64,000 nt of DNA. Origin: Chitinophagaceae bacterium. GTDB taxonomy: Bacteria; Bacteroidota; Bacteroidia; Chitinophagales; Chitinophagaceae. Where the stretch lies: assembly GCA_013140985.1 (NCBI GenBank), contig JABFRU010000021.1, positions 1 to 64,000 on the forward strand, read 5' to 3'. The notes under the pieces were generated by a model that was not told the DNA's origin, did not search any database, and saw only the letters and a program-made list of their open reading frames with translations. The translations under genes and the position numbers were made by a program. This document shows positions 1-64,000 of this stretch, one piece after another (within the stretch, counting starts at the first letter, position 1; every line of letters begins with the position of its first letter).

Positions 1-1723
1 ATAATGGGCTTGTTGTTAATGTATAGCCGGTAGCCATCATTCCCCTCTAATCCAATTTTAAACGTTCCTGTTACCGGTGCAATTAGTTTGCCTGTCCAGC
101 GAACGGAATAAAAATCCGTTGCAGGGTTGGGTCAGGGGCATATAATGTCCAGTGAAAATCAATTGTCTTGTCAATTCGTTTTACAGCAGCATCTCCTTTT
201 GTTGTAATGTTATTAAAGTACTCCGCCTGTAAACCTTCTCTGCCATTATAACTCAGTTGTTTTGATGGAATAACAGCATATTCATTCATTGTGCGGCCAC
301 AACCGGGAGCAAACAGTATTTTGCTGTTGCTCCAGACTTTTTGTTTTATTCCATCAAGAATGCTGACCTTATTATTACCGGGGCCGCTGTAACCACCAAG
401 CCTTGCTTCTGTTGCATCAACGCCTATTACAGCGATTGAACGAATGTTTTTAGAAAGCGGTAACAGATTGTTTTTCCATGCCGGAAGCCGGGCATTTTTC
501 AGTAAGACAATTGATTCAAGCGCTGCTTGTTTTGCAATTATCTTTTGTTGCGGTTGGTTTGCTGCTTCTTTTTGTATTGCTACGTATGGGTTTTCAAAAA
601 GTCCCAGTTCAAACTTTGCTTTCAATACTCTTGCTACCGCATCATTGATCCTGTTGCTGTCAATGTTTCCATCCAGGAAAGACGGAATAAACAATTGATG
701 ATGCTTATATTCTGTTTGAAAAATAACATCCAGTCCGTTGCTGATAGCATGCTGGCCACTTGCGGGGTAATCTTTCGCTGTGTTGTGCAACACCACTTCT
801 CCGCCAACAGCATTAGCATCTGAAATAACAAAACCATCAAAGCCCCATTGTTTCTTTAGTTTCTCCTGTAATAACCAACTGTTGGCTGAGCAGGCAACGC
901 CATCCAATGAATTATACGAGGTCATTACTGACCGGGAACCTCCTTTTTCAAAACAGGCTTTGAAGGGTACGAAATAAATTTCTTGCAGCAGCCTTTCATT
1001 GATGTGAATAGGATAGCTATCCCTGCCACCATCGCCTGCATTGGCAATAAAATGTTTGGGTGTGGTAATAATGCCATTCTTTTCAAATGCACTTACAAAT
1101 GCCACACCCATTGCCGATGTAAGGAACGGATCTTCGCCATAGGTTTCTTCTGTTCTGCCCCAGCGAACATCGGAAGCAATATTTATAACCGGGGAAAGTA
1201 TTTGCCTGATGCCCCTTCGTTTCGCTTCATCAGCAATGACATTCGCTGCTTTATTCATCAGCGCCGTGTCCCATGTAGCAGCCAATGCAATGGCCTGTGG
1301 AAAAACAGTGGCTCCCTCTCTTACCAAACCATGCAGGGCCTCATCAAAAGGAAGAATGGGAATGCCAAGCCTTGTTTTTTCAACAAAATATTTCTGAATA
1401 GCGTTTATTTTCAACGCCAGCTTTTCAGCATTTTCATCTGTACCATAGTTGAGCATTTGTCCGCCGGCATCGCCTTTTGATACAGCACTTACCTGGAAAC
1501 CGAAAAGTCCATTCTTGTATTGGGTTGGCTCTGCATTATCCAAATCACCGGGAATCATGAACAGTTGCCAGAATTTTTCTTCGGGAGTCATCCGGCTGAG
1601 TAAGTCCTGCACCCTTTTTTCTATTGGCTGTGTTTTGTCTTTATAAATGGGTACGTTCTGTGAAAAGGCAAAATGTCTGCAGCCCAACATCAAGAAGAAA
1701 AAAAGAAGGTTTCTTTTACCCAT
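1..1723 (-). CDS. GH3 beta-glucosidase with PA14 insert, 3'-partial, apparent frameshift
   Basis: Secreted glycoside hydrolase family 3 enzyme, probably releasing glucose or xylose from plant-type oligosaccharides. The start gives a signal peptide (LLFFFLMLGCRHFAFSQ). A GH3 N-terminal barrel follows, with the nucleophile motif FVISDANAV near residue 300, and then the C-terminal sandwich. A PA14 domain begins at GLQAEYFNN. The open frame stops at base 83 with QRIFIPFAGQAN. Inserting one G after CTGCAACGG restores QRDFYSVRWTGK and then a PA14 continuation (GTFKIGLEGNDGYRLYINN) that stays open to base 1. I therefore read the gene as continuing off the left edge, with a one-base deletion near base 115. 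This may be a sequencing error in a GG/GGG run or a real disruption. The GH3 assignment is firm; substrate is not shown. Confidence 0.85.
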
Positions 1724-1753
1724 AATTCAGGATGATTAAGAAAGGCAGAAGGT

Positions 1754-1786
1754 AAAATAAAAAACCTCAGCAGAAACTGAGGTTTT
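1754..1786 (-). terminator. Rho-independent terminator of tRNA-Phe
   Basis: The stem AAAACCTCAG / CTGAGGTTTT (1761-1770 with 1777-1786) has a 6-nt loop. On the minus strand it is followed by a T-rich run. It lies 3 bases past the tRNA 3' end. Confidence 0.8.
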
Positions 1787-1788
1787 CG

Positions 1789-1861
1789 TGGTGTGGGGCG
1801 GGATCGAACCGCCGACACAAGGATTTTCAGTCCTTTGCTCTACCGACTGAGCTACCGCACC
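1789..1861 (-). tRNA. tRNA-Phe (GAA)
   Basis: The minus strand folds as a 73-nt cloverleaf. The anticodon stem AAGGA/TCCTT encloses loop CTGAAAA (anticodon GAA), the D stem is GCTC/GAGC, and the T stem GGCGG/CCGCC has loop TTCGATC. The acceptor GGTGCGG pairs with CCACACC except for a C5-A68 mismatch. The discriminator is A, and the 3' CCA is not encoded. A terminator follows directly. Confidence 0.93.
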
Positions 1862-2009
1862 ATTCCTGAAACACATCAACTCCGGTAAGTGGAAGCCTAT
1901 CCTTCGCTTTTGTGCTTCGGGGCTGCAAATATAGGCAGGTTTGCCTTAAATCCGAAGCCTAATGGCGCCTTAATTAGTACTTGAGATTTGTTCTTTGGAA
2001 TTTTGAACC

Positions 2010-4292
2010 CTACATCCCATATTCACTCAAAAACTTGATCCGCATGATCTTGAGCTGTTCCCAGTTGAAGTTGAACTCGGACAGTTCTTCCTGGGCCACC
2101 TGTAAAGAAGATGTTTCGCAGCCTTTGAAATATTCCATGATCTCTACCTGGTCGTCTTCATCAAGCATTTCATCGATAGCATAAGTGAGGTTGAGTTTCG
2201 TGCCGCTGGCTGCAATGGTCTCCATCTCTTCGAGCATCTCATCCATCCGCCAGCCTTTGTTCTTTGCTATCGTTTCGAGAGAAACTTTTTTATCGGTGTT
2301 CTGTATGATATAAACCTTGTTGCCGCTTTTGTTTACCACACTCTTCATCACAAAATCATCGGGGCGTTCAATATTATTCTCTTCCACATACCTGGCTATC
2401 AGCTCCACAAATGGACGACCATATTTGATCGCTTTGCCCTTGCTCACTCCCTGGCATTTTTCCAGGCCTTCCATGGTAATGGGATAGAAGGTGGCCATAT
2501 CCTGCAGGGATGCTTCGAGGAAAATAACAAAGGGCGGAAGGTTTTTTTTCCTGGCTTCTTTTTGCCGAAGCTCCATCAGCATGGCAATTAGTTTTTCATC
2601 CAGCGCAACGCCGCCGGTTGTTTCTGGTCCTTCTTCATCATCGGCATTGGCATCATCATAGGTATTGTTCAATACCATCTTGAATGATTTCGGTTTTTTC
2701 AAAAACGCTTCGCCGGCTTTGGTGAATTTCAACACCCCATATTCTTCAATATCTTTTTTCAGCAGGCCGCCGAGCAATAATTGGCGGATAAGTGAATTCC
2801 AGAAATGATTGTCCCTGTCATTGCCGCTGGCAAATGCATTGAGTCCTTCATGACGGAACATGGTTATCTGCGGCGTTAGTTTACCGCTGACGATCTGCAC
2901 CACATATTCTGTCGCAAACTGTTCGTTCAGCTCCTGTATCGCTTTCAAAACAAGAACAGCTTCGTCTTTTGCTTCTGTTTTTTCTTTCGGATGTTTACAG
3001 TTATCGCATTGCCCGCAATTTTCTTTGGTATATTCTTCTCCGAAATAACTCATCAGCACTTTGCGGCGGCAAACACCTGTCTCCGCAAAACCAACTGTCT
3101 CATTAATGAGCTGCGCTCCTACTTCTCTTTCGCTAAGCGGTTTGTCCCGCATCAAATGTTCCAGCTTGCTTACGTCTTTATGCGAATAATACAAAACGCA
3201 TTTTCCTTCGAGGCCATCACGGCCGGCACGGCCGGTTTCCTGGTAATAATTCTCAATTGATTTGGGAATATTATAATGGATAACGAAACGGATATCCGGT
3301 TTGTCAATTCCCATTCCGAATGCGATCGTTGCACAAATGACCTGCACTTCTTCATTGAGGAACTGGTCCTGTCTTTCCGATCTTAATTTACTATCAAGCC
3401 CTGCATGATAAGCCACGGCTTTGATACCATTGGCATTTAAAATATCGGCCAGCTCTTCTGTTGTTTTTCTATTGAGTGTATAAATGATGCCGCTTTTATT
3501 TTTCATTCCTTTTATAAAGCGGACAATATTCTCATCTGTTTGCGCCTTTTTTATTTTCGGCAATACTTCATAATAGAGATTGGCCCGGTTGAACGATGAA
3601 ATAAAAACATTGGGCTCTCTCAGATCGAGGTTCTTGATGATATCGCTTTGCACTTTGGGTGTTGCCGTCGCTGTCAATGCAATAACGGGTGCGTCGGGAT
3701 TTATTTGTATCATCATTTCCCGCAGGCGGCGATATTCAGGACGGAAATCATGTCCCCATTCAGAGATACAATGTGCCTCATCCACTGCGAAGAAAGAAAT
3801 TTTCAGATCGGAAAAGAATTCAAGGTTTTCCTGCTTGGTCATTGTTTCAGGAGCTACATATAGCATTTTTGTTTTGCCTGTCAGCAGGTCATCATGTACT
3901 TCTTTTATTTCTTTTTTATTCAATGTAGAATTTAAAAAATGGGCCACTTCATCATTGCTGCTGTAACCACGGACAAGGTCCACCTGGTTTTTCATCAAAG
4001 CGATCAACGGTGAAACGATCAATGCAACGCCTTCGCTGATCATGGCCGGGAGCTGGTAGCATAAACTTTTTCCTCCGCCCGTTGGCATGATGACGAATGT
4101 ATCACGACCGGCCATCAATGATTCAATTGCTTTTTCCTGTGTGCCTTTGAATTTATCGAAGCCAAAATAGTCCTGCAATGACTTGTGGAGATCAAATCTT
4201 TTTTTAGGAGAAGTTGTATCCTTACTCTTTACGGTTTTTCCCCCGGCGGGCTGAGCTTTTTTTGCTGCCGGTTTCTTTGTTGTTGTTCCCAT
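2010..4292 (-). CDS. recQ: ATP-dependent DNA helicase RecQ
   Basis: Superfamily 2 3'-5' DNA helicase used in recombination and fork repair. Motif I is TGGGKS (Lys near 75) and motif II is DEAH (171-174). The C-terminal helicase lobe ends in QETGRAGRDG. A RecQ zinc site follows (CRRKVL...CGQCDNC, about 408-430), then the winged helix, an HRDC-like region (about 590-660) and a C-terminal HTH-type extension. The 760 aa length is longer than E. coli RecQ but usual for this phylum. The first 30 residues are a Lys-rich low-complexity lead-in. The gene stands alone and is divergent from kdsD. Confidence 0.95.
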   Translation of the reverse strand: MGTTTKKPAAKKAQPAGGKTVKSKDTTSPKKRFDLHKSLQDYFGFDKFKGTQEKAIESLMAGRDTFVIMPTGGGKSLCYQLPAMISEGVALIVSPLIALMKNQVDLVRGYSSNDEVAHFLNSTLNKKEIKEVHDDLLTGKTKMLYVAPETMTKQENLEFFSDLKISFFAVDEAHCISEWGHDFRPEYRRLREMMIQINPDAPVIALTATATPKVQSDIIKNLDLREPNVFISSFNRANLYYEVLPKIKKAQTDENIVRFIKGMKNKSGIIYTLNRKTTEELADILNANGIKAVAYHAGLDSKLRSERQDQFLNEEVQVICATIAFGMGIDKPDIRFVIHYNIPKSIENYYQETGRAGRDGLEGKCVLYYSHKDVSKLEHLMRDKPLSEREVGAQLINETVGFAETGVCRRKVLMSYFGEEYTKENCGQCDNCKHPKEKTEAKDEAVLVLKAIQELNEQFATEYVVQIVSGKLTPQITMFRHEGLNAFASGNDRDNHFWNSLIRQLLLGGLLKKDIEEYGVLKFTKAGEAFLKKPKSFKMVLNNTYDDANADDEEGPETTGGVALDEKLIAMLMELRQKEARKKNLPPFVIFLEASLQDMATFYPITMEGLEKCQGVSKGKAIKYGRPFVELIARYVEENNIERPDDFVMKSVVNKSGNKVYIIQNTDKKVSLETIAKNKGWRMDEMLEEMETIAASGTKLNLTYAIDEMLDEDDQVEIMEYFKGCETSSLQVAQEELSEFNFNWEQLKIMRIKFLSEYGM

Positions 4293-4597
4293 TACTCTAT
4301 AATTTCCTAAGCACTTGCTACAAATGCAGATTTATTTAAGATAGTTCTTTTTGTCCGAATGATGGCTATGATACCGTTATAATATTTTATACGGAGTTTT
4401 TTCAGCAGCAAAATCCGGCAGAACTAAGTGTTTCTTCTGTCTAATGACCGGGATGTCAGCAGTTAGTAATTAAACATGCCGGTCAATATCTATTGGCAAG
4501 CGGGCGGCGAATTTACGATAGTAACAGCGTTTTTAATGAATGATTGCCGTTAATTTTCTCTGTCATTACTTAACAGCCTGTTTCATAGCAAATCCTC

Positions 4598-4605
4598 TAA
4601 ATTTG
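4598..4605 (+). promoter_or_regulatory. Candidate -7 box for kdsD
   Basis: TAAATTTG matches the Bacteroidota -7 consensus TAnnTTTG and lies 11 bases before the kdsD ATG. No convincing -33 TTTG is seen. The rest of the 324-base recQ-kdsD gap (4293-4597) is AT-rich, with no gene, repeat or clear structure that I can support. Confidence 0.5.
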
Positions 4606-4616
4606 CGGCGATCATT

Positions 4617-5579
4617 ATGTCTGTATCTATCAAACAGGTTGCTCTAAAAACCATTGGGCTTGAAGCCCAATCCATCAGTGGTCTCGCTTCTTTCATTAAT
4701 GATGATTTTGAAAAGGCAGTGAAAGCTATTGCGACATGCAAGGGCCGGCTGGTGATATGTGGTATTGGTAAAAGCGGCATCATTGCACAAAAGATCGTTG
4801 CCACACTTAATTCTACCGGCACTCCTTCTATATTCATGCATGCGGCTGATGCCATTCATGGCGACCTGGGTATGGTGCAACAGGATGATGTGGTGATGAT
4901 CATCAGCAAAAGCGGCGAGAGCCCTGAGATAAAAGTGCTGGTACCCCTACTAAAGAATTTTGGCAACATCATGCTCGCTATGGTGGGCAGTGTTGATTCT
5001 TTTTTGGCCAAACATTCAACCATTATTTTAAATACAACCGTTGAACAGGAAGCCTGTCCGAATAACCTGGCGCCGACCACCAGCACTACGGCACAATTGG
5101 TGATGGGTGATGCGCTGGCGGTTTGTTTGATGGAGCTGAAAGGATTTCAAAGCGATGATTTTGCAAAATTTCACCCCGGTGGAATGCTGGGAAAAAAGTT
5201 ATACCTGCGGGTGGCTGATCTTTATATCAATAATGAAGCACCAGCGGTTTTATCAGGGCAATCATTAAAGGAAGTAATCGTTGAAATGACAGCAAAAAGA
5301 TTGGGCATCACAGCGGTGACAGATACTGATAATAATTTACTGGGCATCATTACCGATGGCGACTTGCGGAGAATGCTGGAAAAAAATACAGCGATCTCCA
5401 CGATAAAAGCAGACGATATTATGACGGCTGATCCAAAAACCATTGGTCCGGACGAACTGGCTGTGGATGCATTGGATATGCTGCGCAAAAATGGAATAAG
5501 CCAATTGGCAGTAACAGAGAAAGGAAAGTATTTCGGAATAATTCATTTACATGACCTGATCCGTGAGGGGTTAATATAA
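4617..5579 (+). CDS. kdsD: KpsF/GutQ-family arabinose-5-phosphate isomerase
   Basis: Interconverts ribulose-5-P and arabinose-5-P, the first committed step toward KDO for the lipopolysaccharide core. An N-terminal SIS domain (about 35-180) carries GIGKSG and ISKSGESPE, followed by two CBS domains (about 205-320). At 320 aa it is the usual KdsD length. The next gene is a sugar-nucleotide enzyme, which fits envelope polysaccharide synthesis. A catabolic GutQ-type role cannot be excluded from sequence alone, but no hexitol genes are nearby. Confidence 0.92.
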   Translation: MSVSIKQVALKTIGLEAQSISGLASFINDDFEKAVKAIATCKGRLVICGIGKSGIIAQKIVATLNSTGTPSIFMHAADAIHGDLGMVQQDDVVMIISKSGESPEIKVLVPLLKNFGNIMLAMVGSVDSFLAKHSTIILNTTVEQEACPNNLAPTTSTTAQLVMGDALAVCLMELKGFQSDDFAKFHPGGMLGKKLYLRVADLYINNEAPAVLSGQSLKEVIVEMTAKRLGITAVTDTDNNLLGIITDGDLRRMLEKNTAISTIKADDIMTADPKTIGPDELAVDALDMLRKNGISQLAVTEKGKYFGIIHLHDLIREGLI

Positions 5580-5585
5580 GTTGAC

Positions 5586-5615
5586 AAGTTAACAGGGCTC
5601 GTTCCTTGTTAACTT
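5586..5615. repeat. Inverted repeat between kdsD and manC
   Basis: AAGTTAACAGG faces CCTTGTTAACTT across a short spacer, bracketed by GTTGAC and GTCAAC. It resembles the short palindromic spacer repeats seen elsewhere in this window. It could act as an mRNA hairpin between two co-directional genes. Confidence 0.5.
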
Positions 5616-5645
5616 ATAAACCAGTCAACTTTTCAACAGAACCAA

Positions 5646-6728
5646 ATGAACAAACATCACTACGTAGCAATAATGGCAGGAGGTATCGGCAGTCGTTTCT
5701 GGCCGATGAGCCGAACGGATTTTCCAAAACAGTTCCTTGATATACTCGGTACGGGCAAAACGCTGGTACAACAAACTTTTGACCGCTTCCGGCAATTTAT
5801 TCCTGCAGAAAATATTTATGTCATCACTTCGCAGGAATATATTCCCATTGTAAAAAAACAGTTGACCGATATTCCCGAAGAAAATATTTTGGGTGAACCC
5901 TCAAGAAAGAATACAGCGCCTTGTGTGGCGTATATTTCTTTTAAGTTACAGCAAAAAGATCCCAAAGCAACACTGATCGTTGCGCCTTCCGATCATTTGA
6001 TACTGGAAGAAGAAAAGTTTACTGCCACTTGTAAAAAGGCGCTTGACTTTGTAAGCCACATGAGCGCTTTGGTGACGCTGGGTATTCGTCCTTCTTATCC
6101 CAACACTGGTTATGGTTATATCCAGCATGAAACTGCTGAAGCGGTGCCGGGTGTTTATAAAGTGAAAACATTTACAGAGAAACCCAATACTGAACTGGCC
6201 AAAACATTTATCGCCAGCGGAGATTTTTTATGGAATGCGGGCATATTTGTGTGGCAGGTGAAAAAGATATTGGCCGCTCTTGAAAAACACATGCCGGAAA
6301 TGTATGAGCTGTTCGCTGCGGAAAAGGATACGTTCAATACAAAAAATGAAATGGCTGCGCTTGCAGAGATCTATCCTTTATGCACCAATATCTCCATTGA
6401 TTTTGGCGTAATGGAAAAAGCAGATAATGTGTTTGTCATTCCCGCTTCTTTTGGCTGGAGCGATCTTGGTACCTGGAACAGTGCCTGGGAAAATATGGAT
6501 AAAGATTATTTGGGCAATGCAGTAGCGGGTAAAAAAGTAATGGCAGTAGATGCAAGGAACTGCATGGTGCATGTGCCCGATAATAAATTAGTGTTGCTGC
6601 AGGGGCTTGATGATTTCATTATTGTTGATACCAAAGATGTTCTGCTGATCTGCAAAAAAGAAAAAGAACAGGAGATCAAAGAATATGTGGCAGAGGTGAA
6701 GAGAAATATGGGGGATAAACATATTTAA
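5646..6728 (+). CDS. manC: Mannose-1-phosphate guanylyltransferase
   Basis: Makes GDP-mannose from mannose-1-P and GTP for polysaccharide and O-antigen synthesis. The N-terminal nucleotidyltransferase signature MAGGIGSRFWPMSR and FPKQFLD is intact. Later motifs include PSDHLI, FTEKP and WNAGIF. At 360 aa it is the short, single-domain form without the phosphomannose-isomerase C-terminal domain of bifunctional ManC. It follows kdsD by 66 bases on the same strand and ends at a strong terminator, so the two may form one envelope-sugar unit. Confidence 0.93.
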   Translation: MNKHHYVAIMAGGIGSRFWPMSRTDFPKQFLDILGTGKTLVQQTFDRFRQFIPAENIYVITSQEYIPIVKKQLTDIPEENILGEPSRKNTAPCVAYISFKLQQKDPKATLIVAPSDHLILEEEKFTATCKKALDFVSHMSALVTLGIRPSYPNTGYGYIQHETAEAVPGVYKVKTFTEKPNTELAKTFIASGDFLWNAGIFVWQVKKILAALEKHMPEMYELFAAEKDTFNTKNEMAALAEIYPLCTNISIDFGVMEKADNVFVIPASFGWSDLGTWNSAWENMDKDYLGNAVAGKKVMAVDARNCMVHVPDNKLVLLQGLDDFIIVDTKDVLLICKKEKEQEIKEYVAEVKRNMGDKHI

Positions 6729-6754
6729 TGGTTTAAAATACCAGGAACTTATCG

Positions 6755-6777
6755 CCCCGGTTTGTCCGGGGTTTTTT
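6755..6777 (+). terminator. Rho-independent terminator after manC
   Basis: The stem CCCCGG / CCGGGG has a 5-nt loop and is followed by TTTTTT. It lies 27 bases past the manC stop. Confidence 0.8.
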
Positions 6778-6805
6778 ACTTTTAGGCACAAAACCATGCC
6801 TGCCT

Positions 6806-7525
6806 ATGTCTTTTACATTCAATAACATTTTGTTTCTTGATATAGAAACAGTGCCGCAATCTCCCGACTATAATTCATTGCCGGATGACTGGCGTCATTT
6901 GTGGGACACCAAGTCTGCAGGTTTGCTGAAATACCACGAAGGACAAACGATCGAATCGCTGTATCCCCGTGCAGGCATCTATGCCGAATTTGGAAAGATC
7001 GTTTGCATAAGCTGTGGTGTGCTGCAGGGGAATGGCGGGCAAAGAAAGATCGTCATCAAAAGTTTTTCCGGCGATGATGAAAAGAAATTGTTGCAACAGT
7101 TCGTTGATATGCTGAATAAGTGGACGCCCGGCGAACAAAAATATTTATGTGCGCATAATGGAAAGGAATTCGACTTTCCTTATCTCTGCCGCCGCATGAT
7201 CGTTAATGAAATTCCCATTCCCGCTATTCTGAATATAGCCGGCAAAAAACCCTGGGAGGTAAGTCATCTTGATACATTAGAGTTGTGGAAGTTTGGTGAT
7301 TTTAAAAGTTATACTTCGCTGGTGCTGCTGGCACATACATTGGGCATACCTACACCAAAGGATGATATCGATGGCAGCATGGTCTGGGAAGTATATTGGA
7401 GAGAAAAAAATTTAGACCGAATCGTTACCTATTGCCAGAAAGATGTGACAACGGTAGCACAGATATTTTTACGGATGAATGGTGAGCCGCTGCTTAAAGA
7501 AGAAAATATTGAGATCAAATCATAA
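6806..7525 (+). CDS. PolB-like predicted 3'-5' exonuclease
   Basis: Belongs to the DEDD exonuclease superfamily (family of predicted PolB-exonuclease-like proteins). The catalytic acidic motifs are visible: FLDIETVP near residue 10, HNGKEFDFPYLCRR in the middle, and YCQKDV near the end. It has 239 aa and no polymerase domain, so it is a free-standing nuclease, presumably acting on DNA in repair. Its true substrate is unknown. It stops 2 bases before ridA and heads a tight run of four small genes reaching 8910. Confidence 0.85.
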   Translation: MSFTFNNILFLDIETVPQSPDYNSLPDDWRHLWDTKSAGLLKYHEGQTIESLYPRAGIYAEFGKIVCISCGVLQGNGGQRKIVIKSFSGDDEKKLLQQFVDMLNKWTPGEQKYLCAHNGKEFDFPYLCRRMIVNEIPIPAILNIAGKKPWEVSHLDTLELWKFGDFKSYTSLVLLAHTLGIPTPKDDIDGSMVWEVYWREKNLDRIVTYCQKDVTTVAQIFLRMNGEPLLKEENIEIKS

Positions 7526-7527
7526 TA

Positions 7528-7917
7528 ATGCAAAGAACAAATTATTCCTCCGGCGCCAAATGGGAAGATATTGTCGGTTATAGCCGTGCCGTAAAAGTGG
7601 GAAACATCATCGAAGTAACAGGAACGGTGGCTGTAGATGATAACAGCAATTTGGTTGGTGGCAATGATGCATACGAACAGACCAAATTCATCATTCAAAA
7701 AATAGAAGCCGTTTTACAAAAAGCCGGCGCCTCGTTGAAGGATGTGGTGCGGACAAGGATGTTTGTGACCGATATTTCCCGCTGGGAAGAATATGGAAAA
7801 GCACATGGTGAATTTTTTGCCACTATCAAACCGTGTACAAGCATGATAGAAGTAAAAGGTTTGATCGCCCCGGAATATTTAATAGAAATAGAGGCCACCG
7901 CCATTCTTCAACAATAA
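7528..7917 (+). CDS. RidA family enamine/imine deaminase
   Basis: A 129 aa YjgF/YER057c/UK114 fold protein that typically hydrolyses reactive enamine/imine intermediates from PLP enzymes. Family features include the core around VGGNDAYEQTKFIIQKIEAVL, the conserved VVRTRMFVTDI strand with the key Arg, and the C-terminal EIEATAI. It is tightly spaced after the exonuclease gene. Several RidA subfamilies exist, and I cannot assign the exact one. Confidence 0.9.
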   Translation: MQRTNYSSGAKWEDIVGYSRAVKVGNIIEVTGTVAVDDNSNLVGGNDAYEQTKFIIQKIEAVLQKAGASLKDVVRTRMFVTDISRWEEYGKAHGEFFATIKPCTSMIEVKGLIAPEYLIEIEATAILQQ

Positions 7918-7924
7918 AAATCTT

Positions 7925-8575
7925 ATGATGAGAAACATTCTTTGTTTTGTTGCTGCTGTTTTGTTGATCGCAGCTTGTAAGTCAAAAGACAAAAATAAAA
8001 AAATAGATGCAGAGGTTCCTTTTACCGAATTCCGCAAATCCGGGGATTCGGTGTTGATCACCGATAGTACATGGGGTTGGATAGTTGCCGGCGATAGCAT
8101 TGAAACCCTGAAAGAATTATATGGCGGGAGTAATATTAGAGATGAAACGATTTGCGGGCCCGAATGTGTGGATTCGGTTGATGTTACATTGGTTTATCCG
8201 GGCAGTAACAGGGAGTTTGTCGTTTATTGGGAGGATAGTCTTTATCATAAAAAGATTAGACTTATCCGATGTAACACAAAAGATGCTCCTTATCACACAG
8301 CGGGTGGAATAAAAATAGGAACGACATTAGATAAGCTGGTGCAGATGAATGGCAAGCCTATTTCTTTTTGGGGATTTGGCTGGGACTATGGCGGGACTGT
8401 TTTCTCATTGAATCATGGTGTACTGGAAAATTCCGGGGTTGCTTTTCGTCTTGAGATAATGGAAAACACAGACAGCGATGTGGTGGGTGATTCGGAATTC
8501 AACTCTGATATGCCGGAAGTAAAAGCGGTGCAGGATAAGATCTATATCAGCGAACTGCTTCTGCGCCTCCAATAA
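7925..8575 (+). CDS. Putative lipoprotein of unknown function
   Basis: A 216 aa protein with a lipoprotein signal: a hydrophobic stretch ends at LIAAC (Cys 18) and is followed by a Lys/Asp-rich linker. The body has short beta-rich segments, including DSTWGWIVAGDS and a Gly-rich stretch GKPISFWGFGWDYGGT. I recognise no family. It is probably anchored in the outer or inner membrane facing the periplasm. It begins 8 bases after ridA and is probably co-transcribed with it. Confidence 0.75.
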   Translation: MMRNILCFVAAVLLIAACKSKDKNKKIDAEVPFTEFRKSGDSVLITDSTWGWIVAGDSIETLKELYGGSNIRDETICGPECVDSVDVTLVYPGSNREFVVYWEDSLYHKKIRLIRCNTKDAPYHTAGGIKIGTTLDKLVQMNGKPISFWGFGWDYGGTVFSLNHGVLENSGVAFRLEIMENTDSDVVGDSEFNSDMPEVKAVQDKIYISELLLRLQ

Positions 8576-8577
8576 CG

Positions 8578-8910
8578 ATGAACATTGAGATATTAAGAGA
8601 GTATTGTCTTTCCAAACCCGGCGCTGAAGAAACACTTCCTTTTGGGCCGGATACCCTGGTGTATAAAATAAACGGCAAAGCTTTTTTGCTGACAGGGTTA
8701 GATGATGAGCAATTACGCTTTACTGTAAAGTGCGATCCGGATAAGGCTATTGAATTAAGGGAAGAATTTTCCTGTGTACTCCCCGGTTATCATATGAATA
8801 AAAAACACTGGAACACCATTGTTGTTGACGGTTCTGTTTCCAGCAAACAATTAAAAGAATGGATCGATCATTCTTTTGAACTGGTAGCAGTGAAGAAAAA
8901 GAAAAACTAG
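8578..8910 (+). CDS. MmcQ/YjbR family protein
   Basis: A 110 aa single-domain protein of the MmcQ/YjbR (CyaY-like fold) family, proposed to bind DNA. Recognisable features are the KPGAEETLPFGPDTLVYKI start, the middle strand RFTVKCDP and the C-terminal GYHMNKKHWNTI. It begins 2 bases after the lipoprotein stop. Its 3' end overlaps the convergent tocopherol-cyclase-like gene by 4 bases. Function in the cell is not established. Confidence 0.88.
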   Translation: MNIEILREYCLSKPGAEETLPFGPDTLVYKINGKAFLLTGLDDEQLRFTVKCDPDKAIELREEFSCVLPGYHMNKKHWNTIVVDGSVSSKQLKEWIDHSFELVAVKKKKN

Positions 8911-9878
8911 ATCATGATCTCCAGAATATTGCCCGCCACTTCCAGCCCTGCATTTCTCCCGGTATCACTAAATATTATTTTCCCGCTTTTTTTGTCTGAC
9001 AGGTTTACCAAAATGCTTGCGGTCATGCTTTCCTCAATACGTCCGTCCATCAGGCCGTGGATAGGTGAAGCCAATTCGGTGGACTCGCCCCGGTAAGCTG
9101 TGATCTGAAGCAAGTATTTTTTATTTTCCAAACCGATCTCGACTTTATTTATATCGGCAAATGATCTTCGCAGTTTTGTTCTGTTGTAAGTAGTAAAGCG
9201 AAATAATTTTCCATTTAGCCAAAGGCCTGCGATAAAACCGGTGAAAGAACTTTTCATCCAGGGAATTTTTGCTACAGATACTTTTACTGAAATTCCCGGC
9301 TCGCTGAAGTGATTACTTTGCATCCAGAAATAAGCCGAAGGAAAAGAGTGACCCCAATCTTTTTCAATATATCCCCTGCCATTATCAAAGTTGGTCATTT
9401 CTCCCCCGATCTCCAGCTCACCCATAATGCTATGATCCATACTTACAATACCATGATAACATTGCATAAAAGGCACAAATGCAAAAGGCCCCATGATGCC
9501 CGGCGAATAAAATGGTTTGGGCCAACCCACATTGCCGGAAAAATTCAATTCCCCCTTCAGTTCCGGCATATTGAATTTAATTCCGTTCTCTGAAAAACTA
9601 TTTTCGTCAATATCAACATGGAATTTTTTTATAGCGGGTTTAAATAAAATCGCATCAAACCTGTGATACTCTGCTGTTTTCTTTTTTCCGTCCAATACCT
9701 GTATAAAAGCCTGCTTGTTTCCTTTCTCGTCCATCGCAATACCCGGAATAAAAGCAAATGCTTTTGTTTCTGCTGCATTCACCACTTTAAAATACCAGCC
9801 TTCGAAATATTTTTTTGTTTTGCCCCAGCCCTGGAATCGTTCGGGATCAAAAAAGGTCCTGAGTTTTTTAAATGGCAT
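8907..9878 (-). CDS. Tocopherol cyclase-like protein
   Basis: Matches the tocopherol-cyclase-like family: an early KKYFEGWYFKVV motif, a Pro/Gly-rich middle (FYSPGIMGPFAFVPF) and the signature GYIEKDWGHSFPSAYFWMQSNHF. It has 323 aa and no signal peptide. In plants and cyanobacteria the family closes the chromanol ring. In heterotrophic Bacteroidota no tocopherol pathway is expected, so a lipocalin-like lipid or isoprenoid-modifying role is more likely. Nothing nearby fixes the substrate. Confidence 0.8.
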   Translation of the reverse strand: MPFKKLRTFFDPERFQGWGKTKKYFEGWYFKVVNAAETKAFAFIPGIAMDEKGNKQAFIQVLDGKKKTAEYHRFDAILFKPAIKKFHVDIDENSFSENGIKFNMPELKGELNFSGNVGWPKPFYSPGIMGPFAFVPFMQCYHGIVSMDHSIMGELEIGGEMTNFDNGRGYIEKDWGHSFPSAYFWMQSNHFSEPGISVKVSVAKIPWMKSSFTGFIAGLWLNGKLFRFTTYNRTKLRRSFADINKVEIGLENKKYLLQITAYRGESTELASPIHGLMDGRIEESMTASILVNLSDKKSGKIIFSDTGRNAGLEVAGNILEIMI

Positions 9879-9944
9879 TGTGATCGTTAAAGAATGAACA
9901 GAAAAGGAACAAAACTGATCTATACAAAAACTTCTTATTGTCAG

Positions 9945-9952
9945 TATTTTTG
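9945..9952 (+). promoter_or_regulatory. Candidate -7 box for the aminotransferase operon
   Basis: TATTTTTG fits TAnnTTTG and lies 27 bases before the likely TTG start of the aminotransferase. A matching -33 element is not clear. Confidence 0.45.
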
Positions 9953-9979
9953 AACATTACTTAACCAATTTATCAAATT

Positions 9980-11122
9980 TTGCATATTCAATCCAAACTT
10001 CCCAATGTCGGCACCACCATCTTTACTGTCATGAGTGGGCTGGCGACAGAATACAATGCTGTCAATCTTGGCCAGGGCTTTCCTGATTTCCCGATGAGTG
10101 ATGAGCTGACCTCGCTGGTGAATAAAGCGATGAAAGATAATTTCAACCAGTATTCGCCCATGCCCGGCTGGCGGCCGTTAATGGAATCTATTTCGGAGAA
10201 AGTAGAATTGCTTTATCAAACAAAGGTCAATCCGGCAACGGAGATCGCCATCACGCCTGGCGGTACGTATGCCATCTATTCTGCGTTCACCACTATTCTT
10301 CAACCCGGCGATGAGGTAATTGTATTTGAACCAGCATACGATAGTTATATTCCGAATATTGAGATAAACGGGGCGAAAGCAATAACGATCAATTTAGTTT
10401 ATCCCGATTATCATATTGACTGGGTTGCTGTAAAGAATGCGGTTACTCCCAAAACAAAAGCGATCATCATCAATTCGCCGCATAACCCCACCGGATCGGT
10501 GATCGGTGAAAAAGATATCATTGAATTAAGAAAGATCGTTGAAGGAACAAATATTTTTATCATCAGCGATGAGGTGTATGAGCATTTGATCTTTGACAAT
10601 ATCCCGCATCAATCCATTCTTCGTTATCCCGACCTGTTGCAAAGAAGTTTTGTTTGTTTTTCTTTTGGCAAAGTGTATAACTGCACCGGCTGGAAACTGG
10701 GCTACTGCATTGCGCCCGAACCGTTGATGAAAGAATTCAGAAAAGTTCATCAATACAATTGTTTTAGTTGTCACACTCCTTCGCAGGTAGCATTGGCTGA
10801 ATTTCTGAAAAACAAAGACGCTTATTTATCGCTATCATCTTTGATGCAGGAGAAAAGAGATCATTTCAGAGAATTAATGAAGCAAACAAGATTTACGATG
10901 CATGATTCTTTCGGCAGCTATTTTATTTGTGGTACTTATGAACGCATCAGCGATGAGGCCGATAAAGATCTTGCTATCCGCTTAACCAAAGAAGCCGGTG
11001 TGGCAACGATACCCGTTTCTGCTTTTTATCAGAATGGGAAAGATGATAAGGTGCTGCGTTTTTGTTTTTCAAAAAAGAAAGAAACGCTGGAAGCTGCTGT
11101 TGAAAAACTGTCCCGTTTTTGA
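9980..11122 (+). CDS. PLP-dependent methionine-type aminotransferase (YbdL-like)
   Basis: Class I/II fold-type I aminotransferase closest in pattern to the methionine/kynurenine aminotransferase YbdL group, which makes or uses 4-methylthio-2-oxobutanoate. Motifs: NLGQGFPDFP near the N-terminus, NSPHNPTGSV in the middle, ISDEVYEHL, and the PLP-lysine context SFGKVYNCTGWKLGY. Start choice: no ATG precedes the conserved MHIQSKLPNVGTTIF, so TTG at 9980 is used. The stop overlaps the start of the EamA gene (TGATG), so the two are translationally coupled. Confidence 0.9.
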   Translation: MHIQSKLPNVGTTIFTVMSGLATEYNAVNLGQGFPDFPMSDELTSLVNKAMKDNFNQYSPMPGWRPLMESISEKVELLYQTKVNPATEIAITPGGTYAIYSAFTTILQPGDEVIVFEPAYDSYIPNIEINGAKAITINLVYPDYHIDWVAVKNAVTPKTKAIIINSPHNPTGSVIGEKDIIELRKIVEGTNIFIISDEVYEHLIFDNIPHQSILRYPDLLQRSFVCFSFGKVYNCTGWKLGYCIAPEPLMKEFRKVHQYNCFSCHTPSQVALAEFLKNKDAYLSLSSLMQEKRDHFRELMKQTRFTMHDSFGSYFICGTYERISDEADKDLAIRLTKEAGVATIPVSAFYQNGKDDKVLRFCFSKKKETLEAAVEKLSRF

Positions 11123-12024
11123 TGACCGTTGATTCCCGATACAAAGGAATCTTTTTCATGCTGCTGGCAGCATTGGGGTTTTCTGTAATGGGTGGCGCCG
11201 CCAAAGCATTGAAAGAAAGTTTTAATGCCGGTCAATTGGTTTTCTATCGCAATGCGGTCGGGCTAATTTTTTTATTGCCGGGATTATTCATCAAACCTCC
11301 GGTGCAGGAAGGGGGTAAACCCTTTCGTCTTGCTTTTCGTGGATTGATGGGAACCATTGCGCTGTACACATTATTGTATTGTGTGCTGCATATTCCCCTG
11401 GGCACTGCGATGAGTTATAATCTTACTTCGGCCTTGTTCATTGCGATCTTTTCTTATTTCTTGTTCGGGGAATTTCATGGTACCCGGGTGGCTATTGCTG
11501 TTGTGTTGGGTTTTGCAGGAATGCTTTTTATCTATAAACCGGTGATGCACCTGCCCTGGTATTATCATTTGGCGGGATTGATATCGGGCATTACTTCAGC
11601 GATCGCTTACCTCACCGTTCACCGGCTGGCAAAATATTATGATCCGAGAGTGATCGTTCTTTCTTTTTTGTTATGCGGGTTTTTGGTTCCGCTGATCACC
11701 ATGCTCATTCATTATACAACCGGCACTCCCGCCGATGGGTTGTTCATTATTGATTTCAAATGGCCGGATGGGATCGAATGGTGCTGGGTCCTGCTCATGG
11801 GGCTTGCTGCATTATTCGGACAATATTTTGTTACCAAAGCCTATGGCTCGGATAAGGCCGGAATAGTTTCTGTCTTTGGTTATGCCAATATCATCTACTC
11901 TGTATTCATTGGCCTGATGCTGGGCGATGCCTTCCCCGATTGGATGAGCTGGCTGGGTATTACCTGTATCATTGTAAGCGGTATCATCATTTCACTTGTA
12001 AAGCGTAAAACAGCGGCTTCCTGA
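11122..12024 (+). CDS. EamA/DMT-family transporter
   Basis: Drug/metabolite-transporter superfamily permease of about 300 aa with ten predicted membrane helices in two EamA repeats. The first repeat begins at FFMLLAALGFSVMGG. The track start is an upstream TTG; I prefer the ATG at 11122, which shares its A with the preceding TGA stop (MTVDSRYKG). Coupling to the aminotransferase suggests export or uptake of an amino-acid-related compound, but this is inference. Confidence 0.88.
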   Translation: MTVDSRYKGIFFMLLAALGFSVMGGAAKALKESFNAGQLVFYRNAVGLIFLLPGLFIKPPVQEGGKPFRLAFRGLMGTIALYTLLYCVLHIPLGTAMSYNLTSALFIAIFSYFLFGEFHGTRVAIAVVLGFAGMLFIYKPVMHLPWYYHLAGLISGITSAIAYLTVHRLAKYYDPRVIVLSFLLCGFLVPLITMLIHYTTGTPADGLFIIDFKWPDGIEWCWVLLMGLAALFGQYFVTKAYGSDKAGIVSVFGYANIIYSVFIGLMLGDAFPDWMSWLGITCIIVSGIIISLVKRKTAAS

Positions 12025-12051
12025 CCTTTTTAAAAAATAGTTGAAAAAATG

Positions 12052-12089
12052 TTTGGTCATACGAAAAGTCTTATCGTATATTTGCGATA
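12052..12089 (+). promoter_or_regulatory. arsR promoter with operator around the -7 box
   Basis: A TTTG at 12052-12055 is followed 21 bases later by TATATTTG (12077-12084), a full Bacteroidota -33/-7 pair. The -7 box is framed by an inverted repeat TATCG-N8-CGATA (12072-12089). Binding of a dimeric ArsR there would block the promoter, so arsenite-relieved autorepression is the natural reading. The arms are only 5 bp. Confidence 0.7.
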
Positions 12090-12101
12090 TAAGATTTAAA
12101 T

Positions 12102-12437
12102 ATGGCTATTCATAAAAAAGAAGAATTCACACAAAAGGAGCAGGACCTTGCCAATTTTGCTAAAGCAATGGCCCATCCTGCCCGCATCGCTATACTAAAA
12201 GTGCTGGCGCAACGAAATGAATGTATCTGCGGCGAGATCGTTGAATTGCTACCATTAGCACAATCAACCGTATCACAACATTTAAAAGAATTAAAGAATG
12301 CCGGGCTGATCGAAGGAACTATTGACGGGCCCCGCAGTTGTTATTGTATCAACTGGAAGGCCTTTGAAAAATTCAACAGTGAATTCACTTCCTTGTTCAA
12401 TAATTTAAAAATAAAGAATGAAAAAGCCTGTTGCTGA
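12102..12437 (+). CDS. arsR: ArsR-family metalloregulator
   Basis: A 111 aa winged-helix repressor. The recognition helix region is LAQSTVSQHLKELKNAGLIEG. An ECICGE motif precedes it at the position of the classical ELCVCDL metal site, and further Cys lie at SCYC and at the C-terminus (KACC). It probably binds arsenite or a related thiophilic metal and releases DNA. It heads a five-gene arsenic cluster and has an inverted repeat over its own promoter, so autoregulation is likely. Confidence 0.92.
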   Translation: MAIHKKEEFTQKEQDLANFAKAMAHPARIAILKVLAQRNECICGEIVELLPLAQSTVSQHLKELKNAGLIEGTIDGPRSCYCINWKAFEKFNSEFTSLFNNLKIKNEKACC

Positions 12438-12439
12438 CC

Positions 12440-12784
12440 ATGAACGTTTCTAAAACATACTATCCCTTTGGCCAGCACAAGATCCTTGCTGACAAAGAAA
12501 CGGGTTCGGCATATTGGTCCATTACCGGAAAGGATCTGCAATTCACCTGGTTTGAAGTTGCGCCTGAAACAAATTTTGCTGAACATAAACACAATAGCGA
12601 ACAAATAACTTTTGTGCTGGAGGGTGAGCTGTTTTTTAAAATAGAGAATGAGGTCTATAAACTGTCCGCGGGAGATTCTATAATGATCCCATCCAATAAA
12701 GAACATTCTGTGTGGACCGGTTCTGTTCCGGCCAAAGCCGTTGACGCCTGGTCGCCCATCAATCAAAAATATTTATCCATTTAA
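12440..12784 (+). CDS. Cupin-domain protein
   Basis: A single small cupin barrel of 114 aa. Motif 1 is seen as HKHNSEQITFVLEGEL and motif 2 around GDSIMIPSNKEHSVW, so His/Glu metal ligands are present. The track begins at an upstream TTG; ATG 12440, 2 bases after the arsR stop, is better. It sits between arsR and arsM in the same operon. A role in handling arsenicals is suggested by position only; it could be a small-molecule sensor or dioxygenase-like enzyme. Confidence 0.85.
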   Translation: MNVSKTYYPFGQHKILADKETGSAYWSITGKDLQFTWFEVAPETNFAEHKHNSEQITFVLEGELFFKIENEVYKLSAGDSIMIPSNKEHSVWTGSVPAKAVDAWSPINQKYLSI

Positions 12785-12795
12785 AAAGTATAACC

Positions 12796-13653
12796 ATGAA
12801 CACAAATGCAGAACTCAAAAAAACGGTCCGTGATAAGTATGCGGAAATTGCCAATCAGTCCAAAGAGCAAAACCTTTCTTCTTGTTGCGGAGCAACCTCT
12901 TCCTGCTGTGGCGATGATGTATATAATATCATGGCCGATGATTATTCTAAACTGGAAGGATATAACCCGGAAGCCGATCTTGGTTTGGGTTGTGGTTTGC
13001 CTACCGAATTTGCTAAGATCAAAGAAGGCGATACGGTAATTGATCTTGGCAGCGGAGCTGGCAATGATGCATTTATTGCCCGGAGACTTACAGGCGAAAA
13101 TGGAAAAGTGATCGGTATAGATTTCACAGAGCCAATGATCGCCAGGGCCAGAGAAAATGCAGAAAAGCTTGGATTAAATAATGTGGAGTTCCGCCAGGGA
13201 GATATAGAAGATATGCCCGTTACTTCCAACAAAGCGGATGTTATTGTAAGCAACTGTGTGTTGAACCTTGTACCCAACAAGCATAAAGTGTTCAGCGAAA
13301 TTTACCGTGTATTAAAACCGGGCGGACATTTTTCCATCTCAGATATTGTATTGGAAGGCCCTATCCCTGATAAATGGAAAGAGGTTGCTGAACTCTATGC
13401 CGGTTGTGTGTCCGGCGCCATTCAGAAAAAAGAATACCTCGGTATCATTGAAGAATCGGGTTTTAAAAATATCACATTACAAAAAGATAAAACAATCACT
13501 ATTCCCGATGATATCCTGGCCAACTATTTATCTGCGGAAGAAATTACAGAATTCAAAAGTGGAACAACCAGAATTACCAGCATAACAGTATATGCAGACA
13601 AGCCGGCCAAGGATGATCGTAATTGCTGTGAGCCGGGAAGTGGTTGTTGCTAA
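12796..13653 (+). CDS. arsM: Arsenite methyltransferase
   Basis: SAM-dependent enzyme that methylates As(III). The SAM site is VIDLGSGAGNDAF (about 81-93). The three conserved arsenic-binding Cys correspond to C66 (LGCGLP), C154 (SNCVLN) and C204 (YAGCVSG). Extra paired Cys occur at the N-terminus (SSCCGATSSCCGDD) and at the tail (CCEPGSGCC). At 285 aa it is normal for the family. It lies 11 bases after the cupin gene. No arsenite efflux gene is present nearby, so methylation may be the main detoxification route encoded here. Confidence 0.95.
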   Translation: MNTNAELKKTVRDKYAEIANQSKEQNLSSCCGATSSCCGDDVYNIMADDYSKLEGYNPEADLGLGCGLPTEFAKIKEGDTVIDLGSGAGNDAFIARRLTGENGKVIGIDFTEPMIARARENAEKLGLNNVEFRQGDIEDMPVTSNKADVIVSNCVLNLVPNKHKVFSEIYRVLKPGGHFSISDIVLEGPIPDKWKEVAELYAGCVSGAIQKKEYLGIIEESGFKNITLQKDKTITIPDDILANYLSAEEITEFKSGTTRITSITVYADKPAKDDRNCCEPGSGCC

Positions 13654-13681
13654 TAAAGACTGTTTCTATTTTAAAACATCC

Positions 13682-13706
13682 TTAGCCCCTTTATGGGGTT
13701 GGGGGC
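13682..13706 (+). repeat. CCCCTTTA-GGGG intergenic repeat, copy 1
   Basis: TTAGCCCCTTTATGGGGTT followed by a G-run is a near-palindrome shared with copies at 52507 and 57401. It sits in the spacer just before the Cys-rich microprotein gene. Confidence 0.65.
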
Positions 13707-13718
13707 AAAAGTAAAGCC

Positions 13719-13805
13719 ATGAACACAAACATTCAAAAAGACCCGGGTTGTTGTGAAGCGGGCAGCATTTGCTGCGGAAACGACGGCGGTATCGGGTGTT
13801 GTTAA
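13719..13805 (+). CDS. 28-aa Cys-rich microprotein in the arsenic cluster
   Basis: Absent from the ORF track. ATG at 13719 opens a 28-codon frame ending at TAA 13803-13805. It reads MNTNIQKDPGCCEAG and ends GIGCC, with three CC pairs (six Cys in 28 residues). The start MNTN and the CC-rich tail copy the first four residues and the CCEPGSGCC tail of ArsM upstream, so it may be an internally deleted duplicate of arsM. The frame lies between arsM and arsC on the same strand. Binding of As(III) like a tiny metallothionein is plausible but unproven. It could also be a non-coding remnant. Confidence 0.55.
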   Translation: MNTNIQKDPGCCEAGSICCGNDGGIGCC

Positions 13806-13812
13806 AAAACAC

Positions 13813-13835
13813 GGGTCTCGTCAATGGCGAGACCC
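13813..13835 (+). terminator. Stem-loop between the microprotein and arsC
   Basis: GGGTCTCG / CGAGACCC forms a perfect 8-bp stem with a 7-nt loop, followed by a weak T-containing run. It could attenuate transcription or stabilise the mRNA ahead of arsC. Confidence 0.5.
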
Positions 13836-13849
13836 TTACCTTTACCACT

Positions 13850-14242
13850 ATGGTCAAGAAGATTCTCTTTGTTTGCGTTGAGAATAGCAATCGTTCCCAG
13901 ATGAGCCAGGCTTTTGCCAAAATGATCGGTGGCGCTTCAGTAAAAGCTTACAGCGCAGGCTCAAAACCCTCAGGAAGAATAAATCAAAAAGCGATCGTCG
14001 CCATGAAAGAGCTGGGCTATGATCTGAAATCACATCGCTCCAAATCATTGGATCAAATAGAAGAGTATGCTCCTTTTGATGCTGTTGTTACGATGGGATG
14101 CGGTGATGCCTGTCCCTGGATGCCGGCCAAACAATTCATTGAATGGGATATTCCCGATCCAAGGGAAATGAATGAAGAAGACTTCAACAAAGTAAGAGAT
14201 CTTATAAAAGAAAAAGTTACTGATCTATTGAAGTCGCTTTAG
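13850..14242 (+). CDS. arsC: ArsC-type arsenate reductase (LMW-phosphatase fold)
   Basis: Reduces arsenate to arsenite, feeding ArsM. The CX5R loop is CVENSNRS (C9, R15). Further Cys at C84 and C88 (GCGDACPW) fit the relay Cys of thioredoxin-coupled ArsC, and DPRE near 103 supplies the acid. The track frame begins at 13769 inside the microprotein region; the true start is ATG 13850, giving 130 aa. Its 3' end overlaps the convergent NTF2-like gene by 26 bases. A protein tyrosine phosphatase is the alternative, less likely in this cluster. Confidence 0.88.
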   Translation: MVKKILFVCVENSNRSQMSQAFAKMIGGASVKAYSAGSKPSGRINQKAIVAMKELGYDLKSHRSKSLDQIEEYAPFDAVVTMGCGDACPWMPAKQFIEWDIPDPREMNEEDFNKVRDLIKEKVTDLLKSL

Positions 14243-14792
14243 GTTTCTTATCGATATATTTTTCGGGAATAGGATTCTCTTTGCTTTCACTCTCCCATAA
14301 AATACTCAGCACCCACCAGCGTTGGCCATCGTTCCATAATTGAAAACTATTGATGCCGCGGATAAATGGTTTTTCGTCCGCTTTTGTCTTCCGGCTTTCA
14401 TAGCTGCTGAATGCATGAAGGATATTGCCGTATTGTTCTGTTTTCCTTCCTATCTCTGTTTCAAAAAAACCATTGGCCTCAAGAATGGGCCCAAGACCGT
14501 TGATATAATCTTCCACACTATATGTCCTGATCGCACCTTCGCCGGTTTGGGTTTTGCCGGTCGGCATCATGCGGGCATTGGGCATGAACAAGGTTCTCAT
14601 CCTGTCCCAATTCCTTTTTTCCCCGGCCGGACCGGAGATCACATCATAAACAGCTTTGATAATGGCATCCGACGTTGAAACATCAGCAGGGTTGGCCGGA
14701 ATACTGTCTGTTCTTTCTGCAAAAGACTCTGTGCTGATCACCAGGATCAGTATGGATAAAAATATCTTTTTCATGTGTTGATTTGATTTCAA
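14217..14792 (-). CDS. Secreted NTF2/SnoaL-like protein
   Basis: About 190 aa with a signal peptide (KIFLSILILVISTESFA). The body fits the nuclear-transport-factor-2 fold: the helical start AIIKAVYDVISGPAGEKRNW, ARMMPTG, and a closing strand QRWWVLSILWESE. No catalytic residues can be named. Start may be 14792 or the internal Met at 14774 (MKKIF), which begins the signal peptide directly. Its tail overlaps arsC. Related in type, but not in sequence, to the protein at 19523. Confidence 0.75.
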   Translation of the reverse strand: MKSNQHMKKIFLSILILVISTESFAERTDSIPANPADVSTSDAIIKAVYDVISGPAGEKRNWDRMRTLFMPNARMMPTGKTQTGEGAIRTYSVEDYINGLGPILEANGFFETEIGRKTEQYGNILHAFSSYESRKTKADEKPFIRGINSFQLWNDGQRWWVLSILWESESKENPIPEKYIDKKPKATSIDQ

Positions 14793-14841
14793 GATAGTAA
14801 CATTTATTTTTACTCAATCTCCGTTCATAATAAGTTGCCGC

Positions 14842-14923
14842 AATAGAACACAGATGACGCAGATTTGACGGATTTAAACGGATCTGTGCAAACCGGTTTG
14901 ATCCGTGTCATCCGTGTTCTATT
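14842..14923. repeat. Gene-less palindromic element of the ATCCGTGTN family
   Basis: The left arm AATAGAACACAGATGACGCA (14842 onward, about 30 bp) is an imperfect inverted copy of the right arm ending ATCCGTGTTCTATT (14893-14923). The arms match those flanking the GxxExxY gene at 51.2-51.7 kb. No ORF lies between them, so this looks like an internally deleted, MITE-like copy. It forms the upstream region of the GT39 gene. Confidence 0.75.
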
Positions 14924-14930
14924 ACTTATT

Positions 14931-16592
14931 TTGCATAAAATCTCCTTTTTGAAACCATTCATTCCCGGCAGCGTTTATAAATTCCTTTTTGCATTATTGG
15001 GATTGGTGTATCTGACCGGTTTGACCGTGCCGCTGATGGATAACGATTCGGCGCATCATGCCAATATTGCTTTGCATATGCACCTGACCGGCGATTATGC
15101 TTCATTAATCGATCATAACGGTGATTATTTAGATAAACCGCATTTGTTATTCTGGCTTTCTGCTTTTTGTTACAAAATATTTGGCGTAACGGGTTTCGCT
15201 TATAAGTTTCCTTCTTTCCTGTTTACGATCCTTGGTGTTTATTCCACTTACCGGCTTGGAAAATCTTTATACAATAAGGAGGTCGGTAAACTTGCCGCAC
15301 TGATCCTTGCTTCTTCATTTGCATTCATATTGGCCAACAATGATGTGCGGATGGATGCGATGCTGACCGCCTGCATCGCATTGGCAACATGGCAGCTCGC
15401 AGAATTCATTCAACATAAAAAACTATTGAATGTGGCCGGCGCTACGTTGGGATTAGCTCTTGGATTTTCAACCAAAGGAATGATAGCCGTATTTGTTCCG
15501 GCCATCGGCGCAGTCTTTTATATTTTATACAGAAAGGACTGGAAGATCTTCTTCAACTGGAAATGGCTGCCAATGCTGTTATTGTTTGCTGTTTTTATTT
15601 CGCCGGTTTTGTATTGCTATTACCTGCAGTATGATCTTCATCCCGAAAAAGTAGTGAGAGGAAAAGATCATATCAGTGGCATTAAATTTATTTTGCTGAA
15701 TCAAAGTGTTGAGCGTTTTGGCGGAGAAACGGGTGATATATCAAAACAGGACTATTTCTTTTTCCTTCATTCTTTTCTCTGGGCTTTTGCGCCATGGAGT
15801 ATTCTTGCTTATATCGCTATTGCAGGAAGGATAAAGAATTTCCTGAAACGAAAAGAAGAATGGTTAACGGCCGGAACTTTTCTAGTGATGCTTATTCTTG
15901 TTTCTCTTTCCGGTTTCAAGTTGCCGCACTATTTGAATATTATTTTTCCTGCTGCTTCGGTGATGACAGCGGTATTCATTATTAATTCCCAATCCAGGGG
16001 GAAGTTCACAAGATCAATTTTTTCTATTCAGCTGGTTGTTTCAGTTTTACTCCTCGTTGCTGTTGCGGTTATTAATGCCTTGGCTTTCCCGGTTAAAAAC
16101 ATCTGGATCATTATAATGCTGGTATTATTACTGGCCCATGTTTTTTATTTTATCAAAAGCAAAATGATACCGCCCTTACAAAAAGCTGTGTTGATCCCTG
16201 TGGCTACAATGATCCTTTGTTTCTTTTTATTGAATACTAATTTCTACCAGCAGCTATTAAAATACCAGGGCGGCAATCAGCTGGCTTCTAAAACAGGGGG
16301 CAAGGTTGATCTTAATAATGTTTATTTCTGGAAGGAGACACAAAGCTCTTCTTTTGTTTTTTATACAAAGACATTGCGCAAACAGTTTGATGATTCGGTT
16401 TTGATTGATGGAAAAAAGATATGGTTGTTATATGATATAAAGGATGAGACTGAGATCAAGGTTAAGTATAAGATCGGTGAACGATTTGAAACATTGGACT
16501 ATGAGATAACCAAGATTGATATAAAGTTTGTGAACCCGGAGAAGAGAGAGAAACAGTGCAGCAAGATGGTGTTAGGGGAAATTTTCAGATAA
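14931..16592 (+). CDS. GT39-type membrane glycosyltransferase (ArnT-like)
   Basis: Integral-membrane glycosyltransferase with about 11-12 hydrophobic helices. The first periplasmic loop carries the acidic catalytic motif MDNDSAHHANIA, followed by YLDKPHLLFWLSAFCYKIFG, typical of GT39/ArnT/PMT-like enzymes that transfer sugars from polyprenyl-phosphate donors to lipid or protein acceptors. The track starts at TTG 14865 inside the palindromic repeat; TTG 14931 (MHKISFLKPF) just past it is preferred, giving 553 aa. Acceptor and sugar are unknown. It converges on the hybrid kinase gene. Confidence 0.82.
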   Translation: MHKISFLKPFIPGSVYKFLFALLGLVYLTGLTVPLMDNDSAHHANIALHMHLTGDYASLIDHNGDYLDKPHLLFWLSAFCYKIFGVTGFAYKFPSFLFTILGVYSTYRLGKSLYNKEVGKLAALILASSFAFILANNDVRMDAMLTACIALATWQLAEFIQHKKLLNVAGATLGLALGFSTKGMIAVFVPAIGAVFYILYRKDWKIFFNWKWLPMLLLFAVFISPVLYCYYLQYDLHPEKVVRGKDHISGIKFILLNQSVERFGGETGDISKQDYFFFLHSFLWAFAPWSILAYIAIAGRIKNFLKRKEEWLTAGTFLVMLILVSLSGFKLPHYLNIIFPAASVMTAVFIINSQSRGKFTRSIFSIQLVVSVLLLVAVAVINALAFPVKNIWIIIMLVLLLAHVFYFIKSKMIPPLQKAVLIPVATMILCFFLLNTNFYQQLLKYQGGNQLASKTGGKVDLNNVYFWKETQSSSFVFYTKTLRKQFDDSVLIDGKKIWLLYDIKDETEIKVKYKIGERFETLDYEITKIDIKFVNPEKREKQCSKMVLGEIFR

Positions 16593-16645
16593 TGGTGGTG
16601 TTTTTTGGGAAAACGTATTTCGCCGGCCTGTTATCAAAGACTCAC

Positions 16646-19363
16646 TTAAACCACTCTGTTTTTTACATCTGTTGGCGAATAACCATACCGGTCATTAAAG
16701 CATTTGCTGAAATAGGCCGGGGATGAGAAGCCTGTCATAAAAGCTACTTCAGTTACGTTACCGGCATTTTTTTGTAACAGTTCCAATGCCCTTTCCAGGC
16801 GGAAATTCCGTATCAGTTCATTTGGCGCTTCGCCGGTAAGTGCTTTCAGTTTTCGGTGAAGCTGGCTGCGGCTCATGTTTACCGCATTGGCAAGATCTAC
16901 TACCCCAAACATTTCATTATCCAGGTTTTCATCAATCGCTGCTCTTATCTTTTCAAGAAAAACATTTTCCTGGGATGATACATCCACTTTGTCCGGCGTG
17001 ATGCTGATTATTTTTTTAGAATAGAGTTCTCTTAGTTTTTCTCTTTGATCGATCAGGTTTTGGATGCGGGCAATCAGCTCGTCGCCATCAAATGGTTTAA
17101 CGAGATAATCGTCAGCGCCGGTTTTTAATCCTTCTATTTTACTTTCAGTAGTTGCTTTTGCTGTAAGCATAATGACGGGAACATGGCTTGTCTTTTCATT
17201 TTTCTTCAGTTCATTTGTCATGGCCACGCCGTCCATTACCGGCATCATCACATCTGTGACAATTAAATCGGGTATCAGTAAAAGTGCTTTTTCGATTCCC
17301 TCGCTTCCGTTTCCTGCCAGGGCTACATTAAATTCTTTTTTCAACGTATCGCTGATAAATTGTTGCAGGTCGTTATTGTCTTCTACAATTAACACGGTTG
17401 GAAGTGAAGAGTCCCCGACTGCCTGCTTTGCTTCTTCCTCTGTATATCCTGCAGCTGGAATAACTATTGTTGTCGCTGTTTCTTTTCCCGAAATGTCAAC
17501 ATCTTCATCTGTATAAAATTCTCTTGCCACGGGGATACTGAGCCTGAAGCTGGCTCCGCGGCCCGTATCACTGCTCACACTTATCTGGCCTTTGTGCAAC
17601 TGCACCAGTTCTTTCACCAGTGATAAACCAATGCCCGTTCCGCCTTCTGTTCCTTCCACCTGGTAGAAGCGGTCAAATATTTTATCCAATTGTTCTTTGG
17701 GAATGCCGGGGCCGCTGTCACCGACAGTTATTCGAATTCTTTTATCTCCGTTCTCCACATCCACCGAAACAGAGCCGTTCTCCGGAGTAAATTTGAAGGC
17801 GTTGCTTAACAGGTTGGTAACTATTTTCTGAAACTTATCCTTATCTATCCAGCCAATGATTTCATGTTCGGGAAAATGAGTGTGATAGTTTACCAGCTTT
17901 TGTTCGGCCATACTATTGAATGAATAAACGGTTGCTTTCAGCAATCCGGTAATATCCGTTTTACTCACCCGCAGCCCCAACTTGCCGCTTTCCAGTTTTG
18001 ACAGATCAAGCATCTGGTTGATAAGGTGCAGCAGTCGTTCTCCATTATGCCGCATCATTTTCATATATTTTTTGCTGCTGTCTTCGTCCAGCTTTCCCTG
18101 CTCCATTTGTTTCAGCGGGCCAATCATCAGCGTTAAGGGGGTGCGGAATTCATGAGAAATGTTTGCGAAGAAAGAGTTTTTGACTTTATCAAGATGCCGG
18201 AGCTTTTCTGCTTCTGCATGCTCCATCTCCGCCAGCAGTTTTGCCCGTTTTTGTTTCAACAACTGCTTGTTCCGGAAAATATAAAAAGCTGTTGCTGCCA
18301 GCAAAAGAAGGCCGCCGGAAAGAAATAAAAGCCGGTTTCTTTTTTCTTTTTCCCGGCTTATTTCTTTTTCTTTTTGTGCAGTTTTGTAAATGGTTTCCAG
18401 TTCAAGATTAGCCTTGCTGTATTGCTGACTTAAATGAAGAGAATCTGTTTTGAATTGCAATTGCTGGTAATGCATGGCTTGTTTGTAATCCTGCCGGGCC
18501 ATATACATTTCCTTCAGGCCGATATAAATGCTGGCCTCGCCTTCGGTGTTACCGCATGACTGGCAGACCGGAAGCGCCTTATTGTACCAGGGTTCTGCTT
18601 CGTTCCACCTGTTTTGTTTGCGGTAAGTGTGGCCGATGTTTAATAATGAAAAACAAAGTGCATATTTTTCATCGGGCTCTGTTTCCATTATTTCTGCCGA
18701 CTTTATGTAATACTCCCTGGCTTTGTCAATATCTCCCCGTAACTGGTAAAGAACGCCGGTATTGTTCATTGCGGTAAATTCAAGGTCCCTGTATTGATAC
18801 TTAAGAGCAAGTTCCAGTGCTTTGTTATAATAGGTTAAGGCTGTATCAGAAGGTTTATACATGGAGCCCATAATCATATAATCATGCCCGAGCTCCCGCC
18901 ATTGTTTCAGTTTTTCATGAATGTCGGCAGCTTCGCCTGCCCTTTTTATTGTCAGTGCTTTGTTTTTTTGCGACCTGTTAAGATTGGCGATGGTTTGAAG
19001 TGCGGCGGCTTTTAATGAATCGTTATTATTTTTTTCCGCTTCTTCAAGTATTGGAAGCAATGTTTGTGAAGCTTTTTCAAGGTTTAATTTTTTTATATAG
19101 GAATGTCCGATTTTTAATTGTGCAAAAGGAATATATTCCTTGTCCTTTTCTTTTGCGTACTTAATAAAGTCTTCGCTGATGAGTATGGCAGTATCAATCT
19201 GGTACCGGGAATAGATCTTTTCAAGTTTTTTATAGGCCTCTCGTTTTTCGGTAACACCGCTTGCGGTATTGTAAGCATCCCAATAGGGCTTTGTAAAACC
19301 GGTTTGAGTAAAAGCCGGTTTTGTTATAAGGAGAGTTGTAATTATAATGAAAACAATCCGCAC
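16646..19363 (-). CDS. Hybrid histidine kinase / response regulator with AraC output
   Basis: One-protein two-component system of 905 aa. Order: signal peptide (1-19), TPR-type helical sensor in the periplasm (about 30-330), membrane helix (346-363), HisKA with phospho-acceptor H404 (SHEFRTPL), HATPase with GTGIGLSL (to about 612), receiver with D704 (VTDVMMPVMDG), and an AraC DNA-binding domain (about 810-905). Classic Bacteroidota hybrid systems use beta-propeller sensors; this one uses TPRs. Target genes are not evident, and no SusC/D pair is nearby. Confidence 0.93.
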   Translation of the reverse strand: MRIVFIIITTLLITKPAFTQTGFTKPYWDAYNTASGVTEKREAYKKLEKIYSRYQIDTAILISEDFIKYAKEKDKEYIPFAQLKIGHSYIKKLNLEKASQTLLPILEEAEKNNNDSLKAAALQTIANLNRSQKNKALTIKRAGEAADIHEKLKQWRELGHDYMIMGSMYKPSDTALTYYNKALELALKYQYRDLEFTAMNNTGVLYQLRGDIDKAREYYIKSAEIMETEPDEKYALCFSLLNIGHTYRKQNRWNEAEPWYNKALPVCQSCGNTEGEASIYIGLKEMYMARQDYKQAMHYQQLQFKTDSLHLSQQYSKANLELETIYKTAQKEKEISREKEKRNRLLFLSGGLLLLAATAFYIFRNKQLLKQKRAKLLAEMEHAEAEKLRHLDKVKNSFFANISHEFRTPLTLMIGPLKQMEQGKLDEDSSKKYMKMMRHNGERLLHLINQMLDLSKLESGKLGLRVSKTDITGLLKATVYSFNSMAEQKLVNYHTHFPEHEIIGWIDKDKFQKIVTNLLSNAFKFTPENGSVSVDVENGDKRIRITVGDSGPGIPKEQLDKIFDRFYQVEGTEGGTGIGLSLVKELVQLHKGQISVSSDTGRGASFRLSIPVAREFYTDEDVDISGKETATTIVIPAAGYTEEEAKQAVGDSSLPTVLIVEDNNDLQQFISDTLKKEFNVALAGNGSEGIEKALLLIPDLIVTDVMMPVMDGVAMTNELKKNEKTSHVPVIMLTAKATTESKIEGLKTGADDYLVKPFDGDELIARIQNLIDQREKLRELYSKKIISITPDKVDVSSQENVFLEKIRAAIDENLDNEMFGVVDLANAVNMSRSQLHRKLKALTGEAPNELIRNFRLERALELLQKNAGNVTEVAFMTGFSSPAYFSKCFNDRYGYSPTDVKNRVV

Positions 19364-19481
19364 AGATAAAGATTACGCCTGACAAGATAAAAAACCCCGG
19401 GATAAAATTCCATGACAAACAATTTTATTCTTCGGTGATTGCATTTTAGTGCATGAGATCAAATACACTTAATTAGGGTAT

Positions 19482-19515
19482 AAGGGCTGGTTCAGTAAAT
19501 ACAGAACCAGCCCTT
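19482..19515 (-). terminator. 12-bp stem-loop past the NTF2-like gene
   Basis: AAGGGCTGGTTC / GAACCAGCCCTT is a perfect 12-bp stem with a 10-nt loop, 8 bases past the stop of the minus-strand gene at 19523. The T-run is better on the plus strand, so direction is uncertain. Confidence 0.6.
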
Positions 19516-19522
19516 AGTTTTA

Positions 19523-20008
19523 TTATTGCATTGGTTTCACCGGCGTCATAGCCACCAGTTCACAAAGCCATCCGCCATTTGTTCTTTTAAGTATAACAGA
19601 AAAGGCAAACGCCTCTTTCTCAGCCTTATTACCAAAACGATCGGTACGTTCTTCTGTATATTCCGTCATAATTAAATCATTGCTCAGGTAGCGGGCACTC
19701 CCGTTTAAATGTTTCATGTCTGTCTTGTCAGGCTTGGGCAATGTTTTAAACCATGCAAAAAGTTTTTCAAAAAACTCTTTTAATGCCGCCCGGCCTGATA
19801 CAATTTGTCCATCAGGAGAAATATGCGTTCCGTTTTCGGTGTAATAATTGGCCATCGTTGCAGCATCTAACCGTGCAAAAGCCATCATTATTTGCTGATA
19901 CGTTTTTCCGATGGCGATAGAATCTGCATCAGAAACTTTTTGAGCATTTACATTCATGCTGAATGTGGTGGTAAGCAGCAGCATGGCTGCAATAAATAAT
20001 TTTTTCAT
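19523..20008 (-). CDS. Secreted SnoaL/DUF4440-like protein
   Basis: A 161 aa protein with an N-terminal signal peptide (LFIAAMLLLTTTFSMNVNA). The fold pattern of SgcJ/DUF4440 proteins is clear: AIGKTYQQIMMAFARLDAATMANYYTENGTHISPDG at the front and the strand GGWLCELVAMTPVKP at the end. Such proteins often bind small hydrophobic ligands, but the ligand here is unknown. It is a single gene bounded by a stem-loop. Not homologous enough to the protein at 14217 to call a paralogue by eye. Confidence 0.82.
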   Translation of the reverse strand: MKKLFIAAMLLLTTTFSMNVNAQKVSDADSIAIGKTYQQIMMAFARLDAATMANYYTENGTHISPDGQIVSGRAALKEFFEKLFAWFKTLPKPDKTDMKHLNGSARYLSNDLIMTEYTEERTDRFGNKAEKEAFAFSVILKRTNGGWLCELVAMTPVKPMQ

Positions 20009-20194
20009 TTTTTGTTTTTTGATTAATAAAAAATTTGATAGGACAAAAATGGGGACAGGAAGGAGGTCAATGCAAACAATCCCGAAGCAAAGACTTTCAA
20101 ATTTGTCGCATATAATACCTGTTGCGACATTTTTAGGATGAAATACTACTAAAGTATTGGTACTATCGGGTTCTGGAAGAATGTTTTTTTAATA

Positions 20195-21205
20195 TTACAA
20201 CCCCGCCCTCTTACTTATCTCCAGCATCCTGTCCATTGGTTTCTTTGCTGCCAGTCTCAGTTCTTCATCCATCGTTATCTCCGGTAGTTCATATTCCATG
20301 CAGAGGTAGAGTTTCTCCAGTGTATTGCGTTTCATATGCGGGCAATCATTGCAGGCACAACTGTTATCGGGAGGAGCGGGAATAAATGTTTTGTCGGGAG
20401 AATATTTCATCATCTGGTGAAGGATACCGGTCTCTGTAGCGACGATATATTCCTGCGTGGTATCTGATTGAGTGAATTTGAGTAACCCTGTTGTACTGCC
20501 AATAAAATCAGCCATGCGAAGAATAGGATCCTCGCATTCAGGATGTGCAATGAGTTTTGCATTGGGGTGACGGACTTTCAACTTCGTTATTCTTTCCAGG
20601 CTGAAGATCTCATGCACCATGCAGGCGCCATTCCATAGCAGCATATTTCTTCCCGTCACTTTGTTGATATAAGCGCCGAGGTTCTTATCAGGTGCAAAAA
20701 TGATCGGCTGTTCTTTTGGAAAACTTTCAACAATGATTTTTGCATTGCTGCTGGTGCAGATCACATCACTCAATGCTTTGATGCCGGCGCTGCAGTTGAT
20801 GTAACTGACGACCACATGATCGGGATGCTGCTCTTTGAATTTTTTGAATAAGGGCGGCGGGCAACTATCGCTCAGTGAACAGCCGGCTTTGAGGTCGGGG
20901 ATAACAACTTTTTTTGCGGGGTTTAGAATTTTTGCTGTCTCTGCCATGAAATGCACACCTGCAAAAACGATCATATCGGCCGTTGTTTTTTCTGCCTGCT
21001 GCGCCAAACCTAAACTATCCCCGATATAATCGGCCACATCCTGTATGTCCGGCTCCTGGTAGTAGTGCGCCAGCAGGATCGCATTCTTTTCTTTTTTCAA
21101 CCGTTCTATTTCGGCAAATAGGTCCAGTTGTGGGTCGAGGTCAATGTCAAGAAAACCGTTTTTGTAAATTTCTGCTTTGGCGGTATGGAAAGTTGCTGTG
21201 TTCAT
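20195..21205 (-). CDS. nadA: Quinolinate synthase NadA
   Basis: [4Fe-4S] enzyme that condenses iminoaspartate with dihydroxyacetone phosphate to give quinolinate for NAD synthesis. The three cluster Cys contexts are present: [21 protein letters not shown], and [14 protein letters not shown]. The substrate loop begins [13 protein letters not shown]. At 336 aa it is standard. No nadB or nadC is adjacent, but nadD lies at 43.1 kb. It reads away from the DnaA-box cluster that begins just upstream. Confidence 0.96.
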
Positions 21206-21210
21206 CGTTT

Positions 21211-21233
21211 GTTATCCTGAGCTTGTAGAAGGG
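21211..21233. repeat. TCCTGAGCTTGT-GAAGG dispersed repeat
   Basis: GTTATCCTGAGCTTGTAGAA followed by GGG matches a palindromic spacer repeat well known from Bacteroidota genomes (usually GTCATCCTGAGCTTGTCGAAGG). Only one copy was seen in this window. Confidence 0.45.
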
Positions 21234-21280
21234 TTAAACGTTGGGCAATATTCCGCTAAGCAAACCGGATTTTCAAAAAT

Positions 21281-21670
21281 CATTTTTTTCGACCTGCGTT
21301 AATACAATAGTATTAATAATAGATATTTTATAAAAAAGAAACTATTATTATTACAGCTGTGGATTAGTGGAAAAGATACTTCGCAAAATTACTTGTTTGT
21401 TTTAATTCACATTTAAAACAGGGTAATCCACATAAACTATTGTTTACAGTGGCTGATCACAGGCTTCTTTGCACAGGATTGTGGATTACGAAAAAGAATA
21501 AGTTTTTATAAGAAGCCGGGTGGATAAGTGCGGGTCAATATAGAATAAGTACCATTATAAAAACACCTGGCCGAAATGATAACCCCTTTAAAAAAAGTAG
21601 AAGCCAAGAATCCAGTTTCATATCCACATTTCACAACAGGATTATTCACAGAAAAAGGAAGCAATCCACA
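21281..21670. other. oriC: Candidate replication origin (DnaA-box cluster)
   Basis: The 605-base gap between nadA and the S46 peptidase gene holds seven 9-mers close to TTATNCACA. They are TGTGGATTA at 21358 and 21480, TAATCCACA at 21424, GGTGGATAA at 21519, ATATCCACA at 21620, TTATTCACA at 21642 (exact) and CAATCCACA at 21662. An AT-rich block (about 21281-21350, with TATTAATAATAG and TATTTTATAAAAAAG) lies at one end and could be the unwinding element. Flanking genes read away on both sides (nadA leftward, S46 rightward). The 77-aa ORF 21576-21809 inside it is not believed. dnaA is not in the window. Confidence 0.6.
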
Positions 21671-21810
21671 AAGTGATGGGGAGAAAAACGTTGAAAGGAA
21701 TAGTCATATTGGTCACATAAGTCAAATTAATTACACCTCGATCGACCACTATGAGCAAAAAAAAGGCATAGATCAGAAAGTGTTACTTTTAAAGCCCCAA
21801 ATTTTATAGT

Positions 21811-23976
21811 ATGAGATACCTGAAGATTTTCCTCGTTACAGTATTAATATTTGTAAGAACAGCGGCCCGGGCCGATGAAGGCATGTGGCTTCCTTTGTTA
21901 TTAAGCAAGCTGAATGAAAAACAGATGAAGAGCCTGGGGATGAAGATCAGCGCAAAGGATATATATAGTATTAACAGCGGCAGCCTGAAAGATGCGATCG
22001 TAAGTTTCGGCGGCTTTTGTACTGGCGAGATCATTTCCAATAAAGGCCTTGTACTTACTAATCACCATTGTGGATTTGATGCAGTGCAAAATCATTCTAC
22101 ACTTGAACATAACTATATAAGAGATGGATTTTGGGCAAAGAATTACAGCGAAGAACTAAAAAACCCAACCCTGTTTGCCACATTTATAGTACGGATAGAA
22201 GATGTATCCACCCTCGCATTAAGTGGTGTTACCACAAATATGAGCGAAAGCGAAAGACAATCTACCATTGATAAGAATATCAACCTGATCAGGACCAATG
22301 CAAAAAAAGAGAAATACCAGGATAGTTTTGTAAGAGGGTTCTTTGAGAACAATCAATATTATTTATTCGTTACAGAAACATATAAAGATGTAAGATTGGT
22401 AGGTGCGCCGCCTTCTTCTATCGGCAATTTTGGAAAAGACACTGACAACTGGATGTGGCCACGTCATACCGGCGATTTTTCCATGTTCCGCATTTATGCA
22501 GGTAAGGATAATAAGCCGGCCGAATATTCGCCGGAGAATGTACCATATGTTCCCAAAAAATCATTGTCTATTTCATTAGATGGTGTTGCAGAAAATGATT
22601 TTACCATGGTATTTGGTTTCCCGGGAAGAACGATGGAGTATTTATATTCAGCCGCTGTGGAGCAGATCATGACAGTAAATGATCCGGCAAAAATTGCTAT
22701 AAGAGATAAGGCGTTGAATGTTATTGATGGTTTCATGAGAAAAGATGAGCAGATCAAAATTCAGTATGCGGCCAAATATGCAAGCATTCAAAATTCCTAT
22801 AAAAAATGGCAGGGTGAAGTGATGGGACTCACCAGCACCAATGCGGTGGGTAAAAAGAGAACGTATGAAGCAGAGTTTCAAAAAAGGGTTGATGCAAATC
22901 CTCAATGGAAAGAACAATATGGTTCTTTGCTGAGACATCTCGACGATGCATATTCGGCACTAAAACCCCACGGCTATGCAAGAGATTATTATACGGAGAT
23001 AGTAAGCAGAATAGAATTATTTACCATTGCATCTCAAATGAATTCACTGGTCGCTGCTTATGAAAAAGAAGGGGAAAAAGGATATAAAACAAGACTTGAC
23101 CAGGTAAAGAATATCCTGTCCGGTATTTATGAAGAATACAATGCGGCGGTGGATCAAAAACTATTTGAAACACTGATGGCTATGTATATAAAGGACCAGG
23201 AAGCCAGATATGTTTCGCCGCTGCTCAAAGAATTTTTAAATGACGCCGAAGATTTTAATAAACTGGCTGTAAAAATATTTGATGCCACCAATCTTGATGA
23301 TGCCGGCGCAACAATGAAATGGCTCGATAAACCAGCTGCAGAAGCAGTAGTTGATATAAAGAAGCAGTTGGTGGTTCAGCTTCAGCAGGATCTTTTAAAA
23401 ACATACCAGGCACAAGTGCAGGGAAAGCTGAATGAAATACAAAGCAGTATCAATAAGCTGCAGCGAACCTATATGCAGGCACAGATGGATGTGTTCAAAG
23501 AGAAAACATTTTATCCCGATGCCAACAGCACATTGCGGGTCACTTATGGTAATGTGAAAGGATATAATCCAAGAGACGGAGTGCAATATGGTTTCTACAC
23601 ATACCTCGATGGTGTAATGGAAAAATATAAGCCCGGAGATTATGAATTTGATGTTCCGGAAAAATTAAGATCATTATATAATGCCAAAGATTTTGGTCAA
23701 TATGGAAGCAACGGCAAAATGCCGGTTTGCTTTATTGCCCGCAATCATACTACCGGGGGCAATTCCGGCAGCCCGGCGCTGGATGCATACGGAAACCTGA
23801 TCGGCCTCAACTTCGACCGGGTATGGGAGGGAACCATGAGCGATATTAATTACGACCCCTCCATTTGCCGGAACATCATGGTGGATATCCGCTATGTTTT
23901 ATTCATTGTTGACAAATTTGCCGGTGCCAGCCACCTGGTGAAGGAGATGAAGCTTGTGCATCCGAAAAAGAAGTAG
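21811..23976 (+). CDS. S46 dipeptidyl peptidase, DPP11-like
   Basis: Secreted or periplasmic serine peptidase of 721 aa that removes dipeptides from the N-terminus of peptides. Signal peptide to about residue 21 (ARA). Catalytic His is in LTNHHCG (near 85) and catalytic Ser in TGGNSGSPAL (near 654). Eighteen residues after the Ser the sequence is NFDRVWEG. The Arg here is the residue that gives Asp/Glu specificity in Porphyromonas DPP11, whereas DPP7 has Gly. Acidic P1 preference is therefore inferred. It suits an organism living on peptides. Confidence 0.92.
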   Translation: MRYLKIFLVTVLIFVRTAARADEGMWLPLLLSKLNEKQMKSLGMKISAKDIYSINSGSLKDAIVSFGGFCTGEIISNKGLVLTNHHCGFDAVQNHSTLEHNYIRDGFWAKNYSEELKNPTLFATFIVRIEDVSTLALSGVTTNMSESERQSTIDKNINLIRTNAKKEKYQDSFVRGFFENNQYYLFVTETYKDVRLVGAPPSSIGNFGKDTDNWMWPRHTGDFSMFRIYAGKDNKPAEYSPENVPYVPKKSLSISLDGVAENDFTMVFGFPGRTMEYLYSAAVEQIMTVNDPAKIAIRDKALNVIDGFMRKDEQIKIQYAAKYASIQNSYKKWQGEVMGLTSTNAVGKKRTYEAEFQKRVDANPQWKEQYGSLLRHLDDAYSALKPHGYARDYYTEIVSRIELFTIASQMNSLVAAYEKEGEKGYKTRLDQVKNILSGIYEEYNAAVDQKLFETLMAMYIKDQEARYVSPLLKEFLNDAEDFNKLAVKIFDATNLDDAGATMKWLDKPAAEAVVDIKKQLVVQLQQDLLKTYQAQVQGKLNEIQSSINKLQRTYMQAQMDVFKEKTFYPDANSTLRVTYGNVKGYNPRDGVQYGFYTYLDGVMEKYKPGDYEFDVPEKLRSLYNAKDFGQYGSNGKMPVCFIARNHTTGGNSGSPALDAYGNLIGLNFDRVWEGTMSDINYDPSICRNIMVDIRYVLFIVDKFAGASHLVKEMKLVHPKKK

Positions 23977-23989
23977 TTAATCAGGAATT

Positions 23990-24054
23990 GGTTAATTGGG
24001 GATTAGGCAATTAGTACAGAATTTTCCGCACAAAGACCTAATCAACCAATTAAC
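23990..24054. repeat. Inverted repeat of the TTAATTGG family after the S46 gene
   Basis: GGTTAATTGGGGATTAGG (23990-24007) faces CCTAATCAACCAATTAAC (24037-24054) with three mismatches. It starts 14 bases past the stop codon and could act as a terminator or be a dispersed palindromic repeat. Confidence 0.6.
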
Positions 24055-24098
24055 TAATTAACCAGTCAACTATCCCCAATTTTTCCCCAAAAAGCCCC

Positions 24099-24125
24099 TA
24101 TTTTTGCCTCCCGAAAAATTCGGGA
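24099..24125 (+). promoter_or_regulatory. Candidate promoter and leader hairpin of ppiD-like gene
   Basis: TATTTTTG (24099-24106) fits the -7 consensus. It is followed at once by TCCCGAA-AAA-TTCGGGA, a 7-bp hairpin at the likely 5' end of the transcript, 18 bases before the ATG. The hairpin could protect the mRNA end. Confidence 0.5.
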
Positions 24126-24143
24126 TTTAAACACAGGTACACT

Positions 24144-26315
24144 ATGTCTATTATTCAAACTATCAGGGATAAAGGAGCAAAGATCTCTGTAGCACTAATT
24201 GCACTGGCACTGGTTGGATTTATTTTGACCGATTATTTTTCCGGTAAGGGCAAGAATGTTTTTTCAGGAGGATCATCAGTAGTGGGTAGTGTGAACGGAA
24301 AAAAAATTTCCTATGATGCATTTAAGGCACAAGTAGATGATAATATAAGCAGGACCGAAAATATGTACAGGCAGCAAGGTATGCAGCCACCTCCCGCATC
24401 AAGGCTTACAAAAGATGCAGTTGACCAGGCCTGGAACCAGGAAGTAAGCCGCTTGCTTCTGCGTGGAGAATTTGATCGCATCGGAATGCGGATAGGTAAA
24501 AAAGAAAGAGGTGATATGTTATATGGTTCCAATGCACCGGACTTCATAAAAAAGGCAGGCACTGATGAGAATACAGGTATTTATGACCCCATAAGAGCCA
24601 AGCAGCAGGTTGATCAAATGCTGAAAAACAGGCAAACACCACAGGAACAAAAAGACGAATTCAATAATTATCTAAACAGCATGGATGATTACCGGATGCA
24701 GGAAAAATATACTTCGCTTTTTTCCAATAGCCTCAATTATCCCCGCTGGTTCATTGAGAAACAGGTAAACGATAATGCACAGGTGGCAAAAATATCAATG
24801 GTAAAAATGTTGTACACGGATTCATCATTTGTTGACAGTACCATACAGATCACTGATAAGGAAATAGCTGAATATATCGGCAAGCGCAAAGACCTGTTCA
24901 AACAGGAAACATCAAGAAGCATACATTTTGTATCGTTCAGCGCATTGCCAACGAAAGAAGATTCTGCAGAAGCAAAAAAAGCGTTGCTTGACCTGAAACC
25001 AGAATTTGATACAGCTACCGAATTCTCCTCTTTTGCTGCCCGTGATGTTGAGATGCAGTCTCCAGATATCTTTTCAACGCCAGCGCAGTTACCGCCTGTT
25101 GGTAAAGACAGCATTGTTCGGCTCGGAAAAAATGGAGTATATGGTCCTTATCTGGAAGGAGGGGCCTATGTAATGGCGAAATTGTTCGACACAAAGATTT
25201 TACCCGACTCTGTAAAATGCCGCCACGTATTGGTCGGCACAGATCCGCAGAGCGGTGGCGTGGATGATAGTACTGCATCCCGCCGGATTGATAGTATTAA
25301 AAGAGCGATAGATGGCGGCGCTACATGGGAAGCAATGGCGATGAGGTATAACTCCGATGATACAAAAAACACCAAAGGAGAAATGACTTTCTCTGCTGCC
25401 CAAATACAATCGGTGAATTTTGCAAAAGAGTTCGGTCAGTTCATTTTATGGGATGGAAAACCCGGGGATAAGAAAGTGGTGAAAACATCTTTTGGATATC
25501 ACTATATCGAAATACTTTCTTTTATCAAACCCGGAACACAATATAAAGTAGCGTATCTCGCCAAAGGGGTGTTGGCGAGTGAGCAAACCGACAAAGACGC
25601 ACAACAGCTGGCCAATGATTTCTTTGGCCAGGCAAAGGATATGAAAACCTTTGATGCGGCCGTTGAAAAATTGCTAAAGCCTTCCGGCGGAGCCAAAGCA
25701 ATTGCGTCAAACATTCGCCCATTGGATGCAATGGTAAATGCAACTGGCGCCACACCAATGACATCCCGTTCTTTTGTAACGAATATCTATAAAGCAAAGT
25801 TGGGTGAAGTAATGGCGCCCGAGAAAGTGGAAAGTAATTATGTGGTAGCAATTGTTACGGAAGTGAACGAGGAGGGAACCATGCCGGTTGCAAAAGCCAG
25901 GCCCGGCGTTGAGTTTGAAATTCGGAAAAAGAAAAAGGCGGCAATCATCAGGCAAAAGATCGGCACTGTTACTACACTTGAAGATGCAGCAGCAAAGCTT
26001 GGAAAGCAGATCGAAACGATTGACAGCCTCCGGATGGAGGCGGGCAGTTCTTCTATTGTTGGATATGAACCAAGAGTTATAGGAGCGGCTTTCAATCCGG
26101 CCAATAAAGGAAAAGTTGTAACTGAAATTCTGGAGGGATCAAGCGGCGTATATGTGATCCGGGTAGAAAACACAGGCGCCACCCCATCAACTGAAGGAAG
26201 TGTGGAGGATCAAAGAAAAGCAAAATACCAGTCGGGAAGAGGACAACAGGTAGGCCCAATGGAAGGATTGAGAAAAGCAGCGACAATAAAAGATAAGCGA
26301 GCCAATAGGTTTTAA
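24144..26315 (+). CDS. PpiD-like membrane-anchored peptidyl-prolyl isomerase
   Basis: Periplasmic folding factor of 723 aa. One N-terminal membrane helix (ISVALIALALVGFILTDYF) is followed by a SurA/PpiD N-terminal chaperone region (VGSVNGKKISYDAFKAQVDD). A parvulin domain lies in the middle around KCRHVLVG and GEMTFSAAQ...FGYHYIEI. The C-terminal third is a second, less clear parvulin-like or helical region. The build (one TM anchor plus parvulin) matches PpiD of outer-membrane protein biogenesis. It ends at a strong terminator. Confidence 0.9.
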   Translation: MSIIQTIRDKGAKISVALIALALVGFILTDYFSGKGKNVFSGGSSVVGSVNGKKISYDAFKAQVDDNISRTENMYRQQGMQPPPASRLTKDAVDQAWNQEVSRLLLRGEFDRIGMRIGKKERGDMLYGSNAPDFIKKAGTDENTGIYDPIRAKQQVDQMLKNRQTPQEQKDEFNNYLNSMDDYRMQEKYTSLFSNSLNYPRWFIEKQVNDNAQVAKISMVKMLYTDSSFVDSTIQITDKEIAEYIGKRKDLFKQETSRSIHFVSFSALPTKEDSAEAKKALLDLKPEFDTATEFSSFAARDVEMQSPDIFSTPAQLPPVGKDSIVRLGKNGVYGPYLEGGAYVMAKLFDTKILPDSVKCRHVLVGTDPQSGGVDDSTASRRIDSIKRAIDGGATWEAMAMRYNSDDTKNTKGEMTFSAAQIQSVNFAKEFGQFILWDGKPGDKKVVKTSFGYHYIEILSFIKPGTQYKVAYLAKGVLASEQTDKDAQQLANDFFGQAKDMKTFDAAVEKLLKPSGGAKAIASNIRPLDAMVNATGATPMTSRSFVTNIYKAKLGEVMAPEKVESNYVVAIVTEVNEEGTMPVAKARPGVEFEIRKKKKAAIIRQKIGTVTTLEDAAAKLGKQIETIDSLRMEAGSSSIVGYEPRVIGAAFNPANKGKVVTEILEGSSGVYVIRVENTGATPSTEGSVEDQRKAKYQSGRGQQVGPMEGLRKAATIKDKRANRF

Positions 26316-26336
26316 GCATAACATTTCTGAATACAG

Positions 26337-26371
26337 CCCCGCTTTGAATGATCATAGCGGGGTTTTGTTTT
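26337..26371 (+). terminator. Rho-independent terminator after the ppiD-like gene
   Basis: The stem CCCCGCT / AGCGGGG (12-nt loop) is followed by TTTTGTTTT. Confidence 0.8.
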
Positions 26372-26433
26372 ACGGATGTCGCAAACAAGAGGCTGGCATT
26401 ATTTGTTAGTTTTACAGACCTATCATTTATTAC

Positions 26434-26943
26434 ATGAGCGACCCGATAATAAACAGAGTAGCAGAAAGCGGATTGATAACACTGAATCCCGAGGACTATT
26501 TTCCGAAAGGAGAAACAGCGTTATTTGACCTGAAGGATCATTTGTTCATGGGCCTGATCCTAAAAGAAAAAGATTTCAGGGAAGCCCTGAAGAATATTGA
26601 CTGGGCTGTTTATCAACATAAGAATGTTGCATTATTCTGTTCCGCAGATGCCATCATTCCTGTATGGGCATGGATGCTGGTTGCATCCTACCTTCAGCCC
26701 GTAGCCAAAGAAATTGTCATGGGCGATGAGAAAGAATTGCACAAACAGCTTTTCCTTAAAAATCTATCCGCCATAAATATCAATGAGCTTGCCGACAAAA
26801 GAGTAGTAATAAAAGGTTGCGGAGAAACTCCTGTCGGAGATTATGTATATATGGAGATTACCAAAATGATCCGCCCGGTTGTGAAGAGTATTATGTATGG
26901 CGAACCCTGCAGCACTGTTCCGGTATTTAAGAAAGCCCGTTGA
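26434..26943 (+). CDS. DUF2480 family protein
   Basis: A 169 aa cytoplasmic protein that fits DUF2480, a family largely restricted to Bacteroidota with no known function. Recognisable segments are IINRVAESGLITLNPEDY at the start, FMGLILKEKDFR, and GCGETPVGDYVYMEITK toward the end. No signal peptide or membrane segment. It stands between two terminated units and converges with corA, 7 bases apart. Confidence 0.85.
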   Translation: MSDPIINRVAESGLITLNPEDYFPKGETALFDLKDHLFMGLILKEKDFREALKNIDWAVYQHKNVALFCSADAIIPVWAWMLVASYLQPVAKEIVMGDEKELHKQLFLKNLSAININELADKRVVIKGCGETPVGDYVYMEITKMIRPVVKSIMYGEPCSTVPVFKKAR

Positions 26944-26950
26944 TCAACGA

Positions 26951-28063
26951 TCAGAACCAGCCCCGTCTTTTAAAAATATATAACATGATCGTTGGGATGA
27001 TGAGCATTACTCCCACGGTGACAAAAAAACCGATACCATTGCCCGCAAAAGGGATCTTTTGAAAATTCATTCCGAAAATGCCGCCAATAACAGTGGCCGG
27101 CGCCAACAGGCAGGTAACGATGGCCATCACCTTCATCACTTCATTCATTTTTAGGTTCACATTGTTGACATGAAGATCCTGCATGCTCACCATTATATCC
27201 CGGTAGTTCTCTACCAGGTCAATGGCCTGGACAATGTGGTCATAAACGTCTTTATAATATTTAGTGTGGCGGTCTTCCAGCAATTCGCTTTCGCTGCGCA
27301 AAAAACCATTCACTACTTCACGAACGGGAGAAAAGTTTCTTTTTAATACGATCAACTCTTTTCGTAACTGGGTGATATGGGCTAAAGCCCTGGGATTGTT
27401 ACCTCTTGCCACCTCCTCTTCCACCTCTTCGATACGTTCTCCCAGTTTTTCCATTACAACGAAATAATGGTCAACGATCATATCAAGCAATGAATAACAG
27501 AGATAATCGGCGCCCCGCTGCCTTAATTTAGAGATCGGCGATTTTATTTTTTCCCGCAAGGAATTAAATACATCCCGGTGTGCATCTTCCTGGAAGCTGA
27601 TCACAACATCTTTGGCAAGAATGATACTGATCTGTTCTTGTTCTATCAGATCTTTGTCATGATTATAGTAAAGCATATTCAGCAGGCAAAAAACACTGTT
27701 TTCTGCTTCGTCAAGCTTGGGCCGCTGGTTGATACTTAATATATCTTCAATAACGAGAGGGTGAATATCGAAATTGGTGCAAATAGCCTCCACATCAGCT
27801 TTGCGCAACCCATCAACATTGATCCAGGTGGTGCGGCCACTTGTTTTATAACAGAAACTATCAGTAACGGAGAATAATTTTTTTTCTTCCAGTGAATCGG
27901 GGTTATAATCAAAAACACGGATGACAACTTCCTTCGCTTCTTCCCGTTGGGGAATAATGGTTGGGTTTACCGATAAGATCTCTTTTGTTCTTTTAGTGGC
28001 GAACAGGTTGGGCAGGTAGAGATATTTCAGATATTTATCGGGCCGAAGCTTATCCAGTTTCAT
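26951..28063 (-). CDS. corA: CorA magnesium/cobalt transporter
   Basis: Pentameric Mg2+/Co2+ channel. A long cytoplasmic alpha/beta and helical funnel domain is followed by two C-terminal membrane helices (ATVIGGIFGMNF and FFVTVGVMLIIPTIMLYIF). The family filter motif GMN is intact. A Lys/Arg-rich end (FKRRGWF) follows the last helix. The 370 aa length is typical. Single gene; no Mg-sensing leader was recognised. Confidence 0.95.
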   Translation of the reverse strand: MKLDKLRPDKYLKYLYLPNLFATKRTKEILSVNPTIIPQREEAKEVVIRVFDYNPDSLEEKKLFSVTDSFCYKTSGRTTWINVDGLRKADVEAICTNFDIHPLVIEDILSINQRPKLDEAENSVFCLLNMLYYNHDKDLIEQEQISIILAKDVVISFQEDAHRDVFNSLREKIKSPISKLRQRGADYLCYSLLDMIVDHYFVVMEKLGERIEEVEEEVARGNNPRALAHITQLRKELIVLKRNFSPVREVVNGFLRSESELLEDRHTKYYKDVYDHIVQAIDLVENYRDIMVSMQDLHVNNVNLKMNEVMKVMAIVTCLLAPATVIGGIFGMNFQKIPFAGNGIGFFVTVGVMLIIPTIMLYIFKRRGWF

Positions 28064-28107
28064 AAAAGGAAAGTTAGCAAAAGAAAACGAGTGATAAAAA
28101 GGAGGAG

Positions 28108-31100
28108 CTATTTATTCGCTTCAATCCATTCAATGGCTTTTGTAATGATCGCATCAGCCAGTTCGTTCAACTTGTCTTTTGTGCCGGCCATATCAAATTG
28201 CTGTTTGCTATCATCCCCCTTTTTCAGATTTACTTTTATCGTTATTGCGTTTTCTTTTACAGCATAGCCGCCAGCCAGGGAATAAGCTTCAAAAGAACCG
28301 CTTGAGGGAAGAAAAAGAATATTCTTCCCAGCTTCTGTTTTCGAAAGATCGTCCAGCCGCTTGTCAATTAATTTCCGCATACCAAGATCATCATCGCTTA
28401 TGGCGATATTTAAAAAATTCCCGGAAGTGAATAATGTCTTGGCATCTTCCGACAGTTTGATCTTTGCGATCACTTCATTATCCACCAGCCCCACATTGAA
28501 GTCGGTGTTGGTTACGATCTGCGGTTCCTGCCGGCTTGGATCTTGTTTTGTAATATCACTCACCGTTTGGGCAGCCGTATTAAACCAGCGGCTTACATTC
28601 AGGTATTTACCTTCATCCAGGATATCCGGTTTTTCTTTGATCACTTTTAATAAAGAAAAAGTAAGATATCCATGTCCGTATATGCCCGACTCAAAAGCCA
28701 CCTGGCTGCTGGTGGATGCAGATAAAATGAACAAACCAGATCGTTCATTTAATTTATCAATTGCTTTTACCTGTTGTGCATCATTGTCGCCCCTTACAGC
28801 AAGCAACCGATGATCGGGGATCATATTATTGATAGCTTGTCCGCTTTTACAGGCATCCAGGATAAGAATTCTTTTTTGCGCTTTGATGTTTTGTGGCTTG
28901 ATCCAGTCGGTTAGTTCTGTCATGCTGAGGCCGACATCTTTAAAACTCGCCTCATCACTCAGCGAAGATGCATCGGCTGTCATGTAGTAGAACTGTTTTG
29001 TTTTATCATGCATTACCCCATGTCCCGATAAAAAAATAAAAAGAATATCATTAGGACCCGCTTTGGTGGCAATATCATCAAGGGTCCTTTTAATTGCTTT
29101 TTTCTCAGGAAACAGGTAACCGCTGTCCGTAGTAAGGTTATACATAAAGACATGGTCATTCCCCAGCAGTTTTTTTGCCGCATTGGATATGGTGGCAGAA
29201 ATTTCTGTTGCATCGTTGGCAGCATATTCAAGGTCCATTTTTTCACCCTTATAATTACTCACACCCACCATTACGCCAAAAAGATTCGGCGGCGTTCTTT
29301 TTTCTTTGCCCGGATCGTCTATAATAACCAATGGGCGGGACGAGGAACTATTGTTGGCTGTATAGGCTTTAATTGCAATGCTGTTTTCTTGTCCCGCAAT
29401 AAAATAACCCAGCAGGTCTTTCTTAAATAATCGCAATTCATATGCATTACCAACTTTTTTTAATTGTGAGGGTTGAATAGAAAGAGTTGGCGTTCCGTTA
29501 AAGCTTACTACTGTTTCTCCCAATCCGCCGCTACGGGGTTTTATTTTAAAATAGAATTCGCCGGCAATGCCCTTGCTCTGCTCAACAGCAGGAGTAAGGC
29601 TGCAGATGCTGAGCTCGTCAATCGTTTTGGAATTGATCGCCTCTCCCCGGCTGATACGCCGTGCCAGGTCCGGAACCCAAAGTTGGTCTTTCACCTGGTC
29701 GAGCCCGACGATCTCATTGCCACAAACGAAATGAAGTAATTTTCTTGCGGCATCAGTTCCGTCATAGCGGCTGGAAGAATCAATAACCAGGTAGTTGGAA
29801 TTATCAATGATCACCAATCTCAATATTGGTTTTGGGTTTTCCAGGTCATATATCTTAATGGAATTATTGGCCGAAGTTGCTATCACTCTTTTATGGTCCG
29901 GGCTTAGCTGAACATGATTGTGTATCTCTTTTTCGCTGGTCCAAAAACTATAATACTGATCAGTGTAAATATTTTGAACAACAATGATGTCAACAAGCCA
30001 GCTCAGCACAAGACTGTCATAGGTAATATTACCGGCACGGGTGGCAATATGCCAGTTGATCTCAGAAGTGTCGCCGTTATTCTTGAGGGGAAGAGGGGAA
30101 AGCGAGCCATTCTCTATGTCCCACACAAGATCGTTACCCGTTGTTTTGATAATTATCTTTTTGCCCGACGGATCATATTGAGTTCCCAATAAAGAAAGCG
30201 TTTCTGCTTTCAGTTCGTTAACAGGTTTAAGTGGTGCCGGTCCTGTTTTCGAAGAAATATCCCAGAGAGCTGCTTTTTTATTTTCATTTCCCGTGATCAT
30301 TTTTTTTCCATCTTCACTAATGCGGGCATCATACACAGTAGAAAAGCCGGAGATGGCTGGAAAAGACTCAGCGGGCTTGCCGGTTTGTGAATCATAAATT
30401 ATTACTTCATCACCATCAGCGATAAAAAATTTTTTCCCGTCAGCACTGAAGCTGACAGCATGTATTTCATTTTTTCTTTGTATGGCAAAAAGCTCCTTTC
30501 CGGTTGCAGTTTCTATCATACAAAAACTGGAATCCTGTTTTTTTAAGGCAAGTATCCGGCTACCATCAGGGCTTAAGAAATCGGAACCAACCGGGACAAG
30601 AAGGTTGTTTCTTGCATAACTCAGCCGGCCTGTTTTTTTATCATAAACCGAAAGGGAATCCCAATACTCTAAAAATTGAATATTGTTATAATAGCCGTTA
30701 TACTTATTTAGTTTTATGCAGAACCTTCCATCCTTTGAAATTTTATACAGAACCTTTTCCTCAAGATCGGGCCCGCCATCGAATTTTAATTGCGTAAGCT
30801 TTTTTCCTGTAACGGCATCTATAGTAACCGGCGAATCATCGGAGATGGTATAGGTGATCGTTTTATCGTCCCAGCTAAATGCGATATCTAAAACGTTTTT
30901 GGGAGTTTGTTTCGATAACAGTAAGGGTTTCCCGGTTTGGGCATCCCATGTCCTTACGCCGCCATCAGAAGAATAAGTAGCTATTTTTTTTCCATCACGG
31001 CTATATGCAAATTTAGATATTTTGCTCCCGGGAGTTTTAAGGATAAAAACCGGTTTCAGGGTTTCTACGTCAAGCACCCAAAGTCGGCCAAGTTCCGTGA

Positions 31101-31527
31101 TCTCATTTATTCTTTTATTGTCAGGACTAAATTGATAATAGCCGGCATAAAAACTTTCCTTGTCGTTCAGCGCAACCCCTTCTTCAATAAAGTTCCCTGT
31201 AGCAATATCATACATTCGTATTTCGTCATATTCATAATATATGAATGCTTTTTTTCCCGCCGGGCTGAAGCGGGCCCCCGTAACAAGGACAATCGAAGCA
31301 TCGCCCTGGGATTTAAAATCTTTCAGCAGCTTTCCCGACCCGGTTTCCCAAAGTTTGGCGGTTCCGTCTGTAGAAACTGTAAGGGCCAGTTTACCATCGG
31401 GGCTAAGCTTCGCAGATACAACTCTTTCACTGTGCCCGATGGGTAAAATAAGGGTTGGCTGCTGGGAAAAAGTTTTAATACCCACCAACATCAGCAATAA
31501 ATAAAAATAAACAACTCTTTTCCGCAT
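28108..31527 (-). CDS. WD40-repeat / caspase-family (C14) protein
   Basis: A 1139 aa exported protein. A signal peptide is followed by about ten WD40-like blades (30-600; units such as ARFSPAGKK and WDAQTGK). A linker beta domain (about 650-740) and a caspase-fold peptidase domain (about 745-1000) come next. The His-Cys dyad is seen as FLSGHG (H836) and LDACKSG (C893). A C-terminal tail of about 120 aa has no family I know. Such metacaspase-like proteins in Bacteroidota are of unclear role. The signal peptide argues for the periplasm rather than intracellular defence. Confidence 0.88.
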   Translation of the reverse strand: MRKRVVYFYLLLMLVGIKTFSQQPTLILPIGHSERVVSAKLSPDGKLALTVSTDGTAKLWETGSGKLLKDFKSQGDASIVLVTGARFSPAGKKAFIYYEYDEIRMYDIATGNFIEEGVALNDKESFYAGYYQFSPDNKRINEITELGRLWVLDVETLKPVFILKTPGSKISKFAYSRDGKKIATYSSDGGVRTWDAQTGKPLLLSKQTPKNVLDIAFSWDDKTITYTISDDSPVTIDAVTGKKLTQLKFDGGPDLEEKVLYKISKDGRFCIKLNKYNGYYNNIQFLEYWDSLSVYDKKTGRLSYARNNLLVPVGSDFLSPDGSRILALKKQDSSFCMIETATGKELFAIQRKNEIHAVSFSADGKKFFIADGDEVIIYDSQTGKPAESFPAISGFSTVYDARISEDGKKMITGNENKKAALWDISSKTGPAPLKPVNELKAETLSLLGTQYDPSGKKIIIKTTGNDLVWDIENGSLSPLPLKNNGDTSEINWHIATRAGNITYDSLVLSWLVDIIVVQNIYTDQYYSFWTSEKEIHNHVQLSPDHKRVIATSANNSIKIYDLENPKPILRLVIIDNSNYLVIDSSSRYDGTDAARKLLHFVCGNEIVGLDQVKDQLWVPDLARRISRGEAINSKTIDELSICSLTPAVEQSKGIAGEFYFKIKPRSGGLGETVVSFNGTPTLSIQPSQLKKVGNAYELRLFKKDLLGYFIAGQENSIAIKAYTANNSSSSRPLVIIDDPGKEKRTPPNLFGVMVGVSNYKGEKMDLEYAANDATEISATISNAAKKLLGNDHVFMYNLTTDSGYLFPEKKAIKRTLDDIATKAGPNDILFIFLSGHGVMHDKTKQFYYMTADASSLSDEASFKDVGLSMTELTDWIKPQNIKAQKRILILDACKSGQAINNMIPDHRLLAVRGDNDAQQVKAIDKLNERSGLFILSASTSSQVAFESGIYGHGYLTFSLLKVIKEKPDILDEGKYLNVSRWFNTAAQTVSDITKQDPSRQEPQIVTNTDFNVGLVDNEVIAKIKLSEDAKTLFTSGNFLNIAISDDDLGMRKLIDKRLDDLSKTEAGKNILFLPSSGSFEAYSLAGGYAVKENAITIKVNLKKGDDSKQQFDMAGTKDKLNELADAIITKAIEWIEANK

Positions 31528-31566
31528 CCGATTTTTTTAGTAGGTATAACTATAAACCAGAAAAAA

Positions 31567-31944
31567 TTAATCTTCCTTTTTCCTTACTATCAAATACCAG
31601 TCATTGTCCAACGGCAAGTAACCATAGTCGTAACAATAATAATAGGTCTTGCCTGTCCTGGTTGTATAGATATGAGTCAGGTATTTGAATTGAAAACCCA
31701 GCCGCTGCAATTTTTCTTTATTCGCTTTTGCGGTTTCTTCACCTTCAGGCAAAATTGACTCCAGCGCCTTCCTGTTTTTAAGCAAAGCATTGTTGATATT
31801 CCTCACAAAACTGCTGTGATTACTCTTTGCTTTTTGCCGGTTATTATAATTATTGCGGCAATAATCGTCGCAAAATTTTTTGTCTGCTCTTCCTTTTATG
31901 GGTTTGCCGCAGGCAAGACAGGTTTTGGTTTCTGGTGCAGTCAT
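31567..31944 (-). CDS. Small zinc-ribbon protein of unknown function
   Basis: A 125 aa protein whose first 30 residues form a Cys4 site (TCLACGKPIKGRADKKFC, then DDYC), as in DUF2116-type zinc ribbons. A basic linker and a C-terminal beta region rich in Tyr (TYYYCYDYGYLPL) follow. No enzymatic motif. The WD40-caspase gene lies 39 bases downstream on the same strand, so co-transcription is possible. Confidence 0.7.
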   Translation of the reverse strand: MTAPETKTCLACGKPIKGRADKKFCDDYCRNNYNNRQKAKSNHSSFVRNINNALLKNRKALESILPEGEETAKANKEKLQRLGFQFKYLTHIYTTRTGKTYYYCYDYGYLPLDNDWYLIVRKKED

Positions 31945-32162
31945 AGTAAGGCTTTCGGGCTATCAAGATAAGGAATATTATCCGTGTGCAAACGTTTTTA
32001 CCCGGTTAGCTTCGGGAAGAAACGGTTAAAAACCGACTCCGGCTTTATGGCACTATCATCTTTGTGTTGTCAATCGGATGACGTCGCCGGTTGACTGAGA
32101 TAACAAAATTCAAAAATCGTTTCCGTAAAAATTAAATACACGGAGGCACAAATTTTAAAACT

Positions 32163-32510
32163 ATGTACGCTTTAAAAAACAAAGTTCAACTGATCGGTAA
32201 CCTGGGTAATGCACCTGAAGTAAAAACATTAGAGAGTGGCAAGAAGATGGCCCGCTTCAGCGTAGCCACCAGCGAGAATTACCGCAATGCAAAAGGCGAG
32301 AAAGTAACAGAAACGCAATGGCACAACCTGGTAGCATGGGGTAAAGTAGCAGAGATCGTTGAAAAATTTCTGACCAAGGGAAAAGAAGTTGCGATCGAAG
32401 GAAAGCTTATCAACCGCAGTTATAATGATAAAGAAGGAAATAAGAAATATATCACTGAAATACAAGTGAACGAATTGTTACTGTTGGGTGCGAAATCTTC
32501 TGAAGCATAA
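32163..32510 (+). CDS. ssb: Single-stranded DNA-binding protein, short form
   Basis: OB-fold SSB of 115 aa: NKVQLIGNLGNAPEVK, ARFSVATSENYRN, TQWHNLVAWGKVAEI and VAIEGKLINRSY are canonical. The protein stops right after the OB fold (ELLLLGAKSSEA) and lacks the long linker and acidic DDDIPF-type tip that recruits partner proteins. It is therefore likely a secondary SSB rather than the essential replication copy. The 218 bases upstream hold no gene. Confidence 0.93.
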   Translation: MYALKNKVQLIGNLGNAPEVKTLESGKKMARFSVATSENYRNAKGEKVTETQWHNLVAWGKVAEIVEKFLTKGKEVAIEGKLINRSYNDKEGNKKYITEIQVNELLLLGAKSSEA

Positions 32511-32515
32511 TACAA

Positions 32516-33011
32516 TTTGGCCACGAAATCACACAAAATCGACACGAAAAGATTATATGTGGTTTTGTGGTCTTCTTTTAATTTTCCGAAACCATAACAA
32601 CATGATTTTACTTTTAAAGGAGGAGGTTTATAGGATTGTAGGGTATTGTATTGAAGTTTGGAAAACCCTTGGCTATGGCTTTTCTGAAGTTATTTATAAA
32701 GATGCAATGGAAGTGGATTTCATTGAAGACGGACTTACTTTCGTCCGGGAAGAAGAACTTCATGTCTATTATAAAGGGAAAACATTGCGCCATAAATTCA
32801 AAGCGGACTTTACTTTATTTGGTAGCATTATCGTTGAGGTGAAAGCGGGAGAAGAGGGAATAAACAATGCTGTTATTTCACAAACGCTGAACTATCTTAA
32901 AGCTTCGGGTTGCCGGGTAGGCTTAATTATAAATTTTGGCAGATCAAAAATGGAATACAAAAGACTTATCGTGTAAATTTTCGTGTTATTTAGTGTGCTT
33001 TCGTGGCAAAA
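32516..33011. mobile_element. GxxExxY unit C: inverted arms of CCACGAAAN repeats around a GxxExxY gene
   Basis: The left arm (32516-32550, beginning TTTGGCCACGAAATCACAC) is an inverted, imperfect copy of the right arm (32978-33011, ending GTGTGCTTTCGTGGCAAAA). Each arm is built of roughly 9-bp CACGAAAN-like units. A further opposite-facing array (TGTGGTTTTGTGGTC) lies inside the left arm. The only gene between them is a GxxExxY protein. The unit starts 6 bases after the ssb stop and ends about 10 bases before the PIF1-like start. No clear target-site duplication was seen. Confidence 0.6.
32602..32976 (+). CDS. GxxExxY family protein (PD-(D/E)XK-like)
   Basis: A 124 aa protein of the GxxExxY family. 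The name motif is GFSEVIY in LGYGFSEVIYKDAM. A nuclease-like core follows: KADFTLFGSIIVEVKA (Asp, then E-x-K) and QTLNYLKASG. The track start at 32488 lies in the repeat arm; ATG 32602 begins the conserved part. The family is annotated as PD-(D/E)XK-like, but its biochemistry is not settled. The second copy at 51242 has the same plan with different flanking repeats. Confidence 0.85.
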   Translation: MILLLKEEVYRIVGYCIEVWKTLGYGFSEVIYKDAMEVDFIEDGLTFVREEELHVYYKGKTLRHKFKADFTLFGSIIVEVKAGEEGINNAVISQTLNYLKASGCRVGLIINFGRSKMEYKRLIV

Positions 33012-33021
33012 AAATTAAACC

Positions 33022-35547
33022 GTGGCAACATTTACCCCCGATACAAATAATGAAATGTTTCAACTGGCCATCCAGCTGGTGAACCAAAGCAACCGGAATA
33101 TCTTTCTTACGGGTAAGGCCGGTACGGGCAAAACCACTTTTTTAAAATATATCCGGGAGAATTGCCACAAGCAAATGGCTATCGTGGCTCCTACCGGCGT
33201 TGCGGCAATCAATGCCGGAGGTGTTACCATACATTCCTTTTTCCAATTACCTCTTGCCCCTTTTATTCCAGGGACAAAGGGGTTTACCGGTAATAATGAA
33301 GAAACTGTCAACCGCCATAGTTTGCTAAGCCGCCTGCGTTTCAACAGCGACAAACGAAAAGTACTACAGCAGCTGGAGCTGCTGGTGATCGACGAGATCA
33401 GCATGGTTCGCTGCGATGTGCTGGACGCCCTTGATACCATACTTCGTCATATCCGCCACCGGCCATTTGAAAGATTCGGGGGCGTTCAGCTATTATTTAT
33501 CGGGGATATGCTGCAATTGCCACCTGTTGTAAAGGAGCAGGAATGGCGATTACTTTCTGACTATTACAATGGCCAGTATTTTTTTGACAGTAAAGTATTG
33601 CAGGAAGAACCACCGGTTTATATCGAATTCAATAAAATATACAGGCAAAGCGATGAACAATTTATTGCTGTGCTGAACCAGGTGCGCAATAATGAATTGG
33701 ATGAAGAGGGAATGAAAGTACTGGAAACAAGATTTCAACCCACTTTTCGCCGCAGCAAGCAGGACGGCTATATTATTCTTACGACACACAATGAAAAAGC
33801 AAGGGAAATAAATATACGGGAACTAAGCAGCCTTGGTGGAAGCCTGTTTACATACGAAGCAGAGATCAAAGGAGAATTTTCTGACCGGGCTCATCCTGCC
33901 GATGAAATATTACAGCTGAAGACGGGAGCACAGGTTATGTTTATAAGAAATGATGCGGCCGAAAAGGGAAAACGTTTTTTCAATGGGAAGATCGGGATCG
34001 TTTCAAAACTGGAGGCAGAAAAAATATTTGTACAGTGTGAAGGAGAGTCATACGACATTGAGGTAGGCAGAGAAGAATGGGAGAATATCCGTTATACATT
34101 GAATAAAACAAACCGTCAATTAGAGTCGGATGTACTCGGTTCTTTTAAACAATATCCGTTGCGCCTTGCCTGGGCAATAACGATACACAAAAGCCAGGGA
34201 CTCACTTTCGACAAAGCGATTATTGATGCGGGAGAAGCATTTGCCCCGGGACAAGTATATGTGGCGCTGAGCCGCTGTACCAATCTTGAAGGCATGGTGC
34301 TGAAGAGCAGGGTAAGACCGGCCAGCCTGTACATGGATGCGAGAATAATTGAATTCTCAAACCGGGCGGCCACCAACAATCAACTGCAACAAGAATTAGC
34401 TGTTGCCCGGAAGGATTATCAACGATCGATATTGATTTCGTTGTTCGACTTCAGCAATGCGATTGGCAGCACAAAAGAATTAAGAGAATACATTGAAGAG
34501 CACAGCGTATCATTTAATCCTGAAACATTATCCTGGACAGATGAACTATCGTCAAGCCTCAACAAAACACAAACGACAGCGATAAAATTTCATACACAGC
34601 TAAGGGCTTTGTTTCAACAGGAACCGGCGCCGGAAGACAACCCGGTCTTAACAGAGAGAATACAAACAGCGGCAGGTTATTTTGTCAATGAAATAAGATC
34701 AGCGATACAATTTATTCAACGATCACCCGCCATTACCGATAGCCGTATTCATGCTAAAGAATATAATGAAACGCTGAAAGAGGTCTTTACAGAACTAGCC
34801 ATGAAAATTTTTTTACTGGAAGGCTTTGCCGGAAAATTTGATATTGGATATTATCATAACAGGAAGCAAAAATTTGTATTGCCCGCTATTAGCATCAATG
34901 CTTATGCAGGAGCGTCTCAAAAAAAACAGGATAGCCCACACCCCATTCTTCATCAGCAATTAAGAAAATTGAGAGAAAGCATTTGTTCCCGCAAAGACCT
35001 GCCTATCTATATTGTAGCGGGCAGTACGACCATCGATGAAATGGCCCGTTATTTACCACAAACATTAACTGAGTTGAGAAATGTAAGCGGATTTGGCGAT
35101 GCAAAAATTGAGCAATACGGACAATCATTTCTGGACGTGATAATTGAATACTGCCAGCAACGTCAGCTTTCTTCTCTTATTCATGAAAAATCTCCCAAGA
35201 AAGAACGAAAAGAAAGAATTGGCCCGGCAAAAAGGAAAGGAAATACACATGCCGAGTCGTTAAGGTTGTATAAAGAAGGAAAAACAATTGCAGCGATCGC
35301 TAAAGAAAGAAACCTGGCAACTCAGACCATCGAAGGCCATCTTTCAAAATTTGTCCGCAGTGGTGAAATCAAAGTTGATGAATTAGTAAGCCGTGAAAAG
35401 ATCATATTGATAGAATCAGCGTTGAAAAATTTTGATGGGACATCCATTGCTCCGATAAAGCAACAACTTGGTGATGAAATTGGTTTTGGAGAAATAAGAT
35501 TGGTAATAGCAAGCCTGGGGATCAGCCAGCATCATTCATCGGATTAA
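33022..35547 (+). CDS. PIF1-like helicase with HRDC and HTH domains
   Basis: Superfamily 1B DNA helicase of 841 aa. Walker A is TGKAGTGKTT (Lys 37), Walker B VIDEISM (about 125), and the late motif AITIHKSQGLTFDKAI followed by YVALSRC is diagnostic of PIF1/RecD2. A linker region (about 430-640) precedes an HRDC-like fold (640-715) and a helix-turn-helix domain (ESLRLYKEGKTIAAIAKERN, about 745 onward) also suggested at the RecQ C-terminus. Start is GTG 33022 or ATG 33055. Probably resolves G-quadruplexes or forks. Its 3' end overlaps the convergent gene by 12 bases. Confidence 0.9.
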   Translation: MATFTPDTNNEMFQLAIQLVNQSNRNIFLTGKAGTGKTTFLKYIRENCHKQMAIVAPTGVAAINAGGVTIHSFFQLPLAPFIPGTKGFTGNNEETVNRHSLLSRLRFNSDKRKVLQQLELLVIDEISMVRCDVLDALDTILRHIRHRPFERFGGVQLLFIGDMLQLPPVVKEQEWRLLSDYYNGQYFFDSKVLQEEPPVYIEFNKIYRQSDEQFIAVLNQVRNNELDEEGMKVLETRFQPTFRRSKQDGYIILTTHNEKAREINIRELSSLGGSLFTYEAEIKGEFSDRAHPADEILQLKTGAQVMFIRNDAAEKGKRFFNGKIGIVSKLEAEKIFVQCEGESYDIEVGREEWENIRYTLNKTNRQLESDVLGSFKQYPLRLAWAITIHKSQGLTFDKAIIDAGEAFAPGQVYVALSRCTNLEGMVLKSRVRPASLYMDARIIEFSNRAATNNQLQQELAVARKDYQRSILISLFDFSNAIGSTKELREYIEEHSVSFNPETLSWTDELSSSLNKTQTTAIKFHTQLRALFQQEPAPEDNPVLTERIQTAAGYFVNEIRSAIQFIQRSPAITDSRIHAKEYNETLKEVFTELAMKIFLLEGFAGKFDIGYYHNRKQKFVLPAISINAYAGASQKKQDSPHPILHQQLRKLRESICSRKDLPIYIVAGSTTIDEMARYLPQTLTELRNVSGFGDAKIEQYGQSFLDVIIEYCQQRQLSSLIHEKSPKKERKERIGPAKRKGNTHAESLRLYKEGKTIAAIAKERNLATQTIEGHLSKFVRSGEIKVDELVSREKIILIESALKNFDGTSIAPIKQQLGDEIGFGEIRLVIASLGISQHHSSD

Positions 35548-36993
35548 CACCACAAACCCCTTCCTCATTTCCTTTGTTTTTCCCGGCAATACAAATTCAG
35601 CCATCCAAATAAACAGATTTCCATCTGTTCTAGATTCTTTTACAGTACCATTCCATTTTTCAAAAGGGTTGGTTGAATAAAATACCCGTTCACCCCAGCG
35701 ATTATAAACACCGAACTTGTATTCCTTCAGATCGAACAGACTTCCCAACGGACCAAAAGCATCATTCTTTCCATCTCCATCCGGCGTAAAGGCAGAAGGA
35801 AAGAAAATGCCGATACAGGAAATGTCTTTTTCTGCTTTACCAACGGCAGTTATGGGGCATACATCTGTTCCGGATATGGCAACATTATAAAACCCTTCAG
35901 AGAGACCCGAGATCAGCGGAGTTGTTTGCGGAGGAACAGTATTCCATACAGTATTTAATGTTATGCCGGGAGCCCCTTCAACAGTTACAATAAGCGAACC
36001 GCCGGTGTTTGTCTGGCAGTCCACCATTTGCAACATGTCTATTTCGGCTCTTATAATATAAATATCTTTTGTTGTTGTAGAAGGCGCATTACCCGGACCC
36101 GTTACTGTCAATGTAATGGTATATTTTCCCGGGGCTGAAAAAGCATGAGAGGGGTTGGGTAATGATGAAGTATTATTTCCCCCGGATAGCAGATCGCCGA
36201 AATCCCAATTAAATGTTGCAGGGCATAAAGCAGAAGCATTTTTAAAATTTGCGGTGTTATTGCCAACACATGCATACGTAAATGCGGCGGCATTAGGAGG
36301 CGCTTCTTTTATTGAGATATCGTCAACAGCAAAACCGTCATAACTATTACAAATAGTTCCGGCACCAAAAATGAAACGGAAAATAACACCGGCTCTTCCT
36401 GCCAGGTAAGGCATCGTATGTTTGGCCGTTAACCATTTATTGCTTCCATTACCGCCACGGCAACTACCTGCAGATGCTTGAATATTACCAGACCAACCAT
36501 TCCGGTCAGATGATAAAGGGGCCAAATATGTTATAGAGGAATGATTGAACCAGTTTGAATTCAAACAATTAATAGCATCATTGGCGGCACCCACATTTAT
36601 CCATGATGCGCCGTTGTCTATTGAATACTGAAAACCTCCTCCATCAAATTGTTGTTCTGTTTCCCAAAACACTTTGAATTCAATGTATGGGTATTGAAGA
36701 TTGGTGAAATCAAAACAAGGGCTTTGTATCCATGATGCCTCTGCATTGGTATAAGAGCTGCCGGTCAATCCTCCAACAACCCAACACTTAACTCCTCCTC
36801 CGGCACCGGTTATAACCGGTTTTGATGGAGTGCCCCATGTCCAATCATTACCTGCTCCACCAGAAACCCATCCCCCATCTGTGGTTTCAAAGTCTTCTGT
36901 ATAAGGAAAGCTATTGATAGGCGAAACGCATTGAGTGTTTGCGCCAATGGATATGACCACTAATAAAAGAGTTAAACAAACGATCTTCTTCAT
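35536..36993 (-). CDS. Secreted adhesin-like protein with PKD and gliding-motility C-terminal domain
   Basis: Secreted protein of about 485 aa. After the signal peptide (KKIVCLTLLLVVISIGANT) comes a MAM/concanavalin-like region (about 20-230, many Trp and Gly), then a PKD domain (NFKNASALCPATFNWDFGD), a second Ig-like unit, and the gliding motility-associated C-terminal domain (FPSAFTPDGDGKNDAFGP ... NRWGERVF), which marks type IX secretion cargo. The track start at 37035 adds 14 residues upstream; ATG 36993 is preferred because a -7 box lies between them. Probably a surface adhesin. Confidence 0.88.
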   Translation of the reverse strand: MKKIVCLTLLLVVISIGANTQCVSPINSFPYTEDFETTDGGWVSGGAGNDWTWGTPSKPVITGAGGGVKCWVVGGLTGSSYTNAEASWIQSPCFDFTNLQYPYIEFKVFWETEQQFDGGGFQYSIDNGASWINVGAANDAINCLNSNWFNHSSITYLAPLSSDRNGWSGNIQASAGSCRGGNGSNKWLTAKHTMPYLAGRAGVIFRFIFGAGTICNSYDGFAVDDISIKEAPPNAAAFTYACVGNNTANFKNASALCPATFNWDFGDLLSGGNNTSSLPNPSHAFSAPGKYTITLTVTGPGNAPSTTTKDIYIIRAEIDMLQMVDCQTNTGGSLIVTVEGAPGITLNTVWNTVPPQTTPLISGLSEGFYNVAISGTDVCPITAVGKAEKDISCIGIFFPSAFTPDGDGKNDAFGPLGSLFDLKEYKFGVYNRWGERVFYSTNPFEKWNGTVKESRTDGNLFIWMAEFVLPGKTKEMRKGFVVLIR

Positions 36994-37006
36994 TATAAGA
37001 AAACGG

Positions 37007-37014
37007 CAAATGTA
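37007..37014 (-). promoter_or_regulatory. -7 box for the gliding-domain gene
   Basis: The minus strand reads TACATTTG, a TAnnTTTG match, 13 bases before ATG 36993. It rules against the longer start at 37035. Confidence 0.55.
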
Positions 37015-37150
37015 CTGTGAAATAACTGCTATCATATTATAATAACGAAACGATTTTTAAAACGTATAGTGTATCATGATTGAACAAGACTCGGCAACGT
37101 TATTCTATAATACTTATTAATTATTCACATTTAACTTTTAATGATTATAA

Positions 37151-37158
37151 TAGATTTG
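37151..37158 (+). promoter_or_regulatory. Candidate -7 box for the SET/ATP-grasp operon
   Basis: TAGATTTG fits TAnnTTTG and would place the transcript start about 45 bases before ATG 37209. The 37036-37208 spacer is very AT-rich. No operator is evident. Confidence 0.45.
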
Positions 37159-37208
37159 TTACATTAAACTTTATATATATCTTCATTATATTACTTACTA
37201 ACTCATTT

Positions 37209-37721
37209 ATGCAAACCCCAACCAACCTCGGCTACCGAACCGTCAGCAATCATGAGTTTGCTGTGCGAAGACAAAAGATCACCAATGGCCAAAACGCATT
37301 GTTTACACTCCGCTCCTACCAGCCAGGTGAAATAATTGCGGACTTTTCTGCAGGAACTATTTCTGCAGAACCCACTTACTTAACTGTCCAGGTGGGAATG
37401 GCGAAACACATAACATTGCAACCCGAGTTCTTACAGTATATCAACCACAGTTGCGATCCCAATGTTTTTTTTGATACAACAACCATGCAGTTGGTTGCAT
37501 TAAAACTATTACAGCCAGAGGTAGAGATGACTTTTTTTTATCCTTCTACTGAATGGGAAATGACACAATGCTTCCACTGTTATTGCGGAAGCGATCATTG
37601 TCTTGGTGAAATAAAAGGAGCTGCGTATCTTTCAAAAGAAGCACAGGAGAAATACCGGCTAACTGATTTTATTCAGCAGCAGCTAACCAAACGAAAGAGA
37701 TCGACAAGAAAAGTAGCCTGA
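37209..37721 (+). CDS. Stand-alone SET-domain protein
   Basis: A 170 aa SET methyltransferase-like protein. The SAM/substrate signature YINHSCDPNVFF is intact (79-88). A post-SET Cys group follows (CFHCYCGSDHC; four Cys), able to bind zinc. The usual ELTxDY segment reads EMTFFYPSTEW, keeping a Tyr (Y111). The tail is basic (KRKRSTRKVA). Start: the track uses TTG 37080, but ATG 37209 precedes the conserved part. It is the first gene of a three-gene unit with two ATP-grasp proteins, the last of which carries its own SET domain. Confidence 0.85.
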   Translation: MQTPTNLGYRTVSNHEFAVRRQKITNGQNALFTLRSYQPGEIIADFSAGTISAEPTYLTVQVGMAKHITLQPEFLQYINHSCDPNVFFDTTTMQLVALKLLQPEVEMTFFYPSTEWEMTQCFHCYCGSDHCLGEIKGAAYLSKEAQEKYRLTDFIQQQLTKRKRSTRKVA

Positions 37722-37727
37722 TTTGTG

Positions 37728-38888
37728 ATGAAGACAGCAGAAGCTATACAGTTATTAAAGCCATACACTATTTGGGTCCTTGCTCCGCATCTTGAATCGG
37801 ATGACCCGAACATTCAGCATTATTACGATTTCTCCCAAAGTATAAAGGAATACACTAAAGTATTTGATGAACTAAAGGCTCAATGGAAATGGCAGCCGGT
37901 CACCATGGATAATTATAAAACTATTATCAAGTCTATTACCGAAAGTAGGAATGGAAAGACGCCGCTGGTTTTAAATCTTTGTGATGGGGACGAAATTAAT
38001 GGCACACCTGGCATATCAGTCATCAATGAATTAGAAAAGCATAACCTGGCATATACCGGATCTGATGCATATTTCTATAATACCACCACCTCCAAGATAC
38101 CCATGAAGAAGGCTTTTGATAAAGCCGGTGTACCAACAGCCAACTGGAGAGTGATAACGGAAAAGATGGGAACGATCAGGGGCATTTGCAAAAGAGTTGG
38201 AACACCATTACTTATTAAGCCCGCAGTTTCAGGGGGAAGTATGGGGGTTTCTGTAAAAAATGTGGTGAATTCAGAAGAAGAGCTGATCAACCGGGCAAAA
38301 GAAATATACAAAGGTTATCATGGCTGGAATTTATTGATAGATGGATTGTTTGTTGAGCAATTCATTACAGGACCAGAGTACACAACATTCATTACCGGAT
38401 CTTCAGATGATCCTGCTAACTGTAAAATATATGAGCCGGTAAAAAGAGTTTTTCATGAGTCTCTTCCCGAAGAGCAAAAATTCCTTTCCTTCGATCGCCT
38501 CTGGGAAATATATGAAGAAGAATCGCCAATGCCCGAGAATGGGAATTTCTATGAGTATTGCCGGGCAGAAGCATCGTTGATACCGGCATTGAAGAAGATT
38601 AGTCTTGATGCATATAAAGCATGTGGCGGTAAGGGATATACCCGCATAGACATAAGACAGGATAGTGTGACAGGAAAATTATATATGCTGGAAGTAAATG
38701 CGCAGTGTGGCTTAAGCGAGGATGAAAATTATACTTCTATCGGGGCAATACTTAAAGCGTCCAATGTTACTTTTACAGAGATCATTGCAGAGATATTGAA
38801 TGATGCATTGAGAAGAACTGAAACAAGATCAGCGGGAATAAAAAAGACCAGAGCGAGCAAAACCAAGAAAGCCGTCGCGGTTAAATAG
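37728..38888 (+). CDS. D-Ala-D-Ala ligase-like ATP-grasp enzyme with basic tail
   Basis: ATP-grasp ligase of 386 aa. ATP-binding Lys lies in LLIKPAVSGGSMGV (about 164), the adenine/hinge region is FVEQFITGPEY, and the Mg ligands are in YTRIDIR and MLEVNAQCGL. The C-terminal 25 residues are Lys/Arg-rich (RRTETR, KKTRASKTKK), unlike ordinary Ddl. Start is ATG 37728 (the track uses the GTG before it), 6 bases after the SET gene stop. Such enzymes couple a carboxylate to an amine. Here the product is unknown; peptidoglycan Ddl is unlikely given the context. Confidence 0.85.
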   Translation: MKTAEAIQLLKPYTIWVLAPHLESDDPNIQHYYDFSQSIKEYTKVFDELKAQWKWQPVTMDNYKTIIKSITESRNGKTPLVLNLCDGDEINGTPGISVINELEKHNLAYTGSDAYFYNTTTSKIPMKKAFDKAGVPTANWRVITEKMGTIRGICKRVGTPLLIKPAVSGGSMGVSVKNVVNSEEELINRAKEIYKGYHGWNLLIDGLFVEQFITGPEYTTFITGSSDDPANCKIYEPVKRVFHESLPEEQKFLSFDRLWEIYEEESPMPENGNFYEYCRAEASLIPALKKISLDAYKACGGKGYTRIDIRQDSVTGKLYMLEVNAQCGLSEDENYTSIGAILKASNVTFTEIIAEILNDALRRTETRSAGIKKTRASKTKKAVAVK

Positions 38889-38927
38889 CCAACCGGCTTA
38901 CTTCCGCTTTCATTAGCATAAGATAAC

Positions 38928-40355
38928 ATGAAAGTTTGTGTACTGCAGCCAGACTACTCCACTACGGGAGTTGATTACAAAAACTACGATCCACCAAGAG
39001 ATCTGTCTGTCCTTATACCCGAACATGAAGTGCACAATGTTTTTCTTAATAAGCTTACTACGTATAAACAACTGAAACAACTCAGCAAGGAAGGGTATGA
39101 CATATTTGTCAACCTTTGCGAAGGTTATTTGGAATGGGAAGTGCCGAGTATTGATGTGATATATTCAATGGAATTGCTGAACCTTCCGTTTACCGGCCCC
39201 ACAACAAAACTATATGACCCGCCTAAAGAACTGATGAAGTACATGGCCTATTGCGAAGGAGTAAAAACGCCGGGTTATGTGATCATTCATGAATTAAAAG
39301 AAGTTGATGAAGCGGTAAAGCATTTGCAATTCCCATTATTTGTAAAGCCGGCTAAGGCAGGCGATAGTCTTGGAGTAGATGAACAATCGCTTGCCCATAA
39401 TAAAATTGAATTGCAGCAAAAATGTATCAGCATTCTGGAAGAATACGGACCATTATTGATCGAAGAATATATAGCCGGAAGAGAATTTACTGTATTGGTT
39501 GCAGCCAATACAGACGGACATAGCTGCACTGTATTTCGGCCTGTTGAGTATTTATTTCCCGAAGGAAAAGAATTCAAGACCTACGCATTAAAAACATCGG
39601 AGCTTCACCCCGACTGTAATGTTGGCTGCGATGATGACGTTTTGGATAAGCAACTTCGTTCGGCAGCAGAAAAGATATTTAAAGGATTCAATGGTGTTGG
39701 CTATGCCAGGCTTGATTTCAGGGTAAACGATAAGAATGAGATCTGGTTTTTGGAAATAAACTTTACTTGTTCTGTTTTTTATTCCGATGGTTTTGAAGGC
39801 TCGGCTGATTTTGTATTAAAATTCGATGGTATTGGCCAGGATGGTTTTTTAAGACATATAATAACCGAAGGTATTTCCCGTCATAAGCGGGGAAAGAAGC
39901 CTTTTATCATGAAAGGCAATTCTATTGCTGGCTATGGCATTTATGCCAGCCGAAATATAAAAGAGGGAGAAATCATTTTTAAAGGAGAAGGAAGATCGCA
40001 GCGGGTAATTACCAAACGATTTGTTGAAAAAAATTGGAATGAAGAGGAGAAAATGCATTTCCGGCGCTATGCCTATCCTGTAAGCGAAGAGCTTTTTATT
40101 TTGTGGGATGACGACCCTTCCGAATGGGCGCCGCAAAATCATAGTTGTGATCCCAATACCGCATTTGATGGCCTTAATGTTTTGGCAGTAAGAAACATTT
40201 CAAAAGGAGAAGAGCTTACGCTTGATTATACTGAATTTTTGGATGAGAATATGGAGCCCTTCCAGTGTCAATGCACTGCTGCTAATTGCAGAGGAACAAT
40301 TGAAGGGATACGTCATAATTCACTAACGCATCGGGAAGTGAATCTTCAGAAATAA
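38928..40355 (+). CDS. ATP-grasp ligase-SET domain fusion protein
   Basis: A 475 aa two-domain protein. Residues 1-315 form a D-Ala-D-Ala ligase-like ATP-grasp domain: LFVKPAKAGDSLGV (Lys 140), LIEEYIAGREFT, YARLDFR and WFLEINFTC. Residues 326-465 form a complete SET domain: KGNSIAGYGIYASRNIKEGE, NHSCDPN (404-410), EELTLDYTEF (Tyr 434) and a three-Cys post-SET site (FQCQCTAANC). It follows the first ATP-grasp gene by 39 bases. The fusion shows that ligation and methylation act in one pathway. Substrate unknown. Confidence 0.87.
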   Translation: MKVCVLQPDYSTTGVDYKNYDPPRDLSVLIPEHEVHNVFLNKLTTYKQLKQLSKEGYDIFVNLCEGYLEWEVPSIDVIYSMELLNLPFTGPTTKLYDPPKELMKYMAYCEGVKTPGYVIIHELKEVDEAVKHLQFPLFVKPAKAGDSLGVDEQSLAHNKIELQQKCISILEEYGPLLIEEYIAGREFTVLVAANTDGHSCTVFRPVEYLFPEGKEFKTYALKTSELHPDCNVGCDDDVLDKQLRSAAEKIFKGFNGVGYARLDFRVNDKNEIWFLEINFTCSVFYSDGFEGSADFVLKFDGIGQDGFLRHIITEGISRHKRGKKPFIMKGNSIAGYGIYASRNIKEGEIIFKGEGRSQRVITKRFVEKNWNEEEKMHFRRYAYPVSEELFILWDDDPSEWAPQNHSCDPNTAFDGLNVLAVRNISKGEELTLDYTEFLDENMEPFQCQCTAANCRGTIEGIRHNSLTHREVNLQK

Positions 40356-40369
40356 ATCGCTTCTTCAAA

Positions 40370-42232
40370 TTATCTTCCCATAAACACCATTAAGATTTGA
40401 ACATCACTGGGATTAATGCCCGATATCCTGCTCGCCTGTCCAAGTGTGCGGGGTTTTATTTTAATGAGCTTTTCCCTGGCCTCATTACCAAGAGAAATGA
40501 TTTTTTTATAATCGAATGTTTCGGGGATTTCCAATTCTTCGAGCTGGCTCATTCGCTGAACTAATTCTTTTTCTTTTTCAATATAGACATCATACTTGAT
40601 CTGTATGGATGCTTGCTCTATCATTTCTTTTGAAAAAGGAAAAAGAGCTTCTTTTAGCTTCGGAAGCACTTCGGCAAGAGCCGGCAATTCAACATCGGGG
40701 CGCAATAAAATTTTTTGCCCCTTTTGTTTTTCTGATATTTTAGAAGAATTAATTTTTTCAAACCAATCATTGATTTCGTTTGGCTCAACTGACATTTCTT
40801 TCAAAATGCTTTTTATTTTCTCAACCGATTCTCTTTTCTCAATCACATTATCCATTCTTTCCTGAGAAGCCAAGCCAAGACGATAACTTAATTCAGTTAA
40901 TCTCAGATCTGCGTTATCTTGCCTTAGTAAGGTTCTGAACTCTGCTCTTGAGGTAAACATCCTGTAAGGTTCTTGTGTTCCCTTACTGATAAGATCATCA
41001 ATTAATACTCCAATGTAGGCATCACTTCTTTTTAAAATGACAGGTTCAAGGTCTTTTGATCGTTGATGCGCATTGATACCTGCCATCAATCCCTGGCAAG
41101 CCGCTTCTTCATAACCGGTAGTGCCATTTATCTGCCCGGCAAAAAATAAATTATTGATCAGCTTTGTTTCAAGCGAATAAATAAGTTGGGTCGGAGGAAA
41201 GTAATCGTATTCGATCGCATAGCCGGGACGAAACATTTTCGCATTTTCAAAACCCACTATATTACGAAGAGCTTCGTATTGTGTTTCTTCCGGCAATGAC
41301 GTAGAAAATCCATTTATATAAACTTCAACCGTATTCCATCCCTCTGGTTCTACAAAAAGCTGGTGTCTTTCTCTTTCAGAAAAACGGTTGATCTTATCTT
41401 CAATACTTGGACAATATCTTGGCCCTACTCCATCGATCCTTCCTGAAAACATTGGACTTTTATCAAACCCGGTCTTTAATATATCATGTACAGTTTGATT
41501 GGTATAAGTTATCCAGCAGCTTCTTTGCTTTTTTGGTTTCTCAATATCTAAAAAAGAAAAGCCAATAACTTCATCATCTCCTGGCTGCTCCTCCATTTTT
41601 GAATAATCCAGACTACGACCATCTACTCTTGGCGGGGTACCGGTTTTTAGGCGATCACTTTCAAAACCAAGTGATACCAATTGTTCGGTTATCCCGGTGG
41701 CGGCCTTCTCTGCCATCCTTCCACCACCAAAATTCTTTTCTCCGATATGAACGATCCCATTCAGGAAAGTTCCATTTGTTAGCACAACTGACTTTGCTTT
41801 TATCTCATGGCCCAATCCTGTTATTATACCATGGCATTTCCTTCCTTTAATAAGCAGGCATTTGACCATGTCCTGGTAAAAGTCAAGATTATTGGTTTCT
41901 TCTAGTTTCTCTCTCCATTTTAGATGAAAAAGCATCCGGTCGTTTTGAGCTCTCGGACTCCACATAGCAGGCCCTTTGCTTCGGTTGAGCATCCGAAACT
42001 GAATAGTAGAAAGATCTGTAACGATTCCGGAATATCCACCCAGGGCATCAATTTCTCTAACGATCTGTCCCTTGGCAATACCTCCCATGGCTGGATTGCA
42101 GCTCATCTGAGCAATAGTCTGCATATTCATGGTCACCAAGAGGGTTTTGGAGCCAAGATTAGCCGCCGCTGCTGCTGCCTCGCATCCAGCATGACCAGCA
42201 CCAACTACAATAACATCATATTCGGGGAACAT
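40370..42232 (-). CDS. mnmG: tRNA uridine-5-carboxymethylaminomethyl modification enzyme MnmG
   Basis: FAD enzyme that, with MnmE, modifies U34 in the wobble position of several tRNAs. N-terminal FAD motif VVGAGHAGCEAAAAAANLG, then CNPAMGGIAKGQIVREIDALGG, and the C-terminal helical domain ending in PRTLGQASRISGINPSDVQIL. Start: the track runs to 42301 through a parS-like site; ATG 42232 (MFPEYDVIVV) gives the usual length of about 620 aa. mnmE is not in the window. The 2-selenouridine enzyme MnmH at 57 kb also modifies U34. Confidence 0.96.
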   Translation of the reverse strand: MFPEYDVIVVGAGHAGCEAAAAAANLGSKTLLVTMNMQTIAQMSCNPAMGGIAKGQIVREIDALGGYSGIVTDLSTIQFRMLNRSKGPAMWSPRAQNDRMLFHLKWREKLEETNNLDFYQDMVKCLLIKGRKCHGIITGLGHEIKAKSVVLTNGTFLNGIVHIGEKNFGGGRMAEKAATGITEQLVSLGFESDRLKTGTPPRVDGRSLDYSKMEEQPGDDEVIGFSFLDIEKPKKQRSCWITYTNQTVHDILKTGFDKSPMFSGRIDGVGPRYCPSIEDKINRFSERERHQLFVEPEGWNTVEVYINGFSTSLPEETQYEALRNIVGFENAKMFRPGYAIEYDYFPPTQLIYSLETKLINNLFFAGQINGTTGYEEAACQGLMAGINAHQRSKDLEPVILKRSDAYIGVLIDDLISKGTQEPYRMFTSRAEFRTLLRQDNADLRLTELSYRLGLASQERMDNVIEKRESVEKIKSILKEMSVEPNEINDWFEKINSSKISEKQKGQKILLRPDVELPALAEVLPKLKEALFPFSKEMIEQASIQIKYDVYIEKEKELVQRMSQLEELEIPETFDYKKIISLGNEAREKLIKIKPRTLGQASRISGINPSDVQILMVFMGR

Positions 42233-42284
42233 AAGCCGGTAAAGGTACTGTATGATTTTTGGGTTTAAGCCCTTCTGGGGGAGT

Positions 42285-42300
42285 TGTTCCACGAGGAACA
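42285..42300. promoter_or_regulatory. parS-like site 1
   Basis: TGTTCCACGAGGAACA; on the other strand it reads TGTTCCTCGTGGAACA, one base from the palindrome TGTTCCACGTGGAACA. This matches the 16-bp ParB site pattern. Confidence 0.65.
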
Positions 42301-42308
42301 ATCAAATT

Positions 42309-42324
42309 TGTTTCACGGGGAACA
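42309..42324. promoter_or_regulatory. parS-like site 2
   Basis: TGTTTCACGGGGAACA, two bases off the classic TGTTTCACGTGAAACA, lies 8 bases from site 1 and directly abuts the ybeY stop. Two sites so close make chance unlikely. Confidence 0.65.
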
Positions 42325-42753
42325 TTAAGGGAGCCTTGATATATAGAAACCCTCTTTCTCCCTGATTTGTTTTACCTGTTTTGCTGTCTTGTCTTCAAAC
42401 CCACATAAATGTAAGGCGCCATGAAAAATAACTCTGTATAGTTCTCTTTTAAAGGGTGATCCAAGATTCATAGCATTTTCCTTAACTCTGTCAATGCTTA
42501 TATAAACTTCCGCTATAATAGTATTGGATTCAGAAAGATCAAAGCTGATAACATCAGTATAAAAGTCGTGCTGAAGAAACTGCTGATTGATCTCTAGTAA
42601 TCGCTTATCCGTACAGAAGATGTAGTTGATAGAGCCTAGTTTCCTTTTTTCCTTTTTAAAAAGGGATTCAATAAAAGACTTCAAAACACTCCTGTTCTTT
42701 AAAGTGAATTTATTATGTTCAAAAAAGAAACAAACTTTTGATTTTGAAGGCAT
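42325..42753 (-). CDS. ybeY: Endoribonuclease YbeY (16S rRNA maturation)
   Basis: A 142 aa metal-dependent RNase for 16S 3'-end maturation. Motifs: TDVISFDLSE and HGALHLCGFEDK. The usual third His of H-x3-H-x5-H is replaced here by an acidic/Lys stretch, as I recall for other Bacteroidota YbeY. The gene reads toward mnmG with the two parS-like sites between them, and shares an overlapping divergent promoter with feoA. Confidence 0.92.
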   Translation of the reverse strand: MPSKSKVCFFFEHNKFTLKNRSVLKSFIESLFKKEKRKLGSINYIFCTDKRLLEINQQFLQHDFYTDVISFDLSESNTIIAEVYISIDRVKENAMNLGSPFKRELYRVIFHGALHLCGFEDKTAKQVKQIREKEGFYISRLP

Positions 42754-42785
42754 AATTTCAAAATTCGTAAAGGAAAGCCATTCGA

Positions 42786-42799
42786 CAAAAGTAGTTTTG
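42786..42799. promoter_or_regulatory. Face-to-face -7 boxes of ybeY and feoA
   Basis: CAAAAGTAGTTTTG holds TAGTTTTG on the plus strand (feoA side) and TACTTTTG on the minus strand (ybeY side), sharing the same TA. Both fit TAnnTTTG, with start codons 20 and 33 bases away. Confidence 0.55.
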
Positions 42800-42818
42800 C
42801 ATAATAACCTACAGATAC

Positions 42819-43049
42819 ATGATTGCTAAGCTTTCAGAGCTAAAACCAGGACAGGAGGGAGTGATCAAAGAGTTCAATAACACTGAGATCTTTCTGAAAC
42901 TAATGGAAATGGGATGTGTCCCCGGGGAAAAAATATTATTGGAGCAAATTGCCCCTCTCGGAGATCCAATCTCAGTAAATGTTGCAGGATATCGTCTAAG
43001 CCTTCGTTTAAACGAGGCGGAACATATTGTTGTTGAAATAATTAATTGA
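42819..43049 (+). CDS. feoA: FeoA-type SH3 protein
   Basis: A 76 aa cytoplasmic SH3-like protein: KLSELKPGQEGVIKEF, KLMEMGCVPGEKILLEQIAPLGDPISV and YRLSLRLNEAEHIVVE are canonical for FeoA, the helper of the FeoB ferrous-iron transporter. feoB is not adjacent but lies 4.2 kb away on the opposite strand. It is followed after 16 bases by nadD, an odd partner that suggests simple co-transcription. Confidence 0.9.
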   Translation: MIAKLSELKPGQEGVIKEFNNTEIFLKLMEMGCVPGEKILLEQIAPLGDPISVNVAGYRLSLRLNEAEHIVVEIIN

Positions 43050-43065
43050 ATTTCAATACTTTACA

Positions 43066-43635
43066 ATGAAAATAGGACTTTATTTTGGATCATTCAACCC
43101 TGTCCATGTTGCACATCTAATCATTGCTAATCACTTTTTGAATGAAACCGAAATTGAAAAAGTCTGGATTGTTGTTTCTCCGCAAAACCCATTCAAGGAG
43201 TCAAATTTGCTGAATGAATATCATCGTCTGGAACTGGTTCGTTTAGCCACAGAAGATGATGTTAGAATAAAAGCTTCAGATATTGAATTTGCTTTACCCA
43301 AGCCTTCTTATACCAGCACTACTCTTGCCTATTTGGCGGAAAAATATCCGGAACATGAGTTTTGTATCATCATGGGAAGCGATAGTTTTCAAAATCTTCA
43401 TAAATGGAAAAATGCCGAAACGATAATTAATAATTACACGATCTATGTTTACTTAAGAAGCGGATTTGATATTGATAATACAGTAGGGGCAAAGCTTACA
43501 ATTCTCGAAGCTCCATTGCTTCAATTATCGGCAACACAAATACGCAATCATATCAAGCAAGGAAAATCTGTTCGTTATATGTTACCGGATAAAGTGCTGG
43601 ATGAAATAGAGAAAGGCGGTTATTATAAAAAATGA
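43066..43635 (+). CDS. nadD: Nicotinate-nucleotide adenylyltransferase NadD
   Basis: Adenylates nicotinate mononucleotide in NAD synthesis. The nucleotidyltransferase start GLYFGSFNPVHVAHLIIA has the GxFxPxHxxH pattern. WIVVSPQNPFK, CIIMGSDSFQNLHKW and QLSATQIRNHIKQGKSVRYM complete the family set. At 189 aa it is standard. It works downstream of nadA at 20.2 kb. The stop is adjacent to the chrA stop on the other strand. Confidence 0.95.
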   Translation: MKIGLYFGSFNPVHVAHLIIANHFLNETEIEKVWIVVSPQNPFKESNLLNEYHRLELVRLATEDDVRIKASDIEFALPKPSYTSTTLAYLAEKYPEHEFCIIMGSDSFQNLHKWKNAETIINNYTIYVYLRSGFDIDNTVGAKLTILEAPLLQLSATQIRNHIKQGKSVRYMLPDKVLDEIEKGGYYKK

Positions 43636-44889
43636 TCATTGAAAGAAATAACCGAGCAAAAAACAGGCGACGACAATAAAGGGAGCGGCGATCTTTGTAA
43701 AATTCAATAATAAAAAAGTTCCAAAAATTACAAGCACACTGATAAGACTGCCAATAGGACGATCGTCGGAAAAAGAAATATCCTTCATCATATAAATGGT
43801 GGAAGCAATCATTATTCCGACCACAGCTGCATTTATTCCTTCCAGCGAACGATAAACAGCGGCATATTTTTTCAGGTTACTCCAGATAGGAAAAAAGAAC
43901 AGCACCAGCAAGGCGCTGGGTAAAAAAATGGCGATCATCCCAATTAAACAACCGATCACCTGCATCTCGGTTCCCATATCTTTCAGGGCCATGCCACCTG
44001 TAAAAGAAGCAATGGAAAAAACAGGACCAGGAACCGCTCTTACAATTCCCATTGCATTATAAAGATCTTTTTCATCGATCTGAACCGCATCAGGGTTTCT
44101 GTCTTTTGCTTTTAATACCTCCGGCCGCACACTCCATTGTTCATACATCATCGGCATCAACACTTGTCCGCCGCCAAAAACAAGGCTGCCCATTCGATAG
44201 GTGTTTTCAAAAAGATTAATCGGTTTTCGATTTGGCCAATCATGTGTACGGGCCATTTCACTGACAATACCCGCCACAATAAAAATTATTCCAAAGAGCC
44301 AGAAGTTCCACCATTTTATTTTTCGGGGTTTTTGTTCTACTTGTGGAATACGCTTATGACTGAAGTTGGTAGCAATGCCGGCAGATACGATTAGTGCAGG
44401 GATCACCCAGGGCTGACCAAATAAAAAATAAGTGGCTGCAGCACCCGATATCATAATAATCCAGGTGATAGTGTTTTTAATGGCCAATGGAAAAGCAGTA
44501 ATAGCGGCATAGGCCAAAAAGCCAACCGCCATAGAAGGAATGAATTTAAAAATATCAGTGCCTAATTTCCGCTGATCGATATACTCAAGTAAAAAAGATA
44601 ACGATCCCATTAAAATACAAGCGGGAAGCATCCAAATAATAAGCGTAAGAACTGCCAAAGGAACGCCGCCTCGTTTATAACCGATCAAAGTAAGTGTTTG
44701 AGTAGACGAAGCGCCCGGCAATAACTGGCAAAAGGCATTATACTCCATTAACTCATGCTCGGTTATATAAGGACGGCGACGAACAAATGTTTTCAACATC
44801 ATGCCGAGATGAGCCTGTGGCCCCCCAAAGGCAGTAACACTGTGTAAAAAAACAGCCTTAAGAAAAGGGATATGGCGTAGCAGCAGCAT
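43636..44889 (-). CDS. chrA: ChrA-family chromate transporter
   Basis: CHR-family membrane antiporter of 417 aa with two homologous halves, each beginning with a Gly/Pro-rich motif: [18 protein letters not shown] and [16 protein letters not shown]. The motif [18 protein letters not shown] in the first half and [16 protein letters not shown] in the second are typical. It exports chromate in resistant bacteria, but many family members have other anions as substrate and no chrB-type regulator is nearby, so the physiological substrate is uncertain. Confidence 0.9.
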
Positions 44890-45073
44890 TGAACTTTAAA
44901 TATAAATAAAATCAGAAAGCGCCGCATGATTAGAATCAAACCATCATTTTATGTGCAAATGTTTATTGTTTTGTTTGCCACATTGAATTCGCCATAAAAT
45001 TTTCATCGCTGGCTGTTATAATAGCTCGAAAATTTTATGACTCATTTCCTGTAAATTCATAAAAAATAATACA

Positions 45074-46375
45074 ATGAAGAAAGATTTTATTGTCTGCACA
45101 CTTGTTTTTTTATGCATATCCGCTGCTGCTCAAAATGATATTACCAAGCTGAAAGAAAAAGCAGCTGCAGCTGCGGATAAGATAGAAAGCAAGTGCATTG
45201 CCTGGAGAAGGGATATCCATGAAAATCCGGAGCTCGGAAACCGAGAGACAAGAACGGCAAAACTAATAGCAGATCATTTAAGAAAATTAGGGCTTGAGGT
45301 GAAAGAAGGCGTGGCAAAAACCGGTGTAGTAGGAATATTGAGAGGGGGAAAACCAGGACCTTGCATAGCGTTAAGAGCAGATATGGACGCTTTGCCGATT
45401 ATAGAAAACGCAAACGTTCCTTTTGCATCAAAACAAAAATCAACCTACAATGGATCTGAAGTAGGAGTGATGCATGCCTGCGGACATGATACACATGTGG
45501 CAATGCTGATGAGTGTGGCAGAAATTCTTTCCGGAATGAAAAACGAAATCAAGGGAACAGTGAAGTTTATTTTTCAACCATCTGAAGAAGGTCCGCCGGA
45601 AGGAGAAGAAGGAGGTGCGCCGCTGATGGTCAAAGAAGGAGTGATGGAAAATCCCAAAGTGGATGTAATATTCGGAATGCATATCGAATCAGATATAGAA
45701 GCAGGAAAGATCGAATATAAGCCCGGCGCCTTTATGGCATCATCGGATTGGTTTCATATTGTGGTGAAAGGAAAAGGGAGTCATGGCTCACAACCCTGGA
45801 AAGGAATAGACCCTATTCAAATATCTGCGCAGATCATAGAAGGACTGCAATCTATCGTTAGCAGGCAGATGGAAATTACAAAAGCCCCTGTTGTTATTAC
45901 CGTTGGAAAAATTCATGGAGGAGTAAGGAATAATATTATCCCCGAAGAGTGTGTGCTGGATGGAACGATAAGAACACTTGACAACGACATGCAAAAACAG
46001 GTTCATGAAAAAATAAAATGGACCGTTGCAAAAATTGCAGAGGCATCGGGTGCTACGGCTGAAACAACGATTGACACAAAAACATTGGTAACGTATAACA
46101 ACCCCGATCTTGTAAAGAAAATGATCCCTTCCCTGCAGTCTGCCGCAGGAGTGAACAATGTAAAAGAAAGGGAATGGGTGACCGGCGCTGAGGATTTTTC
46201 TTACTATGGAACCAAGGCACCTGCATTTTTCTTTTATCTCGGTGGCATGACCAAAGGAAAAGATCCAAAGACGGCCCCACCACACCATACGGCCGATTTT
46301 GTTATTGATGAAAGCGGAATGAAAACCGGCATCAAAGCTTTTTGTGACCTGGTGATCGACTACATGAACCAGTAA
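45074..46375 (+). CDS. Secreted M20-family amidohydrolase
   Basis: Zinc-dependent amidohydrolase/aminoacylase-like enzyme of 433 aa with a signal peptide (FIVCTLVFLCISAAA). Metal ligands are in LRADMDALPI, MHACGHDTH, PSEEG and the late PPHHTADF. A dimerisation domain is inserted after the HIESDIEAGK segment. It probably releases acyl or amino groups from N-acyl amino acids or peptides in the periplasm. It is followed after 13 bases by a beta-lactamase-fold gene, likely one unit. Confidence 0.92.
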   Translation: MKKDFIVCTLVFLCISAAAQNDITKLKEKAAAAADKIESKCIAWRRDIHENPELGNRETRTAKLIADHLRKLGLEVKEGVAKTGVVGILRGGKPGPCIALRADMDALPIIENANVPFASKQKSTYNGSEVGVMHACGHDTHVAMLMSVAEILSGMKNEIKGTVKFIFQPSEEGPPEGEEGGAPLMVKEGVMENPKVDVIFGMHIESDIEAGKIEYKPGAFMASSDWFHIVVKGKGSHGSQPWKGIDPIQISAQIIEGLQSIVSRQMEITKAPVVITVGKIHGGVRNNIIPEECVLDGTIRTLDNDMQKQVHEKIKWTVAKIAEASGATAETTIDTKTLVTYNNPDLVKKMIPSLQSAAGVNNVKEREWVTGAEDFSYYGTKAPAFFFYLGGMTKGKDPKTAPPHHTADFVIDESGMKTGIKAFCDLVIDYMNQ

Positions 46376-46388
46376 TTTCATAGATCAA

Positions 46389-47276
46389 ATGATTTGTATG
46401 ATAAAGAAGAACATTTTGTTTCTCGCCATTTTACTTCCTGTTTTTTTATTAGCACAAAAAACAGATAAGAAATTAGATGCAAAACTCCGGGAAGCCATCA
46501 GCGGCTTTAATGGCGATATTGGTGTTTATGTAAAAAGCCTGCGAACCGGAAAAATAGTTGCTATTAATGCGGACACCATTTTTCCAACAGCCAGTATCGT
46601 AAAAGTGCCGATACTACTCGGCATTATGGACAGAATAAACAAAGGAGAGCTACAATACGATTCCGCATTTACTTATAAAGATTCGTTGCTGTATGCCGGG
46701 TCTGATATTCTCGGCTCATTTAAAAGCAATGAAAAAATTGCGTTGAAAAAAATAATCATGCTGATGCTGACCACCAGTGATAATACAGCCAGCCTTTGGT
46801 TGCAAAGCATTGCCGGAACCGGGACAAGGATCAATCAAATTCTTGACAGCATGGGAATGAAAGACACAAGGGTAAATTCGAGAACAACAGGAAGAGAAAA
46901 CAACCGTACACAATACGGTTGGGGCCAAACCACTCCGAAAGAAATGGGAGCCATTTTTGAAAAGATTTATAATAAAGAAATTTTTTCTCCGATAACCTGC
47001 GAAAGAATGATGCGCTGCCTCGGCAGAAATTACTGGGATGAAAATGAAGCGATCTCAATGATACCACCAACCATCGAGGTGTTCAGTAAGAATGGATGTG
47101 TGAATGCATCAAGAAGTGAAGCAATGATCGTTAATGCCCCCAACAATCCCTATGTGTTTTGCATTTTTACAAAGAATAACAAAGATCAGCAATGGAATAA
47201 TAATAATGAGGCATGGTCAATGGCGAGAAAGATCTCAAAACTATTGTGGGAATATTATGAACCAGAGTATAAATAA
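46389..47276 (+). CDS. Class A beta-lactamase-fold serine hydrolase
   Basis: A 295 aa secreted protein (MIKKNILFLAILLPVFLLAQ signal; ATG 46398 is the likely start). The fold markers are ASIVK (SxxK), TSDNTA (SDN) and SKNG in place of KTG. The omega-loop shows GRENNRTQ rather than the usual ExxLN. Because the KTG and omega motifs deviate, I do not call it a resistance enzyme; a peptidoglycan or peptide hydrolase role next to the M20 peptidase is equally possible. Convergent with feoB. Confidence 0.8.
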   Translation: MICMIKKNILFLAILLPVFLLAQKTDKKLDAKLREAISGFNGDIGVYVKSLRTGKIVAINADTIFPTASIVKVPILLGIMDRINKGELQYDSAFTYKDSLLYAGSDILGSFKSNEKIALKKIIMLMLTTSDNTASLWLQSIAGTGTRINQILDSMGMKDTRVNSRTTGRENNRTQYGWGQTTPKEMGAIFEKIYNKEIFSPITCERMMRCLGRNYWDENEAISMIPPTIEVFSKNGCVNASRSEAMIVNAPNNPYVFCIFTKNNKDQQWNNNNEAWSMARKISKLLWEYYEPEYK

Positions 47277-49397
47277 TTATTTAAACAGTTGATAAACTAT
47301 CCAGCTCATCACATAAGCCAGCCCTGTCATATAGATCAATTGGATGACCGGCCATTTCCATGATCTTGTTTCTCTTTTTACTACAGCCAGCGTACTCATA
47401 CATTGCATGGCAAACACATAAAATATCATCAGCGATAAACCAGTAGCAAGATCGAATACAGGCTTGCCATCAGGTCTTTTGGCCTGTTTCATTTTTTCTT
47501 TCAACAGCAATTCCTGTTTTTTATCATCACCCACACTATAAAGTGTTGCCATGGTTCCTACAAAAACTTCCCGGGCGGCAAATGATGTGACAAGAGCAAT
47601 GCCTATTTTCCAGTCAAATCCTAATGGCTCAATTACCGGCTCAATAGATTTTCCCATTATACCAGCATAAGAATGTTCCAGTTTTTCAGATTGTAATTGT
47701 TGTTGAAGTGCAGCAGTATCCACACCGGGTTGCGCTATTCTTGTCTCATATCGCTGCTCCACTTCCCGCATAGTATTGCCGGGGCCAAAAGAAGAAAGAC
47801 CCCATAAGACTAAACTGATGACCATAATAATCTTTCCCGCATCGAACACAAATATTCTAGCCTTGCTAATCATGGCCGGCAAGATATTTTTCCAGCGGGG
47901 CGAACGATAAACTGGCAATTCAAGAATGAAAAAACTTTTCTCTTTTATTTTAATGAACCACTTGGCAACATAAGAAACGATCAATGCCATTACCAGGCCT
48001 AATAAATACAAAGCCATCATCACTAATCCCTGCACACCCAGAAAACCTAATAGGTAAGTCTTGGGAATTACAAGACCTATCAAAATAGTATAGACGGGTA
48101 ATCTTGCCGAACAGCTCATCAATGGGGTGATGAGTATTGTCAATAATCTTTCTTTCCTGTTCTCAATATTTCTTGCGCTCATGATGGCAGGCACGGCGCA
48201 GGCAAAACCACTGATCATCGGCATCACACTTTTACCATTCAGGCCAACGCTTCGCATCAGCCGATCCGATAAAAAACTGATACGGGCCATATAGCCGGAG
48301 TCTTCCAGCAATGTTATCAATCCAAATAATATCATGATCTGTGGCACAAAGACCAGTATGCCATTGAATCCCGCAATTATTCCATTCAATAAAAGATCTG
48401 ACCAGCGGTTATCGGGTAAGACAGATGATAAAGCCTGGTTTAATTTTAAAAAACCAAGATCGATCCAATCCATTGGATATTGCGCCAGCCAGAAAATACT
48501 TTGAAACAAAAGAAATAATACTGCCAGCATAATAAGATAACCCCAACGGCGGTGCAATAAAAGATTATCCAGCTTTTCGGTGAACAATGATTTTTGCAAC
48601 TGATCGGGTTCTGATACCGATTGCTGCATCACTTGCCTGATGCGGCTGTATCGCTGTAAAATTTCTTCTGCCTGTGTTTTGGTCGGATTGAAATTATTTT
48701 TTAGCTCAATGTTCTCTATCATTTGCTGCATGGTGTTATCCAATGCAAACGATTCATGATTGATGAGATAGTGGATAGCCGTATAATCGCTGAGCTGTGG
48801 CAAGTGTTGTTTGACCTCCTCAACAGCAGCGGCAGCAAGGGCTTTATTATCTATAAAATCTCTGGCAGGTAATTTATAAGATAGCTGAGCCGTAAGCGAA
48901 ATAGCTTTCTTTAATTCAGGGATGCCTTTATTTTTTCTTGGATTAACGGCAACGATCGGAACACCGAGTTCTCTTTCAAGTGCAGGGATATCTATTTTAA
49001 TTCCTTTTCGTCTTGCCAGGTCCATCATGGTCAAAGCAATAACGACCGGCAGTTTCAGGTCAATGATCTGGGTACAGAAAAGAAGATTCCGTTTCAGGTT
49101 GCTGGCATCGGCAACTACAACAAAAACATCCGCTTCAATTTCTTTATCCTGGTTCAGAAATACTTTATAGCTTACCCATTCGTCCTGTCGCCGGGGATAA
49201 AGACTATAAGTGCCGGGCAGGTCTATTACTTGGGCAGATTCATTACTGGGCAAATTGATTGAACCAGTTTTTTTGTCAACTGTTACACCGGGAAAATTCC
49301 CGACACTTTGGTTAAGACCGGTCAGGCAATTGAACAGCGAACTCTTTCCGCTGTTAGGGTTACCTACTAAAGCAATATGGAGTTTCTTTTTTTTCAA
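47277..49397 (-). CDS. feoB: Ferrous iron transporter FeoB
   Basis: G-protein-coupled Fe(II) permease. N-terminal GTPase: GNPNSGKSSLFN (G1), DLPGTYSL (G3) and TMMD (G4-like). A long helical spacer is followed by the gate domains with conserved Cys (GFACAVPAIMSAR, LMSCSARLPVYTI) and about eight membrane helices. The track starts at TTG 49412, but a TACATTTG -7 box overlaps that codon, so TTG 49397 (MKKKKLHIAL) is preferred, about 706 aa. Partner feoA is at 42.8 kb. Confidence 0.94.
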   Translation of the reverse strand: MKKKKLHIALVGNPNSGKSSLFNCLTGLNQSVGNFPGVTVDKKTGSINLPSNESAQVIDLPGTYSLYPRRQDEWVSYKVFLNQDKEIEADVFVVVADASNLKRNLLFCTQIIDLKLPVVIALTMMDLARRKGIKIDIPALERELGVPIVAVNPRKNKGIPELKKAISLTAQLSYKLPARDFIDNKALAAAAVEEVKQHLPQLSDYTAIHYLINHESFALDNTMQQMIENIELKNNFNPTKTQAEEILQRYSRIRQVMQQSVSEPDQLQKSLFTEKLDNLLLHRRWGYLIMLAVLFLLFQSIFWLAQYPMDWIDLGFLKLNQALSSVLPDNRWSDLLLNGIIAGFNGILVFVPQIMILFGLITLLEDSGYMARISFLSDRLMRSVGLNGKSVMPMISGFACAVPAIMSARNIENRKERLLTILITPLMSCSARLPVYTILIGLVIPKTYLLGFLGVQGLVMMALYLLGLVMALIVSYVAKWFIKIKEKSFFILELPVYRSPRWKNILPAMISKARIFVFDAGKIIMVISLVLWGLSSFGPGNTMREVEQRYETRIAQPGVDTAALQQQLQSEKLEHSYAGIMGKSIEPVIEPLGFDWKIGIALVTSFAAREVFVGTMATLYSVGDDKKQELLLKEKMKQAKRPDGKPVFDLATGLSLMIFYVFAMQCMSTLAVVKRETRSWKWPVIQLIYMTGLAYVMSWIVYQLFK

Positions 49398-49409
49398 TGC
49401 GACAATCTG

Positions 49410-49417
49410 CAAATGTA
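49410..49417 (-). promoter_or_regulatory. -7 box for feoB
   Basis: The minus strand reads TACATTTG, fitting TAnnTTTG, 12 bases before TTG 49397. No Fur-like palindrome was recognised. Confidence 0.5.
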
Positions 49418-49525
49418 GCTTTCAGGGGGTGAAGGGGGTTACGATTTTCGGATTTTGAGCTTCTTAACCCGGAAAAATTTACTTTAAAATGAAGTTTATA
49501 TTCAGGGAAACAGCATAGCGGAAGA

Positions 49526-49533
49526 TACCTTTG
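49526..49533 (+). promoter_or_regulatory. Candidate promoter of the M28 peptidase gene
   Basis: TACCTTTG fits the -7 consensus, 11 bases before the ATG at 49545. A half-matching -33 (TTCA) sits 21 bases upstream. Confidence 0.5.
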
Positions 49534-49544
49534 CCGATCAATAA

Positions 49545-51215
49545 ATGATTATGCAAAAGACCCATTTAAAGATAATATTGTCGGCCCTGATCGCTGTCCA
49601 TTCCGGAAAAACGAACCTTAGGGCGCAGAAGATCGAAAAGAACCTGCGTTCACACATAGAATTCCTGGCAAGCGATAAACTGGAAGGAAGAAGGACGGGT
49701 ACCCAGGGCGAAGAGCTGGCAATGCAGTATATCACTGACCAGTTTAAAAAAGCCGGGCTACAGCCAAAAGGCAATAAAGATTTTCAACAGGCATTTGAAG
49801 TAAGCGATGGAAAGATGATGAGTGAGTCGGTTGCCTTTTCCATCAATGGAAATAAAATAGAAAAGGACAAAAATTTTTTTGTGTTCCCCTTCAGCGCCAA
49901 TATGGAAGTGGTGGCTGATATACCGCTGGTGAACCCGGAAGGAGGGGGCTCACAGATCATTGATCTGAAAGCAACGTTGGAAGAAAATAAGAACAATCCG
50001 CATTTTGATCTGCCCGAATACATTCACAAAAAAGCGAAAGAAGTGATTGCAGGTGGCGCTAATGCTGTTATTTTTTATAACAGTTCGGATATTGACGACA
50101 AACTTGTATTTGACGGGAAAAACAAATCAGAAGGACTGAACGGAGTGTCAGTGTATTTAAAAAAAGTAGAAGCGGAAAAATATTTCGGCGCTGATGCAGG
50201 TATGGTTCATGTTGAACTAACATCGGTATTGAAGGAAAAGAAAAGAACCGGTTATAATGTGATCGGTTATATAGACAATAAAGCGGCTACGACTGTTGTT
50301 TTGGGCGCACATTACGATCATTTGGGATATGGAGAAGATGGTAATTCAAGAGAAGCGGGGCATGAAAAAGGAATTCACAATGGCGCCGATGATAATGCAA
50401 GCGGCACTGCGGCATTGATAGAACTCGCATCATTATTAAAAAGAGCAAAAGCAAAGAATAATAATTATCTCTTCATTGCATTTTCGGGAGAAGAATTGGG
50501 ATTATATGGCTCAAAATATTTTGTCGAAAATCCAACGATCGATCTGAAGACAGTGAATTATATGATCAATATGGATATGGTGGGAAGATTGAATGACAGT
50601 ACAAAAGTGTTGACGATTGGAGGATATGGAACATCACCTGGATGGCCAATTTTTAGTCCAAAGGAGAAAAGAATGCAGGGAGACAATATTATAATGCCAC
50701 GACTTGTAATTAAACTTGACAGCAGCGGCATCGGCCCAAGTGATCATACATCTTTTTATAGAAAAGACATCCCGGTATTATTCTTTTTTACAGGATTGCA
50801 CACAGACTATCACAAACCAACCGATGACGCTGATAAAATAAATTATAGAGGAACGGAAATTATCATCGGGCATATTGTTGAATTGATCCATTTGCTGGAT
50901 GATGATGGCAAGCTTGCTTTTACTAAAACAAGAGAAGCACAAACAACTACTTCAGCAAGATTCAGCGTTTCAATGGGCATCATGCCGGATTATACTTTTT
51001 CCGGAACAGGTGTGAGAGCAGATGGGGTATCCGAAGGCAAGCCGGCCATGAAAGCCGGATTAAAAACCGGAGATATTATTATACAGATTGGTGATTACAA
51101 TACAAACTCATTAGAGAATTATATGCAGGCATTGGGCAAATTCAAAAAAGGCGAGAAGACCAAAGTGAAATTTAAAAGAGGAAATGAAACCCTTGAAGCC
51201 GAGGTTGAGTTTTAG
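49545..51215 (+). CDS. Secreted M28 aminopeptidase with PA and PDZ domains
   Basis: Zinc aminopeptidase of 556 aa. Signal region, then an inserted PA-type domain (about 130-235), then the M28 core with metal ligands in VLGAHYDHLG, GADDNASGTAAL, SGEELGLYGS, and GPSDHTSF. A C-terminal PDZ domain (about 470-556; GLKTGDIIIQIGDYNTNSLENY) may bind substrate C-termini. With S46 and M20 enzymes in the same window it suggests a peptide-feeding lifestyle. ATG 49545 or 49551 both possible. Confidence 0.92.
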   Translation: MIMQKTHLKIILSALIAVHSGKTNLRAQKIEKNLRSHIEFLASDKLEGRRTGTQGEELAMQYITDQFKKAGLQPKGNKDFQQAFEVSDGKMMSESVAFSINGNKIEKDKNFFVFPFSANMEVVADIPLVNPEGGGSQIIDLKATLEENKNNPHFDLPEYIHKKAKEVIAGGANAVIFYNSSDIDDKLVFDGKNKSEGLNGVSVYLKKVEAEKYFGADAGMVHVELTSVLKEKKRTGYNVIGYIDNKAATTVVLGAHYDHLGYGEDGNSREAGHEKGIHNGADDNASGTAALIELASLLKRAKAKNNNYLFIAFSGEELGLYGSKYFVENPTIDLKTVNYMINMDMVGRLNDSTKVLTIGGYGTSPGWPIFSPKEKRMQGDNIIMPRLVIKLDSSGIGPSDHTSFYRKDIPVLFFFTGLHTDYHKPTDDADKINYRGTEIIIGHIVELIHLLDDDGKLAFTKTREAQTTTSARFSVSMGIMPDYTFSGTGVRADGVSEGKPAMKAGLKTGDIIIQIGDYNTNSLENYMQALGKFKKGEKTKVKFKRGNETLEAEVEF

Positions 51216-51217
51216 AG

Positions 51218-51741
51218 AATCGAACACAGATGACACGGATCTTACGGATTTGCACCGATCGCCTTAATATCATTTGTAAATATTTTTCGCTTAAACTCCG
51301 GCTTTTTACCAAAGTTTAGGAGTAATCCTACTTCCTTGTCTGTCGCCTTAAGGTAGTTTAGAAGCTGCAATTCATGCTCTTCGGCAACAACTTCTGTCGC
51401 CTTTAGTTCCAGAATAATGAGGTTCTCAACGACGATATCAGCAAAATAATCGCCGACAACGATGTTATCATAGAATACTCGTATTGATTGTTGCTTGATA
51501 CAATGAAAACCGAGCCGGCCCAATTCAATAATCATTGCATTTAGATAAACTTTTTCCAGAAAACCATAACCCAATTTATTATAAACTATATAAAAGGTTT
51601 TGATAATCTTGTCCGTAATCTCTTTGTGTAATATCACAGAAAAATTTTGCGTAAAGTATTTTTTCTGCTAGATATGACAAAGGGAAAAAAACAAAAATAA
51701 TCCGTGTTTATCCGCCCGATCCGTGTCATCCGTGTTCTATT
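51218..51741. mobile_element. GxxExxY unit B: inverted arms of ATCCGTGTN repeats around a GxxExxY gene
   Basis: The left arm (51218-51263; AATCGAACACAGATGACACG) is an inverted copy of the right arm (51698-51741; ATCCGTGTCATCCGTGTTCT), about 45 bp each with few mismatches. The right arm is a tandem of 9-mers ATCCGTGTN. The sole gene inside reads leftward and is a GxxExxY protein. The element starts 3 bases past the M28 stop. The gene-less copy at 14842-14923 shares the same arm ends. No target-site duplication is evident. Confidence 0.65.
51242..51637 (-). CDS. GxxExxY family protein (PD-(D/E)XK-like)
   Basis: A 131 aa relative of the protein at 32602. Signature: LGYGFLEKVYLNAM, then FADIVVENLIILELKATE (Asp, E-x-K) and QLLNYLKATDKEVGLLLNFG. 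Its C-terminal residues (AIGANP) run into the left repeat arm, so the stop lies inside the repeat. The family is annotated as nuclease-like; activity is unproven. It is the only gene in unit B. Confidence 0.85.
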   Translation of the reverse strand: MILHKEITDKIIKTFYIVYNKLGYGFLEKVYLNAMIIELGRLGFHCIKQQSIRVFYDNIVVGDYFADIVVENLIILELKATEVVAEEHELQLLNYLKATDKEVGLLLNFGKKPEFKRKIFTNDIKAIGANP

Positions 51742-51769
51742 TTGTAACTTAGCTTTAAGACTCTAACCC

Positions 51770-52219
51770 ATGGCCGAACGCAGTTCCAAATTTGTATTGG
51801 ACACAAAAGGAATGACGGATAGTTTTTTTGATGACACCCGCCTGCTGGGTATCATGGCCCCCGTAAAAGATTATCAGTTCTGCTGGCATCTCAATAATAC
51901 TATCGGCCTCAACTTCCGCATCAATAATGATCTTGAGATACAACTCAACAAAAAGAAAAGAAGTTATTTTTTCTCGGTGTATGAATATGCTGAACCCACC
52001 CGTTTCTTATCGCACTATGTTTACAACAACCAGTTTGATGGTGAATATTTATTACCCGAGTTCAAACACCTCGATTTTTTATGGATGATGAAAGGAGATG
52101 AAGTAAGCGACGAGTCGTTACAGGAAACCATTCAAACTATCAAGATGATCAATAGTGTTCAATTGGTATTAGAGTTGACAAACGAAAAGATCAAAAATAA
52201 AGAGCATTTAGTTTTTTAA
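51770..52219 (+). CDS. IPExxxVDY family protein
   Basis: A 149 aa cytoplasmic protein fitting a Bacteroidota-restricted family named after its motif, here in the variant [15 protein letters not shown]. Other conserved parts are [20 protein letters not shown] and [15 protein letters not shown]. No known function and no signal peptide. It starts 29 bases outside the right arm of GxxExxY unit B, so the element may have altered its promoter. Confidence 0.85.
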
Positions 52220-52228
52220 TTGCCATTT

Positions 52229-52259
52229 TCAAATCGTCACATTGGCCAATCGTCAAATC
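52229..52259. repeat. AATCGTCA direct repeat in a spacer
   Basis: TCAAATCGTCACATTGGCCA continues into AATCGTCAAATC, giving two CAATCGTCA-like units just before phhB. Same type of low-complexity spacer repeat as at 58131. Confidence 0.4.
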
Positions 52260-52266
52260 ATTTCAT

Positions 52267-52497
52267 ATGTGGGAAGAAAAAGATAACAAGCTTTACAAAA
52301 AATTCCAGTTCAAAAATTTCAGCGAAGCTTTTGCTTTTATGACAAGGGTTGCCATTGAAGCAGAAAAAATGGATCATCACCCGCTATGGACCAATGTGTA
52401 CAATACAGTAGAGATATGGCTCAGCACTCATGATGCCGGGGATGTTGTTACGGAAAAAGATCACAAACTCGCCAAAAAAATAGATACATTGCTGTAA
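52267..52497 (+). CDS. phhB: 4a-hydroxytetrahydrobiopterin dehydratase
   Basis: A 76 aa pterin-4a-carbinolamine dehydratase that recycles tetrahydrobiopterin after aromatic amino acid hydroxylation. The active-site segment [22 protein letters not shown] and the closing [13 protein letters not shown] are intact. It is somewhat shorter than many homologues (about 95-110 aa) but complete at both ends. Phenylalanine hydroxylase is not in the window. Confidence 0.92.
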
Positions 52498-52506
52498 AGA
52501 AACTGC

Positions 52507-52530
52507 TAAGCCCCTTTAGGGGTTTGGGGT
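52507..52530 (+). repeat. CCCCTTTA-GGGG intergenic repeat, copy 2
   Basis: TAAGCCCCTTTAGGGGTTTG then GGGT fills the 36-base phhB-ctlX spacer and ends 3 bases before the ctlX ATG. Same family and orientation relative to the gene as copy 1. Confidence 0.65.
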
Positions 52531-52533
52531 GTC

Positions 52534-53451
52534 ATGCCTCTCGCCACCACCATACTAATGATTCGCCCGGCTGCTTTTGGTTTCAATGAAGAAACAGCAG
52601 CCAATAATTATTTTCAAAACCATCCCGGCATCAGCAAAGAGGAATTGCAGCAAAAAGCATTACTGGAGTTTGATAACATGGTGCAAGAACTACACAACCA
52701 TGAAATCAATGTGCTGGTGATAGATGACACCAACGAGCCCGCCAAGCCGGATGCCATCTTTCCCAATAACTGGCTCAGCACTTCGCCGGATGGGATTATT
52801 TCTGTTTTTCCAATGTATGCGCCGAGCCGCCGTGCAGAAAAGCGGGAAGATATTTTACAACAGCTCGCCAAAGAATTTGTTGTAAAAGAGGTGCAGGACT
52901 GGAGTGAATATGAAGTGGAAGGAAGATTTTTGGAAGGAACGGGCAGCATGGTAATAGACCATGATAATAAAATGATCTATGCAGCCGTGTCGGAGCGGAC
53001 AAGCTTATCCGTTTTGGAAAAATATGCAGCGGGGAATGGCTGCCAGGCCATTGTTTTTTTGGCCGCCGATAAAAACGGAATGCCCGTCTATCATACCAAT
53101 GTGGTGATGACGCTGGGCGAAAATTTTTGTGTGCTTTGCGAAGAAGCGATCGAAGAAGAATGGGAGCTGATAGCAGTAAGACAATTATTGGAATCAACCG
53201 GTCATGCTATTGTTGCCATTACAAAAGAACAGATGCATTGCTTTGCCGGCAATATGCTGCAGGTAAAAAATACCAAAGGAGAAAAGATCCTGGTGATGGG
53301 CAAGACCGCATTTGATTCTTTGCGTAAAGAACAAAAACAAATGCTGGAAGCTTATGGAAAAATTTTATCTATCGCCGTTCCTACTATTGAAGAAGTGGAA
53401 GGAGGAAGTGTAAGGTGTATGATGGCGGAAGTTTTTTTGGAAAAGAAATAA
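52534..53451 (+). CDS. ctlX: Citrulline/arginine-utilisation hydrolase (amidinotransferase fold)
   Basis: A 305 aa guanidine-modifying (pentein) enzyme of the CtlX group. Features: MIRPAAFGFNEETAANN at the start, FPNNWLST, EGTGSMVIDH, the His motif PVYHTNVVMTLG and the catalytic Cys in GGSVRCMMAE. It probably hydrolyses citrulline or an arginine-like substrate. Arginine deiminase is the alternative, but the overall pattern fits CtlX better. No transporter is adjacent. Confidence 0.85.
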   Translation: MPLATTILMIRPAAFGFNEETAANNYFQNHPGISKEELQQKALLEFDNMVQELHNHEINVLVIDDTNEPAKPDAIFPNNWLSTSPDGIISVFPMYAPSRRAEKREDILQQLAKEFVVKEVQDWSEYEVEGRFLEGTGSMVIDHDNKMIYAAVSERTSLSVLEKYAAGNGCQAIVFLAADKNGMPVYHTNVVMTLGENFCVLCEEAIEEEWELIAVRQLLESTGHAIVAITKEQMHCFAGNMLQVKNTKGEKILVMGKTAFDSLRKEQKQMLEAYGKILSIAVPTIEEVEGGSVRCMMAEVFLEKK

Positions 53452-53488
53452 CAAAAAACCCAACATTAGGCGCAGCACTGATTTTAAA

Positions 53489-54139
53489 TTATTCCTCCAG
53501 AGGTTTTATATCGCCCGAAAGCATATACTCTTTGAAGCTTTCCTCAAGCAGTTCCTTAGGGGTTTTATCGAATAATAATAAGCATCTTTCGTGTAGTCTT
53601 TCTAATTCATGACGCCTTGGATAAGTTAAGCTATCGAGATTGCGTTCGCTTATTATTTTCATGGCTTTCGTTTTCTCTTCCAAAAAAGCAAGTGCAAGAA
53701 AATAGTCTAACTCCTCAACCGTTTTGAACTGCTTGTGAGGCACATAGCCGCCCTCCCACAACTTAACAGCAGAAACATATTGCGCCGTCGCTTGCACAGG
53801 CATTCCAGCCTTTCCATAAAGCATGCCCAAAAAGACATATGCACTTACTTTTAATAAATTTCCGTTGTCAAGAGAAATCATTCTCTTATATGTTTCCGCT
53901 GCATCCGCATAATCACACAGAAACCATTGCGCTTCGGCTTTTAAATGGTAAGAAAAGCTATTGGTAGGATCATAAGAGATGGCAGAATCCAAAAGTTTAA
54001 TGCTCTTTCTGAAATAATACTTCTGGTAAGCCTTCCAGGCAGAATCTGCAAAAGATTTAGCTCTAATTGTATCCTTTGCTTGACTATACGAAATCAAGCC
54101 ATAGAATAAAAAGAGGCATATAAAAATTAGTTTATTCAC
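53489..54139 (-). CDS. Secreted TPR-repeat protein
   Basis: A 216 aa protein with a signal peptide (KLIFICLFLFYGLISYSQ) and about three TPR-like helical pairs (FRKSIKLLDSAISYDPTNSFS, CDYADAAETYKRMISLDNGN, MPVQATAQYVSAVKLWE). No enzymatic motif. Function unknown; it may scaffold a periplasmic complex. It lies downstream of selD on the same strand with a 61-base gap. Confidence 0.78.
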   Translation of the reverse strand: MNKLIFICLFLFYGLISYSQAKDTIRAKSFADSAWKAYQKYYFRKSIKLLDSAISYDPTNSFSYHLKAEAQWFLCDYADAAETYKRMISLDNGNLLKVSAYVFLGMLYGKAGMPVQATAQYVSAVKLWEGGYVPHKQFKTVEELDYFLALAFLEEKTKAMKIISERNLDSLTYPRRHELERLHERCLLLFDKTPKELLEESFKEYMLSGDIKPLEE

Positions 54140-54200
54140 AAGATAGTTTGTACTGTAAAGCTGCGCCTAACAATGTAATATAAGCCACTTCTTGCATAGA

Positions 54201-55295
54201 TTATTTCACCAAAACCCTCTTCTCATTCTCCGCAATCATCTTTCCAACCGGCTCAACAAAAGATGACAAGCCGCTTTCCTCCAACAGCATTTTCACATTT
54301 CCCATACTTTCCATATTTACACTAATTAATATTCCCCCATTCGTCTGCGGGTCAGGCAGCAGCGTAAATGCTTCCATCACATTCACTCCTTTTTCAAATT
54401 TTACTTTATCACTATAGCTGCTCCAGTTCCTTGTTGTTGCATCGGGGAAAATTCGTTGGGCGATATAATCTTTCACTCCTGCAGCAACGGGTATCTTATC
54501 ATAATAAATTTCTGCGCTGAGTCCGCTGCCTTCGGCCATTTCAATTAGATGTCCCAGTAAACCAAAACCGGTTACATCGGTCATCGCTGTTACTCCTTTT
54601 ATCTTTCCCAACTCTTCACCTATCTTATTCAGTGATATCATTTGATCGATCATTACCGCCAAATGTTCTTCTTTCAACAACCCTCTTTTTTGTGCAGTTG
54701 ATAAAATACCAACACCAAGTGGTTTTGTCAAAAACAAATGATCGCCTTCCTGTGCTGTATTGTTCTTCTTTAAATTTTCTATCGGAACAATTCCCGTTAC
54801 GGCTAAACCAAATATCGGTTCGGGAGAATCAATACTATGTCCACCGGCTAATGGAATTCCTGCTTCGGCACAAATTGTTCTTCCGCCTTCAATTACTTTT
54901 TGCGCTATCTCAACAGGAATTTTTTCAACCGGCCAACCTAAAATGGCAATAGCCATCAATGGCTTTCCGCCCATAGCATATACATCGCTGATAGAATTAG
55001 CCGCCGCTATTCTTCCAAAATCAAATGCATCATCAACAATGGGCATAAAAAAATCTGTGGTGGAGATCAGGGCCATTCCATTACCAAGATCATATACCGC
55101 CGCATCATCCTTGCTATGATTACCGACCAATAGTTTATTATTATCAGGCAATGCAATGCTGCTTTTCAGAATTTCATCTAAAACTTTTGGTGCGATCTTG
55201 CAGCCACAACCTGCGCCATGAGAGTAGTGAGTAAGCTTAATGGAGTCGATAGTCAGGAGTCCGGAGTCGGGAGTCATTGCTTGTTGCTTTGACAA
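54201..55295 (-). CDS. selD: Selenide, water dikinase SelD (Cys form) with repeat-derived N-terminus
   Basis: Makes selenophosphate from selenide and ATP. The catalytic loop is GAGCGCKI (Cys 30 in place of Sec, with Lys 33). VTDVTGFGLLGHL and LAGGHSIDSPEP are canonical. The first about 19 residues (MSKQQAMTPDSGLLTIDS) precede the normal start IKLTHYSHG and are encoded by a GACTCCN heptamer repeat plus flank, so the N-terminus has been extended or replaced by repeat DNA. Partner gene mnmH is two genes upstream; selA/selB are not in the window. Confidence 0.94.
   Translation of the reverse strand: MSKQQAMTPDSGLLTIDSIKLTHYSHGAGCGCKIAPKVLDEILKSSIALPDNNKLLVGNHSKDDAAVYDLGNGMALISTTDFFMPIVDDAFDFGRIAAANSISDVYAMGGKPLMAIAILGWPVEKIPVEIAQKVIEGGRTICAEAGIPLAGGHSIDSPEPIFGLAVTGIVPIENLKKNNTAQEGDHLFLTKPLGVGILSTAQKRGLLKEEHLAVMIDQMISLNKIGEELGKIKGVTAMTDVTGFGLLGHLIEMAEGSGLSAEIYYDKIPVAAGVKDYIAQRIFPDATTRNWSSYSDKVKFEKGVNVMEAFTLLPDPQTNGGILISVNMESMGNVKMLLEESGLSSFVEPVGKMIAENEKRVLVK
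55242..55275. repeat. GACTCCN heptamer repeat overlapping the selD start
   Basis: On the minus strand five 7-mers run in tandem: GACTCCC, GACTCCG, GACTCCT, GACTATC, then GACTCC. They encode residues 8-18 of the annotated SelD. Confidence 0.8.
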
Positions 55296-55338
55296 GCAAG
55301 ATAACCATTCGTCTTAATTCGTGTAATTGGCGCCTGTG

Positions 55339-57021
55339 TTATTCTTTCTTTCTGAAAACTATCCCGGAACTTTTTTGCATATCGGAACTGAAACGGAGAT
55401 TATAAACATCATCGCCATCATGCACTACCAATAAACCGGTGTTGGGTGGATATTTTCCCAGGTTGTCGGCAAATAATACTAATGTAAAATCTTCATTGCC
55501 CCGGGTGATATAAATTGTTTTCTTGATGGCTTTGGATTTTAATCCCTGTTTTGCCATTATCACTTCGCCATTCATGAACACACTTACAGTATCGCCATCG
55601 ATCTCACCATTATCATACAAGGACAACACAAGGCTATCCGACTTGAAATTTACTACCTGCGAAAACTCAGACTTTCTTCCCTCGATCACAGCGGCGGGTT
55701 TTAGAAGATCGGCCTCTGATTTTCTTTCCACAGGGTTTTTCATGACAGCAACCGTTTCGGGTTTGGTCACAGGATCATTCCCGACTGCAGTTTTTGTTTC
55801 CGGTTTTGTAGTGGGTTGAGTTTTTACTGTTGGTTGATCCTGTTTTACAATTGTTTTTGTAGCAGGTGCTGAAACAACCGGGTTATTTGGCCTGACCTCA
55901 TTTTTATTGTTGACGGGTTTATTAACTGCCGTTGTATTTGTTGTTGAAGGATTAGTCGTAACTGGCGGTTTCTTTGTTTCGGCCACTGTTTTGTTCACTG
56001 AAGATGGAGCAACATTGACGGAAGAAGAAGAAATATTCTTTGCATCCGTTCTTACTGCATCATTATCCTGTTTCTTTATGGAGACCGATGACAGTTCTGT
56101 TTCCGCAATTATTTTATTCACAGAGGAAGGCGTAAGGTTGACTGACGACGAAGAAATTTTTTTTGTATCTGGTTTGATCATATCAACATCTTGCTTTTTT
56201 ACCGAGACCATTGATAGTTCTGCTTCAGCTATCGTTTTGTTGACCGATGAAGGAGCAAGAATGATGGAGGAAGAAGGAATATTCTTTGTACCTGATTTGG
56301 GCAACTCGTCACCCTGTTTGTTGATTGATACGATAGGTTGATCTGTATCTGCTTTTTGTATAATTGGCTGAGCAGGGACAATTGCGACATCATTATTGAC
56401 CGATAATGACGGCGGCCCGTCTGTATATTCCGGTTTTATTTTTTCAGGCTTTGCAATTTTTACAATAACAGGAGTTTCTTTCTGCTCTTTATAAAAAGCA
56501 ACATCATTGGTAAGGTTCAGTTCTTCGAGGTGCGGGAAAAGTTTTGATACCGCCATATCTTTTTCTTCTTTCAATCCAACCTTGCCGGTAACAGCGTAAT
56601 ATTTTTTTGTGACGTTGGTTTTCCATGTCCCTTCAAGGTACCAGGCGCTGTCGCTGCCGTTGCGGCGGAATGTGCTGGTCACTTTTACTTTTTTGTCCAG
56701 CTTTCCTTTGAAATTATAAGCAATGATCTCATCGTCCGTCACTTCACACACATCGCCTTCGATCGTTCCTTTCACTCTTTTTACAATATAAAAAAGCTCA
56801 TCATCCACAATGAACTCACTACAGGAGTAACCATATACTTTGCCTTTATATTCTGTCAATGCAATTTCAAATGACTGATCTTTTCTTACGGTAGTACTAT
56901 CATTGCTCATGGCGCCCGACCAAAGACCTGTCAACGTTTGAGCAAAGAAAAACAGGGGCGATAATAAGAGTATCGTCGTGAGCTTAAGACGTTTGATATT
57001 GATGACAGAAATAAGGGACAA
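55339..57021 (-). CDS. Secreted protein with 41-residue repeats, unknown function
   Basis: A 560 aa exported protein. The signal region is LTTILLLSPLFFFAQ. An N-terminal beta domain (about 28-150; TLTGLWSGAM, GKVYGYSCSEFIVDD) is followed by a Ser/Thr/Lys/Pro-rich linker (about 190-430) holding 41-aa repeats (SSSVNLTPSSVNKIIAE type). A C-terminal beta domain (about 440-560) carries SLVLSLYDNGEIDGDTVSVFMNGE. The latter resembles calcium-poor jelly-roll tails seen in other Bacteroidota proteins, but I cannot name the family. It overlaps the mnmH 3' end by 38 bases. Confidence 0.72.
   Translation of the reverse strand: MSLISVINIKRLKLTTILLLSPLFFFAQTLTGLWSGAMSNDSTTVRKDQSFEIALTEYKGKVYGYSCSEFIVDDELFYIVKRVKGTIEGDVCEVTDDEIIAYNFKGKLDKKVKVTSTFRRNGSDSAWYLEGTWKTNVTKKYYAVTGKVGLKEEKDMAVSKLFPHLEELNLTNDVAFYKEQKETPVIVKIAKPEKIKPEYTDGPPSLSVNNDVAIVPAQPIIQKADTDQPIVSINKQGDELPKSGTKNIPSSSIILAPSSVNKTIAEAELSMVSVKKQDVDMIKPDTKKISSSSVNLTPSSVNKIIAETELSSVSIKKQDNDAVRTDAKNISSSSVNVAPSSVNKTVAETKKPPVTTNPSTTNTTAVNKPVNNKNEVRPNNPVVSAPATKTIVKQDQPTVKTQPTTKPETKTAVGNDPVTKPETVAVMKNPVERKSEADLLKPAAVIEGRKSEFSQVVNFKSDSLVLSLYDNGEIDGDTVSVFMNGEVIMAKQGLKSKAIKKTIYITRGNEDFTLVLFADNLGKYPPNTGLLVVHDGDDVYNLRFSSDMQKSSGIVFRKKE
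55972..56337 (-). repeat. 123-bp tandem repeat coding for 41-aa units
   Basis: Units begin near residues 248, 289 and 330 of the host protein, exactly 41 residues apart, with a partial unit before them. DNA copies are spaced 123 bp (for example GATAGTTCTG at 56213 and GACAGTTCTG at 56090). Confidence 0.8.
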
Positions 57022-58090
57022 GCTGGCTGGTATTTTCAGGGGTTACGGATTTACAGTCAATCGAATGTAATAACGAATTTAACCCCTCCCGATTGTGTAA
57101 GGCTTTTAAATAAAACTTATCGTAGTATTTCAGGAGAATGCGGAAACTTTCTATCGTATTTCCCTCCTCCAGCAGCTGAATAGCTGTTTTGGCATCCAAG
57201 CCTCCGAGTTTCTCCTTAATTCTTCCGATAGCATCTATCACCCGTTGTTTATCAAGATTGCCATATTCTTCAGTGATATGCTTTAGTCTTTCTTCAAAAG
57301 GGATATCCAAAAAATAGATCGGGGACTGCCGCATGGTCTTCCACAATTCATTCGGAATATTTACATGACCGATGCGTTGTGATTCGTCTTCGAGCCAGAT
57401 GCCCCCCAACCCCCTAAAGGGGGCTTTCGAAGACCCTGCATTTTGCTCGCAGCTAATAGCCCGGAGCTCGCAGCTTAGTATATTTTCAAACATCTCCTGC
57501 GTTGGCTGCGCCGGCATTCCAATATTTCCAAATGCAGAACCTTTATGTTTGGCAATGTCTTCAAGGTCAATAATGGTTTCTCCTTTTTCTTTTAATGCCT
57601 TTAATAATTCCGTTTTACCGGAACCGGTGTAGCCACCCAATATATTAAACGAATAAGATCCTTTAAAAACTTCCAGTACATGATTGCGGAATTTTTTATA
57701 GCCGCCTATAAGCGTATAAACCTTAAATCCATAAAGATCCAGCAACCAGGCAACAGCAGCGCTGCGCATACCACCCCGCCAGCAGTGGGTCAATAAGCAA
57801 TTGGCAACAGGCAAATGGGTTTCCTCATTGCCAATTATTCTCTCAACCTCTTCCACCATCTTCTTCATCTTCGGGCCAAAAAAATCCAGGCCGATCTTTA
57901 TTGCAGCTTCACGGCTTTCCTGTTTGTAAGCAGTGCCAACAATTTTTCTTTCTTCGTCAGAAAATAAGGGAAGGCTATGTGCTCCGGGAATATGTGCATG
58001 TTTGTATTCGCCCGGGCTGCGCACATCAATAACGGGATGCTGCTTTGCCAACTCAAGAAATTGTTCAATATTTATTTTATTGATTCCCAT
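56984..58090 (-). CDS. mnmH: tRNA 2-selenouridine synthase MnmH (SelU)
   Basis: Replaces sulfur by selenium at U34 of tRNA, using selenophosphate from SelD. An N-terminal rhodanese domain carries the active Cys in LTHCWRGGMRS, and a P-loop GGYTGSGKTELLK follows. Between MFEN and IWLEDESQRIG the protein has about 27 residues (ELRAISCEQNAGSSKAPFRG), longer than usual. They are encoded by two intergenic repeat types in frame. The gene otherwise appears intact at 368 aa. It starts just past the rho terminator. Confidence 0.93.
   Translation of the reverse strand: MGINKINIEQFLELAKQHPVIDVRSPGEYKHAHIPGAHSLPLFSDEERKIVGTAYKQESREAAIKIGLDFFGPKMKKMVEEVERIIGNEETHLPVANCLLTHCWRGGMRSAAVAWLLDLYGFKVYTLIGGYKKFRNHVLEVFKGSYSFNILGGYTGSGKTELLKALKEKGETIIDLEDIAKHKGSAFGNIGMPAQPTQEMFENILSCELRAISCEQNAGSSKAPFRGLGGIWLEDESQRIGHVNIPNELWKTMRQSPIYFLDIPFEERLKHITEEYGNLDKQRVIDAIGRIKEKLGGLDAKTAIQLLEEGNTIESFRILLKYYDKFYLKALHNREGLNSLLHSIDCKSVTPENTSQLVPYFCHQYQTS
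57401..57478. repeat. In-frame repeat insertion inside mnmH
   Basis: On the coding strand AGCTGCGAGCTCCGGGCTAT carries an AGCTGCGAGC unit that recurs 22 bases on. It is followed by AAAGCCCCCTTTAGGGGGTT, copy 3 of the CCCCTTTAGGGG family. Both are non-coding repeat types elsewhere. Confidence 0.75.
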
Positions 58091-58120
58091 AATAAAAAAG
58101 CTACCGAAAGATCAGTAGCT
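58091..58120 (-). terminator. Rho-independent terminator after rho
   Basis: On the minus strand AGCTAC and GTAGCT pair around a 10-nt loop, followed by TTTTTT. It directly precedes the mnmH ATG. Confidence 0.7.
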
Positions 58121-58130
58121 GTATTATATC

Positions 58131-58166
58131 ATTGGCATATTTGCATATCAGCAAATTGGCACATTA
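58131..58166. repeat. AATTGGCA/TTGCATAT spacer repeat
   Basis: ATTGGCATATTTGCATATCA continues as GCAAATTGGCACATTA, a low-complexity string of about 8-bp units in the rho-mnmH spacer. Confidence 0.4.
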
Positions 58167-58167
58167 A

Positions 58168-59799
58168 TTATCCGTTCATGCTTGCCAAAAACTCCTCATT
58201 GCTCTTTGTTCCTTTCATCCTGTTCTGCAATTCCCGCATGGCTTCTTCCACATTCATATCAGTAAGATAAACACGGAGCAGGTTCATGCGCTGCAACACA
58301 TCTCTTTCCAATAACAGGTCATCCCGGCGGGTTGATGAAGCAACAATGTCAATAGCAGGATAGATACGTTTGTTGGATAATTTTCTGTCAAGCTGCAATT
58401 CCATATTACCGGTTCCCTTGAATTCTTCAAAGATCACCTCGTCCATTTTACTTCCGGTATCAACCAGTGCAGTTGCAATGATCGTTAAAGAACCACCGCC
58501 TTCGATCTTGCGGGCAGCGCCAAAGAATTGTTTGGGTTTTTGCATGGCGTTTGCTTCCACACCACCGGATAAAACTTTTCCGGATGCGGGAGCCACTGTA
58601 TTATGTGCTCTTGCCAAACGGGTAATGGAATCCAGCAATATCACTACATCATGCCCGCACTCTACCAAACGTTTTGCTTTTTGCAAAGCAATGGTAGAAA
58701 CTTTTACATGTTTTTCAGCAGGCTCATCAAATGTAGAAGCGATCACTTCTCCTTTAATGCTGCGTTCCATATCTGTAACCTCTTCCGGTCTTTCATCCAC
58801 CAGCACTACCATCAGGTAACATTCAGGATGGTTGGCAGCAATGGCATTGGCCACCGCTTTTAATAACATTGTCTTACCTGTTTTTGGCTGCGCAACGATC
58901 AATCCCCGTTGTCCTTTACCGATCGGGGTAAATAGATCCATGATACGGGTAGAATAATCGGAAGGAGTGGTAAAGAGATTTAATTTTTCAAACGGGAACA
59001 ATGGTGTGAGATAATCAAATGGCACCCTGTCACGGACTTCTTCCGGGCTCTTGCCATTGATCGTATCTACTTTCAATAAAGCAAAATATTTTTCACCTTC
59101 TTTCGGAGGACGAACAGCGCCATACACTGTATCACCTGTTTTTAATCCGAATAATTTTATCTGTGAAGGAGAAACATATACATCATCAGGAGAGGAGAGA
59201 TAATTATAATCAGAAGAACGAAGGAAACCATAACCATCCGGCATCATTTCCAATACACCTTCACTTAGTATCACGCCGTCAAATTCAATATTGAATTGTT
59301 GTTCCCTGCGCTGCGGATAAATTTTGTTTTGTGCAGCAGTGGCTTCTGCCATAGACTGCTCTGTTGTTTGACCCGCCTGGTCTGCTTGTGCTACCGGGCT
59401 TGCTGTTTCCGGTTGGGGTATTGATTGGTCCTGCGTTTCTTCCGCAACAACAGGTTGTTCTGCTTCTTTTTCATCAGGTTTCTTACGACCTCTTTTTATC
59501 GGGGCCTTGTCTTCTTTCTTTACGGGCATATTGGGTTTTTTAATAATTGATTTTTCGTCGCCATTACTTTCTACTACAGCCTCTTCGCTGCCGGTGCTGG
59601 TTGTTGTTTTAATAATGCGTTTGCGTTTGCCATCATCGGCAGGCCTGGCGCCCTTTGACCCGGCAATGGCCTGGCTGTCTAATATTTTATAGACGAGGTC
59701 TTGTTTGCCTAATTTTTTGGCGTTGGGTATTTTGAGTTGTTCGGCAATGTCCAGCAACTCAGGAACGAGCATGTCGTTCAATTGGAGAATATCGTACAT
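58168..59799 (-). CDS. rho: Transcription termination factor Rho
   Basis: Hexameric RNA-dependent helicase that ends transcription. N-terminal Rho domain (about 1-50), then a long charged insert (about 55-165; rich in Lys, Glu, Pro, Gln) typical of Bacteroidota Rho, then the RNA-binding OB fold ([21 protein letters not shown]) and the ATPase core with P-loop [11 protein letters not shown] and [11 protein letters not shown]. 543 aa. The Q-loop and R-loop regions ([22 protein letters not shown]) are intact. Confidence 0.96.
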
Positions 59800-59935
59800 A
59801 TAAACATCTTGAGGTTAATACTCACTGCAACCAGTCTTAGAAATCTGAAATTTTGAGTTTATGTTGAATGAAATTGGCAGGTAAATGATCAACAAAAATC
59901 CTGGGAGAACTATACTTATCGGCCTGTTTCTGTTG

Positions 59936-59965
59936 CAAGGATACGTCAAATTTGGCAAAATCAAA
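59936..59965 (-). promoter_or_regulatory. Candidate rho promoter
   Basis: On the minus strand TTTG at 59965-59962 is followed 18 bases later by TATCCTTG (59943-59936), one base off TAnnTTTG. It would give a leader of about 130 bases before the rho ATG. Confidence 0.4.
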
Positions 59966-60022
59966 AATTTTTGACCAGTAGGCAACAACTGCCGGGGTTT
60001 TTAACCGCTGACAGGGTTCCTT

Positions 60023-60030
60023 TATCTTTG
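60023..60030 (+). promoter_or_regulatory. -7 box immediately before asnS
   Basis: TATCTTTG fits TAnnTTTG and ends 6 bases before ATG 60037, so transcription would start at or next to the start codon. No clear -33. Confidence 0.5.
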
Positions 60031-60036
60031 CCGGCT

Positions 60037-61491
60037 ATGTTTAACAAGCGAATCAAAATAAAAGAACTCCTTTCACAAGAACCTGCGGAGCAGGAAGTAA
60101 CAGTAATGGGTTGGGTGCGCACATTTCGCAACAACCAGTTCATAGCACTCAATGATGGCAGCACCAATAATAATATACAGGTAGTAGTGGAGTTGGGTAA
60201 ATTCCCGGATGAACTATTAAAAAGGATCACTACCTCAGCAGCATTGAAAGTAACAGGCGCTGTTGTTGCTTCATTAGGCAAGGGACAAAAAATGGATCTG
60301 AAAGCAGGCAACATTGAAATACTTGGCGACAGTGATGCAGAAAAATATCCTTTACAACCCAAGAAACATAGCCTTGAATTTTTAAGAGAGATCGCTCATT
60401 TACGTTTTCGTACCAGCACATTTGGGTCGGTGTTCCGTGTACGGCATGCGCTGGCATTTGCTGTTCACAAATTTTTCAATGAGAAAGGATTCGTGTACAT
60501 GCACACTCCTATTATCACGGCAAGTGATGCAGAAGGTGCAGGAGAAATGTTCAGGGTAACAACATTGCCCATTGATGGAACGGCTCCTAAGAATGAGGAT
60601 GGTTCTATTAATTTCAAAGAAGATTTTTTTGGCCGCAGTACAAATCTTACTGTAAGCGGACAGCTCGAAGGAGAATTAGGCGCTACAGCATTTGGTGATA
60701 TTTATACGTTTGGACCCACATTCAGAGCCGAGAACAGTAATACGACAAGGCACCTGGCAGAATTCTGGATGATAGAACCTGAAATGGCTTTTTATGATAT
60801 CGAAGACAATATGAATCTTGCCGAAGAATTCATTAAGTATATCATCGGGTATGCCATAGAAAATAATAAAGAAGACCTTGAATTCCTCGCCCAGCGTTTG
60901 GCGGATGAAGAAAAGCAACTGCCGCAGGATAAGCGAAGCGAAATGGGGTTGATGGAAAAACTTGAATTTATTCTCCATAATAATTTTGAAAGACTTACTT
61001 ATACCGATGCGATCAATATCCTGGGAGAGAGCAATCATAATAAGAAAAAGAAATTTCAATACGAGATAACAGGATGGGGAATGGATCTGCAGAGTGAGCA
61101 TGAAAGATACCTGGTAGAAAAACATTTTAAGAAACCTGTCATCCTTTATAATTATCCTGCAGCTATCAAAGCATTTTATATGCGGCAGAATGATGGATGT
61201 GAACCGGGCAAAGAAACTGTGGCCGCTATGGATATACTGGCGCCGGGGATTGGTGAAATTGTTGGCGGATCACAGCGGGAAGAAAGATTAGACAAGCTTG
61301 AACGAAGAATGAAAGAGATGCATATTCCGGCGGAAGAGCTCTGGTGGTATTTAGATACAAGAAGATTCGGTACTGTTCCTCATGCAGGATTTGGATTGGG
61401 TTTTGAAAGAATGGTACAATTCGTTACCGGCATGACGAACATAAGGGATGTGATCGCTTTTCCAAGAACACCCGGCAGCGCCGAGTTTTAA
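60037..61491 (+). CDS. asnS: Asparaginyl-tRNA synthetase
   Basis: Class IIb aminoacyl-tRNA synthetase charging tRNA-Asn. An N-terminal OB anticodon-binding domain ([22 protein letters not shown]) precedes the catalytic domain with motif 2 ([24 protein letters not shown]) and motif 3 ([12 protein letters not shown]). The track start at 59971 is too far upstream; ATG 60037 ([11 protein letters not shown]) gives 484 aa, close to family length. It is followed by a bidirectional terminator shared with the convergent lipoprotein gene. Confidence 0.97.
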
Positions 61492-61497
61492 AATAAA

Positions 61498-61527
61498 AAA
61501 AGCCCCGGCAGTATTACCGGGGCTTTT
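61498..61527. terminator. Bidirectional terminator between asnS and the lipoprotein gene
   Basis: AAAAGCCCCGG / CCGGGGCTTTT forms an 11-bp stem with A- and T-runs on the outer sides, serving both converging genes. Confidence 0.85.
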
Positions 61528-61545
61528 CAATTATGAAAAGAAAAA

Positions 61546-61947
61546 TTATTTCGCATACATCTTATCTGTGATGGCGCTTAGCTTCTCATTAAATTTCAAT
61601 GCTTCAGCAGGATCAGTAAATGTGTCCATAAACTTAGTTGAAGCGTTTAAAACTGTTGTATATAAGCTGGTCAGCTCAGTATAATGACCTTTATAATTAG
61701 GATCTTCTTTTTGTTTTTTTTCATCAGCTATACGGGCATCCACTACTTTTTGCATGGCAGCAAGAATAGAAGCTTCATCTTTTAATGCAGCCGTTTCAAT
61801 TTTAGGCACCATGCCATCATCGGCAGCCGTGGTATTATTTTCAATATTTGCTTTTTTGTCTTCTTTCTTTTTATCCCCGCCACCGCAGGAAAGAAGGAGA
61901 AAAGAAGAAACAATGACAGCTATGGCAGAAAAATGTTTCAGTTTCAT
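61546..61947 (-). CDS. Small lipoprotein, unknown function
   Basis: A 133 aa protein with a clear lipobox (IVSSFLLLSCGGGDKKK, Cys about 21) and a Lys/Asn-rich linker. Helical stretches follow (ASILAAMQKVVDARIADEKKQ, LTSLYTTVLNASTKFMDTF). The track frame begins at 62223, running antisense through exbD; ATG 61947 is the sensible start. It is divergent from exbD with about 100 bases between them. I know no family. Confidence 0.8.
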   Translation of the reverse strand: MKLKHFSAIAVIVSSFLLLSCGGGDKKKEDKKANIENNTTAADDGMVPKIETAALKDEASILAAMQKVVDARIADEKKQKEDPNYKGHYTELTSLYTTVLNASTKFMDTFTDPAEALKFNEKLSAITDKMYAK

Positions 61948-62046
61948 AATAAAATATTTGATCGAAAAGGTACAATTAGAAATCACACAAATGCTGAAAT
62001 GGTGTGGAATTTTTATAAAACAGCTTCTTATTCTCAAACAAATGTT

Positions 62047-62580
62047 ATGACTGATATTGCTTCGGCGGTGAATGAGAACCGCAAAGCCGGAATACGGCAA
62101 AAGAAACATAGTCTTAAAATAGATATGACGCCGATGGTTGATCTTGGTTTTTTGCTGATCAGTTTTTTTGTGATCACAACAGAAATGAGCAGGCCAAGGG
62201 CAATGAAGCTTTTTATGCCGCATGATGGAAAGCCAACGCCATCAAAAGAATCAACAACGATCACTATTCTTACCGGCGCTGATGATAAACTGTTTTATTA
62301 TTACGGCGAAGAAAAAAATGCCGGCACTAAAAACCCTATTATACAAACTTCATGGGATGAAGAAACAGGTATTGGAAAAGTTCTCAGTGATAAACAAGCA
62401 GGACTTGATCAAACAAAAGCCGGAAGGGATGAAATGGTAGTGATCATTAAGCCAGGTAAGCGATCGAACTATAAAAACATGGTGGATATATTGGATGAAA
62501 TGCTCATTCATCGGATAACCCGGTATGCGATCGTGGACCCGGGAGCTATTGACGCGGCCTTCCTGGAAAAAGCCGAGTGA
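62047..62580 (+). CDS. ExbD/TolR-type protein, orphan
   Basis: A 177 aa proton-channel accessory protein. A cytoplasmic N-terminus is followed by one TM helix with the conserved Asp context IDMTPMVDLGFLLISFFVIT and a periplasmic domain. Such proteins work with ExbB and energise TonB or gliding machinery. Here no exbB or tonB is adjacent, so it must pair with distant partners. The periplasmic part (FYYYGEEKNAGTKNPI) is typical for Bacteroidota ExbD. Start is ATG 62047, not the track's 61933. Confidence 0.85.
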   Translation: MTDIASAVNENRKAGIRQKKHSLKIDMTPMVDLGFLLISFFVITTEMSRPRAMKLFMPHDGKPTPSKESTTITILTGADDKLFYYYGEEKNAGTKNPIIQTSWDEETGIGKVLSDKQAGLDQTKAGRDEMVVIIKPGKRSNYKNMVDILDEMLIHRITRYAIVDPGAIDAAFLEKAE

Positions 62581-62610
62581 TCCTTTTTTATCTTCAACAA
62601 ATTTTTTTAT

Positions 62611-62656
62611 AAGCCTTTTTTCAGGCAAATAGCTGAAAAAGAAGGCTTTTGTTTTT
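62611..62656 (+). terminator. Terminator after exbD
   Basis: AAGCCTTTTTTCAG pairs with CTGAAAAAGAAGGCTT, with a small bulge, followed by TTGTTTTT. Confidence 0.7.
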
Positions 62657-62694
62657 GAGCTGAGTCCCAAGTCCCCGAGTTACTGTAAAAAATA

Positions 62695-62737
62695 TGGTAC
62701 TTTGTGTTGCATAGTACCAAACATCACCCTATCTTTG
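62695..62737 (+). promoter_or_regulatory. padR promoter with inverted-repeat operator
   Basis: TTG (62707-62709) lies 20 bases before TATCTTTG (62730-62737), a consensus -33/-7 pair. TGGTACT-N11-AGTACCA (62695-62701 and 62713-62719) forms a perfect 7-bp-arm palindrome straddling the -33, well placed for autorepression by PadR. Confidence 0.7.
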
Positions 62738-62763
62738 TTCCATAATTGATAAATTGAAAGGAA

Positions 62764-63114
62764 ATGAATATTGAAAATACACAGAGCCAGATGCGGAAGG
62801 GGATATTGGAGTTTTGCATTCTTTCCATCATTCGTCGTGGCGAAGCCTACCCGAGTGATATCGTTGAAGAAATGAAAGCGGCCAATCTCCAGATACTGGA
62901 AGGCACTTTATATCCCCTGCTTACCCGTTTGAAAAATGCAGAGATGCTTACATACCGGTGGGTAGAAAGTAATTCCGGTCCGCCGAGAAAATATTTCTCT
63001 CTGACAGAAAAGGGCCTGAGTTTTTATAAAGAGCTTGAACAAACCTGGAATGAACTTTCTAACGGAGTGAATGCACTTACCAGTAAAAAAGCAGATGAAC
63101 CATTGAATAATTAA
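62764..63114 (+). CDS. PadR-family regulator
   Basis: A 116 aa winged-helix repressor. ILEFCILSIIRRGEAYPSDIVEEMKAA and LQILEGTLYPLLTRLKNAEMLTYRW are classic PadR segments, with a C-terminal dimerising helix (FYKELEQTWNEL). It lies 30 bases before a PspC-domain gene, a common Bacteroidota pair in which PadR controls the envelope-stress gene. Its promoter carries a 7-bp-arm palindrome, so autoregulation is likely. Confidence 0.9.
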   Translation: MNIENTQSQMRKGILEFCILSIIRRGEAYPSDIVEEMKAANLQILEGTLYPLLTRLKNAEMLTYRWVESNSGPPRKYFSLTEKGLSFYKELEQTWNELSNGVNALTSKKADEPLNN

Positions 63115-63144
63115 TCAACCAGTTTCAACCAAATAATTACAACG

Positions 63145-64000
63145 ATGAAAAAGATCATTAATATAAACTTAAGCGGCAGGGTGATACCGATAGAAGATTC
63201 GGCATACGAAAAGCTGCAGGCTTATATAGAAAGCTTACGCCGCTATTTTTCCAACGAAGAAAGTCGTGAGGAAATCATCAACGATATTGAAAGCCGTATT
63301 GCAGAATTGTTGCATGAGAAAATTCGCAAAGGTACATCAGCTGCAACGGATGCTGATGTGGATGAGATCATCGCCTCCATGGGTACCATTGAAGATTTTG
63401 AAGCAGCAGAAAAAGAAAATATCGCATCATCGGCAACAAGTTCTTCAACATCCGGACAAAGCCAGCAACAGCAATATACTTACTCCGAAAAAAAATCAAA
63501 AGGCAGGTTATACCGGGATTCCAATGATAAATTCATTGGCGGCGTATGCAGCGGCATTGCAAACTACCTGAACCTTGATACATCTATTGTAAGAATATTA
63601 TTTGCCATAATAACTTTTGGCGGATTCGGGCTCGGTATTCTTGCTTATATCATTTTATGGATAGTGTTGCCGCCAAAAGACCTGGAGGGTTCATATAGAA
63701 AAAGATTATACCGCAATCCTGACAACAGGATCATAGGAGGTGTGGCAGGTGGTCTTGCTGCTTATTTTGGCAGAAACGCAAACACTATCCGGCTGATATT
63801 TGCCGCACCGATCCTGTTGAGCATAATTATCCGAATCATTAACAGGATGTCATGGGACAATGATTTCGATCTCGCATTTAATATTGGTTTTGGTTCATTG
63901 ACAGGTGTATTTGTTTTAACCTATATCATATTATGGATCGTATTGCCCGAAGCAAACAGTGATTATGAGAAAATGGAAATGCGGGGAGAAAAGGTTGATG
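63145..64000 (+). CDS. PspC-domain membrane protein, 3'-partial
   Basis: Missing from the ORF track because it runs off the right edge. From ATG 63145 the frame is open to the end (285 codons). An N-terminal helical region (KKIINI, SAYEKLQAYIESLRRYF, IIASMGTIEDFEAAE) is followed by two PspC domains: RLYRDSNDKFIGGVCSGIAN and RLYRNPDNRIIGGVAGGLAA, each with membrane helices (ILAYIILWIVLPP, VLTYIILWIVLPE). PspC proteins sense or buffer envelope stress. The pair with padR implies co-regulation. The C-terminal part is unseen. Confidence 0.9.
   Translation, partial: MKKIININLSGRVIPIEDSAYEKLQAYIESLRRYFSNEESREEIINDIESRIAELLHEKIRKGTSAATDADVDEIIASMGTIEDFEAAEKENIASSATSSSTSGQSQQQQYTYSEKKSKGRLYRDSNDKFIGGVCSGIANYLNLDTSIVRILFAIITFGGFGLGILAYIILWIVLPPKDLEGSYRKRLYRNPDNRIIGGVAGGLAAYFGRNANTIRLIFAAPILLSIIIRIINRMSWDNDFDLAFNIGFGSLTGVFVLTYIILWIVLPEANSDYEKMEMRGEKVD

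Follow-up and report, generated by a model that had tools for sequence, protein, structure and literature searches.

A small gene of the GxxExxY nuclease family, enclosed by two inverted arms, appears to form a minimal mobile element whose arms are recognized by the PD-(D/E)XK nuclease it encodes, with arms specific to each nuclease subfamily and gene-less arm pairs as non-autonomous copies (a reading to which we assign a probability of roughly two in three). The unit has defined ends, its arm type is paired with its nuclease type, and related genomes either carry or lack it as a whole; on the model of RAYTs and REPINs we infer, as the best reading, that the nuclease itself moves it. It seems to be a minimal mobile element of a kind not described before, in which an arm-gene-arm block is found in some related species and missing from others. 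The original prediction that the GxxExxY protein and the repeat are a functional pair is supported by arm-protein covariation, by gene-less copies and by the gene-arm association in 200 Flavobacterium genomes. Its comparison with REP sequences and RAYT transposases fits as an analogy of layout, and its suggestion of a mobile unit of a new type fits as well, although neither transposition nor excision was directly observed.

In the window (the whole 64,000-nucleotide stretch of Chitinophagaceae DNA that was analyzed), the unit occupies positions 51219–51740 (522 bp, unstranded), between a gene named M28-type peptidase in the original prediction (49545–51215, plus strand) and one that adjoins it in congeners (51770–52219, plus strand), which we take to encode an IPExxxVDY-type protein. 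The left arm (51219–51259, plus strand, ATCGAACACAGATGACACGGATCTTACGGATTTGCACCGAT) and the inverted right arm (51700–51740, minus strand, ATAGAACACGGATGACACGGATCGGGCGGATAAACACGGAT when read inward) are each 41 bp long, and the unit starts 3 bases past the M28 stop codon (51215). Together, 51212–51259 and 51700–51747 form a 48-nt inverted pair that is 77% complementary, the longest in the window. The enclosed GxxExxY/PDDEXK_3 nuclease gene (51242–51637, minus strand; 131 aa, GTG start) has its stop codon within the left arm and runs opposed to both neighbors. The predicted arrangement, two inverted arms around one small nuclease-like gene just after the M28 stop, is confirmed. The first three inverted pairs reported for the window also include a double arm at 14842–14923 (41 nt, zero spacer) and a pair belonging to a second unit at 32516–33011 (24 nt, 88%). 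The former corresponds to a gene-less copy with two arms of the same type joined tail to tail (14843–14922, 80 bp, unstranded). The second unit (unstranded) has another arm type (GCCACGAAATCACACAAAA...), lies between ssb (32163–32510) and a helicase-like gene (33022–35547), and carries its own GxxExxY gene (32602–32976, plus strand, with a putative ATG start within the open reading frame 32488–32976). The gene-less palindrome and this differently armed unit are probably the two further loci to which the original prediction referred.

The GxxExxY family is named merely after a motif. The window nuclease (51242–51637) matched PF13366 (E = 6e-37, 127 bits against a cut-off of 22) and TIGR04256 (E = 7e-36, 123 bits against a cut-off of 35). 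The closest solved folds found by Foldseek for its AF2 model (pLDDT 92, pTM 0.85) were the Cas4 protein SSO0001 (E = 2e-4) and exonucleases of the lambda type; TM-scores were moderate, at about 0.5. Residues D67, E77, K79, Q91 and Y95 (D...ExK...QxxxY) were invariant in ten GxxExxY sequences from several subfamilies. Judged by modeled fold and by these residues, the protein is a member of the RecB/Cas4/lambda-exonuclease branch of PD-(D/E)XK proteins, with predicted nuclease activity and a putative catalytic role. It shares the predicted fold and the invariant D, ExK and QxxxY with Cas4, RecB and lambda exonuclease (the QxxxY branch), but differs from them in being a short single domain, in the specific inverted arms around its gene and in lying outside any CRISPR or recBCD setting. 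A sequence search of the PDB returned no solved structure. Phage or plasmid carriage was rejected as an explanation, with no PHROG matches, no phage records at the sensitivity used and seven plasmid records carrying GxxExxY, as was a defense system, for which PADLOC gave just weak Cas4-like and candidate-system matches. The family is nonetheless not absent from viruses: Foldseek found near folds among viral models, one from an archaeal virus, and one GxxExxY-family protein has been annotated in an algal virus (PMC12085832).

Within the order, 23 of 39 genomes carried GxxExxY genes, with up to 10 in a single genome. Arm scores of at least 28 were reached at 70% of 70 loci in the order, compared with 3.1% of mismatched flank pairs (the upstream flank of one locus with the downstream flank of a different one) and 1.6% of regions lying at a distance of 500 bp. 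When GTDB genomes were scanned with a four-sequence alignment (a ten-sequence alignment was too diverse), 80 relatives (59–72% identical) were recovered from Bacteroidota, Ignavibacteria, Desulfobacterota, Methanoperedens and other Euryarchaeota, Chloroflexi, Cloacimonadota, Nitrospinia and others, many of them metagenome bins whose individual taxon labels may be wrong. Inverted arms were detected at 74% of 74 distant relatives and at none of 128 controls. The expectation that GxxExxY genes in related genomes would have armed flanks therefore held, at about 70% of loci versus 0–1.6% of control flanks.

Arm sequence covaried with the nuclease. Across 131 loci (8515 pairs), arm similarity was correlated with protein identity (Spearman 0.55, versus 0.01 for distant flanks of those loci), and none of 300 permutations in a Mantel test reached the observed value. 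Arm scores of at least 30 were found for 0–1% of pairs below 35% protein identity, 48% at 60–70% and 83% above 70%, where the last class includes close pairs at orthologous sites, whose control flanks reach that score in just 9%. Protein clusters map to arm types, the GFLEKVY type (c7, the subfamily of the window unit) to ATRGAACRCNGAT, and others to CRCARAG, CACGAATT or CACGAAA (c9), CACATAG or CATTAAG, TGTCTGAACCATGATTT, GCCGGTAAG and AAAAGAG. Arm similarity follows protein identity across bacteria and archaea as well. At the ssb-helicase site, found occupied by eight GxxExxY copies in seven congeneric genomes, three groups of proteins are distinguished and have three arm versions, in which both arms change together and match each other. 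GxxExxY proteins at this site are 42–82% identical pairwise, whereas the SSBs are 79–95% identical to that of the window, which points either to fast in-place co-evolution or to repeated replacement. A GxxExxY unit occupied this intergenic site at all of the loci compared (window 32163–33022 and L090, L093, L095, L097, L098, L100 and L101).

Comparison of empty sites, as called for by the original prediction, showed the block to be present or absent at the M28 site, at Flavobacterium units and at an acs-polA junction. Together with the armed flanks, this means that the prediction survived both of the refuting conditions set for it. The M28 gene and its next gene are roughly 15–85 bp apart in five congeners (six loci), compared with 554 bp in the window, an empty site established at the gene level. 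Empty sites were found for six Flavobacterium units (L250, L249, L261, L259, L255 and L176). L250 (about 600 bp) is missing from genome G100 and L249 from G092, with flanks 93–98% identical; L261 is missing from three species, where the flanks join almost seamlessly; and the remaining three are missing from sister genomes. For two of the six units, flank identity is 96–98%. The acs-polA junction holds a unit in G252 and lacks it in G255. Because the intergenic DNA at most empty sites has diverged or been remodeled, few boundaries are base-exact, and gain and loss are not always separable. At the L249 site, a hairpin resembling a terminator is found in G092 and a gene-less palindrome in G039, hence such intergenic spots are remodeled. 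Two smaller observations concern these sites: in L154 (5190–5200) the acs stop codon apparently derives from the terminal ATAG of the unit, where the empty relative has TAA, and a palindrome on ATTCCAA/TTGGAAT occupies the spot where the L176 unit is missing (L228 and L229).

Some units occupy one site in many congeners, which suggests long residence. The pair could be a domesticated host system, kept vertically for repair, chromosome maintenance or autoregulation, with the palindromes as scattered binding sites and mobility a thing of the past. We regard this as unlikely, although it accounts for several features. The GxxExxY gene is under purifying selection (dN/dS 0.08–0.26 among orthologues at a Flavobacterium site), the ssb-helicase unit is common to the seven congeneric genomes, and genomes almost never hold more than one gene-bearing unit of a subfamily (1 of 117 same-genome pairs was at least 60% identical). 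Moreover, at arm-bearing loci whose neighbors both run in the same direction, the gene was co-directional in 90 cases and opposed in 5, suggesting expression by read-through. A vertically kept system is harder to reconcile with patchy presence and absence among species that are 96–98% identical, with the same arms at 59–72% identical proteins of Bacteroidota, Desulfobacterota, Chloroflexi and archaea, or with gene-less copies and arrays.

The structure of the arms bears on how they would be recognized. When c7 arms were aligned on GAAC, information rose sharply at AT, with background outside (consensus ATRGAACRCNGATNACACNGATNNNACNGATNNNCACNGATT), giving the subfamily sharp ends (ATRGAACRCNGAT...). 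The termini of the 51219–51740 unit were fixed via the family consensus ATRGAAC, and it is counted among 33 units with both termini, 454–686 bp in length. The arms had been described as tandem 9-mers. A repeated motif is indeed present (ATCCGTGTNATCCGTGT has four matches with at most two mismatches in the window, versus 0.02 expected), but the arms are not a plain 9-mer tandem, consisting instead of four ACNGAT units at offsets of 9, 9 and 10 with the conserved terminus ATRGAAC. The 33 complete units show no direct repeat beyond the terminal AT; a target duplication, if there is one, could be this 2-bp AT, or TTAA in another subfamily.

It is improbable that the arms are RNA or DNA hairpins (terminators, mRNA stabilizers or cruciforms) with the gene merely lying in between, as might be supposed from their inverted layout, from the position of units right after stop codons (median 5 bp, versus 13 bp from a start codon) and from the hairpin that fills one empty site. 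Agreement at degenerate positions between arms of the same c7 unit was no better than chance relative to arms of different units (0.43 versus 0.33, 0.53 versus 0.48 and 0.40 versus 0.34; pooled P of about 0.10, n = 30), and was similar when G-U pairs were allowed, although a weak pairing effect may exist at this sample size. Their purine position agreed within units (0.80 versus 0.56), as expected if a single protein reads both arms. Because the degenerate positions are unmatched between the two arms, these look like protein-recognized ends and not hairpin stems, and the sequence comparison favors protein recognition over stem pairing. A hairpin or terminator role was rejected, as this compensation test gave it no support; in addition, arm type tracks protein subfamily, and an Rfam search with the arms returned no RNA family.

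Among 200 Flavobacterium genomes, those with a c7-type gene (E ≤1e-24, n = 81) had a mean of 12.7 c7-type arms, compared with 2.9 in those without (n = 119; medians 8 versus 0). The difference was significant (P = 2.5e-14, or 3e-9 after subtracting two arms per c7 genome, with kinship and genome size ignored), and a control arm pattern was near zero. A stricter rule, that arms occur only where the gene exists, was discarded, as arms are numerous in several genomes that lack a matching gene. The 4.0-Mb genome of Flavobacterium G244 (L330–L335), for example, holds 49 c7-type arms and no c7-type GxxExxY gene; these arms are either relics or moved by something else. Such orphan arms would suit the ends of an ordinary insertion sequence or MITE on which a conventional transposase acts in trans, with GxxExxY as a passenger. 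This account has little probability, given that arm sequence covaries with GxxExxY itself, that arms are enriched alongside the matching subfamily, and that complete units are too small for a conventional transposase.

Pattern matching in ten sources, the window and nine GTDB loci, identified 23 gene-less arm pairs, mostly 85–86 bp long. Arms away from genes numbered 72 in 0.72 Mb, versus 1 in shuffled sequence, and gene-less copies ranked first or second in similarity to the arms of the resident gene at 4 of 6 testable loci. At L115, tandem arrays of about 95-bp palindromes flank the gene on both sides, and shorter arrays occur at L118 and L171. Chance or low-complexity tandem repeats, as short units in A+T-rich intergenic DNA might suggest, are refuted by these counts, the motif excess and the flank controls, and are barely credible.

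In the mobile element that we favor, a PD-(D/E)XK nuclease of about 130 aa (Cas4/RecB/lambda-exonuclease type) would recognize two inverted arms of about 41 bp as its own ends, each arm being an ordered set of short recognition units. The nuclease would bind and cut the arms, acting on DNA and not RNA, and excision and insertion would proceed via arm cutting plus host repair or replication. Nuclease subfamilies would read different unit sequences, so that several units could coexist in a genome free of cross-talk, while the gene-less pairs (about 85 bp, at times in tandem arrays) would be non-autonomous copies reliant, now or formerly, on the matching nuclease.

We know of no mobility assay on any enzyme of the GxxExxY family, nor of this nuclease fold among stand-alone mobility enzymes. 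Searches of an open-access library found no paper tying TIGR04256/PF13366 GxxExxY to arms or mobility, and nothing on the arm sequences. As in REP/REPIN-RAYT systems, a nuclease-type gene lies between inverted short repeats of a protein-specific type (PMC3116915, PMC8266576). The two also share extragenic location, low gene copy number and gene-less doublets and tandem arrays elsewhere, and in the layout of a repeat-flanked gene with doublets elsewhere GxxExxY units agree with REP-RAYT. RAYTs, however, are HUH tyrosine nucleases whose substrates are REP stem-loops, single-stranded and marked by a GTAG tag (PMC3116915, PMC8266576), whereas the GxxExxY enzyme has a PD-(D/E)XK fold and arms of about 41 bp with ordered 9–10-bp units, unpaired at degenerate positions and present in up to tens, not hundreds, of copies. 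The 51219–51740 unit contains no HUH/Y1 tyrosine transposase, its sole match being PDDEXK_3/GxxExxY, and no base-paired REP stem-loop with a GTAG tag, as the arm consensus lacks GTAG. Insertion sequences that end in terminal inverted repeats, with their MITEs, likewise have one gene between inverted ends and short non-autonomous derivatives, and the GxxExxY units resemble them in having empty sites in relatives. Both termini are present in 33 complete units, but the gene between them falls outside known mobility genes (no DDE, HUH or recombinase gene; no known transposase family in the 51219–51740 unit). The ends, moreover, differ between subfamilies within one genome. Since the unit departs from RAYTs in fold and stem-loop tag and lacks a known transposase, we place it in neither family.

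We rate at slightly below even odds the broader claim of a new transposable-element class, with a stand-alone Cas4/RecB-like PD-(D/E)XK nuclease, arms of about four 9–10-bp units and many orthogonal pairs across bacteria and archaea. A role in a mobile system, if correct, would explain both the GxxExxY family and several anonymous repeats (ATCCGTGTNATCCGTGT, CACAAAG, CGCAGAG and CACGAAA types) and would add a nuclease fold to the stand-alone mobility enzymes. The covarying nuclease-arm pairs form a natural library in which DNA recognition by GxxExxY is directly testable.

Of the nine GxxExxY loci in the genome from which the window derives, one is interrupted by stops. Most of the nine have visible inverted arms whose sequence varies from copy to copy, and the eight loci other than the 51219–51740 unit have arm similarity scores of 32–45. 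At L014 (G000 C53:28675–28818), the palindrome of one arm type is nested within a pair of another type, and in the left flank of L038 and L039 an arm region of the CGCAGAT type is repeated in tandem about three times.
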